Of a stretch of 64,000 nt of DNA, positions 1 through 64,000 are shown one piece after another. Made by a program: the position numbers and the translations under genes. Under the pieces are notes generated by a model. That model saw only the letters and a list, made by a program, of their open reading frames with translations, was not told the DNA's origin and did no database searches. How positions within the stretch are numbered: the stretch's first letter is position 1; every line of letters begins with the position of its first letter. The stretch lies in the NCBI GenBank assembly GCA_947623915.1, contig CANQIB010000012.1, positions 1-64,000 on the forward strand, written 5' to 3'. This DNA is from an uncultured Ruminiclostridium sp. GTDB lineage: Bacteria > Bacillota > Clostridia > Oscillospirales > Ruminococcaceae.

Positions 1-197
1 ACAGTTTTAAACTCAACTCTTTCCTTCCGCTTTCAATAAGGGGCTTGCCCCGTCATTCAACGTGGCAAGGTGCGGCAACCGCCGCACTTGGTAATCAGCA
101 GGGGGATTGTGTCCACCTGCTGATTACAAATTTTCCCCGCCGCTATACGCGGCGGGGAAAATCTTGCCTAAGTTATATTGACCTTTTTCTACAGACA
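1..197 (-). repeat. Partial copy (copy 0) of the terminator-associated MITE-like element; extends beyond the window start and carries an extra hairpin-rich segment of about 140 nt
   Basis: Minus strand reads CTGTAGAAAAAGGTCAATATA (about 175-195) and AAGCGGAAGGAAAGAGTTGAGTTTAAAACTGT (1-32), matching the copy at 3973-4201; the segment between (about 34-174) is absent from the other copies. Confidence 0.75.
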
Positions 198-198
198 A

Positions 199-234
199 AC
201 GGTAGGCACATAAATGCCTGCCGTTTTTTTAATA
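199..234. terminator. Hairpin terminator downstream of glyQS
   Basis: aaacggtaggca-cataaa-tgcctgccgttttttt. Confidence 0.7.
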
Positions 235-271
235 TTTATGTGCCCTGCCGAATTTTTGAATATTCCTAAAT

Positions 272-1651
272 TCAGAATTTTATCTTTTCCGCCACATAAT
301 CCTTTACCTTATCGGCGGAAATGCGCTCCTGCTGCATACTGTCGCGGTCGCGCACGGTAACGCAGCCGTCGGTCTGGGTGTCGAAGTCGTAAGTCACGCA
401 GAACGGCGTGCCTACCTCGTCCTGACGGCGATAGCGCTTGCCTATCGAGCCGGTAACGTCGTAATCGGTCATAAACTCCTTGGAAAGGTCGGCGCAGAGC
501 TTTTCCGCTCCCTCCGACAGCTTTTTGGAAAGCGGCAGCACCGCGGCTTTATACGGCGCTACAGACGGACTTAAATGCAATACCGTTCTGACATCGTTTT
601 TCTCCGCATCTATGACTTCCTCGTCATACGCCTCACAAAGCAGCGCCAACACGGTCCTGTCAAGACCGTAGGTGGATTCTATTATGAAAGGTATGAACTT
701 CTCGTTGGTCTCAGGGTCGAGGTATTCCTGTTTTGTGCCGCTGTATTCCTGATGGCGGGTAAGGTCAAAATCGGTGCGGTTATGAGTTCCGTTTATTTCG
801 CCCCAACCGAACGGGAACAAAAATTCTATATCGCACGCCGCCTTGGCATAATGCGCCAGCTTTTCATGGTCGTGAAAACGCAGATGTTCTCCGTCTATGC
901 CCAGATCCTTGAAATAATCCAGACCGTACTGCTTAAAATAATCGTACAGCTCACTGTCGTCGCCCTCTTTGCAGAAAGTCTGAAATTCCATCTGCTCAAA
1001 TTCTATCGTGCGGAACGTGAAGTTTCCGGGGGTTATCTCGTTGCGGAACGCCTTGCCTATCTGCCCTATCGAAAACGGCAGCTTCGCGCGCATGGTACGC
1101 TGTACGTTGAGGAAGTTAACGTACTCACCCTGCGCGTTTTCCGGCCGCAGATAGATTATGCTCTTGCTGTCGTTGGTCACGCCGCGGAAAGTCTGGAACA
1201 TAAGATTGAACTCGCGTATATCGGTAAAATTATGCTTGCCGCAATGCGGGCAGGGTATCGAATGAGCCTTGATATACTCGAACATTTCCTCCTTGGTCAT
1301 GCCGTCGGCGTGCGCGTTCGGGTCAAAGTCGTCGATAAGATTATCGGCGCGGTGACGCATTTTGCACTCCTTGCAGTCAAGCAGCGGGTCGGAAAAGCTG
1401 GCAACGTGGCCGCTGGCCTCCCACACTCTGGGGTTCATAAGAATATCCGCGTCGACCTCATAGCTGTTGGGACGCTCCTGTATGAACCGCTTACGCCAAG
1501 TGTCCTTAACGTTGTTCTTCAGCCGAGCGCCCAGCGGGCCGTAATCCCATGTGTTGGCAAGTCCGCCGTATATCTCACTTCCGGGAAAAATAAATCCTCT
1601 GTTCTTGCACAGAGTAGTTATTTTTTCCATGGATTTTTCGGTGTTGTTCAT
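272..1651 (-). CDS. glyQS: Glycyl-tRNA synthetase (single-chain alpha2 type)
   Basis: 459 aa; motifs FPGSEIYGGLANTWDYGPLG, RPENAQGEYVNF, GKAFRNEITPGNFTFRTIEFEQMEFQTF. Confidence 0.97.
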   Translation of the reverse strand: MNNTEKSMEKITTLCKNRGFIFPGSEIYGGLANTWDYGPLGARLKNNVKDTWRKRFIQERPNSYEVDADILMNPRVWEASGHVASFSDPLLDCKECKMRHRADNLIDDFDPNAHADGMTKEEMFEYIKAHSIPCPHCGKHNFTDIREFNLMFQTFRGVTNDSKSIIYLRPENAQGEYVNFLNVQRTMRAKLPFSIGQIGKAFRNEITPGNFTFRTIEFEQMEFQTFCKEGDDSELYDYFKQYGLDYFKDLGIDGEHLRFHDHEKLAHYAKAACDIEFLFPFGWGEINGTHNRTDFDLTRHQEYSGTKQEYLDPETNEKFIPFIIESTYGLDRTVLALLCEAYDEEVIDAEKNDVRTVLHLSPSVAPYKAAVLPLSKKLSEGAEKLCADLSKEFMTDYDVTGSIGKRYRRQDEVGTPFCVTYDFDTQTDGCVTVRDRDSMQQERISADKVKDYVAEKIKF

Positions 1652-1713
1652 TTATCCTTTTTCCTTTCGGGTAGATCTTTTCGACAGCGGGACATATTCC
1701 GATAACGGTATCA

Positions 1714-1750
1714 ACGTACCGCCGCAGCCCGCAGACTGCGGCGGTACGAC
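1714..1750. terminator. Strong GC hairpin between ilvE and glyQS
   Basis: gtaccgccgcag-cccgcaga-ctgcggcggtac; no clear U-tract. Confidence 0.45.
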
Positions 1751-1780
1751 CTAATATCTCCGCTGACCTTACAGTTTATC

Positions 1781-2845
1781 TTACAGCTTTTCTATCCAGC
1801 CCATATCGTCCGGCAGCTTTCCGTACTGCATACCGGTCATGGTGTCGTACAGCTTTTGAGAGATAGCGCCTATCTTGTTGCCGTTTATCTCCATTACCTT
1901 ATCGCCCCATTTGAGATGTCCTACGGGGGATATTACTGCGGCGGTTCCCGTACCGAATACCTCGTCCAGCTTGCCGTTGTCGTAAGCGTCGGCTATCTCC
2001 TGTATCGTGATACGTCTTTCGGTAACTTTAAGTCCCCACTTCTCACAAAGCGCTATGGCGGATTTCCTGGTGATGCCGGAAAGTATCGAGCCTTGCAGCA
2101 TAGGAGTTACTACCTCGCCGTCGATGACAAAGAAAATGTTCATCGCGCCGACTTCTTCGATGTACTTTCTCTCCACGCCGTCCAGCCACAGCACCTGAGA
2201 ATAATCCTGCTTATGCGCTTCGTCCTGTCCGGCAAGAGAAGCCGCATAGTTGCCGCCTGTCTTGGTAAAGCCCATACCGCCGCGCACCGCACGGACGTAG
2301 TTGGTTTCAACATATATGCTTACCGGGTCAAGTCCCGAAGCATAGTATGCGCCGGAGGGCGACATGATTATCATAAAGTAATATTTTTCACCGGGGCGAA
2401 CGCCGAGGAACGGGTCTACCGCTATGATAAAGGGTCTGATGTACAGCGACGCGCCGTCGGTGTGAGGCACCCAGTCCGCGTCGAGCTTTACCAGCTCATG
2501 CAGAGCCTGAAGGCAATCCTGCTCGTTGAGCTGCGGGATGACCAGACGCTCGGCGGAAACGTTCATTCTCTTGAAGTTTTCTTCGGGACGGAAGAACTGG
2601 ATATCGCCGTTTGCCGTTCTGTACGCTTTCAGTCCCTCGAATATCTCCTGTCCGTAATGCAGCACCATAGCCGCGGGGGAAAGCGAAATATCGCCGTAAG
2701 GCACTATCCTCGCGTCATGCCAGCCCATGCCCTCATCATAGTCCATTATAAACATATGATCGGTGAAAATATGACCGAAACCGAGCTTTGTTTCGTCTGC
2801 CGGTTTAGCCTTTGGAGCGGTGGTTTTTTGTATTTTGATCTCCAT
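1781..2845 (-). CDS. ilvE: Branched-chain amino acid aminotransferase
   Basis: 354 aa; GQEIFEGLKAYRT, IRPFIIAVDPFLGVRPG, GGNYAASL, VFGTGTAAVISPVG motifs. Confidence 0.95.
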   Translation of the reverse strand: MEIKIQKTTAPKAKPADETKLGFGHIFTDHMFIMDYDEGMGWHDARIVPYGDISLSPAAMVLHYGQEIFEGLKAYRTANGDIQFFRPEENFKRMNVSAERLVIPQLNEQDCLQALHELVKLDADWVPHTDGASLYIRPFIIAVDPFLGVRPGEKYYFMIIMSPSGAYYASGLDPVSIYVETNYVRAVRGGMGFTKTGGNYAASLAGQDEAHKQDYSQVLWLDGVERKYIEEVGAMNIFFVIDGEVVTPMLQGSILSGITRKSAIALCEKWGLKVTERRITIQEIADAYDNGKLDEVFGTGTAAVISPVGHLKWGDKVMEINGNKIGAISQKLYDTMTGMQYGKLPDDMGWIEKL

Positions 2846-2968
2846 AACCGTTACCTGCCTTTTTTATTATTTGCCGTTTCGGCGAAAGGCGGCCGCAGAT
2901 GTGCAAAGCATGAAATTTGAACATCTGCCGCCGTCCCGCTGCAAGCGGCGTATATGTTACTTTTAATC

Positions 2969-2997
2969 ATTATAGCACCTTTTCGGTTAAATGTAAA
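2969..2997 (-). promoter_or_regulatory. SigA-like promoter for ilvE
   Basis: Minus strand TTTACA-N17-TATAAT, followed by a leader of about 115 nt with CAGATGT/ACATCTG pairing. Confidence 0.65.
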
Positions 2998-3064
2998 TAT
3001 CTTTTGCCGAAAAAATTACCCAAATATTTAAAGAAAATGAAAGTTTTTTCATCGGGTCTTTCAT

Positions 3065-3151
3065 TTTTGGGATATGGGGAGGGGGGATACTCTTTTGCGG
3101 GGGCGTTGCCCCCGCGCCCCGATTTGGTGACGAGGTCACAAAATCCCAAAA
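3065..3151. other. Multi-hairpin structured intergenic segment
   Basis: Outer stem TTTTGGGAT/ATCCCAAAA encloses GCGGGGGC-gttg-.CCCCCGC and GGTGAC/GTCAC hairpins. Confidence 0.4.
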
Positions 3152-3265
3152 CCCTCATTAGGTATTATCAGAGCTTTTACGGGTGCGATTGATGGACCTT
3201 ATTCTAATTTTGACCCTCCGTTGGCTCCCGAAAGGGACCCCAAGGGAGGGAGAAAGGCGACCTGC

Positions 3266-3760
3266 GGTTCCTTTCCCTCCCCACGGTTTCCTTTCGGACT
3301 TTCCTTCCCGACCCCACCTTTTCCGTCCCTTTTCCATCCGTAAAAGCGACACGCTCTACCTCTTATAATTCGTTTTGGAAACACTCACTTTGTTGTTTTT
3401 GCACCTTGTCCCTTATTTTTTGTGATATTCCTGTCAAAAGGCGTGGCGGTCGATTGCCATGCTGAAGTTTGAACGGCTGGACGATACTACTCTTTTTAGG
3501 TTCCTTTCTCCCTCCCCACGGTATAAGTTCGATACTTAATTTCTTCTCGGACTTTCCTTCCCGCCCCACCTTTTCCGTCCCTTTTCCATCCGTAAAAGGG
3601 ATACGCTATACCTCTTATAATTCTTTTTGGGGACACTCACTTTGTCATCTTTGTGCCTTGTCACTTATTTTCCTTGATATTTCTGTCAAAAGACGCAGCG
3701 ATAGTCTGCCATGCTGAAGTTTGAACGGCTGGACGGTAGTGCTCTTTGCGGGTTTCGTTC
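3266..3760. repeat. Imperfect tandem duplication of a pyrimidine-rich unit of about 233-260 bp
   Basis: Unit A 3266-3498 and unit B 3499 to about 3760 share cggactttccttcccg..ccccaccttttccgtcccttttccatccgtaaaag and ccatgctgaagtttgaacggctggac (252-bp offset). Confidence 0.8.
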
Positions 3761-3810
3761 CTTTTTAGACGTTTTCACCTCGTCCTTTTACCATGTACTA
3801 CAGACTCCCC

Positions 3811-3894
3811 GCCATGGGCACATGTGCCCCGCCTGCGGCGGGGCATCGCGGCGCAAAGCGCCGCGCCGCAGCCTTGCTGCGCATGTGCCGTGGC
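3811..3894. other. Cloverleaf-like multi-hairpin structured segment
   Basis: Outer stem GGCACATG/CATGTGCC encloses CCCCGCC-tgc-GGCGGGG, GGCGC-aaa-GCGCC and GCAGC-ctt-GCTGC. Confidence 0.45.
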
Positions 3895-3947
3895 GTCAGG
3901 CGCTTGCTCCATGCCTTATATACACAAAAACGCCTCCGAAAAAAGAG

Positions 3948-3972
3948 TTGCAGGGGACTGCGTCCCCTGCAA
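3948..3972. repeat. Left target duplication (terminator hairpin copy) of element copy 1
   Basis: TTGCAGGGGACTGCGTCCCCTGCAA, identical to 4202-4226. Confidence 0.85.
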
Positions 3973-4201
3973 CAGACTGTAGAAAAAGGTCGATATAAAG
4001 CGGAAGGAAAGAGTTGAGTTTAAAACTGTCCGCCGTTCGGCGGAAAGTTCACGGGGAAAACCATCAGGGTTTTCACCCTCAAGTTTGATAAGAGCCGCGC
4101 AAAGCGCGGCAAAAATCGAGCGATACCGCTTATGCGGTATCGCCGATTTTTTGGCAGCTTGTCGGGAAATCCGACCGTAGGGAGGGTTTTTCGACAAGCT
4201 G
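3973..4201 (+). mobile_element. MITE-like structured element, copy 1 (229 bp)
   Basis: Imperfect TIRs CAGACTGTAGAAAAA / TTTTTCGACAAGCTG; shared with 34474-34671 and 61060-61256; flanked by 25-bp direct repeats. Confidence 0.8.
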
Positions 4202-4226
4202 TTGCAGGGGACTGCGTCCCCTGCAA
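4202..4226. terminator. pyk terminator hairpin / right target duplication of copy 1
   Basis: TTGCAGGGGACTGCGTCCCCTGCAA immediately 3' of the pyk stop. Confidence 0.8.
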
Positions 4227-4230
4227 AATA

Positions 4231-5988
4231 TCAATCCGCCGAGCAGACAAGCCCTTTGGCGGCATCTACGGTTATGGTCACGCCGCTTTTTAGGATACTT
4301 GCGGCGTTTTCCGCATTGTATATGACCGGTATATCCAGCGACAGGCCGACCACGGCTGCGTGGCAGTCCTCGCTTTTATCCTCCACGATTATAGCGGCGG
4401 CGTTTTTGAGCGCCGGCATTATGCGATTAGAGGTAGTCGGAACGACAAGAATATCGCCGCTGCGGCATCGCCTGAGCGCCTCCTCCTCGTTTTTGCAGAC
4501 GCAGACAGGCGCGGTGACGCTCCTTTGCGTAACGCCCTTTCCTTTAAGCAGCACATCTCCCACGATATGCACCTTCATCATGTTCGTGGTGCCGGATATT
4601 CCTAACGGCAAACCGGCGGTTATAACTATCAGATCGCCGTCATGCAGCAGATCCTCCTCCATGGAACGTTCTACCGCGTGATTGAAAAGCGAATCGCTGT
4701 CCGACATTTCCTGCGCCTTTATCGGAATGACGCCCCACGACAGATTCAACTGCCGCTGTGCAACGTCGCTGGTGGTAGCGGCGATTATCGGGCATGCGGG
4801 ACGGTATTTTGAAAGCGTCTTTGCCGTTCCTCCGCCCTTTGTAACGGTAAGGATAGCGGTAGCGCCGAGGTCTATCGAGGTGGTAACGGTCGCGTGAGCG
4901 ATAGCGTCGGTGACGTTCGGCGTTCCCTCCGCCTCCCTTGAGAAAAATCTGCGGATATAATCTATATCCTGCTCGGTCTTTACGGCTATCGCGTTCATGG
5001 TCTTTACCGCCTCTACAGGAAATTCTCCGGCGGCGGTCTCGCCCGAAAGCATTATCGCGCTTGTACCGTCGTATATCGCGTTGGCAACGTCGGTGGTTTC
5101 CGCACGGGTAGGACGCGGATTTTTTATCATTGAATCCAACATCTGCGTAGCGGTTATGACCTGCTTGCCCGCGTTGTAGCCCTTGCTGATAAGCTCCTTT
5201 TGTATCCTCGGTATCTCCTCGAACGGTATCTCCACGCCCATGTCGCCGCGCGCTACCATTATACCGTCCGCCACTCTAAGTATATCGTCTATGTTGTTTA
5301 CGCCGTCCTGATTTTCTATCTTTGCGATTATCTTTATATGCTTTCCGCCGTTTTCGTCCAAAAGACGGCGTATCTGCATTATATCCTCGTCGCAGGTGAC
5401 AAAGCTGGCGGCGATAAGGTCAAACCCCGTTTCTATACCGAACAGCAGGTCGCTCCTGTCACGGTCGCTGAGATACGGCATGGAAAACTTTATCCCCGGA
5501 AAATTGCAGCTCTTGTTTGCCTTTAGCGTGCCGCCGTGTACGACCCGACAATGTATATCGTCGTGATCCTCCCTGCGGTCTATCTCGGTGACTTTAAGCT
5601 CGATAAGTCCGTCGTCCACCAGTATCCGCGCGCCCGTGTCTATGTCGTCCGCGAGATTCTTGTAGGTTATCCCCACTCTGTTTTCGTCGCCTTCGATATC
5701 CTCCGTAGTAAGGATAAACTCCGCGCCGTTTTTCAGCTTGACCGGCTGATCCCCCGCAAAGGAAGTCACTCTTACCTCGGGACCTTTGGTGTCAAGTATC
5801 GTCGGTATCGGCTTTCCCAGCTCTTCCCTTATCCTGACGACCTGGTCAAAACGCTTTTTGTGACTTTCATGATCTCCGTGGGAAAAGTTGAAACGCGCAC
5901 AGTCCATACCGCTTTTTATAAGCTCCCGCAGAACGTTATCGTCGTCGGTGGACGGTCCGAGGGTACAAACTATCTTCGTCTTTTTCAT
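4231..5988 (-). CDS. pyk: Pyruvate kinase with C-terminal PEP-utilising (phosphohistidine swivel) domain
   Basis: 585 aa; MKKTKIVCTLGPSTDD, MVARGDMGVEIPFEEIPRIQK, TRAETTDVANAIYDGTSAIMLSGETA; C-terminal SGDILVVPTTSNRIMPALKNAAAIIVED. Confidence 0.96.
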   Translation of the reverse strand: MKKTKIVCTLGPSTDDDNVLRELIKSGMDCARFNFSHGDHESHKKRFDQVVRIREELGKPIPTILDTKGPEVRVTSFAGDQPVKLKNGAEFILTTEDIEGDENRVGITYKNLADDIDTGARILVDDGLIELKVTEIDRREDHDDIHCRVVHGGTLKANKSCNFPGIKFSMPYLSDRDRSDLLFGIETGFDLIAASFVTCDEDIMQIRRLLDENGGKHIKIIAKIENQDGVNNIDDILRVADGIMVARGDMGVEIPFEEIPRIQKELISKGYNAGKQVITATQMLDSMIKNPRPTRAETTDVANAIYDGTSAIMLSGETAAGEFPVEAVKTMNAIAVKTEQDIDYIRRFFSREAEGTPNVTDAIAHATVTTSIDLGATAILTVTKGGGTAKTLSKYRPACPIIAATTSDVAQRQLNLSWGVIPIKAQEMSDSDSLFNHAVERSMEEDLLHDGDLIVITAGLPLGISGTTNMMKVHIVGDVLLKGKGVTQRSVTAPVCVCKNEEEALRRCRSGDILVVPTTSNRIMPALKNAAAIIVEDKSEDCHAAVVGLSLDIPVIYNAENAASILKSGVTITVDAAKGLVCSAD

Positions 5989-6022
5989 TATCTACTGTCC
6001 TTTCTCCGCGCTTTATGCCGCG

Positions 6023-6832
6023 TCAGACGTTCAGTCCGAGCAAAGCGGCGGCGTTGTCAAAAAATATTTTACGTTTTGCGGCGTCGGGTATGTCAAGCTG
6101 CCGTATCATGTCTATCTGCACCGACGGCAGGCTCCAAGGCAGGTCGCTGCCAAGCAGTATCCTGTCCTCTCCCACACAGTCCAGCAGCCGACAGAACATC
6201 TCGTCGGTGATAAACTCCGCGCAAAACGCCGTATCCAGCCAAACGTTGTCCGCGCCCCTGAGATAGTACAGCACCCGTTCCCAGTTGCTCATACCGCCCA
6301 TATGCGCTCCCACCAACTTCAAAGCGGGATATTTTTCGGCTGTCTGCGCCAGATCGCAGGGCATGGCATGCCTTGTCCTGACGGACACGGGGTCGTATCC
6401 CATATGCAGGGATATGATAAGCCCCAGCTCCTCGCATTTTCGGTATATCGGCTGCATACGCGGCTCGAACATAAAGCATTGCTGATAGTCGGGGTGCAGC
6501 TTTATGCCGCGTATCCCCGCCGCTGCCAGCCGCTCAAGCTCGCTTTCGATACAGTCGCTGTTCGGGTGTACCGTCCCGAAGCAGATAAAATTTCCGTGGC
6601 TGTGCTTTATCGCCCAGTCGTTTATGACCTGCGTCTGCGCGGGTTTTGTCGCTATCGGGAGTACCACCCCGCGATCTACCCCGCAGCTTTCCAGTACCCT
6701 GCGGGTAGATGCGACCGTGCCGTCGGTGTACACGTTTTCCACCTCGGGACAGGCGGACAGCACCCGCACCGCCTTTTGAGCGACCTTTTGCGCATAAGCA
6801 TGAATATGAAAGTCTATGTATTTATGTTCCAC
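6023..6832 (-). CDS. Amidohydrolase family (amidohydrolase_2) metal-dependent hydrolase
   Basis: 269 aa; IDFHIHAY, GIKLHPDYQ, LGSDLPW motifs. Confidence 0.8.
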   Translation of the reverse strand: MEHKYIDFHIHAYAQKVAQKAVRVLSACPEVENVYTDGTVASTRRVLESCGVDRGVVLPIATKPAQTQVINDWAIKHSHGNFICFGTVHPNSDCIESELERLAAAGIRGIKLHPDYQQCFMFEPRMQPIYRKCEELGLIISLHMGYDPVSVRTRHAMPCDLAQTAEKYPALKLVGAHMGGMSNWERVLYYLRGADNVWLDTAFCAEFITDEMFCRLLDCVGEDRILLGSDLPWSLPSVQIDMIRQLDIPDAAKRKIFFDNAAALLGLNV

Positions 6833-6884
6833 GCTTTCACGCCTTTCGTTTGCATTTACCGGCTCGTCGGAGCGGCTATTTTAA

Positions 6885-6918
6885 AATGGGGGTAAAACCC
6901 TGACGGTTTTACCCCCAT
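6885..6918. terminator. Hairpin terminator at the 3' end of the ABC/DUF5696 operon
   Basis: TGGGGGTAAAACC-ctgac-GGTTTTACCCCCA. Confidence 0.65.
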
Positions 6919-6957
6919 ACGCACACAGGTTTCCGTTGCCTTTAGTCTGATTTTGAC

Positions 6958-8250
6958 TCAGCTTACCAGACCTGAACGTTCTACGCCTTCCACAAACTGC
7001 TTTTGCAGAATGATGTACATTATAAGTATCGGTATGAGTGACAGCACGCAGCTTGCCTCTATCCATACCAGCCAGTCGGACGCGTTGCCCGACGTTTCGT
7101 TCGTCTTATACTGTACAATGGTCGTAAGTATATTTTCGACCTCCATGGCGATAGTATACGGATTTGAGAAGAACATACTCGTTACATATGTGTCGTTCCA
7201 GTACCATACTATCGAGAAGATGAACACGGTCAGGAATGAAGTCTTGGCGTTGGGGACCATGACGCGGATAAACGTCATTACAGGTCCGCAGCCATCGAGG
7301 TATGCGGCGTCCTCCAGCTCCTTGGGCAGTCCTCTGAAGAACTGTCTGTACAGCAGTATGAACACGCCCGCTCTTATACCGTTGCAGAAGAACGCCTGCA
7401 TATACAACGCCGTCGGCGTGGATATCAAGTTCAGCGAATTTCCCGTTATCGCGGCGATAATGCCGAAAATATCGAAGAAACGGAACTGCATATAAAGCGG
7501 TATAAGTATTACCTGTACCGGCACTATTATCTGCAAAAGCACTATGGCGAACAGCAGACCTTTCAGCTTGAACTTAAATCTCGCGAAACCGTAGCCGGTG
7601 ACCGCACAGGTGACGACCTGAAGCATCGAGCATACGACGTTTATAAGTATCGTCTGGAGCAGCACCATCGGATAGTCCATTGCCAGCCATACGTCGACGA
7701 AGTTGTCAATGATGAAATGCTTGGGTATCCACATGACCGACGGGTCGCTCATCTCTGCCTGAGGTCTGAACGCCGTGGACAGCATATAAAGCATCGGGTA
7801 AAGTATGACGAATCCCAGTCCGAACAGAATAAGGAATCTGAACACGGGCCATACCTTTGCGCTTACTCTTCTGCCGAATATGTATCTGTAATGTGCCTTT
7901 TCCTGCGCATTGTACTTGCGGTAATTCTTGATTATCTGCCAGTTGCTGACATGATATGCCGCGCGAAGCTCCTTGGCTCTTTTCTTTTCCGCCTTGGCAG
8001 CTTCCTTTTTCTGCTTGCGGGTCAAGGTGACCTCGGCAGTTCTGGCGTCGTCGTCGGAGATCTTTATCAAAGGCTGTACGTCTTCCTCCGCCGTTTCGGC
8101 AGCGGCGTCTTTTATCTCCTCTGCCGCCGTTTCGGTTTCGGCAGCGGCGTCCTTTATCTCCTCTGCCGCCGTGTCAAGTGCAGCTGCGGCTGTTTCTTCA
8201 ACGCTGTTGTTTTCGGCGTCGTTTACATTCTTGATGTCTTTTTCGCTCAC
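6958..8250 (-). CDS. Carbohydrate-type ABC permease (MalG-like) with a long acidic/Ala-rich N-terminal extension
   Basis: 430 aa; EAA motif LPKELEDAAYLDGCGPVMTFIRVMVP. Confidence 0.88.
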   Translation of the reverse strand: MSEKDIKNVNDAENNSVEETAAAALDTAAEEIKDAAAETETAAEEIKDAAAETAEEDVQPLIKISDDDARTAEVTLTRKQKKEAAKAEKKRAKELRAAYHVSNWQIIKNYRKYNAQEKAHYRYIFGRRVSAKVWPVFRFLILFGLGFVILYPMLYMLSTAFRPQAEMSDPSVMWIPKHFIIDNFVDVWLAMDYPMVLLQTILINVVCSMLQVVTCAVTGYGFARFKFKLKGLLFAIVLLQIIVPVQVILIPLYMQFRFFDIFGIIAAITGNSLNLISTPTALYMQAFFCNGIRAGVFILLYRQFFRGLPKELEDAAYLDGCGPVMTFIRVMVPNAKTSFLTVFIFSIVWYWNDTYVTSMFFSNPYTIAMEVENILTTIVQYKTNETSGNASDWLVWIEASCVLSLIPILIMYIILQKQFVEGVERSGLVS

Positions 8251-8262
8251 AACTACACCTCC

Positions 8263-9501
8263 TTATTCATTCTCATAGAATACGAATCTTGAAACGATCA
8301 GCACGATAAGTCCCAGAGCAGCTCCGACTACCAGGAAGTATACCCACGCCATCGCCGCGCTCTTGCCGTATTCAAGGTTGTGTATCTGGTCGAACACGAG
8401 CGTCATAACGGGGTTCTCGGAGTCGATAAAGGTATCTATGATCGTATAGATCAGATTTGCCAATATCATCGGACTTATCATCGGGAAGGTTATCTTCCAG
8501 AAGAACTCCCAACCTGTAGCGCCCTCCATTGACGCCGCCTCCTTAGCGGAAGCAGGTATCTGCTGCAATGCGGCAAGGAATATCAGTATTTGTATACCGG
8601 CCGCCCATATCAGGTTGAATATGTCGCTGGTTATGGTCTGTATCGTTTCGGTCAGCTGTTGGTTCAGGTTATATATACCCAGGAATTCCAACAGCTCATC
8701 GACAAGGTCGGTCTGGAACAGAGCGCTAAACTGCTCAGCCCCCGAAATTCCGTTATCCGCTATATCTCCTCGTATGACCGCGATAACAGGGCCGGTAGCG
8801 ACCAACACCGGCAGGAAGAATACCGCACGGGCAAATGTACGACCTCTGAATTTCTGGTTCAGCAGAAGCGCTATGAACAGCGAGAACACCATTACCATCA
8901 GCGTCTGCGGAACGAGGTTTCCGAGTGATTCGGTCAGCGCCGGCAGGTATTTCTGGTCACGGAACAGTATTTCCTGGAAGTTTGCGAAGTTGTTCCAGTT
9001 GGCATATATTCCGGGTCTGTCCATGTTGTACATCTGAGCTTCCTGAACGGTAGCTACCATCTTTACTTCCGACATCGAATAGCAAGCCGAAGTGATGATG
9101 GGTATGATGAACATATAGATAACACCGAGGAACCATATCAGCAGGAAACCGTAGCCGTAAAGACCTTTTTTCTTTTCGTAGGGTATTCTGCTTTTCTTTA
9201 TCTTCTTTTCCTTTTTGGGAGCCATGCGGCGGATATCCACCTCTCCCTCCGCGTTGAGCGCGGCTGCCGCGGCAGTCATATGTACTGCCGTGCGCCTTAC
9301 GGGAGCGACCTCAGGCTCTGAGACCTCGGTATCTCCTGCCGGCTCTTCGGCTGCATCGGTCGCAGCTTCGGCAACAGCCTCCGCTGCGGTATCGGCAGCC
9401 TCCGTCGCGGTATCAACGACCTCTGCGGCGCTTTCCGCTTCGTTTTCGGCAGCGGTCTGTTCCTGAATTTCGTCATTCGGGTTGAAATTTGAATTATTCA
9501 T
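8263..9501 (-). CDS. Carbohydrate-type ABC permease (MalF-like) with a long acidic/Ala-rich N-terminal extension
   Basis: 412 aa; IPASAKEAASMEGATGWEFFWKITFPMISPM. Confidence 0.87.
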   Translation of the reverse strand: MNNSNFNPNDEIQEQTAAENEAESAAEVVDTATEAADTAAEAVAEAATDAAEEPAGDTEVSEPEVAPVRRTAVHMTAAAAALNAEGEVDIRRMAPKKEKKIKKSRIPYEKKKGLYGYGFLLIWFLGVIYMFIIPIITSACYSMSEVKMVATVQEAQMYNMDRPGIYANWNNFANFQEILFRDQKYLPALTESLGNLVPQTLMVMVFSLFIALLLNQKFRGRTFARAVFFLPVLVATGPVIAVIRGDIADNGISGAEQFSALFQTDLVDELLEFLGIYNLNQQLTETIQTITSDIFNLIWAAGIQILIFLAALQQIPASAKEAASMEGATGWEFFWKITFPMISPMILANLIYTIIDTFIDSENPVMTLVFDQIHNLEYGKSAAMAWVYFLVVGAALGLIVLIVSRFVFYENE

Positions 9502-11848
9502 CTACCGCTTCTCCTTTCAATCCATAATCAGCTAAGCTGTATTCCTGCTCGCCGATAGACATGGTATAATGTCTTGTGTTGACGGTGACCGTGGTACCGT
9601 CCTCGTAGGTCGTCTGGATAACGTAATTCGACGGTCTTTCGTAACCGATTATCTTCTGACCTACAAACTTTGCGAGCGTTTCATTGACCATCTTGTATGC
9701 GTCTGCGGACGACTCCAGCCAACCGCTGTAGTTGGAGTAGAACAGCGTTTCATAATCGCTGTCGGTGAACTCGTTGGGGTCGTTGTACATCATGTCGTAA
9801 TGCACCGGCGTAGCCGTCGAAAGTGCCAGCATGATGAGATCCGACGCATCCGCGCTTGCGTTTATCGCCTTGGTAGTGTACGGTATGTATCCGTGTATCA
9901 CCAGCTCGTAGAACGGTATGTCGTAATCGAACATATCAAAGTTGCTGGAGGTCAGCGGAACGTTTGTGAGATAGTCCACATACGGCAGCGCGTAAGCGTT
10001 TGCTCCGTCGGCAAGTATCGTCATGCCATTGTCCTTGAACGCCTGATAGCCCTTGATGAGCTCGTTCATGGTGTCATATCTCGTATATACTCCGCGGCTG
10101 TAATCGCTGTAAAGCAGCGTGGTCGCGTCACTCAGACAGATAGTCTTTATTCCTTCGTCATTGAAGGAGTTTATCAGCTTGGGATAAAGATCGTTCCAGT
10201 AGTACGGTGCAAGCGTGGTCCTTACCACCAGTCTTACCTGATGCGGTATACCGAACGCTATATCCCAGTTGTTTGAGGTGGCGTAAGCGTTGGTTATCTG
10301 CTTGCAGGCGTTGAGCGAATAGGAATATCCGTTGCCGGAGCCTTTCATGTAGGTTATCCCGACGCTGGGAGTGAGGGTAATGCCCTCCTGCTCAACGTAG
10401 CTCATCAAATCGCTGAACGCCTCGTTTCCGCCGAGCGAACCCGCCTGATTGACGCCCGCGCTGATAAGTCCGTTTATTCCCGCTCCGTTAAAGTCATTGT
10501 AGTTGACTATTATGTTTTCTACGCCCTTCTCTTTGAGCTTCTGGATTATCTCCTTTGCCTGAGCGTAAGTCGTAGCCGGAGTTTCCATATTTACCGGGAA
10601 GCCCAGTATCGACTGTGCCTTTACCGTACCGCCGTAAAGGTCGAGGTAATAGTACGGCTTGATGTTATCCGATTTTTCGGTAAAGCCCTTTTGCTCGGTG
10701 AGATACTGTCTGTATCTGTTCGCCATGTCGATGTAGGAAAGCTCCTCGCCCGTCATGGGATAGTAGTTGACCGAAATGTTAGGCTGCTGCATTTCGCCGG
10801 ATTCAAATACCTGCAAACGGCGTTCGCCCATGTAGTAGGTATCCTCGCCTCTTATCTTGAACTCGAACCACACGTTGTTGTATTCGGTGGCGCTCTGTTC
10901 GCTTACGGTAGCGTTTATCGTTCCGAAGGTGTCGCCCTGCTCGGCTATCGCCATGAAGCCGTGGTTGGTGTCCTCACCCTCTACAACGTTTCCGAGTATG
11001 GGCAGATATACCTGCTCGGTCTTATACGGTCTGGTGAGCTGTGTTATGGAAGTGTCCGCGCCGTATATCTCGCCTTGGTATGCGCTGCCGCTGCTGTGAT
11101 TGTTGAAGTTTATCACAGCGCCGGAGCCGTCCGGCACTACCATATAGCCTTTATCCTCGATGCCGCCTGCCGCGAAGAACTGTGCCAAGCCCACGTCAAG
11201 CAGTACATATCCCGTGTTGTCGACCGGTTCGGGTTCCTTTACCTCGTCGAGGTTGACCTGCATATTTATATGGTCGCCGTCGAGAGTTACCGTCATGGGT
11301 ACCGACATATCCACTTTCGAGAAATTGTATACGACCTTAAAGCCGTTGTCCAGCTTGGTAAGCTCAAAGTTCTTGCTGTTTATGCTGCCCTCGTATGAGC
11401 TTAATCTTGTGGAGGTGTGCTGCTCGATGTTGCCGTAAACGATGTACAGCGGCGACTTCATGTTCCTTACCTGAGGTGCTTTTGCTATATCGTCGTTGTC
11501 GGCGTTGAGCGGTGCGCTCCACCATACATAATTATCTTTCTTCGACTGTACCGCGAAGGTCGTATCCTCTTCGTTCACGTAGAGCTTAAAGGAATCGTTC
11601 TCGCTGTAGACCTTCATTTTCGCAAGTCCCTGGTCAACGGTAAGGTCTACCTTTTCCTCCTCGGCTTCGCCGCCGTCCTCTTCTTCCTCTTCCTCCTCCG
11701 CTTCCTCATCGGCAGCGTTGTCGGTCGCCGTATCGGACGTTCCCTCGTCTGCGGGTACTTCGTCCGACCATGCTACCACGGGAGAGATGGAAACCAGCAT
11801 AGCGGCGGTAAGTAAAACAGCCAAAAGTTTTCTTTTGATTTTATTCAT
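9494..11848 (-). CDS. Secreted DUF5696-like protein (putative TIM-barrel glycosidase-like)
   Basis: 784 aa with signal peptide and acidic linker; family assigned from memory of the architecture. Confidence 0.6.
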   Translation of the reverse strand: MNKIKRKLLAVLLTAAMLVSISPVVAWSDEVPADEGTSDTATDNAADEEAEEEEEEEDGGEAEEEKVDLTVDQGLAKMKVYSENDSFKLYVNEEDTTFAVQSKKDNYVWWSAPLNADNDDIAKAPQVRNMKSPLYIVYGNIEQHTSTRLSSYEGSINSKNFELTKLDNGFKVVYNFSKVDMSVPMTVTLDGDHINMQVNLDEVKEPEPVDNTGYVLLDVGLAQFFAAGGIEDKGYMVVPDGSGAVINFNNHSSGSAYQGEIYGADTSITQLTRPYKTEQVYLPILGNVVEGEDTNHGFMAIAEQGDTFGTINATVSEQSATEYNNVWFEFKIRGEDTYYMGERRLQVFESGEMQQPNISVNYYPMTGEELSYIDMANRYRQYLTEQKGFTEKSDNIKPYYYLDLYGGTVKAQSILGFPVNMETPATTYAQAKEIIQKLKEKGVENIIVNYNDFNGAGINGLISAGVNQAGSLGGNEAFSDLMSYVEQEGITLTPSVGITYMKGSGNGYSYSLNACKQITNAYATSNNWDIAFGIPHQVRLVVRTTLAPYYWNDLYPKLINSFNDEGIKTICLSDATTLLYSDYSRGVYTRYDTMNELIKGYQAFKDNGMTILADGANAYALPYVDYLTNVPLTSSNFDMFDYDIPFYELVIHGYIPYTTKAINASADASDLIMLALSTATPVHYDMMYNDPNEFTDSDYETLFYSNYSGWLESSADAYKMVNETLAKFVGQKIIGYERPSNYVIQTTYEDGTTVTVNTRHYTMSIGEQEYSLADYGLKGEAVDE

Positions 11849-11861
11849 TTTACACCTCCGC

Positions 11862-12500
11862 TTACATACTGAACCTGTACATCAATTCGGTATATATCGA
11901 ATAACCGAAAACGTACACCTGCTGGAACAAGCTCATGAGCAGTACCAAAAGGAACAGTATTATTACCATTGCCAAAACCGTGAACAGTATAGCTATCAGC
12001 GTTTTCGGAACGGTGTACTGATGTACCGTCTTTATCGCCGAGATCATCAGCACTACCGACCAAACTATGCCGAAATACTGCATGAACATGATGAATGCCG
12101 CTTCGTTTCTTAAAAGGACGTTGCTGGCAAGTATCACCACGACTTGGGTTATCAGATACGGTACCAACGCGTAAGCGCTGACCACGCATATCTCTTTCAT
12201 CTTGCCCTCGCCGTCAAACAGCGTACACAGCGACCAGTTGCCTACTACCCATGTGAAGAACAACACGATGGTAGATGTGAACAACGGAACTATATTGAAT
12301 ATCTTAACATAGTTGTTGTTGTAAAGGAAGCCTGTCATGACCGTTTGACATACAGTAACAAGGAAGAAGCAGAAGACTATCACCAGAGCGACCTTCATGT
12401 TGTATGCTTTTTTCCAGCGAAGATCCTCAAAGCCCTCGAACGGGTGTCTTGCTACATAAAAAGGCCATTTCCAAGCGGGCATATCCAAATCAAATCTCAT
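11862..12500 (-). CDS. Yip1-family-like integral membrane protein
   Basis: 212 aa; multiple TM segments, PFYVARHPFEGFEDLRWKK start typical of Yip1-like proteins next to NHL proteins. Confidence 0.6.
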   Translation of the reverse strand: MRFDLDMPAWKWPFYVARHPFEGFEDLRWKKAYNMKVALVIVFCFFLVTVCQTVMTGFLYNNNYVKIFNIVPLFTSTIVLFFTWVVGNWSLCTLFDGEGKMKEICVVSAYALVPYLITQVVVILASNVLLRNEAAFIMFMQYFGIVWSVVLMISAIKTVHQYTVPKTLIAILFTVLAMVIILFLLVLLMSLFQQVYVFGYSIYTELMYRFSM

Positions 12501-14104
12501 TATTGTTTACCTCCCGCTTTCTTTTTTTTCAGCTTTTTCACAAGCATCTTGAGAACCACTATCGCCACGATAACAACTACAATGATTATGATGAACCAGT
12601 TGAAGTTATCTCGGACGAACTGCATTCTGAACTGCTTGAACGCTCTGTTGTAACCGCCGCGGCTGTTCATATAGAAGTAGTCCATCGCGGTTTCGTAATT
12701 GCCCTGTGACATTTCGGCGTTTCCGAGACCGATATATGCGAACCAGTAGTTGCTGTCACGCGTCAGCACCTCCATCCAAGGTCCGCGCGCTTCCTCGTAC
12801 TTGCCCTCGGTATACAGCGCCATCGCCTCGTGTACGATGTCGCCGAATTCGGTACGCTTAAAGGTCGTTATAGAGCCTTTACGCTGATCAAGCACATACA
12901 CCGTGTTGTTGTATGCCTCTATCGCGCTGGGCGTGTTGAACAAGCCCTTTTGGTTTCCCGTACCGCCGTAAATGAACAGCAGGTCACATTCGTCGGTGTA
13001 CTCAAAGACACGTCCGTTTCTGTAATCCAACAGCCTTATGACTCCGTTCTCGTCTATATCGACGTCGCTTATGCTGGAGCCGTAATTCATGCCGTGGACG
13101 TAGTAGGAAGCCATATCACCGAAAGTGAGCTCCGAATAGCCGAGCTTGATAAATACGTTCTCGCCCGCGGGGTTCAGCTTTTTGAAAATATCGGTGGTCG
13201 CGCTCTTGGACTCGGTAACGGTGTAGATAAAGCCCTCGTCGTCTATATCGAAGTTTGAGAACTCCATCGGCACGTTCTGGATAAAGTTTTGAGCCGCCTC
13301 ACGGTCAAGTATCGTTTTCCAGAACTTGTTCGCTATCGCCTGAGCGGTCTGCTGTACGCGGTTTGCGCCGTAGTACGAGCTGAATGTTCCGTCCGGCGCG
13401 AACATTACCGCACCGTCTGTTATGGACTTGATGTTGACGTATATGTTTCCCGCAACGTCCGCCAGCACCTTGTTGGGCTGGAAAGTAACGTCGCTCTCGT
13501 AGAATTCCGAGGAGGGTCTGGTGACCTCTAAGAATATCGAGCCGTCCTCATACATAACGGGTACGCGTCCGTTCTCATAGTCCGCGATATAAATTATCGT
13601 TTCCTTGTCGGGAGATTCGGCGTCGCTGTCATGACGGACGAATATTCCTCTCGGACCGTTGAGCGTTTCGTATTTGCCGGTAGCGGTATTATAGAAGTAA
13701 TCCATTACCGTGACTTTGCCGGTAAGCTCGGTGTCGGTCACAAGTATGCGGTCGTTTCCGCTGTCTACTATATATACTTTCTCAGTCTGGCGGTCGATGA
13801 ATATATCCATCGGGTCGGACAGAGGACCTATCTCCACCGTTTTTTCTACGGTCTTGCCCTCCTGCTCCGAGATCTCTTTCAGCTGCTCGTCGGTGTTGTA
13901 TCTGACGCCGGTCCCGAAATCAATGCCGTCTACCACCTTATCCACAACATAACCTGTCTGGGACGGTACCGGATCGCCCCACCAGTCGTACTGATAGCCC
14001 TCGTAAGGCTGATCCGCGACTATTGACGTGGTAAGCATCGTGACTGCCATTATCGACGCTGCCGCTGCACCGAGAATTTTTTTCTTGGTTGGCACTAAAA
14101 TCAT
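12500..14104 (-). CDS. Membrane-anchored NHL/beta-propeller plus TPR-like protein
   Basis: 534 aa; DIFIDRQTEKVYIVDSGNDRILV, IYIADYENGRV repeats; TPR-like ALYTEGKYEEARGPWMEVLTRDSNYWFAYIGLGNAEMSQGNYETAMDYF; C-terminal TM plus poly-Lys. Confidence 0.7.
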   Translation of the reverse strand: MILVPTKKKILGAAAASIMAVTMLTTSIVADQPYEGYQYDWWGDPVPSQTGYVVDKVVDGIDFGTGVRYNTDEQLKEISEQEGKTVEKTVEIGPLSDPMDIFIDRQTEKVYIVDSGNDRILVTDTELTGKVTVMDYFYNTATGKYETLNGPRGIFVRHDSDAESPDKETIIYIADYENGRVPVMYEDGSIFLEVTRPSSEFYESDVTFQPNKVLADVAGNIYVNIKSITDGAVMFAPDGTFSSYYGANRVQQTAQAIANKFWKTILDREAAQNFIQNVPMEFSNFDIDDEGFIYTVTESKSATTDIFKKLNPAGENVFIKLGYSELTFGDMASYYVHGMNYGSSISDVDIDENGVIRLLDYRNGRVFEYTDECDLLFIYGGTGNQKGLFNTPSAIEAYNNTVYVLDQRKGSITTFKRTEFGDIVHEAMALYTEGKYEEARGPWMEVLTRDSNYWFAYIGLGNAEMSQGNYETAMDYFYMNSRGGYNRAFKQFRMQFVRDNFNWFIIIIVVVIVAIVVLKMLVKKLKKKKAGGKQ

Positions 14105-14129
14105 CCTTTCTGTAAAATTTAATCGGGCA

Positions 14130-15002
14130 TTAGTCTTTAAGTCCGCTGTGCGCCATAGTTTCCATAACGCTGCTCTGGCAGAATATGAACACTATCATAG
14201 GCGGCAGCATCGTTATAACGACCGCAGCCGCGGCAACGCCCGCACGGGCTATGCCGGCAGCACCGATCTGCTGCATTACAGTCGGTATAGGTTTTAATGC
14301 TTCGTTGTATATGAACGAATATCCCGTGATCTGCCATGCGCCCTGGAATGCGAATATCAGCAGCGTGAGCCATGCAGGCTTTACGTTAGGCATAACGACC
14401 TGCCAGCAGATCCTTATATGATTTGCGCCGTCCAGCTTTGCGGCTTCTATCATACTGTCGGGAAGCTGTCCCATGAACTGACGCATCAGGAACAGTCCCA
14501 TCGGCGTTGCGATAAACGGAAGAATGATAGCGAAGTAGGTATCTATCATGCCCATCGTCGCCATTACCATGTACTGCATTATGTAAAGTACGGTGGAGGT
14601 GAACAGCAGGGCGATCTCAATTATCTTGTTGAACGCCTTTACTCCGGGGAATTTCGCTTTTGACAGCGCGTATGCGGCAGATGAGGAGAACAGCAGCTGC
14701 GCTACCGTTACCACTACCGATACGAATACGGAGTTAAACACATATCTTGAAAACGGCACCCACATGTTTGATGCGGTGGCAAGCAGATCGGAAAAGTTCT
14801 GATCCGTTATGTTGGTGACATACAGTCTGGGCGGGAAGAGGAACAGCTCCTCGACCGGCTTCAACGATTGTATGATCGACAGATAGATAGGAAACAGCAT
14901 GAACAGTCCCACAAGGGTGAGCAATACGAATATCGCTATATCGCCGCCGAGAGAACCGCCGTATCTTTTCCTTCTCTTTTTAGTTATTTTCATAACTTCC
15001 AT
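14130..15002 (-). CDS. Carbohydrate ABC permease (MalG-like)
   Basis: 290 aa; LPDSMIEAAKLDGANHIRICWQVVMPNVKPA. Confidence 0.92.
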   Translation of the reverse strand: MEVMKITKKRRKRYGGSLGGDIAIFVLLTLVGLFMLFPIYLSIIQSLKPVEELFLFPPRLYVTNITDQNFSDLLATASNMWVPFSRYVFNSVFVSVVVTVAQLLFSSSAAYALSKAKFPGVKAFNKIIEIALLFTSTVLYIMQYMVMATMGMIDTYFAIILPFIATPMGLFLMRQFMGQLPDSMIEAAKLDGANHIRICWQVVMPNVKPAWLTLLIFAFQGAWQITGYSFIYNEALKPIPTVMQQIGAAGIARAGVAAAAVVITMLPPMIVFIFCQSSVMETMAHSGLKD

Positions 15003-15039
15003 CCTTTCTCAGAGAAAAAATCATATCGTGATCCTCCGG

Positions 15040-15975
15040 TTAGTCTAGATATTTGCCGAGTATCTTTTTGATACCCCAGTTGGCAAGCATCATCACGGCA
15101 AACAGGATAAAGCATATTGCCGCCGAATAACCCATCTCATATCGTATTGAACCAAAGTCGTACGCGTGCGTCATTATCGTATGCGCCGCATAGTCGGTAC
15201 TCGGGAATGCCGTAAGGAATCTTCCGACATCGCCCGCGGTGAACGAAGATACTATCTGCATTACCGCCGCGAACAGCAGCTGCGGTCCCATTGCGGGCAC
15301 CGTTACCAGCAAAAGCTGCTGGGTACGGTTCTTTATGCCCTCGATGGCTCCCGCCTCGTATCTGTCCTTGGGTATGCCCTGCAATCCGGCACGCAGCGCA
15401 AGGAAGCCTGCGCCCAATGCCATCCAGAGCTGTACGATTATAACGACGCCGAGTATGTAGTTCGCGTCGGTCAACCATTGACGTGCGCTGTTTATTATTC
15501 CGAGATCCAACAGGTAAGAGTTCGCTATACCGTAGGTATCGCCGGAGAATATCAGCTGCCAAGTGGTGTAAATGTTGCCCGCAAGCGTGGGAGCGTAAAA
15601 GACGAATGTGAATACCGTCTTGAGCACTCTGGGCATCTCGTTTATCAGCCATGCCAGCAGGAAGCACAGAACGTAGCTGAGCGGGCCGGTGATTATCGCG
15701 AATACCAGAGTGTTTTGTATCGCCTTGAGGAATACCTCATCTTCAAGTATCAGCGAATAGAAATTATCCAATCCGACAAACTGCGGAAACTGTACCATAT
15801 TAAAGTTGGTAAATCCTATCGGGAGCGATATGACAACCGGTAATATGGTGAAAATCGTAAAGAGTATGAAGAACGGTGCGAGCAGCAAGTATACGCTGGC
15901 ATTTCTCTTCATCTCACGCAGAGTATATCTGACTTTGCTGTCCTCGATATACCGCGTTTTTTCTTTATTAGCCAA
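15040..15975 (-). CDS. Sugar ABC permease (MalF-like)
   Basis: 311 aa; IPKDRYEAGAIEGIKNRTQQLLLVTVPAMGPQ. Confidence 0.92.
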   Translation of the reverse strand: MANKEKTRYIEDSKVRYTLREMKRNASVYLLLAPFFILFTIFTILPVVISLPIGFTNFNMVQFPQFVGLDNFYSLILEDEVFLKAIQNTLVFAIITGPLSYVLCFLLAWLINEMPRVLKTVFTFVFYAPTLAGNIYTTWQLIFSGDTYGIANSYLLDLGIINSARQWLTDANYILGVVIIVQLWMALGAGFLALRAGLQGIPKDRYEAGAIEGIKNRTQQLLLVTVPAMGPQLLFAAVMQIVSSFTAGDVGRFLTAFPSTDYAAHTIMTHAYDFGSIRYEMGYSAAICFILFAVMMLANWGIKKILGKYLD

Positions 15976-16017
15976 ACCTATAACCTCCTCATATAGCTTT
16001 TAAGCGAAATGCTCTCA

Positions 16018-19000
16018 TCATTTGTTCGCTCCTGCAAGCTCCTGATATTTTCTTACAATTTCCGATTTTATCTGGTCATTGTAGCTCATAAGAGTGTATC
16101 TCGGCTCGTCGGCGTCGTTTACGACCATTCTGAACGCGTTGTTGATATGTCTTGTAACGGCGTAGGAGGAAGGAATGATCGGTATCTCACGAAGCTCGCT
16201 CATCTGCGCGTCTATCTTCTTGTATTCCTCGGTAGACCAAGGAAGCTGCGACAGAGCCGCGAGGTTAGCCGTGTCAAAACGTCCCATCGGTCCCATAAGG
16301 GCCTCTATCTGCTTTCCGTAGTCGGTCTGGGTCTCGTCGCTCGTGAACCACTTTACGAAGTCCCAAGCCGCCGACTGGTTGGAAACCTTATTGAATATTA
16401 CCGCTCCGGCGCTGACGGAGTTCGCCGCGTGGCTGACGGTACCGTCCTCTCTGCGAGTACCGGGCACCAGCGTGAAGTCCCACAGACCCTTTATTTCGGG
16501 CGCTGCGACCGCGAGCTGATTGTAGAATGTGTAGTTCTGGATAAGTATCGGCATTTCACCTGTTCTGAAACGTGAGAACGCGTCGTACGTCTGGTCAAAG
16601 CTGAATACCGTATAATACTTGGTCCATTGCTCAAATACTTCGATAGCCTCGTTGGTCATGAAGTTGGTGAGCGAAAGATTCTTTATATCCTCGGTGGTTA
16701 TGTTGTTGTAATCGGTCGAATAAAGGTCGTCCGCGTAAATATCAAGATCCCTCTGGAGCAGCAGCATTATAAATGTGTTGCCCGCGTCGAAAATGTTGGA
16801 GGATATGTTCTGCGGGAGTATCAGTCCTACGTCGAGGTACTTTCTTTGCAGCGTCGGGAGCATCGTGGTAAGATCGTCCCATGTTTCCGGCGGCTCGTCA
16901 AATCCAAGCTCTTCAAGTACGTCGGTACGGTAGAACATCATCGGGAAGGTCTGGGATACCGGCAATCCGTATACGCCCAGATTGTTTCCGTCGTAATACT
17001 CATATATCCTCATGACGTCGGAGGCAAATCTCGAAGATACCACCTGGTCGTAGTCCTTAAACTGTTTAAGGTCTACCAGCAGTCCTCTCGCGGCAAGCTG
17101 TATCGGGAAGTCGCCGCCGATAAACAGCGCGATCTCAGGACCTTTGCCCGCCAGCGTCGCCTCAAGTATCGAACCCTGTACCAGGTTTATCGACGCTTGA
17201 ACGCCGTCATGCGTGTTGTTGAAATCGTTGTCCACGAGGTTCTTTACCACGGTTGCCTGGTCACGCGCCAAGGATACCCAAACGTTAAGGGAGGTGGCGC
17301 TGCGGTCAGACATCGAGGTGTAATCCTCAAAGAACGAACCTATGAACGAATTGAAACCGAATAAAAATTCGCTGAAGAAATTGCCGCTTACCGGTGAAAA
17401 TTCTTCGTGTACCGTGCCTATCTCGATGTAGTCCATCTCAAGCGGCTGACCGCGATAGTCACGCATCCACGCGGATACCGAGGAAATGCTGTCCTTGATA
17501 CTGGACGCCATTATCGGTATGTCGCCGGGGTGTTCGATACATCTTTCAAGATATATCGCCATTGTTTCGAGAGCAGCCGCCTCGGAACCCGCCTTGGTCA
17601 GTTTCTCTATGCCGTCCTTCTCCGCGCGCAGGCTGTCTACTATCCTGCGGAAAGACGGGAGAATGTCGGGTATCTTCTTTTCAACGAAGTAATCGTTGAA
17701 TTCATCGGGCGACGGGCCGGTTATCATCAGTATTCTTCTGTAATACTGGTTGAGCTCAAGAATGAGGTCGTCCAATCTCTGCATTACCGCGCCTATCGAG
17801 CCGGGCAGAGCCTCAAGCGTGATGGTGTGAGTTTCTCCCGCGGTAAGATATACATATATATCGTTGCCGTCCGCGTCCTTGGGTACAAGTCCGTACCAGT
17901 CGGGAGAATAGATGAACTGAACGTCGTCAAGCTCCTTGCAGGGCACTTTTCCGTCGATGTAGATCCTTCTGTTCGAGAAGAAGCCTCTCATCGAATTTTG
18001 CCTTGCCTTAAAGTTAAAGCGATAGTATCCGTCGTTTTCTACTTTAAATTCATATGTGATCGCCTGAGTAGATTTGTTCCATGTTTCCTGACCTATCGTG
18101 TTGTAGCGCTGCTTCGTGGGGTGTGAAGGACTTGTCATGTATGTAGTTCTGTCGTAAGTCGCATACAGAGTGGAAGCGCTCTTGTACAGCGGAGTTTCAG
18201 CCTGAAGGAATATGGTGTTCGTTCCCAGCTCGGCGTTGGTGTTGGTGAGCGCGGGAGTGTTCTCTATATCCTGATCCGACGGCTTTATGGAGCTATAGTC
18301 GGGAAGCTCATCGTAGTTTTTAAAGGTGAAGGAATGGAATACTCCGTAAGTCTTTACGCCGTCAAGCTCCAACGTGTGCTTTCCTTTTTCAAGATAGAAG
18401 AAATACGGCTCGTTGTAAAGACCCTCCTTATCCTTTATCGGATAATCCACCCAGCAGTCGTAAGTGACCTGACCGGGACGAAGATCGTTGTCCTTGGAGT
18501 CTTTCTTTATCGCGGATTCGTCCTTCCAGTAGCGGTCAAGAGAAATGTCCTTGGCTACCAGGAACGGATAATCGCCGTCCAGCTTGAGTCCCATCTCGAT
18601 AACGGTGTTCGAGCTTTCCGTGCCGGAAATGGGATAGTATATCGCCTCAAGGTTGTAAAGGCCGGTCTCCTCCACTTCAAACTCGTACACAAGGTCAAGA
18701 GAATCGCTCTTCCATTTCAAAGTGTCGTATTTGTCGGTCTCCAGCTCGGTACTCTCGTCGATAAACGATTTGAGCTGCTGATAACCCTCACCGTCGGCGG
18801 GCAGTATCTCCAACGCATCAGACGGCGCCGTATCGGACGCCTTAAAGGACTGATCATCAAATGTGCCGCTCACATAATCCGTCGCGTAAATAGTGACCTG
18901 TTTGTCGGGCTTTCCCACACCGTCTTCAAGATATTTGTTGTAGTAGGTGCTGTACTTGCCCTCCATTCCTGTGATAACAATACCGCTTACGCTGCTTCCG

Positions 19001-19179
19001 CCCGATTGAGTATCGTCGGACGCGGTGTCGTTGGCCGCGGTGTCGTTGGCTGCGGTATCTTCGGCCGCTTCGTCCGCGGACACGGCAACGGAAGTAAAGC
19101 TGACGGCAGACAGCGCGGCAGCGGCTGACAATAAACCGGCAAGTATTCTTTTCTTTACCGTAATCTGCTTTATCGTCAC
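16018..19179 (-). CDS. Large extracellular solute-binding protein (family 1-like C-terminal half, carbohydrate-binding-like N-terminal half)
   Basis: ORF opens at 19287; likely GTG start at 19179 preceded by gaaaggtgg and followed by a signal peptide; C-terminal half EIALFIGGDFPIQLAARGLLVDL..WDDLTTMLPTLQ. Confidence 0.8.
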   Translation of the reverse strand: MTIKQITVKKRILAGLLSAAAALSAVSFTSVAVSADEAAEDTAANDTAANDTASDDTQSGGSSVSGIVITGMEGKYSTYYNKYLEDGVGKPDKQVTIYATDYVSGTFDDQSFKASDTAPSDALEILPADGEGYQQLKSFIDESTELETDKYDTLKWKSDSLDLVYEFEVEETGLYNLEAIYYPISGTESSNTVIEMGLKLDGDYPFLVAKDISLDRYWKDESAIKKDSKDNDLRPGQVTYDCWVDYPIKDKEGLYNEPYFFYLEKGKHTLELDGVKTYGVFHSFTFKNYDELPDYSSIKPSDQDIENTPALTNTNAELGTNTIFLQAETPLYKSASTLYATYDRTTYMTSPSHPTKQRYNTIGQETWNKSTQAITYEFKVENDGYYRFNFKARQNSMRGFFSNRRIYIDGKVPCKELDDVQFIYSPDWYGLVPKDADGNDIYVYLTAGETHTITLEALPGSIGAVMQRLDDLILELNQYYRRILMITGPSPDEFNDYFVEKKIPDILPSFRRIVDSLRAEKDGIEKLTKAGSEAAALETMAIYLERCIEHPGDIPIMASSIKDSISSVSAWMRDYRGQPLEMDYIEIGTVHEEFSPVSGNFFSEFLFGFNSFIGSFFEDYTSMSDRSATSLNVWVSLARDQATVVKNLVDNDFNNTHDGVQASINLVQGSILEATLAGKGPEIALFIGGDFPIQLAARGLLVDLKQFKDYDQVVSSRFASDVMRIYEYYDGNNLGVYGLPVSQTFPMMFYRTDVLEELGFDEPPETWDDLTTMLPTLQRKYLDVGLILPQNISSNIFDAGNTFIMLLLQRDLDIYADDLYSTDYNNITTEDIKNLSLTNFMTNEAIEVFEQWTKYYTVFSFDQTYDAFSRFRTGEMPILIQNYTFYNQLAVAAPEIKGLWDFTLVPGTRREDGTVSHAANSVSAGAVIFNKVSNQSAAWDFVKWFTSDETQTDYGKQIEALMGPMGRFDTANLAALSQLPWSTEEYKKIDAQMSELREIPIIPSSYAVTRHINNAFRMVVNDADEPRYTLMSYNDQIKSEIVRKYQELAGANK

Positions 19180-19306
19180 AGTTAAATCCACCTTTCTGAA
19201 AAGTTTCTGTTTATGTAACCGGAGGTCCTTCCGACCCTCCGACTTGTTAAGGAAATTTATCTCTCCGACAGGCTGTGCCTGCCGCAAAGTATCTTAAACC
19301 GCGGGG

Positions 19307-20260
19307 TCAGTTGTAATCCGAGCCGTAAACGGATATGTGTCCGTCCTCAAGCTCGACTCTCACCTTATCTCCGCCCTTTATGCCGAGTGCCTCCAAATAC
19401 TCCTTGGGTATCTGGAGCCGTCCGGCTCTGTCGAGCACCACCAGCTCCTCGTGTTCTCCGCTCTGGCTCATCAGCCTTTCGTGCTCGGCTCTTTGCTGCT
19501 CGCTCATCTTCGCAAGCTCGTCGAATGACAGCAGCGGAGCTTTCTTGCGCAGCATTTCGGTGGAAGTCCTACCGTCGCGTATCGCCACAACACGGTCGAT
19601 GGATTTCGACAGGTTGGTGTCGTGGGTAACTATTATAATAGTAACTCCCGTCTGACGGTTCAGACTTTTGAAAACGTCCAGCACCATCGCGGCGGTCTTG
19701 GTGTCCACCGCGCCGGTAGGTTCGTCCGCAAGCAGCAGGCTGGGGTTGTTCGACAGCGCTATCGCTATCGCCACCCTTTGCTGTTCGCCTCCCGAAAGCT
19801 GTCCCAACAGGGAATTTTTCCTGTCAGCCAGCCCTACCATCTCCAAAAGCTCCAGCGCTCTTTCCCGCCTTTTCTTATGTCCGGAAAGCAGCAGCGGCAT
19901 TTCTACGTTTTGGACTGCCGTAAGATAAGGTATAAGGTTTCTGGCGTTGTTCTGCCATACGAAACCGACCGTTTCACGCTTATACTTTATCAGGTCTTTT
20001 TCGTCGAATTTCAAAAGATCCTTGCCGTCCACGAATAGACTTCCCGCCGACGGCTTATCCAACGCTCCGAGCATATTGAGCAGGGTGGATTTTCCGCTGC
20101 CGGAAGCTCCGACAATGCCCATAAGCTCTCCGCGCTCCACCTCCAGATCCAATCCCTGGAGCGCCATTACCTCCACATCGGAGGTCTTGTATATCTTTAC
20201 CAGATTGTCGCACCGCACCATAATGTTTTCGGGGGGTGCCAGCATAACTCTCTGCGGCAT
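19307..20260 (-). CDS. ABC ATPase (LolD/MacB type) with C-terminal SpoVT/AbrB-like domain
   Basis: Walker A GASGSGKST, signature LSGGEQQRVAIA; C-term LVVLDRAGRLQIPKEYLEALGIKGGDKVRVELEDGHISVYG. Confidence 0.9.
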   Translation of the reverse strand: MPQRVMLAPPENIMVRCDNLVKIYKTSDVEVMALQGLDLEVERGELMGIVGASGSGKSTLLNMLGALDKPSAGSLFVDGKDLLKFDEKDLIKYKRETVGFVWQNNARNLIPYLTAVQNVEMPLLLSGHKKRRERALELLEMVGLADRKNSLLGQLSGGEQQRVAIAIALSNNPSLLLADEPTGAVDTKTAAMVLDVFKSLNRQTGVTIIIVTHDTNLSKSIDRVVAIRDGRTSTEMLRKKAPLLSFDELAKMSEQQRAEHERLMSQSGEHEELVVLDRAGRLQIPKEYLEALGIKGGDKVRVELEDGHISVYGSDYN

Positions 20261-20970
20261 TATTCCTCCTTATCCGTGTCGTTATTTTCCCTGACGTCGG
20301 TTATCTCTCCGTCCTCCAGGGTGTAAATAACGTCGCACAATTCCATCATGGCCGTGTCGTGGGTGGTCATCACTATCGTAAGTCCGTCCTCGTGCGCAAG
20401 CTCGCGGAACAGGTTCACTACCGCCAAGCCCGTCGGCATATCCAACGCGGCGGTAGGCTCGTCGGCAAATATCAGCTTGGGACGGTTTGCTATCGCCCTG
20501 GCTATCGCCACCCTCTGCTGTTCGCCTCCCGAAAGCTCTCCGGGGCGGTGGTGCATACGCTTTTCCAGTCCTACCCGTATCAGACATTCCTTTGCGCGGT
20601 CAGCCCGCTCGGAACGGGGTGCGCCGAACAGCCGCATCGCAAACTCGACGTTCTCATAAGCCGTCATGGTGGGTATCAGCGCTACCGACTGAAAAACGAA
20701 GGACATCTCGTACCTGCGCAGCTTATCGGCCTGAGCGTCGGATAATCCCGTTATCTCCCTGCCGTCGAATATCACCTCTCCCGAAGTCGGACGGTCAAGC
20801 GCACCGAGAATATTTATAAGCGTCGTTTTGCCGGAGCCGCTGCGTCCCCGCAGCACTACCAGCTTATTCGGCAACACCTCAAGATTTATACGTTTAAGTG
20901 CGTGAACCTCGGTCTTATCGTTTATCTTAAAGCTCCGTGAAATGTCCACAGCTTTTAAAATAGGCTCCAT
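20260..20970 (-). CDS. ABC ATPase (LolD/MacB type)
   Basis: Start MEPILKAVDISRSF at 20970 with an upstream aaaggcag RBS; GRSGSGKTT, LSGGEQQRVAIARAI. Confidence 0.92.
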   Translation of the reverse strand: MEPILKAVDISRSFKINDKTEVHALKRINLEVLPNKLVVLRGRSGSGKTTLINILGALDRPTSGEVIFDGREITGLSDAQADKLRRYEMSFVFQSVALIPTMTAYENVEFAMRLFGAPRSERADRAKECLIRVGLEKRMHHRPGELSGGEQQRVAIARAIANRPKLIFADEPTAALDMPTGLAVVNLFRELAHEDGLTIVMTTHDTAMMELCDVIYTLEDGEITDVRENNDTDKEE

Positions 20971-21207
20971 ATAAGCTGCCTTTCCGCGGTAACCTACCGC
21001 AGTCTGCCTTATGAACCGCTTCGGACGCCGTGCGGCGGCAGATACCCGCAATTTCCGAATCGAACAAAGCAAAATCATACAAATATTTTTCGACTTTGTA
21101 ACATGATAATTATATCAAATTTTCATCTGACTGTCAAGGTGCATAAAAAATATTTCACTTTGCCCCGTCTTTTTTGGGTGTTGTTGACAAGCAAAATTGA
21201 GATTTGA

Positions 21208-21247
21208 CTTATTTCACAAATTCTGTGTTAAAATTTTGTGAAATAAG
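21208..21247. promoter_or_regulatory. Perfect 13-bp inverted repeat (candidate operator) upstream of the ABC/DUF5696 operon
   Basis: CTTATTTCACAAA-N14-TTTGTGAAATAAG in an AT-rich 0.5-kb intergenic region. Confidence 0.4.
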
Positions 21248-21494
21248 ACGATAATATTTTCCTTTTACACAATATCTTGAATTTTTTTAAGCAAAAAACC
21301 ACAAATCAAATGTAAACGTTTCCCATTTTACCGTTTTTGTATTTTTTTGATTTTGATAAAAATTTTTGTGCCGAAAAATTTTTGTAACATTTACACAAAT
21401 TTTTTCGTCAATTTTATTGCTTAAAATTACTTAAATTTTTAGCAAATTTCCCATATTTTCAGGAAAAATTGATAATATTTTACTTTATCACCTG

Positions 21495-23402
<1,908 letters not shown>

Positions 23403-23433
23403 ACCGCCCCTCCTTTCCCTGTTCGATAAAAAT

Positions 23434-23455
23434 TTCGGGGGACCGCAGTCCCCCG
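23434..23455. terminator. Hairpin between the lipoprotein gene and the ABC-F gene
   Basis: GGGGGACCGCAGTCCCCC. Confidence 0.5.
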
Positions 23456-23480
23456 ACATCAACTTCAACAAACGTCAGTC

Positions 23481-24662
23481 TTACTGATGTATTTTATCCG
23501 GCTTGTACGCGTCCAAAGCGGCATTGTTCAGCTGAACGTCGTAGTTCTTTGCTATCTCGTCCAGCACTCCCTCAAACTCCTCGTCTTTCATTATATGCAG
23601 TACGCTCGAACGGTTGGTTTCGTACCAGTCGTCGCGCTCAAGCAGCTTTTTGCGCATTACCGCATAGTAGACCGTTTCGTCCTTGTACAATCCGCCCTCG
23701 TCCTCGTCAAGCTCGAACGCCCACTTTATAAATTCCTCGCTTGGAGTGGTGCTGTCCTTGGAAAGCAAGGTTTCGTGGTCATGCTCCTCTTCCTCCTCCG
23801 GCGCGGCGGAATCTCCCACGGTCTCCTCGGCAGAGGATACTTCGGAGGACTCGGAAGTATCTTCGCTGTCCTTTTCCGCCTGCTCCTTTTGCTTGGCAAC
23901 ATAATCCTCATAATCGTGATATACCGTGTCGAAATCCTCTCCGTCCTTTAAGCGGTCAAGATAGCCGTTCGCGAGATCCTCCATCTTCTTCTTACCCTCG
24001 TCGGTCTCTATCTTGCTGCCGTCGCCCTCGGTCAAGGATACCTGTATTATCTGGAATCTTCCGTAGTTGTCCTCATAATAGGTCTTAATGTCGTTCTCGT
24101 CGGTAGGCGTCGTGCCGTTCTCGTCATAGTAGGAATCAAACAGCTTGTTGCTCATAAGGTCCACCAGCTGCATTTCCTGATAGGAAGCGCGGCTCACGCC
24201 GAGGTTTTCGTAATACTCGCCGTAGGTCTGTCCCATACCGTACCCGTAATAGGTCATCTCGGTATCCCACATATCGGCGGCCGACTCTCTGATAGTGGAG
24301 GTCTCCTCGTCGGTAAGCTCCAGCTTCAGCTCGTCAAAGCGTCTTTGTATCGCGATATGGCGCTTTATATAGCCCAAAGTGCGCTCCTCCACAAACTGTG
24401 AATACGGCTTTTCCTGCACGTTGTAGTTGAAATAACTGAAATTCTCTATATCCGACGCGGACTGCCCCAGCTCGGTGAGCTGCTCGTCTATCTCGGTGTT
24501 GGCTTCGGATATCGCCTGAAGTTCATACATCAGATACACGCCGGCGCGTATGTTCTCTCCGTCGATAGTCCCGACCGTGGATATATCCGCACAGCCCGTG
24601 GAGGAAAGCACTACCGCTCCCGCCAAGGTCAATGCGGCAAAGCATTTTGCAAACCTGTTCAT
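23481..24662 (-). CDS. Lipoprotein, SurA/PrsA-like foldase candidate
   Basis: Lipobox VVLSSTGC; SurA_N-like N-terminus and acidic low-complexity insert. Confidence 0.55.
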   Translation of the reverse strand: MNRFAKCFAALTLAGAVVLSSTGCADISTVGTIDGENIRAGVYLMYELQAISEANTEIDEQLTELGQSASDIENFSYFNYNVQEKPYSQFVEERTLGYIKRHIAIQRRFDELKLELTDEETSTIRESAADMWDTEMTYYGYGMGQTYGEYYENLGVSRASYQEMQLVDLMSNKLFDSYYDENGTTPTDENDIKTYYEDNYGRFQIIQVSLTEGDGSKIETDEGKKKMEDLANGYLDRLKDGEDFDTVYHDYEDYVAKQKEQAEKDSEDTSESSEVSSAEETVGDSAAPEEEEEHDHETLLSKDSTTPSEEFIKWAFELDEDEGGLYKDETVYYAVMRKKLLERDDWYETNRSSVLHIMKDEEFEGVLDEIAKNYDVQLNNAALDAYKPDKIHQ

Positions 24663-24688
24663 GTTAAAATCTCCTTGCTCTTAATAAT

Positions 24689-27076
24689 TCAGCGCAGTAC
24701 CACGCCTACGGCCTCCAGCGCTTTCAGCACCTTTGCCACCGACGCGTCCGCCTCTTCGTCGGTAAGCGTCGCGTCTTTTTTTCTGAAAGTCAGCGTGTAG
24801 GAAAGGCTCTTTTTGCCCTCCGGCACCTGCTCGCCCTTGTATATATCGAAAAGCCTTACGGCTTCAAGATGCTTGGCGTTCTTCTTTATCACCGAGATTA
24901 TCTCCCCGTTGGTCACGCCGTCGTCGCAGACAAGGCTGAGGTCGCGGGAGGATGCGGGAAACTTCGGCAAAGCGGAATATTTAACGTCCCCGCCCATGCT
25001 CTCATAGGCTTTATCTATAGCTATCACCGCGCAGTACACCTCAACGCCTACGTCAAACGCCGCTGCCGCCGAGGGGTGTATCTGTCCCACATAGCCCAGC
25101 TCGTTTTCGCCGACCGTGATACGCGCGCATCTTCCGGGGTGATATATCGGCTCGTCGCTGTCCGCGGTAAACTCCGCGTTTTCTATCCCCAGCTTTTCGA
25201 GCAGCTCTTCTATCGCGCCCTTAGCCGTGAAAAAGTCCTCGCCCGCGCCGTACAGTCCGAAGCACAGATAATCCTTTTCGTCCGGCAGTTCGTTTTCTCC
25301 GTTGGGGAAATACGCCCTCGCCGTTTCAAAAAACCTTGCCGCCATATTGCGGTTGTTGTAGTTTCTCTTTATTACCTCCATCATCGAGGTAAGCGGACTT
25401 GTCCTCATCACCGAGGTATCCTCGCCCAGGGGATTGCGTATCACCACGCTGCGGCGCTGCTCCTGCTTCATTCCCAAAAGCTCGTAATCCTTGGGTGAGA
25501 TAAAGCTGTAGGTCATTATCTCGTAAAATCCGAGGGAAAGCGCGATACTCGTCGCCTTATCCTCAAATTTCTGCCTTTCGGTGCGCTTGCCCTGACACGA
25601 CAGCTTAGGCACGGTGGAAGCAATGTTGTTATAACCGTATATCCTCGCGACTTCCTCCGCTATATCGCAGGGAAGGTGCATATCTATACGGGTGGGCGGC
25701 ACTATCAGCTCGTCGCCCTCTATCCCGAAGCCCAGCCGCTTTAATATGCCGCGCTGCTCCTCGTCGGATATATCCGAGCCCAACAGCTCGTTTACCTTTT
25801 TGTGATCCAGCTTTAAACGCTCCGGCTCATATTCTCCGCTCTTTACGTCGATAATGCCGTCCGTTATCTCGCCGCAGCCCAGTATATCTATAAGCTCCAA
25901 CGCGCGCTTTAAAGCCTTTTCGGCGTTTACGGGATTGAGTCCCTTTTCAAAGCGCGAGCTTGCCTCGGTACGCTCTCCCACTTTCTTTGCGGTACGGCGA
26001 ACGGAAACTCCGTCAAAGCACGCCGCCTCGAACACTACCGTAGTGGTGTCGTCCATTATACCGCTATGCTCGCCGCCCATAACTCCCGCTATCGCTATCG
26101 GCTTCTTGCCGTCGGCGATTATCAGCATCTCCTCGGACAGCTTTACCGGCTCCGCCATCTCGTCCAGCAGCTTGAGCGTTTCGCCCGCTTTCGCGTTCCT
26201 TACCGTAATGATGTTGTCCTCAACATACCGCAGGTCGAACGCGTGCATCGGGTGACCGTATTCCAACATGACAAAGTTGGTGATGTCAACAAGGTTATTT
26301 ATCGGGCGCACGCCGCTTGCGCGCAGCCGTCTTGCCATCCATCTGGGCGACGGACCTATCTTGACGTTTTTCACGAGCGCCGCCATATAGCGCGAACACA
26401 GCTTGGGGTTCTCCACTCTGACGGTAAGCTCGTCGTTTATGTTCCCGCCCGCGGTCTTGTATTCGGGCTCTTTCACATTCAGCGGCACGTCGAATACCGC
26501 GGCAGCCTCCTGTGCAAGTCCCAGCACCGACAGACAGTCGGGACGGTTGTTCGTTATCTCGAATTCTACTATCGTATCGTCGATCTCCAACGCTTTGCGT
26601 ATATCAGTGCCGACCGGCATTTTTTCTATGTCGGGGTCGTCGTTCAAAATAAGTATCCCGTCGTCCGCCACAGGATAGGAAAAATCACCGGGGGTAAGTC
26701 CCAGCTCCGCATAGGAACACATCATGCCGTTGCTTGCCACACCGCGCAGCTTGCCCTTGGTTATCTTTGTGCCGTCCGCGATAACGCTGTTATGCAGGCA
26801 GGCGGGCACTATCGCTCCCTCGAACAGGTTTTGCGCGGCGGTAACTATCTGCACCGGCTCGCCCTGTCCCGCGTCGAGCTGACATATCCACAGCTTTTCG
26901 CTGTCAGGGTGACGCTCAAGGCTTATCACCTTTGCCACCACAATATTTGACAGCGGCTCGCTCATATTGTGCCAGGTCTCCACCTTTGAGCCGCCCATGG
27001 TCATTTTATCCGCAAATTCTTTAGCGGGCATATCGGCTTTAACATAATCGTTAAGCCATTTCATTGACAGATCCAC
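24689..27076 (-). CDS. pheT: Phenylalanyl-tRNA synthetase beta subunit
   Basis: 795 aa; VVAKVISLERHPDSEKLWICQLD, EITNNRPDCLSVLGLAQE, FPASSRDLSLV. Confidence 0.97.
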   Translation of the reverse strand: MDLSMKWLNDYVKADMPAKEFADKMTMGGSKVETWHNMSEPLSNIVVAKVISLERHPDSEKLWICQLDAGQGEPVQIVTAAQNLFEGAIVPACLHNSVIADGTKITKGKLRGVASNGMMCSYAELGLTPGDFSYPVADDGILILNDDPDIEKMPVGTDIRKALEIDDTIVEFEITNNRPDCLSVLGLAQEAAAVFDVPLNVKEPEYKTAGGNINDELTVRVENPKLCSRYMAALVKNVKIGPSPRWMARRLRASGVRPINNLVDITNFVMLEYGHPMHAFDLRYVEDNIITVRNAKAGETLKLLDEMAEPVKLSEEMLIIADGKKPIAIAGVMGGEHSGIMDDTTTVVFEAACFDGVSVRRTAKKVGERTEASSRFEKGLNPVNAEKALKRALELIDILGCGEITDGIIDVKSGEYEPERLKLDHKKVNELLGSDISDEEQRGILKRLGFGIEGDELIVPPTRIDMHLPCDIAEEVARIYGYNNIASTVPKLSCQGKRTERQKFEDKATSIALSLGFYEIMTYSFISPKDYELLGMKQEQRRSVVIRNPLGEDTSVMRTSPLTSMMEVIKRNYNNRNMAARFFETARAYFPNGENELPDEKDYLCFGLYGAGEDFFTAKGAIEELLEKLGIENAEFTADSDEPIYHPGRCARITVGENELGYVGQIHPSAAAAFDVGVEVYCAVIAIDKAYESMGGDVKYSALPKFPASSRDLSLVCDDGVTNGEIISVIKKNAKHLEAVRLFDIYKGEQVPEGKKSLSYTLTFRKKDATLTDEEADASVAKVLKALEAVGVVLR

Positions 27077-27097
27077 TTTTATATTCTCCTGTTCTTT

Positions 27098-28120
27098 TTA
27101 TCTGAATTGACTTAAAAATCTTATATCGTTCTCATACAGCAGGCGCATATCGTCGATGTTGTATCTCATCATAACGATACGCTCCAAGCCGATACCGAAT
27201 GCAAAACCGCTGTATTCGTTCGGGTCGATGCCGCAGTTTATCAGCACCTGCGGGTGTACAAGACCGCTGCCCAGCATTTCTATCCAGCCCTCGCCCTTAC
27301 AGAGCGGGCAGCCCTCGCCGTGGCATTTGAAGCATTGCAGATCCACCTCGGCGGACGGCTCGGTATAGGGGAAGTGGTGCGGACGGAAACGCAGCTTGAT
27401 GTCCTCGCCGTACAACCTTTTCGCAAACATCTCCAACGTGCCTTTAAGGTCGCCGAAGGTTATCTTTTTATCTATCACCAATCCCTCGCATTGATGGAAT
27501 ATCGGGGAGTGGGTAGCGTCCACCGTGTCGGAGCGGTACACGCGTCCGGGGCTTATTATCGCGATAGGCGGCTTATGCGCCAGCATTTCGCGTATCTGCA
27601 CCGATGAGGTCTGCGTCCTGAGCAGTATCTTATCGGTGATGTAAAACGTGTCCTGCTCGTCGCGGGCGGGGTGACCCTCGTCGGTGTTGAGCATATCAAA
27701 CACATATTTGGTTTCCTCTACCTCAGGGCCGTCCACTACGGTATATCCCATTCCGCGGAATATCTCTTTCAGCTCGTCGAGGACTATATTGAGCGGGTGG
27801 CGCACTCCTATCGGACGAGTCCTGCCCGGAAGAGTAACGTCTACCTTTTCCGCTTTCAGCTTTGCGTCCAGCGCCGCGGAGTTGAGCTCGGAGTTTTTGG
27901 AATTTACCGCCTCCTCCAAATTTTTGCGGACGGTGTTCGCAAGCTGTCCCATCGCGGGGCGCTCCTCGGCGGACAGACTGCCCATGGACTTGAGTATCGC
28001 GGTAAGCTCGCCCTTTTTGCCGAGATATTTCACTCGCAGCGCGTCCAGCTCTTTAAGGCCGCCGCACGCGCCGATAGCCGCCAGCGCCTCTTTTTCTATG
28101 TTCTGTAACTGCTCTTTCAT
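27098..28120 (-). CDS. pheS: Phenylalanyl-tRNA synthetase alpha subunit
   Basis: 340 aa; HPLNIVLDELKEIFRGMGY, GRVYRSDTVDATHSPIFHQCEGLVID, GIGLERIVMMRYNIDD. Confidence 0.97.
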   Translation of the reverse strand: MKEQLQNIEKEALAAIGACGGLKELDALRVKYLGKKGELTAILKSMGSLSAEERPAMGQLANTVRKNLEEAVNSKNSELNSAALDAKLKAEKVDVTLPGRTRPIGVRHPLNIVLDELKEIFRGMGYTVVDGPEVEETKYVFDMLNTDEGHPARDEQDTFYITDKILLRTQTSSVQIREMLAHKPPIAIISPGRVYRSDTVDATHSPIFHQCEGLVIDKKITFGDLKGTLEMFAKRLYGEDIKLRFRPHHFPYTEPSAEVDLQCFKCHGEGCPLCKGEGWIEMLGSGLVHPQVLINCGIDPNEYSGFAFGIGLERIVMMRYNIDDMRLLYENDIRFLSQFR

Positions 28121-28233
28121 CTTTTTCTTCCTTATTATTTTGTTCGTTTTTCAGGATACCCGCCGTCAAGGGCGCAAAGCGTTTGCTTTGTACGGCTTCG
28201 GCTCTTTTCGGGCATAAACCTGCATACTAATTT

Positions 28234-28262
28234 ATTATAGCAGAATTGAAAGGCTTTTGCAA
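28234..28262 (-). promoter_or_regulatory. SigA-like promoter of pheST
   Basis: Minus strand TTGCAA-N17-TATAAT. Confidence 0.75.
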
Positions 28263-28323
28263 GTCCTAATTATAATTTTAAGCGATTTTTCATTTTTCTC
28301 TGCCTAATATGAGCAAACAGCGG

Positions 28324-28352
28324 TTGAAATTTTTAAGGATATATGGTATACT
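28324..28352 (+). promoter_or_regulatory. SigA-like promoter of the cheV-like gene
   Basis: TTGAAA-N17-TATACT. Confidence 0.75.
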
Positions 28353-28398
28353 TGAAATACATCTAACATACATCTATCCTCAAAAAGGAGGGACTGCC

Positions 28399-29307
28399 AT
28401 GACCGACAATGTAAACGGCGAGCTTCAGGGCGACGAGCTGCTCCAGCTCTTGGAATTTGAAGTGGGCGGAAATCATTACGGCATAAATATCGCTAAGGTG
28501 CTGGAGATAATGATGCGGCGCCGCCTAGCGCCTATCCCCAATTCCCCCGCCGAGATAGAGGGAGTGTTCATGCCCCGTGACAAGCTGATAACGATAGTGG
28601 ATCTTCACAAGGTACTGGGGCTTGAGGAGGACAAAAACGAGCGCGGACTTTTCATCATCTGCCGCTTTAACGATACCGACATCGGTTTTCACGTCGATAA
28701 GGTAGACGGTATACACTCCACCTCATGGAGCGAGATCGAGCACCCTCCGAAAATGGCGGTAAAAGCCGAGGATTCCATTTCCACGGGAATAGTAAAATCC
28801 GAGGGCAGGATAATAGTCATAATAGACTTTGAACGGATAATGATGGCGCTGAACGAAGGGACGGGTCTGGACATGACGGGAGCGGAAAGCGCGAAAGGTC
28901 ATGAACAGGAGCTGAGCGACAAGCATTTAGTGATAGCCGAGGATTCGGATTTTCTCAATCACATGATAGTAAACAGCCTCAGCGAAATAGGATTTAAAGA
29001 GGTGCGCGCTTTCTCCAACGGAAAAGAGGCGTGGGATTATATATCCTCACAGCGCGAGCTTGACGGGGATATATCCGACAGGATAGCCGCCGTGATAACC
29101 GATATAGAAATGCCGCAGATGGACGGTCTGCATCTTACCCGCCTGATAAAATCCGACGAAAAATTAAATAAAGTGCCGGTGTTCCTGTTTTCCTCGCTTT
29201 CAAACGAAAACACCGCCGCAAAAGCCGCCGAGGTCGGCGCGGACGGTCACTATTCAAAGCCGCAGATAGGCACGCTGATACAAAAGCTGGTAGATATACT
29301 TTCCTAA
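28399..29307 (+). CDS. cheV: CheV-like chemotaxis protein (CheW domain plus response-regulator receiver)
   Basis: RBS aaaaaggaggg upstream of MTDNVNGEL; CheW fold LLQLLEFEVGGNHYGINIAKVLEI; receiver DSDFLNHMIVNSLSEIGF..AVITDIEMPQMDGL..FLFSS. Confidence 0.9.
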   Translation: MTDNVNGELQGDELLQLLEFEVGGNHYGINIAKVLEIMMRRRLAPIPNSPAEIEGVFMPRDKLITIVDLHKVLGLEEDKNERGLFIICRFNDTDIGFHVDKVDGIHSTSWSEIEHPPKMAVKAEDSISTGIVKSEGRIIVIIDFERIMMALNEGTGLDMTGAESAKGHEQELSDKHLVIAEDSDFLNHMIVNSLSEIGFKEVRAFSNGKEAWDYISSQRELDGDISDRIAAVITDIEMPQMDGLHLTRLIKSDEKLNKVPVFLFSSLSNENTAAKAAEVGADGHYSKPQIGTLIQKLVDILS

Positions 29308-29318
29308 AGAAATATAAA

Positions 29319-29351
29319 GACCCCGTATCCGTTAAATCGGATACGGGGTTT
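29319..29351 (+). terminator. Rho-independent terminator
   Basis: accccgtatccg-ttaaat-cggatacggggtttgttt. Confidence 0.85.
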
Positions 29352-29356
29352 GTTTA

Positions 29357-31126
29357 TCAGTTGTTCGGCTTTTGTCTTACCTTGATATGCACCTCGCGGA
29401 GCTGCTGCTCCGTTACCTCGGTGGGCGCGCCGAGCAGCAGGTCCTGCGCGTTGGAGTTCATCGGGAACGCTATGACCTCCCGTATGCTCTCCTCTCCGGC
29501 GAACAGCATCAACATTCTGTCCACTCCGGGAGCCATGCCCGCATGAGGCGGCGCTCCGTATTTGAACGCGCTGTACAGCGCTCCGAATTTTTCCGCAACG
29601 TCCGCCTCGGTATATCCCGCTATCTCGAACGCCTTTACCATTATCTCAGGACGGTGGTTTCTCACCGCGCCGCTGGACAGCTCCACGCCGTTGCATACTA
29701 TATCGTACTGATAAGCGAGTATCTCCAACGGGTCTTTGGTGTTCAGCGCCTCATATCCGCCCTGCGGCATGGAAAACGGGTTGTGGGTAAAGATTATCTT
29801 GCCGCTCTCCTCGTCCTCCTCGTACATCGGGAAATCCACGATAAAGCACAGCTCAAAGCTGTCGTCCTTTATCAGCTCCATACGGGAGGCGACTTCGGTG
29901 CGTATCTGTCCCGCCAGCTTGGGTGCGAGCTTGGGAGTGTCGGCTATAAAATACAGCACGTCGCCGACCTCAAGCTCGCAGCGCGTCTTTAATTCCTCGC
30001 GCTGACCGTCGTTAAGGAATTTATCTATAGGACCGAGATAGTTGAAATTCTCGTCCACCTTGACGTAACCCAACCCTTTCATGCCTATCTCGCGGGCGTA
30101 GGACTCCATTTTCTCGAAAAAGCCCTTGGACTTGCCCGCCATCTGCGGCACCCGTATACCTCTTACGCATTTGTTGCAAAACGGCTTGAAATCGCTGTTT
30201 ACGAACAGGTCGGAAAGCTCGGTTATTATAAGCGGATTGCGAAGATCCGGCTTGTCTGTGCCGTATTTCAGCATAGCCTCCGCATAGGGTATGCGCCTAA
30301 ACGGAGCGGGAGATACCTTTTTCCCGCCGAATTTTACGAATGTGTCATACAGCACCTTTTCCGCAACGGCGAAAACGTCCTCCTGCGTGGCGAACGCCAT
30401 TTCAAAATCAAGCTGATAAAATTCTCCGGGGGAGCGGTCGGCTCTCGCGTCCTCGTCACGGAAGCAGGGCGCTATCTGGAAATACCTGTCAAATCCCGAT
30501 ACCATAAGCAGCTGCTTGAATATCTGCGGAGCCTGCGGCAAAGCGTAAAACTTTCCGTGGTGCTTGCGGCTGGGTATCAGGTAGTCGCGCGCGCCCTCCG
30601 GCGAGCTGGTGGACAGTATCGGAGTCTGTATCTCCAAAAATCCCATCTCGGTCATCTTATTGCGCAAAAAGGATATTACCTCGCTGCGCAGTATGATGTT
30701 GTTGTGCATTTTTCTGTTTCTCAAATCAAGATAACGGTATTTGAGCCGTATATCCTCTTTGGTCTCGGTAGAGGTCGGCACTTCAAACGGCAGCTGCTCC
30801 GCCTCCACCTTTCCGAGTATCTCCAAGCTCTCGGCGGATATTTCAATAGTGCCGGTGCTTATCTTATCGTTATACGTTCCCTCACCGCGCTTTATCACGG
30901 TACCGCCTACGGTTACGGCACACTCCTTGTTTACCCCGTCCAGCAGCCCCTCGTTTTTCTGAAAGGTTATCTGAACATAGCCGTAATGGTCGCGCAGGTC
31001 GATAAACTTTATTCCTCCGTGGTCGCGGATATTCTCCACCCAGCCCGCGACTCTCACGTTCTTGCCTATATCCGCCTCGCTCAGCATGGCGCAGGTGTGA
31101 GTGCGGTATATGTTTTCCAAAAACAT
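29357..31126 (-). CDS. aspS: Aspartyl-tRNA synthetase (bacterial type)
   Basis: 589 aa; RTHTCAMLSEADIGKNVRVAGWVENIRDHGGIKFIDLRD, FRDEDARADRSPGEFYQLDFEMAF. Confidence 0.97.
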   Translation of the reverse strand: MFLENIYRTHTCAMLSEADIGKNVRVAGWVENIRDHGGIKFIDLRDHYGYVQITFQKNEGLLDGVNKECAVTVGGTVIKRGEGTYNDKISTGTIEISAESLEILGKVEAEQLPFEVPTSTETKEDIRLKYRYLDLRNRKMHNNIILRSEVISFLRNKMTEMGFLEIQTPILSTSSPEGARDYLIPSRKHHGKFYALPQAPQIFKQLLMVSGFDRYFQIAPCFRDEDARADRSPGEFYQLDFEMAFATQEDVFAVAEKVLYDTFVKFGGKKVSPAPFRRIPYAEAMLKYGTDKPDLRNPLIITELSDLFVNSDFKPFCNKCVRGIRVPQMAGKSKGFFEKMESYAREIGMKGLGYVKVDENFNYLGPIDKFLNDGQREELKTRCELEVGDVLYFIADTPKLAPKLAGQIRTEVASRMELIKDDSFELCFIVDFPMYEEDEESGKIIFTHNPFSMPQGGYEALNTKDPLEILAYQYDIVCNGVELSSGAVRNHRPEIMVKAFEIAGYTEADVAEKFGALYSAFKYGAPPHAGMAPGVDRMLMLFAGEESIREVIAFPMNSNAQDLLLGAPTEVTEQQLREVHIKVRQKPNN

Positions 31127-31151
31127 CTGTCTTGCCCTTTCTGACTTAAAT

Positions 31152-32573
31152 TTATTTCAGCTTTTCTTCCAGCACGCGTTTTATCGCGGCGGGCGACGCC
31201 GAACCTTTCAGCGCCCTGTTGCATTGTCCCATCAGGAAGCCGAACACCTTGGTCTCGCCGTTTCGGTACTGCTCCACCGCTTTGGGATTTGCCGCGAGTA
31301 TCTCGTCTACCGTCTTTTCGGTAAGCTCGCTGTCCTCTTTTATCCAAAGCTGCTCCCGCTCGGCTATCTCGTCGGGAGTACCGCCCGACGCCGTCATATC
31401 GCGAAGTATCATCTTGCGGTTGTCCTTGGATATTTTGCCGGTCTCGGCAAGCTCCACCAGTCTTGCAAAATTCTCCGGCGCAAACGGGATATTCTCCGCG
31501 TCCACCTCTCCGAGGTTTATCCTGCGCATAAGCTCTACCGTTATAAAGGTGGCTATCGGCTTGGGGTTGTCGTATGCCTTGACCGCCGCCTCAAAAAAGT
31601 CGCTTACCGCTTTGGTATTTATCAGCACCGCCGCGTCCGCGCCGGATATGCCGTATTCCTTTGTGTAACGCTCGTACCGCTGCTGCGGCATTTCGGGTAT
31701 ATCCGCCTTTATCGCCGCAAGCTCCTCCTCGGTAAATATTATCGGAGGTATATCGGGATCGGGGAAGTAACGATAGTCGTGCGCGTCCTCCTTGGAGCGC
31801 AGAGAGCTGGTCTCTCCCGTCGCGTCGTTGAAATGCAGGGTTTCCTGTATCACCCGTTCGCCGTTTTCTATAAGCTCGGTCTGGCGGTATATCTCATATT
31901 CTACCGCGCGCTGTATCGCCCGCAGAGAGTTAAGGTTTTTGACCTCGGTGCGCGTTCCCAGAGTATCCGAGCCCTCCGGCGCGAGCGAGATATTTACGTC
32001 GCACCGCATACTGCCCTGCTCCAGCCTGCCGTCGCAGACTCCCGCATATTGCAGCATCAGCCGTATCTTCTCGAAAAACGCGGTGACGTCCGCCGCCGAG
32101 TGGAAATCCGGCTCGGTGACTATCTCTATGAGCGGTATGCCGCAGCGGTTGTAATCCGCAAGGCTTATGCGGTTTTCATGCACCAGCTTGCCCGCGTCCT
32201 CCTCAAGATGTATGCGGTTTATCCTCATGCGCTTGGTCTTTCCCTCGGACTCTATGTCCACATATCCGCCAAGACATACGGGTCTTGGCATTTGGGATAT
32301 CTGGTACGCCTTGGGAAGGTCGGGATAGAAATAGTTTTTTCTGTCCCATTTGGTAAAGCGGGATATTTCACAGTTCATGATATAACCGGCTTTTATTATA
32401 TATTCCACCGCTTTGGAATTAAGCACGGGCAAAGTGCCGGGCAGTCCGGAGCATACCGGACAGCAGCGGCTGTTAGGCTCTCCGCCGAATTTTGCCGAGC
32501 AGGTGCAGAACACCTTGGATTCGGTCATAAGCTCGGCGTGTATCTCAAGCCCTATCGTGGGGTATAACTTCAT
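31152..32573 (-). CDS. gatB: Asp/Glu-tRNA amidotransferase subunit B
   Basis: 473 aa; PTIGLEIHAEL, YFYPDLPKAYQISQ, RCDVNISLAPEGSDTLGTRTEVKNLNSLRAIQRAVEYE. Confidence 0.97.
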   Translation of the reverse strand: MKLYPTIGLEIHAELMTESKVFCTCSAKFGGEPNSRCCPVCSGLPGTLPVLNSKAVEYIIKAGYIMNCEISRFTKWDRKNYFYPDLPKAYQISQMPRPVCLGGYVDIESEGKTKRMRINRIHLEEDAGKLVHENRISLADYNRCGIPLIEIVTEPDFHSAADVTAFFEKIRLMLQYAGVCDGRLEQGSMRCDVNISLAPEGSDTLGTRTEVKNLNSLRAIQRAVEYEIYRQTELIENGERVIQETLHFNDATGETSSLRSKEDAHDYRYFPDPDIPPIIFTEEELAAIKADIPEMPQQRYERYTKEYGISGADAAVLINTKAVSDFFEAAVKAYDNPKPIATFITVELMRRINLGEVDAENIPFAPENFARLVELAETGKISKDNRKMILRDMTASGGTPDEIAEREQLWIKEDSELTEKTVDEILAANPKAVEQYRNGETKVFGFLMGQCNRALKGSASPAAIKRVLEEKLK

Positions 32574-32601
32574 TTTGCGGATCCTCCTTTCCTCGCCGCG
32601 C

Positions 32602-34056
32602 TTACGCCCTGAATTTGTTGGGCATTACGGTAAAATTCCTTTGATATGCGTCGGCGGTCTGTATCAGCGTCGCCTCGTCGAACCTCTTTCCGACCAGCGA
32701 CATACCTATCGGCATACCGTCCGCGTTGTAGCCGCAGGGCAGCGATATGGCGGGCAGCGACGCGATATTTACCGTTACCGTGCAGATATCCGCAAGATAC
32801 ATTTTTACGGGATCGGTCTCCTGCTCTCCTATCCTGTATGCCACCGTCGGCGCGGTCGGAGTAAGTATAACGTCCGCCTGCGCGTATATATCGTTGTATT
32901 CTTTTATTATCTGCTGCTTTAACGCGAGCGCCTTGCGGTAATATGCGTCGTAATATCCGCTGGAAAGCGCATAGTTGCCCAGCAGTATGCGGCGCTTTAC
33001 CTCCGCGCCGAAGCCCCGGCTGCGGCTGTCGCGTATCATCTCGTCAAAGCTCCTGCCCTCTCCGCGCAGTCCGTATTTTATCCCGTCAAAGCGCGACAGA
33101 TTTGACGCCGCCTCCGCGCCGGAAATAAGGTAGTACGCCGCTACCGCGTATTTCAGGCTGCTCATGGAGCAGTCCACCAGCTCAGCGCCCAGCTTTTCGT
33201 ATTCCTTAGCGGCGGCGGTCACCGCCTGCTTTACCTCATCGTCGGTGCTGTCGCCGAAAAATTCCCTCGGCAGCGCTATCTTCATGCCCTTTATGCTTTG
33301 ACCTATCTTCGCGTTAAAGTCCTCGACCGGCACTCCGGCGGAGGTCGCGTCGTGTTCGTCACGGCCCGCCACGGCGTTAAGCAGTATGCCGCAGTCCTCC
33401 GCGCTGTTCGCTATCGGACCTATCTGGTCAAGCGAGCTTGCAAAGGCTATCAGCCCGTATCTCGATACCCTGCCGTAAGTCGGCTTTAAGCCGGTAACGC
33501 CGCAAAACGACGACGGCTGTCTTATCGAACCGCCGGTATCCGAGCCGAGCGCCGCCGGAGCAAGTCCCGCGCTGACCGCAGCCGCGCTGCCGCCGCTTGA
33601 GCCGCCCGGCACTCTGCCGGTATCGTACGGGTTTTTCGTCTTGGAAAAAGCCGCCGTCTGGGTAGAACCGCCCATCGCAAATTCGTCCATGCTGGTCTTT
33701 CCCAAAAGCACATAGCCCTGACCGTTCAGCTTTTCTATTACCGTCGCGTTGTACGGCGGGACAAAGTTTTCCAGCATCTTCGACGCGCAGGTAGTCCTTA
33801 TCCCGTCGGTGCAGATATTGTCCTTTATCGCAAGCGGTATGCCGGTAAGAGGCTGCGCCTTGTTATCGTCTATCAGCTTTTGCGCTTGTTCCGCCGCAAT
33901 TTTCGCCTGCTCCTCGGTGACGGTGATGTAGCTTTCCACCTCGGCGTCCGCCGTCTTTATCCTGCCTATATATTCTTCCGCAAGCTCCGCCGCGCTTATC
34001 TCTTTGTCGTCCAGCGCCTTGCGCAGCTCTTTAAGAGAAACCTTAGTTATATCCAT
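32602..34056 (-). CDS. gatA: Asp/Glu-tRNA amidotransferase subunit A
   Basis: 484 aa; amidase signature GRVPGGSSGGSAAAVSAGLAPAALGSDTGGSIRQPSSFCGVTGLKPTYGRVSRYGL. Confidence 0.97.
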   Translation of the reverse strand: MDITKVSLKELRKALDDKEISAAELAEEYIGRIKTADAEVESYITVTEEQAKIAAEQAQKLIDDNKAQPLTGIPLAIKDNICTDGIRTTCASKMLENFVPPYNATVIEKLNGQGYVLLGKTSMDEFAMGGSTQTAAFSKTKNPYDTGRVPGGSSGGSAAAVSAGLAPAALGSDTGGSIRQPSSFCGVTGLKPTYGRVSRYGLIAFASSLDQIGPIANSAEDCGILLNAVAGRDEHDATSAGVPVEDFNAKIGQSIKGMKIALPREFFGDSTDDEVKQAVTAAAKEYEKLGAELVDCSMSSLKYAVAAYYLISGAEAASNLSRFDGIKYGLRGEGRSFDEMIRDSRSRGFGAEVKRRILLGNYALSSGYYDAYYRKALALKQQIIKEYNDIYAQADVILTPTAPTVAYRIGEQETDPVKMYLADICTVTVNIASLPAISLPCGYNADGMPIGMSLVGKRFDEATLIQTADAYQRNFTVMPNKFRA

Positions 34057-34070
34057 GCCCTGTCCTTCCT

Positions 34071-34349
34071 TTATTCCACCATTTTCGGCACCACATAGCA
34101 GTTATCCTGCGGCTCCGTGTTGGACAGCAGCCTGTCTGTAGGGTAAGAGGGCTTTGCCGCGTCCTTTCTTACCTCGCTGTATGTTATGCTGTTGTTGTCC
34201 TTTGTGTCGTCGTATGTCAGGTCTATCTCTTTTACGGTGTCCATAAGCTCGATTATCGCGCTCATTTCCTCCATAACCTTTTGTTTTTCGTCATCGGTGA
34301 AATTGAGCTTGCTCAATTCACAAAGATGATCTATGGTCTTTATATCCAT
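34071..34349 (-). CDS. gatC: Asp/Glu-tRNA amidotransferase subunit C
   Basis: MDIKTIDHLCELSKLNFTDDEKQKVMEEMSAIIELMDTVKEID. Confidence 0.93.
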   Translation of the reverse strand: MDIKTIDHLCELSKLNFTDDEKQKVMEEMSAIIELMDTVKEIDLTYDDTKDNNSITYSEVRKDAAKPSYPTDRLLSNTEPQDNCYVVPKMVE

Positions 34350-34388
34350 ATATGTTCCTTTCTCCGTTCGACAGACATAATTTATAAC

Positions 34389-34417
34389 AGTATAACACAT
34401 TTTTTGCTTTCAGTCAA
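34389..34417 (-). promoter_or_regulatory. SigA-like promoter of gatCAB-aspS
   Basis: Minus strand TTGACT-N17-TATACT. Confidence 0.8.
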
Positions 34418-34450
34418 GGACTTATACCCGCAAACCGCTAAAGTTAAGCA

Positions 34451-34470
34451 AAAAGCCGTGCAGAACGCAC
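34451..34470. repeat. Left (partial) target duplication of element copy 2
   Basis: AAAAGCCGTGCAGAACGCAC, identical to 34672-34691. Confidence 0.75.
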
Positions 34471-34473
34471 TTT

Positions 34474-34671
34474 CAGTCTGTAGAAAAAGGTCAATATAAA
34501 GCGGAAGGAAAGAGGTGTTTGAGGGGAAAACCATCAGGGTTTTCACCCTCAAGTTTGATAAGAGCCGCGCAAAGCGCGGCAAAAATCGAGCTAGACTGCT
34601 TACGCAGTCTAGCCGATTTTTTGGCAGCTTGTCGGGAAATCCGACCGTAGGGAGGGTTTTTCGACAAGCTG
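34474..34671 (+). mobile_element. MITE-like structured element, copy 2 (198 bp)
   Basis: CAGTCTGTAGAAAAAGGTCAATATAAAGCGGAAGG...GGTTTTTCGACAAGCTG. Confidence 0.8.
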
Positions 34672-34698
34672 AAAAGCCGTGCAGAACGCACGGCTTTT
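34672..34698. terminator. Terminator hairpin of the ABC locus / right target duplication
   Basis: AAAAGCCGTGC-AGAAC-GCACGGCTTTT directly 3' of the ATPase gene. Confidence 0.8.
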
Positions 34699-34706
34699 AA
34701 TATATT

Positions 34707-35351
34707 TTATTTTATCTTGCTGATGACTCCCTTGTCCATCTCGTTTACCGTGTCGCACAGCACTTCTATATCCTCCGCCGAATGGGAGGCTATCAGCACG
34801 GTCTTGCCCTGCTCTCTGAATTCAAGCAGGTACTTCCTCATATCCGCCACTCCGTCCTTATCCAGCCCGTTCATAGGCTCGTCGAGTATCAGCAGTTCGG
34901 GGTCCTCCATTATCGCCTGCGCAAGCCCCAGCCTTTGCCGCATACCCAGCGAATATTTGCCGACGTGCAGCTTTAGGTCGGGGTCAAGTCCCACTCGGCG
35001 CATACTGTCCTTTACCTGCTCCGAGTTTATTTTGTTGTTCAGCGACGCGAGCAGCTTTAAATTCTTGAACCCGCTGTAATAGGGGATAAACCCCGGCGTT
35101 TCGATAATTATACCTATGCTCTGCGGGAAATCGCAGTCCTTTCCTATCCTCTGACCGGCTACCGTCACCTCGCCCGAAGTGGTATGTACGAACCCGCAGA
35201 TACATTTCATCAGCATCGTCTTGCCGCTGCCGTTTCGTCCGATAAGTCCGTGTATCTTCCCGCGCTCAAAGCCGACGGTTATATGTTTGAGTATCTCGGT
35301 CTTTTTAATGGTAAGCGATACGTCGTTTACGTCTATAAGCATATCCGTCAC
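34707..35351 (-). CDS. ABC exporter ATPase
   Basis: GRNGSGKTM, YSLGMRQRLGLAQAIMEDPELLILDEPMNGLD. Confidence 0.92.
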   Translation of the reverse strand: MTDMLIDVNDVSLTIKKTEILKHITVGFERGKIHGLIGRNGSGKTMLMKCICGFVHTTSGEVTVAGQRIGKDCDFPQSIGIIIETPGFIPYYSGFKNLKLLASLNNKINSEQVKDSMRRVGLDPDLKLHVGKYSLGMRQRLGLAQAIMEDPELLILDEPMNGLDKDGVADMRKYLLEFREQGKTVLIASHSAEDIEVLCDTVNEMDKGVISKIK

Positions 35352-36220
35352 CGTTCCTCCGTACTGTAGAAATTAGTCTTTTTCAGCGCCAACGCGCCCA
35401 AGGTCACCATCACGACGATAAACACCGCAAAATACAGATATGACGCCCACAGCGGGAATACCTGCGCCGCAAGTATCTCCTGAAAATGCACCCACACCAC
35501 CATATTCGCCGTGGGGAATATCCACATCAGCGCGGAATAGGCGGAAAACGCGGTAACTCCCGCACCCAGCACCGCAACGCTCGCGAGCAGTCCGGCGGTC
35601 TTCAGCTTTAGCATTTTAAAGACCAGCAGCATGGAGCATATCGAAAACAGATAAAGCACCAACAGCGAGCAGGTCGCGGGGAGCGTTTCGTAAAGGTACA
35701 CCTGATTGTATAAGTTCGGCGGCAAAAGCTGCGATACAAAGGAGTCGTACTCCTGCGGGAAATGGGACATATACAGCCTCGTCACATCGCTCCAATCCGA
35801 GCCTATAAAGCTGTTGGGCAGCGCGAAAAGCGACGTGCCTATAAATATCACCGCCACAAAGCTGACAGCCGCCATCAGCGCGAACAAAAGCTGTCCCGCC
35901 AGCCATTTCAGCTTGCCGGTGCGGTTTATCAGAAAATACATATTGCTCGACGAGGACGGGAAGTCGCTCATCAGTACAAAGAACACCGACGGGATAAGCA
36001 GCAGCAGTATCGGGGAATTTGTCACCGCTATGAACGGCTCGAACAGGTTCAGCGGCGCGCCGAACTTTTCCGCCCTGTCCATAAGCGGCTGAGTTACCAG
36101 CCCGTTTATCACTACCAGCATTATAAGGACAATTATCATGCGCGGGTCGGTCACCCAACGGACGTACTCGCTTCTTGCGACGAACCATACCGTCGAAAGT
36201 TTTTTACTCACCTTTATCAA
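35348..36220 (-). CDS. ABC-2-like exporter permease
   Basis: 290 aa, multiple TM helices, overlaps the neighbouring ABC genes. Confidence 0.7.
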   Translation of the reverse strand: MIKVSKKLSTVWFVARSEYVRWVTDPRMIIVLIMLVVINGLVTQPLMDRAEKFGAPLNLFEPFIAVTNSPILLLLIPSVFFVLMSDFPSSSSNMYFLINRTGKLKWLAGQLLFALMAAVSFVAVIFIGTSLFALPNSFIGSDWSDVTRLYMSHFPQEYDSFVSQLLPPNLYNQVYLYETLPATCSLLVLYLFSICSMLLVFKMLKLKTAGLLASVAVLGAGVTAFSAYSALMWIFPTANMVVWVHFQEILAAQVFPLWASYLYFAVFIVVMVTLGALALKKTNFYSTEER

Positions 36221-37106
36221 ACCTCCTGTTCATGACTGTAATGAACAAGACGAACGCGGCGGCGATAAGGACGGCGGAATAAGCCGCCGTCGGCAGCGCG
36301 ATGCTTTTGTATGTGAATATATCCGCCAACGCCGAGGGGTAGATGACCGACGCCACGTCGGAGATCCAATACGGCGAATCGTCGGAGGCGAACGCCAAGC
36401 CCCACAGCCGCTGACATATCACGGTCATCAAGTAGTTTGCGAAAAACGGCAGGCAGATTATCAGATATTGATTTCTCATCAGCGACGCGCAAACCGCCGC
36501 GGGCAGCGCCGCCGCCGCTCCGTACAAAAACATACCCGCCAGCTTGGCTATGTACAGCGCCGGCATTCCTATTACCGAATAAAGGCCGTCAAACGGCGGT
36601 ACAAGTTCCGAAACCGCTCCGTCAAGGTACGACTGCGCGAGATCGGGATAATAGGCAAGGTCGGGAAATACCGCCGCCGTATATATCCCGTACAGCGCGT
36701 AACCCACCGTCACCGCCAGTCCGCCCAGCAGTACCGCGCTTATCAGCGTGCCCGCCGCGTAACCTGTTTTTGAGAGCCTGACCGTTTCAAACCTGATAAA
36801 GCGGCTGTCCCTGCCGTCGCAGAACCTTTTGACAAAGGAGAAACCGACGACTATCGGCAGGAACATCACCAGCCATTCGCCCGTGCCGCCTGTTTTGAAT
36901 ATTCCGTATGCGTTAAGGGTAATATCGGAGCGGACAAGCTGGCTGTCGTTTCGTATAATAAGGTCAAGCACCGTTATCGGGTCGGTGGTTTTGGGGTCAA
37001 AAGCCGCCGTCGCGGTAAAGCACAGCATAAATACCAGCAGTATGCAAAAATAAAAGGTTATATCGGTGAAGGTCCTTTTGAAATTTGATAAAATGAGCCT
37101 TAACAT
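36204..37106 (-). CDS. ABC-2-like exporter permease / membrane protein
   Basis: 300 aa, multiple TM helices, overlaps the downstream gene by 17 bp. Confidence 0.65.
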   Translation of the reverse strand: MLRLILSNFKRTFTDITFYFCILLVFMLCFTATAAFDPKTTDPITVLDLIIRNDSQLVRSDITLNAYGIFKTGGTGEWLVMFLPIVVGFSFVKRFCDGRDSRFIRFETVRLSKTGYAAGTLISAVLLGGLAVTVGYALYGIYTAAVFPDLAYYPDLAQSYLDGAVSELVPPFDGLYSVIGMPALYIAKLAGMFLYGAAAALPAAVCASLMRNQYLIICLPFFANYLMTVICQRLWGLAFASDDSPYWISDVASVIYPSALADIFTYKSIALPTAAYSAVLIAAAFVLFITVMNRRFDKGE

Positions 37107-37150
37107 AAAGCCTCCTTTCGGGCGTCACCGCGCGCTCGGCACGCAAAGCG

Positions 37151-38689
37151 TCAATCCGCGGAAGAGGTCGAATAGTTGAATTTGTCGCGGTCTCTTGCGT
37201 TAAGATAGCAGGTGTAGTAAAGGTTGTCGTTCTTATTGTACATAACAAATTTCCATGCCGCGTGAGCGGGGTAAACTGTTCTTCCCGTGGAGTCCGTGCC
37301 CATGTTCAAATCATATACTATCGACGCGCTTTTCACCTCGAAATTGACGTGTTCCGTCAGCTTTTCGCTTGCTATCTTTATCGCCTCTTCAAAAGGTATC
37401 ATATCGGTATACTGCTTTTCGTCAACTATCACCGTCTCGGTTCCCGGATGGTAAGCAAAATCCACCTCGTCGCTATACACCATAAAGCCATAGCATATAT
37501 CCGCCATCGGCGCATAACCCGATATCGAACCGCGCAGCCCGTAATTGAACGGTATTTCGTCATACTCTCTGGAACAGTTGTAATAATAGCCGTAGCTGTC
37601 ATCGTTCAATTTATATACCAATACTTCCCGTACTTTGAGATTTACCACCGGCTCGTTCAAGCCGGGGAGCGTGTTTATATAATTTTCAAAGAACGCCGTC
37701 GCGTCCTTTATTTTCACCTCTTTATCCAACAGCTTAAAGCTCTCTTCGCTGTCCGGCAGATACGCTCCGACACACTCAAAGTAGTTTTCGGGACTAAACA
37801 CATCTTTGAGAGGGTTATTTTCCACGCCCGCGTCACATGCTATCCTTCCGGCTACTCCTCTGTTAAAAACGAAATGCCAGCAGCCCAAGGGATAGCCGGT
37901 ACAAAAAAGCACGCTGTCTTCTCTGTGTATCGGGTTGTCTACCTTTCCCTCAAATTCATATATTACATAAGTCGGACCGAGCCCGTTGTCTTCTACTTCG
38001 TCTTGATAAGCATACGACAAATCCCCGTAAAAAAATTGCGGATACGAGTTTGCGCCTTCATCGACGCTGTCATGTTCCTCAAAAGCGGCTTGTTTTAAAA
38101 AGTCGTCATAATGTTTGTACAGCTGCAAATCATATGAACCACCCAAATACATATATTCGGGATAAAATTCATTGTCGGGGAACAGATATTTATAAACCTC
38201 CAGGAAATGTTTCAGTTTTTCTTTCGGCGTTACATCGGCGTCGGTCAAATGCGTTTCATCTACCGTCATTTCACTTATATGGTCCAAATGCTTAGGCACT
38301 TCCGAATGAAAATCCTCGGAAACGGTAAAATTTTCTATTTTATTTATTATCTCGGCGGCCTCCTCATCGGTGTAATTTTCGCGTCCGTTATCAAATACTA
38401 TCGTCTCACGAGGTTTTGCCGCCTCCACGTCGTCAGCGGTAAGCCAATCGTCTTGTATATCCATAGGCTTTTCCGACATTTCGATCTTAAAATCCAACTG
38501 ATAATGCTCTACCGGATAGCCGTCTATCATTTCAACAGATGTATCGCTGTCCGAGCCTAAAGACGTCGCGGTGCCGTCTGTAGGCTCAGACGCCGCCGCG
38601 CTTTCTTCTTCCGACGGCAGACTGCCTTTAAGGTCGGAACAACCGACAAGCAGCAAGGACAGCATAAGTAATGCTATTGTCTTTTTCAT
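37151..38689 (-). CDS. Lipoprotein of unknown function
   Basis: Start MKKTIALLMLSLLLVGCSDLKG with lipobox LLVGC. Confidence 0.75.
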   Translation of the reverse strand: MKKTIALLMLSLLLVGCSDLKGSLPSEEESAAASEPTDGTATSLGSDSDTSVEMIDGYPVEHYQLDFKIEMSEKPMDIQDDWLTADDVEAAKPRETIVFDNGRENYTDEEAAEIINKIENFTVSEDFHSEVPKHLDHISEMTVDETHLTDADVTPKEKLKHFLEVYKYLFPDNEFYPEYMYLGGSYDLQLYKHYDDFLKQAAFEEHDSVDEGANSYPQFFYGDLSYAYQDEVEDNGLGPTYVIYEFEGKVDNPIHREDSVLFCTGYPLGCWHFVFNRGVAGRIACDAGVENNPLKDVFSPENYFECVGAYLPDSEESFKLLDKEVKIKDATAFFENYINTLPGLNEPVVNLKVREVLVYKLNDDSYGYYYNCSREYDEIPFNYGLRGSISGYAPMADICYGFMVYSDEVDFAYHPGTETVIVDEKQYTDMIPFEEAIKIASEKLTEHVNFEVKSASIVYDLNMGTDSTGRTVYPAHAAWKFVMYNKNDNLYYTCYLNARDRDKFNYSTSSAD

Positions 38690-39024
38690 ATTTATTCCTT
38701 TCTTGCGTATGCGATTGCCATCACAAATGTCGTAAAATCTCGAAAAAATTTTGCCAAAATTTTCTATCCTTTTTAATTTTAATATATGTAAAGATATGTT
38801 CAAACAAATCGCGCGCTTTGTTTAAAACAAATCAATACAAGCGGAATGATATTATCGTTGTTTTCGGAAAGTATATATTTTTATCTTTAATTTAATTATA
38901 CCTTTTGCTAAAGTTTTGTCAATAGGACGTGCAATATTTTTTCACTTTTTTGATATTTTTGTATGTTGCATACAAAATTATCACATAAATTTTGTTAATA
39001 TTTTTTGTAATTTTTTGACAGATA

Positions 39025-39061
39025 ATGTCTTTAAAAAGCGGATAACGATTTTTAAAGACAT
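39025..39061. promoter_or_regulatory. Perfect 13-bp inverted repeat in an AT-rich intergenic region
   Basis: ATGTCTTTAAAAA-N11-TTTTTAAAGACAT. Confidence 0.35.
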
Positions 39062-39111
39062 TTAATAAGTTTGGAGTGATACAGACTCTTTTTTTTCGAG
39101 AAAAATCTCCG

Positions 39112-39136
39112 TACGTTTTACCGTACGGAGATTTAA
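39112..39136 (-). terminator. Hairpin terminator of the LRR protein gene
   Basis: AAATCTCCGTACG-tttta-CCGTACGGAGATTT. Confidence 0.7.
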
Positions 39137-39157
39137 ATATTATGTTATCTTAATAGC

Positions 39158-41815
39158 TTATTTCTTTTTCCTGCGTATCATTGATACCGCCATAGCGCCT
39201 AAAGCTCCCGACATCAGGACTGCCGCGCTGAATGACGGAGCATAGCCGGTATCGGGGTTCTCGGTATCGGCAGGCTTGCTCGTGTCGGCGGGCTTGCTTG
39301 TATCTTCAGGCTTGCTTGTATCTTCAGGCTTGCCCGTATCTTCAGGCTTGCTTGTATCTTCAGGTTTGCTTGTATCGGCAGGTTTGCTCGTATCAGCAGG
39401 TTTAGCGGAAGTTTTAGCGGTAGTTTCTTTCAATTCGCTTGTCAGGTAGGTATAACCGAACTCTTCCTCTATTGTAGCAGTAGCTCTTATCGCAATGTTG
39501 TATTCGGTGTTTTCCTCAAGACCTTCTATTTTGTAGGAGAGAGCGTCGCCGTCGGCATAAAGGTATGTCCAGTCGCTGTCGCCCTTCTTTTGATAGCTTA
39601 CCTCATAGTTTTCAGCGCCCGGAGCCCTGCTCCAGGTAAGCTCGATATAATCGGCTCCGACGTCGGTTACGGCAAAGTCGGTTATCTGACCTATAACGGC
39701 CTTAAAATCGATCTTATTATCATTTGCATATTTTTCGGACGCCGAGCCTATATAGCTGTAGACAGTCAAATCTTTCGAGCAGCCGTAAAATACGTCTTCG
39801 CCTATTTCGCTGAGGCTTTCGGGCAGCTCGGCTCTCTCTAATAATCCATCGTTTAGGAAAACGCACCAGCCTATTTTCTTAACGCCCTCCTCCAGCTTTA
39901 CGGATTTTAAGGAAGTGCAGTTGCTGAACGCATAGTCGCCTATCTCGACCACACTTTCGGGGATAGTCACTTCGGTAAGATAAATACATTTATTGAACGC
40001 TTCCGTTCCTATTTCCTTTACGCTTTCGGGAATAGTTAAAGAGGTAACAGCGGTGCCGGCAAACGCGCCGTTTCCTATGCAGTCAACGTTTTCGGGGATA
40101 TTTATCGAGTCGAGATAAGCGCACATCGAAAAGGCGTAATTGCCTATATGCTTTATGCTGTCGGGCAGCGTCAAAGAGGAAAAAGTAGTATGACCGCTGA
40201 AAGTATAATCGGCGATACCTATAGTGCCTTCCTTTATCTCGACTGTTTCAACACCGTAATCGCAGCCTATCAGCCAGTTTCCGCCGTATTTTAATTCGCC
40301 GGTCTGGTCAAGAAGAAAAGCCGTAGCCATAAACGCGCCGCTTCCTATGCGCTCAACGCTGTCGGGGATATTTACCGATTTAAGATCATAACAGTATGCG
40401 AAAGCCGTATTTCCAATATACTTTACGCTGTCGGGGATAACTACCGACGTCAGACGATTTAAGCGGCTGACTGCCGAATCCGCGATACCAACTGTGCCGT
40501 CCTTTATTTCTATCACAGCATTATCGGAATCGCTGTCGCTGCCTATCACCCAGTTTCCCGCATATTTCAGCGGAGTCGTCTGATCGTTCATCACAGCGGT
40601 ATTATAAAACGCGTCATACCCAATAACCTCTACGGTATCGGGAAGAGTTACGGAAGCTAATCCGACGCAGTTTGCAAACGCGTTGTTCCCGACTACTTTA
40701 ACGCTTTCGGGGATAGTGACCGAAGTCAGTCCCTCACAGTCGATAAATGCGTATGCGTCTATTTCAACTGCGGTATCGGGTACGGTATATGTACCGCTTT
40801 TGCCGCCCGGACAGGTGATAAGGGTGCAGGCGTCCACATCGAACAGCACGCCGTCTATCGAAGTGAAAGCGGTATTATTCTTATCTACGTTTATTTCGGT
40901 CAGCTTGTCGCAATCTACAAAAGCATAATTTCCGATATCGATTACCTTAGCGGGTATGTCTATCGAAGTCAGAGAGGAGCAGCCGTAAAATGCACCGTAT
41001 TCGATTTCGGTTATCGAAGACGGAATTTTTACAGAAGTCAGCGACGAGCATGACGAAAACGCGGAATTGCCTATAACTTCAACGCCTTCGGGTATATCCG
41101 CCGAGATCAGCCCCGTACAGCCTTTGAAAGCATTGTAGCCTATTTTTGTCATGCCGGCGGGAATAGCTATCGAAGTAAGGACTTCGCAATCGACAAACGC
41201 GCCGTCGGCGATCCAAGTTACTCCGTCGGGAATAGCATACGCGCCTTTCTTAGCTTCCGGATACCACACCAATCCGTCGCCGCTTTTAGTGAGCAGTACG
41301 CCGTCCTCCGCCTTATAAGCCGTATTGTCCGCGTCTACGGAGAATTTTGTAAGAACGGGACAATCCGAGAATGCATGACCGCCGATATCATCCAAATTCT
41401 CGGGTATATTTACCTCGGTCAGGTCATTTCCGCTAAAGGAATATGCACCTATCCTATCAACGGTATCGGGTATTTCCACCGACGTAAGACCTTTCCGCTG
41501 AAATGCGAAATTGCCTATTGCGGTAACGGTATAGCCGTCCACCTCGGACGGAATTACAAGGTCTTTTGTATTTCCTTCGTATCCGATTATAATCGCGGTA
41601 ACGGCATCGTCCGCCTCTGACGTTTCATACTCGAATGTGTCCTCGCCGACATGATAAAAGTATGAATCGTCCACTATGAGAGCTTTTGCGGCTACGACGT
41701 TTTCTACAGTCGGCTCCGCGCCGACGGTAAACGGAATTGCGCAAACCACTGTTATCGCCATTGCCGCCGCCGTTACGGATACGGGTAATTTTAATGATCT
41801 CATTGCTGCCTCCAA
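39158..41815 (-). CDS. BspA-type leucine-rich repeat (LRR_5) surface protein with FN3 domain, TSKPxD repeats and an NPDTG sorting-like tail
   Basis: 885 aa; repeated IPDSVKYIGNTAFAYC-type units; C-term ENPDTGYAPSFSAAVLMSGALGAMAVSMIRRKKK. Confidence 0.9.
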   Translation of the reverse strand: MEAAMRSLKLPVSVTAAAMAITVVCAIPFTVGAEPTVENVVAAKALIVDDSYFYHVGEDTFEYETSEADDAVTAIIIGYEGNTKDLVIPSEVDGYTVTAIGNFAFQRKGLTSVEIPDTVDRIGAYSFSGNDLTEVNIPENLDDIGGHAFSDCPVLTKFSVDADNTAYKAEDGVLLTKSGDGLVWYPEAKKGAYAIPDGVTWIADGAFVDCEVLTSIAIPAGMTKIGYNAFKGCTGLISADIPEGVEVIGNSAFSSCSSLTSVKIPSSITEIEYGAFYGCSSLTSIDIPAKVIDIGNYAFVDCDKLTEINVDKNNTAFTSIDGVLFDVDACTLITCPGGKSGTYTVPDTAVEIDAYAFIDCEGLTSVTIPESVKVVGNNAFANCVGLASVTLPDTVEVIGYDAFYNTAVMNDQTTPLKYAGNWVIGSDSDSDNAVIEIKDGTVGIADSAVSRLNRLTSVVIPDSVKYIGNTAFAYCYDLKSVNIPDSVERIGSGAFMATAFLLDQTGELKYGGNWLIGCDYGVETVEIKEGTIGIADYTFSGHTTFSSLTLPDSIKHIGNYAFSMCAYLDSINIPENVDCIGNGAFAGTAVTSLTIPESVKEIGTEAFNKCIYLTEVTIPESVVEIGDYAFSNCTSLKSVKLEEGVKKIGWCVFLNDGLLERAELPESLSEIGEDVFYGCSKDLTVYSYIGSASEKYANDNKIDFKAVIGQITDFAVTDVGADYIELTWSRAPGAENYEVSYQKKGDSDWTYLYADGDALSYKIEGLEENTEYNIAIRATATIEEEFGYTYLTSELKETTAKTSAKPADTSKPADTSKPEDTSKPEDTGKPEDTSKPEDTSKPADTSKPADTENPDTGYAPSFSAAVLMSGALGAMAVSMIRRKKK
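39256..39412 (-). repeat. Tandem 18-bp coding repeat (TSKPAD/TSKPED)
   Basis: About 8 consecutive units such as ggcttgcttgtatcttca. Confidence 0.85.
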
Positions 41816-42116
41816 AAAATAAAATTTTTCGCAAAACGCGAAATTTTGAGCATGAAATTATCCGAGATAATCTCATAGTTTGCGCTCTCGGCGCAAAATT
41901 TTGCCGGTGTTCGGATACGGTAAATTTCTTTTATATGTATGTCTCAATTCCCTGTCCGCAAACACCGAATCATGTTTTTATTATATCACTTGTTTTTTCG
42001 ATTGTCAAATGCCGATAACCTTTTTTTCAAGCGCGCAAGAGCTGCTTTCGTGCTTGAATGTCGGACATATTATAGGGGCGGGGAACATCATAAAATCCTA
42101 ACAAATCTCTATATTC

Positions 42117-42145
42117 TTGACAAAAAATAAAATATGTTATATAAT
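42117..42145 (+). promoter_or_regulatory. Perfect consensus SigA promoter
   Basis: TTGACA-N17-TATAAT upstream of the 42247 lipoprotein gene. Confidence 0.85.
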
Positions 42146-42246
42146 AAATATAACACTTTTTTGTGCCATATTTCGCTATTATTTTCCGTAATTTCCAATA
42201 AGTGAAAGCGTTATTTAAGACAACATTATTAAAAAGGAGCATTACT

Positions 42247-43383
42247 ATGAAAAACTTGTCGAGATCATTAAGCATATCACTTTCGGCGCTCATACTGCTC
42301 TCAGGCTGCAGCGGAGGAAATGAGAGCGTATATATCGACACATCAGATACCGAGAGCGGGGATAATTATTTCGGAGGCGATATATCGGAAAATTTTTCTT
42401 ACAACACCTGTAACAAAAATATAATGAATGATAAATTCACCTTCGACGGCAGTCTTCTTTATGTCAGCGGTCCTCCCGAAATGACGGTCGACATAAACAG
42501 CGGACAGGTGCGGGTGTTCTGCGATGTGCCGGGCTGCGCACATAAGGAAAATTCTCCCGACTGCCTCGGCTATAATAATTTTTGGTACGCGACCGCCGCG
42601 CCCGACGGCATCTATTATACCGACTCAGATAAGCTGTGCTTGTATGACGGTGAGCAAAAAGTCATTTTCACCAACGACTTTTTCACCGACTATGAGGAAG
42701 AAAATCACCCCGACGCAAAAAATGACCTTTCAAAGCTATTACTTATCGACAATACCCTTTATGTGTTCGGGACGACCTTTTGCTATACATACGACATACA
42801 GACAAAGCAGCTCAGCGAGCCGTTTAAGGTAACAGGCGGAGTCAGCTTGGCAGTCGCCTCCGACGGCAAAAAGATATACACCGCGACCGACAGCGGCGAA
42901 ATGTATATGTATGACTTTGACACAAACGAATACAAAAAGACGGGCGACAACATATGGACGGTACAGTATAAGAACGGCTATGTTTATTATGTACAGTATG
43001 AAAATGAGATACCCATGCTGTACAGGGCGGATACCGAGCTTAAAGAAAGCGTTAAGCTGATAGAGGACTGCTACGTCAATTTCCTTGTTACGGAAAGCCA
43101 CATCTATTATCAGAACTTCTCCGACGAGGCGCTCGGCGCGTATGTCTGCGACCTTGACGGGAAAAACGCAAAGCCCATACAGTTTCCCAAAGAAGACCCT
43201 AACGTGGTAGGAAAGGCGATAGTGCCGGGCTTGCTTTACATCACCCCCGCGGGAAATACCGACAAGGTGTGTATGAAGGGCGGCGCTTATGAAGAATACA
43301 TCTTTGTTATCGAGGACGGCTCGGACGAGGTTTCTAAGCTGATAAGCCTCTACGATTATCAAGACCCCATAAATCGGTGGTAA
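42247..43383 (+). CDS. Lipoprotein (beta-propeller/DUF5050-like)
   Basis: MKNLSRSLSISLSALILLSGCSGG; YYTDSDKLCLYDG-type repeats. Confidence 0.65.
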   Translation: MKNLSRSLSISLSALILLSGCSGGNESVYIDTSDTESGDNYFGGDISENFSYNTCNKNIMNDKFTFDGSLLYVSGPPEMTVDINSGQVRVFCDVPGCAHKENSPDCLGYNNFWYATAAPDGIYYTDSDKLCLYDGEQKVIFTNDFFTDYEEENHPDAKNDLSKLLLIDNTLYVFGTTFCYTYDIQTKQLSEPFKVTGGVSLAVASDGKKIYTATDSGEMYMYDFDTNEYKKTGDNIWTVQYKNGYVYYVQYENEIPMLYRADTELKESVKLIEDCYVNFLVTESHIYYQNFSDEALGAYVCDLDGKNAKPIQFPKEDPNVVGKAIVPGLLYITPAGNTDKVCMKGGAYEEYIFVIEDGSDEVSKLISLYDYQDPINRW

Positions 43384-43396
43384 ACGGAACGATAAT

Positions 43397-44647
43397 ATGA
43401 ACAGAATAACACCTGAATTTAAAAAGCTGTTTTCATCGGCTTTCACATGGGTATGCCTTATCGCGGTAATCGCATTTATGGGATATTATGTGTATAAGGC
43501 TTTTAGCGTCAGTATGTACCAAGAGGACTTTAGTCGGGATACCTACCGTAACATTATAGCCGAGTACAGAGCAAAAGGGTTGTCAGACCAAGAGCTTTTA
43601 GAGCAGCTTAGCGCGGAAAATTCACAGCTGACGGAGCAGGCTATAGCCTACGGAGATGATGATGATATTTACAGTATGCCAGGCAAATACGGCAAAAATC
43701 CTATCGACGATTTTTTATCGCTTAACCGAGCCTGTGATTATGCCCGCTATCTGTTTGACGATCTGCCCTCGCACCGCAGGGTGATAGTTACCGACGCGCT
43801 GTACAATATCCGCGCCGAGCAGGCAAAATCCGAGCCCGACCTATACATAATAAGCGAAAATCAGCTTGCGGCAGATATGTACAACCGTATCGTGCCGACC
43901 GAGTTTACAGACCCCGGCGATGTGGACAGGACTCTCGAATATTTTGACAACACGATATGGGACTATATAATGGCGGCTTTTGCGGTGCTGCTTACTGTGC
44001 GTATGTTCACCCTCGATATAACCCGCCGCTCTTATAAAATGATCTTCTCCTCGGCTAACGGCCGCGGCAGGCTTTTTCTCTCGCAGATGTCGGTATGCCT
44101 TATCGTTTTTACCGCAATGATACTTATACAAACGCTCTGCCAGCTGATTTGCGGCATAGTATTTTTCGGGGTCGAGAATTTCTCCCTGCCGGTGCAGAAT
44201 GTCGAAAGCTTTGAGCTTTGCCCGTTTAATTTGACGCTCGGCGGATATTTCGCGCTAAAAACTATCGGAAAGCTGCTGTTTTATTACATGACCGCGACGT
44301 TTGCCGCTATGCTGTGCGCGCTTATCAGAAAGCCTCTGCCCTGCGCGGCCGTATCTTTGACGGCGGCGATCCTCCCGCTTGCGGCGGCGGGATATATACA
44401 CGAGCTTACCCTTGGAGAAAATATATTATCGGCGGAATACAAAATATTTGAAGCGCTGCGGTGCTTTGTCCCGCATTGTCTGCTTGATCCAGAAACTTAT
44501 TTCACCTCGTTTGACCATATAAACATCGCGGGTTTGGAAATAAGCAGGTTCGTGTTTGTTGTGATCATAACCGCAATAATCACGGCAGGCTGCTTTGTTC
44601 TTGCATATCTGAAATTCGGGAAATCTACAGCAAAACAGCGAGGGTGA
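43397..44647 (+). CDS. ABC-2-like permease
   Basis: 416 aa with several TM helices; upstream of the ATPase gene. Confidence 0.65.
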   Translation: MNRITPEFKKLFSSAFTWVCLIAVIAFMGYYVYKAFSVSMYQEDFSRDTYRNIIAEYRAKGLSDQELLEQLSAENSQLTEQAIAYGDDDDIYSMPGKYGKNPIDDFLSLNRACDYARYLFDDLPSHRRVIVTDALYNIRAEQAKSEPDLYIISENQLAADMYNRIVPTEFTDPGDVDRTLEYFDNTIWDYIMAAFAVLLTVRMFTLDITRRSYKMIFSSANGRGRLFLSQMSVCLIVFTAMILIQTLCQLICGIVFFGVENFSLPVQNVESFELCPFNLTLGGYFALKTIGKLLFYYMTATFAAMLCALIRKPLPCAAVSLTAAILPLAAAGYIHELTLGENILSAEYKIFEALRCFVPHCLLDPETYFTSFDHINIAGLEISRFVFVVIITAIITAGCFVLAYLKFGKSTAKQRG

Positions 44648-44651
44648 CATT

Positions 44652-45530
44652 ATGACGCTTGAATTTAAAAACGTAACAAAAAAATACCGCAGTAAGACCG
44701 CGCTGAACGGCTTTACCGCCACGCTCACCGAGGGGGTGTACGCCCTGCTCGGTCCTAACGGCGCGGGAAAGTCAACGCTTATGAATATCCTCGCGGGCTT
44801 GTTGAAACCGACCGCCGGTGAAATTCTCCTTGACGGACAGAGTACCGAAAAATTAGGCAGACAGTTTAGGAACATACTCGGCTATCTTCCGCAGGATCCC
44901 GGATTTTACCCGACCTTTTCGGGCTATGAGCTGATGAAATATTACGCGGCGCTTAAAGATATAAAACGACCGGAGGAGAGGATAAATGAGCTGCTTCGGT
45001 TTGTAAATCTCAGCGACGATTCAAAGAGAAAATACAAGGAATATTCCGGCGGAATGAAGCGCAGGCTCGGCATAGCCGTCTGCCTGTTGAACGACCCGAA
45101 AATTCTTATCCTCGACGAGCCGACCGCGGGGCTTGACCCTAAAGAGCGTATGCGCTTTCGCAATATAATCGGGAAAATAGGGCGCGACAAAACGGTTATC
45201 CTTGCCACCCACATCGTATCGGATGTAGAAAGTATAGCGGACTGCTTTATTCTGCTGAAAAACGGAGAAACAGCCGCTGTGAGAACCGCCGACGAGATAC
45301 TCGACATCGTCGACGGAAAGGTCTGGGAGAATGTCACGTCCGCTCAGGCGGCGGAGGAATACGCGCTTGACAGAGCCAACGCGAACATAGTAAAGCGGGA
45401 CGGCGAAGTGCTGCTGCACATTGTTTCGGACGATAAACCGTTTGATAATTCCGAACCCGTGACCCCGACGCTTGAGGACGTATATATGTATATTTTCAAT
45501 GAAGCATCCGAAGAAAGAAGCAAGGAATGA
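44652..45530 (+). CDS. ABC exporter ATPase
   Basis: GPNGAGKSTLMNILAGL, YSGGMKRRLGIAVCLLNDPKILILDEPTAGLDPKERMRFRN. Confidence 0.93.
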   Translation: MTLEFKNVTKKYRSKTALNGFTATLTEGVYALLGPNGAGKSTLMNILAGLLKPTAGEILLDGQSTEKLGRQFRNILGYLPQDPGFYPTFSGYELMKYYAALKDIKRPEERINELLRFVNLSDDSKRKYKEYSGGMKRRLGIAVCLLNDPKILILDEPTAGLDPKERMRFRNIIGKIGRDKTVILATHIVSDVESIADCFILLKNGETAAVRTADEILDIVDGKVWENVTSAQAAEEYALDRANANIVKRDGEVLLHIVSDDKPFDNSEPVTPTLEDVYMYIFNEASEERSKE

Positions 45531-46546
45531 AGCTGTTTTTATACGAGCTCAAAAAGATATTTTCGCCGAAAATACTTATCGTCTTAGCGGCTGTTCTTAT
45601 GTTACAGTTCTGGTTGTGTTATATCCCATCGGGACAAGAACATGAATACTCCATCGATGTATATAAACAGTATCTTGAGCAATACGGCGGCGAGTTTACC
45701 GAGGAAAAATATCAAAGCCTGCTTGCGCGCTCAGCCGAGATAGGCAACATAATTGCCGTCCATGACGATATGGTAGACGCTTATCAAAAAGAGAAGATAT
45801 CATTTGACGAATTTGAAGAATATAATTTTCAGTATCATAAAGCAAGCTCCGAAGAAAGCACGGTAAAATATCTCGTAAAGAAAAGCGAATATTTCAAGGA
45901 GATAGGCGGCTGTGTATATTTTTACGACACCGACTGGGAGGATTTTCTCGGCGGCGCGGGATTTAACTTTTTCGCCGCTTTTGCGGTGATATTTCTTGTT
46001 ATCCCTGTATTCTGCAATGAACATCAGTCTAACGCCCGCTCGATGCTGGTCACCTCGGCGAGAGGGCAGCTTGACCTTTGCATATCAAAGCTCTGCGCGG
46101 CGTTTACAGCGGCTTTTCTAACGGCGGCGGCAGTATATGCGGTAAAATACGCGGCGTTTTGCACCATTCAGGGCAATTACGGCGAATATGCGGTGCATAA
46201 CCTCCTCGGTCATTACGGCTATGGTGACATATCGCTTGTGCGTTATTATTTCACCGATCTGCTGATAAAGTCCGCCGCATGGGCGGTAGGCGCGGTGTTT
46301 ATCTGCGCCGTTTCCAACCTTACCAAAAACATGATATTCACAGCGTTTTTATCCTTTGTGCCGATAGTATTCAGCGCGCTTATCGGGGATTTTTCGGCGG
46401 GAATATATCGTTATCTCCTGCTCGGCGGAGTGCTCGCGGAAAACTATGCCGCAGATTTTAACATGACCGCATTTACGTTCGCGCTTGCGATAAAGACCGT
46501 GATATATTCCGCGATATGCTGTGTTCTGTGGAGAAAAAGGGAGTAG
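45527..46546 (+). CDS. ABC-2-like permease
   Basis: 339 aa, TM-rich, overlaps the ATPase gene by 4 bp. Confidence 0.7.
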   Translation: MKLFLYELKKIFSPKILIVLAAVLMLQFWLCYIPSGQEHEYSIDVYKQYLEQYGGEFTEEKYQSLLARSAEIGNIIAVHDDMVDAYQKEKISFDEFEEYNFQYHKASSEESTVKYLVKKSEYFKEIGGCVYFYDTDWEDFLGGAGFNFFAAFAVIFLVIPVFCNEHQSNARSMLVTSARGQLDLCISKLCAAFTAAFLTAAAVYAVKYAAFCTIQGNYGEYAVHNLLGHYGYGDISLVRYYFTDLLIKSAAWAVGAVFICAVSNLTKNMIFTAFLSFVPIVFSALIGDFSAGIYRYLLLGGVLAENYAADFNMTAFTFALAIKTVIYSAICCVLWRKRE

Positions 46547-46547
46547 C

Positions 46548-46689
46548 GCCAGAGTTCTGCGCGAAATTGGCGATAGGGATATGGAGTATTACTACAAAGA
46601 CCGAAAAATTGGGCAGGAAAATTTAGCTGAGGAACAGGCTCTAAAAGGGCGAACGTTACTTGACTCGGTAAAAAATACGATCCCCGTTT
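46548..46689 (+). pseudogene. 3'-terminal remnant of a maltose O-acetyltransferase-like gene
   Basis: Encodes ARVLREIGDRDMEYYYKDRKIGQENLAEEQ..., homologous to the VIREIGEKDREFYYKDRKLD C-terminus at 47430. Confidence 0.65.
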
Positions 46690-46722
46690 GACATACTCGC
46701 AACGGAGCGTCAAACGGGGATC
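46679..46722 (+). terminator. Long-stem terminator
   Basis: GATCCCCGTTTGAC-N16-GTCAAACGGGGATC then tttct. Confidence 0.7.
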
Positions 46723-46735
46723 TTTCTATCCGAAT

Positions 46736-47395
46736 TTACTTAGCCAGCAAATAACTTTCGTCCACCCTGCGGCATATTTCGTCCATAGAGACCGTTCCGT
46801 CCAAAATGATCGTATACCAATGCTTCTTATTCATGTGCCAACCGGGGAAAAATCGAGCGTTATCAATGAGGTTTTCCGTTTCTTCCGGCGCGATGCGCAG
46901 GTCGATAATTTCCACGATCTCATCAGACGGGATTCCGAGCTTGCGGCGGGAAACAGTCAGCAGCGCACCGTACCATTTTTTATTGTCTTTTCTACGCCAT
47001 ACGGCATTGTCGGGGAATTTATCCCACAGATATTCAAGCTCATCACCGTATTTTTCACGAACATAGGCGATAAGCGCAACGGACTGCTCCGCCTTGAAGA
47101 CCGCCGTTTCATAACAACATTCGGCGATATCCTGCAAGATATTTGTTACAGCCGTTCTGACCTCGCCGACAAATGCGCCGACCGCGTCTGTTTTGTAAAG
47201 AACATATTCCTCGCCGGTGGCAATTTCCGTCAGTTTCGTATCCGGCGCTGTTCCTTTGCCGATGGCAATCTCCAACGCAAAAGCATTGTCAAGAATATTC
47301 GTGCCGTATCTGTAACCGCCGCGTATTTTCTGAAAGCCGTAGACAGCCAGCTTTTCGGGAACAGCCTTTTTTCGCAGAAAGATATCTTCAAACAT
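46736..47395 (-). CDS. MmcQ/YjbR-like protein
   Basis: Start MFEDIFLRKKAV; EYLWDKFPDNAVWRRKDNKKWYGALL..PGWHMNKKHWYTIILDG typical of MmcQ/YjbR. Confidence 0.75.
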   Translation of the reverse strand: MFEDIFLRKKAVPEKLAVYGFQKIRGGYRYGTNILDNAFALEIAIGKGTAPDTKLTEIATGEEYVLYKTDAVGAFVGEVRTAVTNILQDIAECCYETAVFKAEQSVALIAYVREKYGDELEYLWDKFPDNAVWRRKDNKKWYGALLTVSRRKLGIPSDEIVEIIDLRIAPEETENLIDNARFFPGWHMNKKHWYTIILDGTVSMDEICRRVDESYLLAK

Positions 47396-47429
47396 GATAT
47401 CGTCACCTCCGTAAAGCCCGATTGGGCGG

Positions 47430-48315
47430 TTATTCCCAAACGTCAAGTTTCCTGTCTTTATAATAGAACTCCCTGTCCTTTTCACCTATTTCACGAATAA
47501 CCTGACAGGGAACGCCAAAAGCGACTACATTCGCAGGGATATCATGGGTCACAACGCTCCCTGCTCCGATAACAGAATTATCGCCTATCGTAATTCCGGG
47601 CATAATTTGGGAGCCGGAACCTATCCAAACATTTCTCCCAATATGGATAGGAAGATTGTAAACGTAGTGATGTTCCCGTAAAATGGGCAGAACAGGATGC
47701 CCCGAAGTGGTAAAGACGACATTGGGAGATACCATGGAATAATCACCGATATAGATATGCTCATCATCTACAAATGTGACATTTGAATTGATATATATCC
47801 CTTTTCCCAAATGGACGTGTTTACAGCCCCAGTTCGCATTAAGAGGCGTTTCAACTGTACAGCCCGTTCCTACTTCCGCAAAAACCTCCCGCAAGAGTTT
47901 TTGCCTAGGCATACGGGAGTCGAACCCAAGCCGCCCCACGGCGATGCCTTTGGGCGCTTTTCGTCCCTTTCGGCTTGACAGGCGCCAGCCTGCCTGCGCC
48001 TCAAGAAACAAAAATCACCTCAAATTCATTCGCCGTGGGGTGCATAGCAGTTTTTACGGAGCAGATTTTCGTCAAGACAAGGAAACCGAACGAAGGCATA
48101 CTCGCGTATGTCGAGTGAGGTTGACGCAGGATTGGCGGAAATATGCCCGTAAAAACCGACTAGGGTTCGACTCCCGTATGCCTAAGCTCCGTCTCGGTAG
48201 GCAGCGTGCGGTTATACTCTATCATTTTGTTTTGATAAATATGTTGGTCGCCGAGTAATGCGGGGTCATCATAGCGATACGGCAGACCTTGCTGTTTCCG
48301 TTTAACGTTATCCAT
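47430..48315 (-). pseudogene. Maltose O-acetyltransferase gene interrupted by a 275-bp element
   Basis: 5' part MDNVKRKQQGLPYRYDDPALLGDQHIYQNKMIEYNRTLPTETEL (48315-48183) and 3' part RQKLLREVFAEVGTGCTVETPLNANWGCK... join in frame when 47908-48182 plus one TA is removed. Confidence 0.85.
47908..48182. mobile_element. MITE-like structured insertion with perfect 20-bp TIRs and a TA duplication
   Basis: TA-GGCATACGGGAGTCGAACCC ... GGGTTCGACTCCCGTATGCC-TA; internal stems CCCCACGGCGA/TCGCCGTGGGG and GTTTTTACGG/CCGTAAAAAC. Confidence 0.85.
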
Positions 48316-48850
48316 TATTCAAATCCTCTTTAAATCCCTTTATCGCCGCAGTTATGAGCAACACTAAAGCCGTCATCTGCTTTGTTTATCTATAATTATA
48401 TTTAAATCTGACGATCGTGTCAAGCGTATCGTTCGATTTTGATTTATAACGTTTTCCATAATATAAAACAGGGAAAAGATAAGGCGTGTCCAAGCGGATG
48501 TGAGAGCGTTATCAGCTCCGTGAATAACGGTGCGAAGTATAATGTACGTTCACAGGCGTGCACAGATTTAGATTGTCACAAATCGGCGAGGTTGCCGATG
48601 AACCTGTTGCATCGGATTTATCAAGCCCTTGATCGCCGAAACCGTTTGGAATGTTAAAACGCTTAAAATGAATTATTAAGTATGTAAACTTGCAAAATCC
48701 TATTGTGCTTTAGCACAACATATCTAATACTTTAAGCTGAAAAGTGTGCTGAAGGCACCTTTAAAAACTATAAAATTTGTTGAATTTTAATCATAACAAG
48801 CAAAATGTCTATTGAAAAATCACAAAAAATTACTTATTTTGAATTTTTTA

Positions 48851-48879
48851 TTGACGCACAAACTCGATTTTATTATAAT
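48851..48879 (+). promoter_or_regulatory. SigA promoter of the pyrimidine-degradation operon
   Basis: TTGACG-N17-TATAAT. Confidence 0.85.
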
Positions 48880-48920
48880 AGGCTTGTAAGGAAAAATGCA
48901 AGATAAAACAAATGAAATTC

Positions 48921-48961
48921 AAAAATCAGACAATGACGTCTATGTCTTGTCTGATTTTTAT
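48921..48961 (+). terminator. Leader terminator (putative attenuator)
   Basis: AAAAATCAGACAA-N12-TTGTCTGATTTTTAT, between the promoter and the first gene. Confidence 0.7.
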
Positions 48962-48983
48962 TATACCGAAAGGAAGTGTAGAA

Positions 48984-64000: not shown

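What the first reader, a model, noticed from the sequence alone, without database searches (positions are those of the whole stretch)
3948..4226. Terminator-targeting MITE family with unusually long (25-28 bp) duplications of the whole terminator hairpin
Copies at 3973-4201, 34474-34671 and 61060-61256, plus a partial copy at 1-197, share imperfect TIRs (CAGnyTGTmGAAAAA). Each sits immediately 3' of a CDS (pyk, ABC ATPase, Fe-ADH, glyQS). In the three complete copies the local terminator hairpin, different in each case, is present on both sides as a direct repeat: 25 bp (TTGCAGGGGACTGCGTCCCCTGCAA), at least 20 bp (AAAAGCCGTGCAGAACGCAC) and 28 bp (ATACCCACAAGCGCAGGCTTGTGGGTAT). This implies insertion into intrinsic terminators with a long target-site duplication that regenerates a working terminator on each side. 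From memory, TSDs in this size range are reported for the IS1202 group of insertion sequences; parentage here is untested.
Basis: partly seen in the sequence, partly recalled or inferred. Interest (0 to 1): 0.82.

Follow-up and report, generated by a model that had tools for sequence, protein, structure and literature searches.

The report
Jumping DNA that duplicates whole terminators
Short mobile DNA elements in this gut bacterium, and the full-length transposons that share their ends, insert at the base of the hairpins that end transcription and copy the whole hairpin to both sides, so the length of the duplication follows the target hairpin rather than being fixed as in ordinary transposons.

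Summary
The three window copies belong to a family of 40-odd in this genome, with relatives in congeners. Of 58 copies with both ends, 38 have flanking direct repeats scoring above every one of 3,306 permuted flank pairings. The repeats are 20-37 bp, each is a terminator hairpin, and their length tracks hairpin length (Spearman 0.84-0.90). Five orthologous sites in a closely related genome carry a single hairpin and no element, which confirms true target-site duplication.

The parentage guess (IS1202) is not supported. The same ends bound 1.5-kb insertion sequences whose transposases pass NCBI's IS1182-family cut-off. In 25 of 32 full-length copies, 11 of them in the complete Chakrabartyella piscis genome, the whole hairpin is duplicated; duplication and hairpin lengths differ by 0-2 nt (Spearman 0.96). 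The other seven have unlike hairpins on the two sides.

IS1182 relatives (IS1272) are known to target hairpins but delete them. Whole-stem-loop duplication by attack at both 5' feet of a cruciform was drawn as a hypothetical pathway in 2017; these elements fit it. U-tracts lie only on the outer sides, so termination is kept by the outer, not each, hairpin. A new variant of a known kind; cruciform mechanism inferred.

The parts
1..197 (-). partial MITE copy, left end only (composite variant with an extra module); contig begins at base 1
   Evidence: TGTAGAAAAAGGTC at 180-193 on the minus strand; interior shared with the copy at G000:C4 start
198..224 (.). terminator hairpin of glyQS abutting the partial copy; second flank off the contig (boundaries approximate)
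3948..3972 (.). left target-site duplication, whole 25-bp hairpin
3973..4201 (+). MITE copy 1 (229 bp)
4202..4226 (.). right target-site duplication, whole 25-bp hairpin, just 3' of pyk (4231-5988, minus)
34451..34473 (.). left target-site duplication, 27-bp hairpin with 4 nt (GGCT) missing
34474..34671 (+). MITE copy 2 (198 bp)
34672..34698 (.). right target-site duplication, 27-bp hairpin, 3' of the ABC ATPase gene (34707-35351, minus)
61032..61059 (.). left target-site duplication, whole 28-bp hairpin, 3' of the Fe-ADH gene (59833-61005, plus)
61060..61256 (+). MITE copy 3 (197 bp)
61257..61284 (.). right target-site duplication, whole 28-bp hairpin followed by a T-tract
4110..4153 (.). internal terminator-like hairpin of MITE copy 1 (A-tract before, T-tract after), with a covarying stem across copies

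Best explanation
These are non-autonomous elements (MITEs) of a Clostridia clade of IS1182-family insertion sequences. Shown: MITEs and full-length IS share the ends CAGnnTGTnGAAAAA, insert at the foot of intrinsic-terminator hairpins at gene 3' ends, and duplicate the whole hairpin; the duplication length (20-37 bp) equals the target hairpin's length. Inferred: the transposase recognises the extruded stem-loop (cruciform) rather than sequence, and joins the two element 3' ends to the 5' feet of the hairpins on opposite strands. These points are far apart in linear DNA but adjacent at the four-way junction. Gap repair then copies the hairpin on each side. The outer U-tracts stay with the outer hairpins, so both neighbouring transcripts can still terminate, one hairpin further on, which would make insertion nearly harmless.
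For: 58 MITE copies: 38 have flank repeats above the maximum of 3,306 permuted pairings (43 above the 99th percentile). In all 38 the folded right hairpin starts 0-3 nt from the element edge; TSD versus hairpin length Spearman 0.84 (right flank) and 0.90 (left flank). 25 of 32 full-length IS: TSD 20-36 bp, 23 identical pairs, length minus hairpin length 0 in 19 and at most 2 in all, Spearman 0.96. Empty sites: five G035 insertions have a single hairpin at the orthologous place in G030. Transposases pass NF033551 IS1182 (376 and 401 bits, cut-off 270) and hit PF13751 and PF05598. All 63 strict sites have an outer T- or A-tract. Gene context of 46 MITE copies: 22 convergent, 24 co-directional, 0 divergent. 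The model was published as hypothetical pathway b for IS1272 (PMC5678879).
Against: No biochemistry: extrusion and attack points are inferred from products. 7 of 32 IS and a few MITEs (L005, L036) have different hairpins on the two sides, and some MITEs have a hairpin on one side only or none (L009, L012, L060, L070, L091); these need recombination, decay or a second insertion mode. One insertion (L150) lies 3' of the hairpin with a 6-bp AATTTT repeat. No IS1182 transposase was found in G000 itself, so mobilisation there is by a lost or unassembled IS.
Confidence: 0.75

Rival explanations
1. The target is chosen through transcription: the transposase acts at paused or terminating RNA polymerase, where the nascent RNA hairpin or an R-loop exposes both DNA strands, and the hairpin is duplicated because it is the melted region.
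For: Every strict site has a U-tract on at least one outer side (63 of 63) and the MITE copies lie at gene ends.
Against: Terminators are simply common strong inverted repeats; the relative IS1272 also enters hairpins that are not terminators, including one in a coding region (PMC4923244). An R-loop or bubble would not be expected to stop exactly at both hairpin feet for lengths from 20 to 37 bp.
Confidence: 0.15
2. A conventional fixed-stagger transposase that happens to like terminators.
For: Median TSD of about 26 bp; the IS1202 long-TSD group shows 16-28 bp (PMC10132070).
Against: TSD length ranges from 20 to 37 bp and follows hairpin length.
Confidence: 0.03
3. Not duplication: the element enters between two pre-existing tandem hairpins, or carries hairpin copies with it.
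For: Some copies have unlike hairpins on the two sides (L005, L036; L172, L185, L191, L194, L197, L226, L232).
Against: Empty sites carry one hairpin; hairpins differ from copy to copy and match across each element.
Confidence: 0.04
4. The transposase reads the two-fold symmetry of the palindrome in normal duplex form, without extrusion.
For: The products alone cannot show extrusion.
Against: No shared sequence was seen beyond a bias to A at the first and T at the last position of the repeat; the variable arm distance is hard for a fixed dimer to span.
Confidence: 0.1

Closest known systems
IS1272 / TnSha1 (IS1182 family), structure-dependent insertion (PMC5678879, PMC4923244)
   Same: Transposase family; targets are stem-loops and terminators with no shared sequence; insertion at the hairpin base; the transposase frame may lack a stop inside the IS (for C. 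piscis; PMC4923244 for IS1272).
   Different: IS1272 deletes or replaces the stem-loop and makes no duplication; here the whole stem-loop is duplicated. This fits the 2017 paper's hypothetical pathway b (attack at the 5' feet).
IS1202 family, long-TSD group (PMC10132070)
   Same: Unusually long duplications (16-28 bp); a TGT motif at the ends.
   Different: Transposase is a different, TnsB-like family; no target was found for that group; the full-length partners here are IS1182. Whether IS1202-group TSDs are hairpins was not tested.
Bacterial MITEs in general (review PMC10969869, seen as title and abstract only)
   Same: Short, non-coding, multicopy, with terminal inverted repeats shared with an IS and target duplications.
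   Different: Target is a structure rather than a short sequence; duplication of variable, hairpin-set length.

Membership tests
IS1182 family (full-length partners of the MITEs) | IS1182-type DDE transposase | tested here: met
   NF033551 376 and 401 bits against cut-off 270; PF13751 and PF05598
IS1182 family (full-length partners of the MITEs) | Same terminal inverted repeats on IS and MITE | tested here: met
   CAGnnTGTnGAAAAA flanks the transposase in L118, L117, L119, L120 (some with 1-2 mismatches) and most loci; the MITE has CAGTCTGTAGAAAAA and CAGCTTGTCGAAAAA
IS1182 family (full-length partners of the MITEs) | Palindrome or hairpin targeting, reported for some members | tested here: met
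   literature
IS1272-type stem-loop replacement | Target hairpin deleted, no duplication | tested here: not met
   Hairpin duplicated; empty sites have one copy
IS1202 family | IS1202-type transposase bounded by these ends | tested here: not met
   ISNCY model NF033594 gave only a weak hit to a Mu-like protein in G000; two strong congener hits lack these ends. That NF033594 covers IS1202 itself was not verified.
MITE | Non-coding, multicopy, TIRs, target duplication | tested here: met
MITE | Mobilised in trans by the related IS | not testable with these tools
   Co-occurrence of IS and closely related MITEs only in G035 (L118); no IS1182 hit in G000

The most novel reading that the evidence does not exclude
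A DDE transposase clade whose target-site duplication length is set by the target's structure: it integrates at the two 5' feet of an extruded cruciform, so the distance between cuts is constant in space but equals the hairpin length in sequence. This would be the natural case of the stem-loop-duplicating pathway that was only drawn for IS1272, with terminator-preserving insertion as the payoff.
Probability: 0.6. Interest if true: 0.75.

Novelty: new variant of a known kind. Interest (0 to 1): 0.62.

Why it matters
Textbook DDE transposons have a fixed duplication length set by the enzyme. Here some 60 natural insertions show a length set by the target hairpin, which is a quantitative signature for structure-dependent integration and makes the IS1272 model testable from the product side. 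It also shows how a mobile element can spread through gene 3' ends with little harm: transcripts should still stop at the outer hairpin. Practical use: long variable repeats that are themselves hairpins could identify such elements, and may be worth checking in the IS1202 long-TSD group, whose target is unknown.

Tried and rejected
IS1202 parentage: searched with NF033594 in own genome and 71 genomes of the genus; only Mu-like or unrelated transposases, and no matching ends. Mu-type transposase in G000 (L069) considered and rejected as parent. Other IS1182 transposases of the genus (L110-L114, L136) checked for long flanking repeats: none of at least 14 bp, so the property seems to belong to one clade, not every IS1182. 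Empty-site test at pyk and glyQS in congeners: single hairpins at some but not clearly homologous to ours, so not used as proof. The G035/G030 pair gave clean cases instead. Literature searches for earlier reports of whole-terminator duplication found only the IS1272 papers; the main IS review (PMC7190074) was not held, and ISfinder could not be consulted, so specialists may already have noted long duplications in IS1182 members.

Full report
Observation. The three complete copies and the partial copy are present as described, and the flanking direct repeats are exact for copies 1 and 3. In copy 2 the right flank holds a 27-nt hairpin and the left flank holds the same hairpin lacking GGCT, so its duplication is 27 bp. 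The window is bases 1-64000 of contig C12 of a 2.25-Mb, 25-contig genome, so the copy at 1-197 is cut by the contig start.

Family. The whole genome holds 40-odd full or partial copies (the end pattern occurs 37 times against 0 for its reversed control). Related elements occur in nine of 60 genomes searched, own genome included, all of the same genus. I took 58 copies with both ends from G000 and congeners (mainly G018, G030, G035). Flank repeats: 38 copies exceed the largest score among 3,306 permuted left/right pairings, and 43 exceed the 99th percentile. Repeats are 20-37 bp. In all 38 the folded right hairpin begins within 3 nt of the element edge. Repeat length and hairpin length correlate at Spearman 0.84 on the right flank and 0.90 on the left. 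Several of the other copies (L002, L006, L021, L061) have a similar stem but different loops on the two sides.

Gene context. Of 46 copies with enough flank, 22 lie between convergent genes, 24 between co-directional genes and none between divergent genes (genes approximated by longest ORFs). Of 63 strict sites (MITE and IS), every one has a T-tract outside the right hairpin or an A-tract outside the left; 46 have both. On the inner sides, T-tracts after the left hairpin number 9 and A-tracts before the right hairpin 0. So a transcript entering from either side should read the inner hairpin without its U-tract, cross the element, and stop at the far hairpin (inference). The element also carries a terminator-like hairpin of its own, whose stem covaries (9 pairs changed on both sides), which may help.

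Empty sites. G030 and G035 are close congeners. I joined the flanks of seven G035 insertion sites and searched G030. Five sites (L079, L151, L152, L154, L157) are empty in G030 and show one hairpin with contiguous flanks, e.g. gttaAGACGAAATTTGTATAGCAAGTTTCGTCTTatttttt. A sixth (L150) shows an insertion just 3' of the hairpin with a 6-bp AATTTT repeat. The five are true target duplications.

Parent. G000 has no IS1182 transposase hit and only a Mu-like protein for the ISNCY model. In congeners, IS1182-family genes carry the MITE's ends: L118 in G035, L117 in G079, L120 in G005, L119 in G015. A scan of named genomes with L118/L117 gave 73 loci, most from Clostridia, many of animal guts, including Chakrabartyella piscis BP5G, a complete Lachnospiraceae genome. 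Ends were found by pattern. Of 32 full-length copies with distinct contexts, 25 have whole-hairpin duplications of 20-36 bp, 23 of them identical; repeat length minus hairpin length is 0 in 19 and never above 2; Spearman 0.96, Pearson 0.98. The remaining seven have different hairpins on the two sides; recombination between copies is the simplest reading but was not tested. Transposases pass the curated IS1182 cut-off and carry DDE_Tnp_1_6 and DUF772. In the C. piscis copies examined the transposase frame runs past the IS end and takes its stop from the flank.

Mechanism. Shown: target is a terminator-type hairpin; the product is a duplication spanning it; length is set by the hairpin. Inferred: the enzyme acts on the extruded stem-loop and joins at both 5' feet. 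Wan et al. 2017 (PMC5678879) drew this as pathway b, contrasting it with IS1272, which loses the stem-loop; the 2016 TnSha1 study (PMC4923244) reports hairpin targets with partial deletion. I found no paper reporting natural whole-stem-loop duplication, but the library is partial.

IS1202. Its long-TSD group has 16-28 bp duplications with no target found (PMC10132070). Our elements are not of that family by their full-length partners. Whether those duplications are hairpins too is an open and easy question.

Verdict. A new variant within the known hairpin-targeting IS1182 kind; observation very strong, cruciform mechanism likely but unproven.

Noticed in passing
alignment A2 columns 198-238; window 4110-4153, 34580-34623, 61166-61208: The MITE interior has a terminator-like hairpin with A- and T-tracts whose stem differs strongly between copies yet stays paired (9 pairs changed on both sides), while much of the rest of the element is nearly invariant.
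   Followed up: partly
L006, L017, L021, L061 flanks: The two copies of the duplicated hairpin often keep similar stems but have different loops, including length changes; selection on stems or templated hairpin repair are possible causes.
   Followed up: no
L005, L036; L172, L185, L191, L194, L197, L226, L232: Copies with a different hairpin on each side of the element; perhaps recombination between copies or a two-target event.
   Followed up: no
L207-L218 (Chakrabartyella piscis CP092441): The transposase reading frame usually has no stop inside the IS and ends in the flanking target, as reported for IS1272.
   Followed up: partly
L117 / L193: An IS1182 element and a second element with the same ends share a single hairpin between them.
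   Followed up: no
G000:C2:118989-119315 (L069): A Mu-like transposase with a MuB-like ATPase gene beside it: a Mu-type prophage or element in the window's genome.
   Followed up: partly
window 1-197; L039, L053: Composite MITE variants with extra inserted modules; the pieces appear to recombine between copies.
   Followed up: no

Follow-up and report, generated by a model that had tools for sequence, protein, structure and literature searches.

In the 64,000-nucleotide stretch of a Ruminiclostridium contig analyzed here (the window), a hairpin designated P3 occurs three times with a stem that differs between copies and stays paired, and the question raised by this locus is why both arms change together. 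The initial annotation had quoted the three hairpins and read their compensatory variation as selection for a structured RNA or DNA hairpin, or as exchangeable hairpin cassettes. All three were verified in the window, with the flanks AAAAATCG...CGATTTTT common to them, and the interval 4094-4155 quoted for the first copy was found to comprise a separate hairpin, P2 (4094-4110), P3 (4111-4152) and the first base of the right end, P4 (4155). The pattern AAAAATCG-N20..40-CGATTTTT occurs three times in the window versus zero expected (100 shuffles). Folding of P3 against its own shuffles gave a z of about -8 to -9 for each window copy, and the hairpin-element-hairpin stretch of copy 1, folded whole, a z of -13.6. 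The features of the three copies are the following.

3947..3973, minus strand: distal target hairpin of copy 1, on this strand the pyruvate kinase terminator with its T-run (TCTTTTTT)
3974..4201, plus strand: copy 1, element in its long form
4001..4013, plus strand: conserved motif CGGAAGGAAAGAG of copy 1
4014..4082, plus strand: P1 region of copy 1, with a GGGGAAAACC/GGTTTTCACCC hairpin inside TTGAG/CTCAA and the extra hairpin branch of the long form
4094..4110, plus strand: P2 of copy 1, GCCGCGC-AAA-GCGCGGC
4111..4152, plus strand: P3 of copy 1, the hairpin in question, with a constant outer stem AAAAATCG/CGATTTTT, an inner stem that varies between copies (GCGATACCGC/GCGGTATCGC here) and terminator features on either strand
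4155..4201, plus strand: P4 of copy 1, the right end of the element, CAGCTTGTCG...CGACAAGCTG
4202..4226: second target hairpin of copy 1, TTGCAGGGGACTGCGTCCCCTGCAA, adjoining the pyruvate kinase stop codon
34450..34473: left target hairpin of copy 2, one arm degraded
34474..34671, plus strand: copy 2, element in its short form
34581..34622, plus strand: P3 of copy 2, inner stem GCTAGACTGC/GCAGTCTAGC
34672..34698: right target hairpin of copy 2, AAAAGCCGTGCAGAACGCACGGCTTTT, adjoining the stop of an ABC-transporter ATPase gene (34707-35351, minus strand)
61032..61059: left target hairpin of copy 3, ATACCCACAAGCGCAGGCTTGTGGGTAT
61060..61256, plus strand: copy 3, element in its short form
61167..61207, plus strand: P3 of copy 3, inner stem GCAATACCGC/GCGGTATTGC
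61257..61284: right target hairpin of copy 3, with the same sequence as the left one; GATTTTTT follows it

The genome to which the window belongs (2.25 Mb in 25 contigs; the own genome) contains about 47 copies of the element, which are roughly 200-435 bp long and for which no coding match was reported; the absence of a transposase gene and the high copy number are as in a MITE. From 5' to 3', the element consists of the left end CAGTCTGTAGAAAAAGG, the motif CGGAAGGAAAGAG, and P1, P2, P3 and P4, the last with the inverted ends CAGCTTGTCG...CGACAAGCTG. Long forms carry an additional hairpin module, and composites reach about 435 bp; in four own-genome composites (L169, L170, L175, and L177) an extra 5' module (CTTAGGCAAGAT..., GTAATCAGCAGG, GTGCGGCGGCTGCCGCAC) is joined to an unchanged 3' part. 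The 5' domain of the element was detected in 18 of 71 genomes of the genus (the sister genome is G018), and weaker copies of it in other families of the order. GC-rich hairpins also occur apart from the element, as a cluster directly upstream of copy 1 (window 3820-3890; GCCCCGCCTGCGGCGGGGC, GCGGCGCAAAGCGCCGC) and as tandem arrays of GCGGGGACTTCGTCCCCTGCACCCCTTAT units at the end of contig C18 and the start of contig C24.

A hairpin, H, stands on both sides of most copies, and the junctions of intact elements lie mostly 0-3 nt from it. When the two flanks of a copy were aligned, the mean score was 18.5 for own flanks versus 6.2 for mismatched flanks, and the own-flank score was above the 99th percentile in 25 of 37 copies. 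The flanking hairpins form 24 direct pairs and 10 that align better inverted, two of these weakly (roughly a quarter inverted). By a simple ORF-based call, the gene context is convergent in 24 cases, tandem in 17 and divergent in one, and the three window copies target terminators of genes that, judged by their translations, encode pyruvate kinase, an ABC-transporter ATPase and an iron-alcohol-dehydrogenase-like protein. Such a position at gene ends, shared by nearly all copies, would also be expected of an immobile, dispersed terminator repeat spread by recombination, with ordinary double terminators as flanking hairpins. We consider this explanation very improbable, since the flanking hairpins vary from site to site yet match within a site, and since the same exact duplication is present around an insertion sequence (IS) with the same kind of ends. 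The element, as far as its sequence and surroundings tell, looks mobile, inserting into terminators and duplicating the target hairpin whole. One copy in the sister genome (L080, G018:C3 near 28850) is flanked by a ~43-bp direct repeat of a gene 3' end in which no hairpin is obvious; targets other than hairpins may thus be duplicated at times. Other arrangements were also recorded. The complete genome G014 (L140-L158) contains several ~500-600 bp elements between duplicated hairpins, with unrelated interiors and similar ends (CAGxCTGTmGAAAAA ... CTACAAGCTG). A 34-bp mini-element with little beyond the two ends (CAGTCTGTCGAAAAAGTTATTTTTCGACAAGCTG and variants) lies beside repeated GGCAGACTTCGAGAAACACGCG in L173 (about 2023-2056) and, in the own genome, at the end of contig C23 and the start of contig C11.

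Ten contig ends of the own genome break within this IS: six left ends (CAGACTGTCGAAAAAGCC..., followed by promoter-like sequence, an RBS and ATG) and four right ends (CAGTTTGTAGAAAAACCCC...). The autonomous IS was reconstructed out of these contig ends, four left ends being matched to four right ends by their hairpins, and at all four matched sites the whole hairpin is duplicated exactly (24, 25, 29, and 35 bp). The 35-bp duplication is P3: the IS was inserted in the P3 of one element copy, whose left half is L040 and whose right half is the end of contig 8. Aligned over 76 positions, the right end of the IS has 7 differences from an end that in G082 lies beside the C-terminus of an IS1182 transposase, and in G015 a degraded IS1182 transposase gene is located between CAACCTGTCGAAAAAG and CTTTTTCGACAAGCTG; in both genomes (L193 and L194, respectively) the remnants between the same or homologous ends match NF033551. 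Searches with PF13751 and NF033551 found no assembled transposase in the own genome, and full-length IS1182 genes of other members of the genus (L185-L189) have none of these ends. We provisionally assign the own-genome IS to the IS1182 family by homology of its ends only, and its ends in common with the element make the latter a putative non-autonomous relative of an IS1182-family IS, a transposon origin that the initial annotation had not mentioned. The duplications of 24-36 bp at element and IS sites differ from what is expected of IS200/IS605-related REP elements (REPINs), whose defining feature is the lack of target-site duplication. Group IIC introns also favor terminators; they were set aside, an element of roughly 200 bp with duplicated target hairpins being unlike one.

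The use of a stem-loop as target is a hallmark of IS1272-type transposition. IS1272 and TnSha1 (PMC4923244, PMC5678879) resemble the present case in their stem-loop targets, often terminators, with little sequence preference, and in their IS1182-family transposase; TnSha1 also moves passenger DNA bounded by one IS end and a sequence resembling it (PMC4923244, PMC5678879). However, IS1272 itself removes its target stem-loop (PMC5678879, PMC4923244), and both systems delete or replace it without target duplication, whereas here the whole stem-loop is present at both ends. Wan et al. (2017) put forward a hypothetical pathway in which joining at the 5' feet of the stem-loop may duplicate it whole (PMC5678879, Fig 13 pathway b). 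No demonstration of this pathway was found in the literature searched, mostly without subscription journals, and priority is not established by that search. MITEPye1 of Paracoccus yeei is, according to the accessible text of its description (PMC11578231), also small, non-autonomous and foldable, with direct repeats and ends like the inverted repeats of the IS1182 family; it differs in being present in 1-3 copies per chromosome, preferentially in intergenic regions, and neither modular hairpins nor whole-hairpin duplication were noticed in that text.

P3 was parsed directly in 44 own-genome copies, the MAFFT alignment of the hairpin being in places out of structural register. The claim that the stem varies yet stays paired held genome-wide, since 427 of 439 stem cells (97%) are paired, and 10 of the 12 mismatched cells lie within the two pairs adjoining the loop. 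The stems fall into three main alleles, with G·U intermediates in addition. The inner stem is GCTAGACTGC/GCAGTCTAGC in 10 copies, GCGATACCGC/GCGGTATCGC in 8 and GCAATACCGC/GCGGTATTGC in 6, and two copies (L010 and L012) have GCGATACCGC/GCGGTATTGC, a G-U intermediate between the G-C and A-U alleles; none of the own-genome copies is intermediate between the GCTAGACTGC stem and the GCRATACCGC stem. Changes on both sides affect pairs 3, 5 and 8, and in L034 and L036 the outermost inner pair is altered on both sides together with the outer stem (TCA/TGA, TTG/CAA). In pairs 1-8, most single-base changes are transitions that preserve G-U pairing, which also fits selection on structure. Stem mismatches at neutral frequency, named in the initial annotation as evidence against selection, were not seen in pairs 1-8, the apical pairs being looser.

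Other species of the genus have different yet self-paired stems at the P3 position, and the P3 sequence itself is not conserved between them: TGAGCAAGTATG, TTGGCAAGTATG and TGTTCAAGTATG in G082, within copies otherwise very similar; GAACTCCCGC and GAAATCCCGC in G063; and GGCAGAGC, GTCATAGC and GGTGGAGC elsewhere. When arms were swapped among 22 distinct stems, pairing was 0.92 with own arms versus 0.47 after swapping, and 0 of 20000 permutations reached the observed mean; the G018 stems, cut out of register and with low scores (0.33-0.44), were kept in this test. P-values from a tree-aware null for stem covariation were discarded, the tree being poorly resolved and some sequences mis-extracted. 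The per-site difference between copies is 0.20 in the P3 arms versus 0.048 in P4 and 0.014 in the P1 region, so that the variability of the P3 stem exceeds that of these parts about 4- to 14-fold; the two yardsticks may be constrained themselves, and P4 was measured on a length-filtered subset of 26 copies. Exact loop inversions of P3 are present in two genomes: in the own genome, P3 of L032 is the exact reverse complement of that of L019 (GTAA/TTAC loops), and in G082 that of L245 is the exact reverse complement of that of L249 (GCTG/CAGC loops).

A transcribed, functional structured RNA in which selection restores pairing stepwise after single mutations would account for the high proportion of paired cells, for the G-U intermediates that bridge two alleles, for the self-paired stems at the same place in other species, and for P1, which is conserved in sequence and covaries, with changes on both sides in 6 of its 11 pairs. 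If selection on an RNA were the only force, the stem would not be expected to outpace the rest of the element by far, as P3 does, and therefore DNA-level conversion is ranked higher; the exact loop inversions, the lack of sequence conservation between species and the fact that no promoter was found within the copy 1 element also speak against this RNA, which we regard as rather improbable. The selection proposed in the initial annotation thus stands as far as pairing is kept and the variation is compensatory, but covariation alone does not imply selection on an RNA: of the element parts measured, the stem varies most, P3 loops are inverted, target duplicates may be inverted, and an IS has hit P3. 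These last three are DNA-level events that can keep arms complementary.

The domain upstream of P3, made up of CGGAAGGAAAGAGG and hairpin P1, is separate from it and recurs across families of the order. Against Rfam 15 there was no hit above the gathering threshold, and the sub-threshold matches (9 loci, best E 0.006) were at chance level. From its sequence pattern, P1 may be a cargo RNA, with template switching as a further possible source of its covariation. More tentatively, and with doubt prevailing, CGGAAGGAAAGAGG plus P1 with its AUCA loop and P3 as terminator might constitute an unrecognized structured ncRNA family captured between IS1182-type ends, which would act as a mobile RNA gene of gut Clostridia, moving between terminators, the target-site duplication of its IS being a whole stem-loop. 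Domains of this kind were also noted at a seemingly identical locus in three species (L277, L278, and L279 in G084, G083, and G005, respectively), between hairpins and with the CAG ends apparently lost. P1-like sequences from other families of the order (L345, L346, and L348) have CGGARGG and AACCRTCAGGGTT unchanged, but their stems differ.

The exchangeable cassettes of the initial annotation come close to the reassortment of modules that we observed. P3 alleles are found with long as well as short 5' modules, which suggests exchange between copies. It could be argued that ready-made P3 cassettes are swapped by gene conversion or IS-mediated hairpin duplication, with little template switching from arm to arm; the IS insertion that leaves two P3 copies and the two main stem types without intermediates would agree with this, as would the combinations with both 5' modules. 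However, no standalone donor or donor terminator for the GCTAGACTGC hairpin was found in the 71 genomes, and swapping accounts for the spread of alleles, not for the origin of a new paired stem or of an inverted loop; as a full explanation it seems unlikely to us. GCRATACCGC hairpins with other loops occur in 10 other genomes, and in G014 one is the target hairpin of an element.

The explanation that we favor, and hold to be fairly probable, is that P3 is a bidirectional terminator-like module of a non-autonomous element moved by an IS1182-family transposase, and that mostly DNA-level processes give rise to its compensatory variation. Element and IS have ends in common, both lie at terminator hairpins, in the arrangements H-element-H and H-IS-H, and P3 has itself been used as an IS target; from these arrangements we infer that the transposase would join the element at the 5' feet of the extruded target hairpin, and that repair synthesis would then copy the entire stem-loop to either side of it. 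P3 of copy 1 is terminator-like on both strands, with a GC-containing stem followed by a T-run, and in several species a paired stem is likewise set between an A-run and a T-run; P3 is probably a bidirectional terminator, as predicted from these motifs. The element splits host terminators but brings one that would act in either orientation, so that its insertion would be nearly neutral, or nearly harmless, at the target. Template switching within the palindrome would render the two arms complementary, with an occasional flip of the loop, exchange among the roughly 47 copies would reassort P3 alleles with other modules, and the constraint for a working hairpin would purge broken versions.

Precedents exist for the template-switching step. 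As stated in the available portions of the two reports, template switching between the arms of an inverted repeat homogenizes the arms and inverts the spacer (PMC8604942), and it creates and maintains RNA hairpins (PMC8794818). Arm homogenization and loop inversion maintain pairing there, as would be the case here, without stepwise compensation; those portions concern RNA hairpins and yeast coding sequence (PMC8794818, PMC8604942), whereas the present hairpin belongs to a putative transposon derivative. The covariation of P3 is strong, and the loop inversions and excess variability, a possible non-selective source of it, point to template switching and inter-copy exchange, with the structure under constraint, rather more than to RNA covariation of the classical kind. 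We infer that DNA-level conversion with structural constraint ranks above classical compensatory RNA evolution, the two not being mutually exclusive.

Small, structured intergenic repeats that insert into one another are also known from pneumococci as BOX, RUP and SPRITE, the last resembling rho-independent terminators in the accessible sections of these sources (PMC10969869, PMC3049150). They belong to another host group and are likened here by description, not by sequence. To our knowledge, whole-hairpin target duplication is not known for them. The sites described here offer natural examples, exact over 24-35 bp, of a whole-stem-loop duplication that the IS1272 paper shows only as a hypothetical pathway. 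That both arms of P3 change together is probably due in large part to DNA copying, with one arm as the template for the other; such matched changes are therefore no proof, by themselves, of a functional RNA. That compensatory changes can come from arm conversion and loop inversion at the DNA level is a warning for the covariation-based discovery of structured RNAs within repeated elements.
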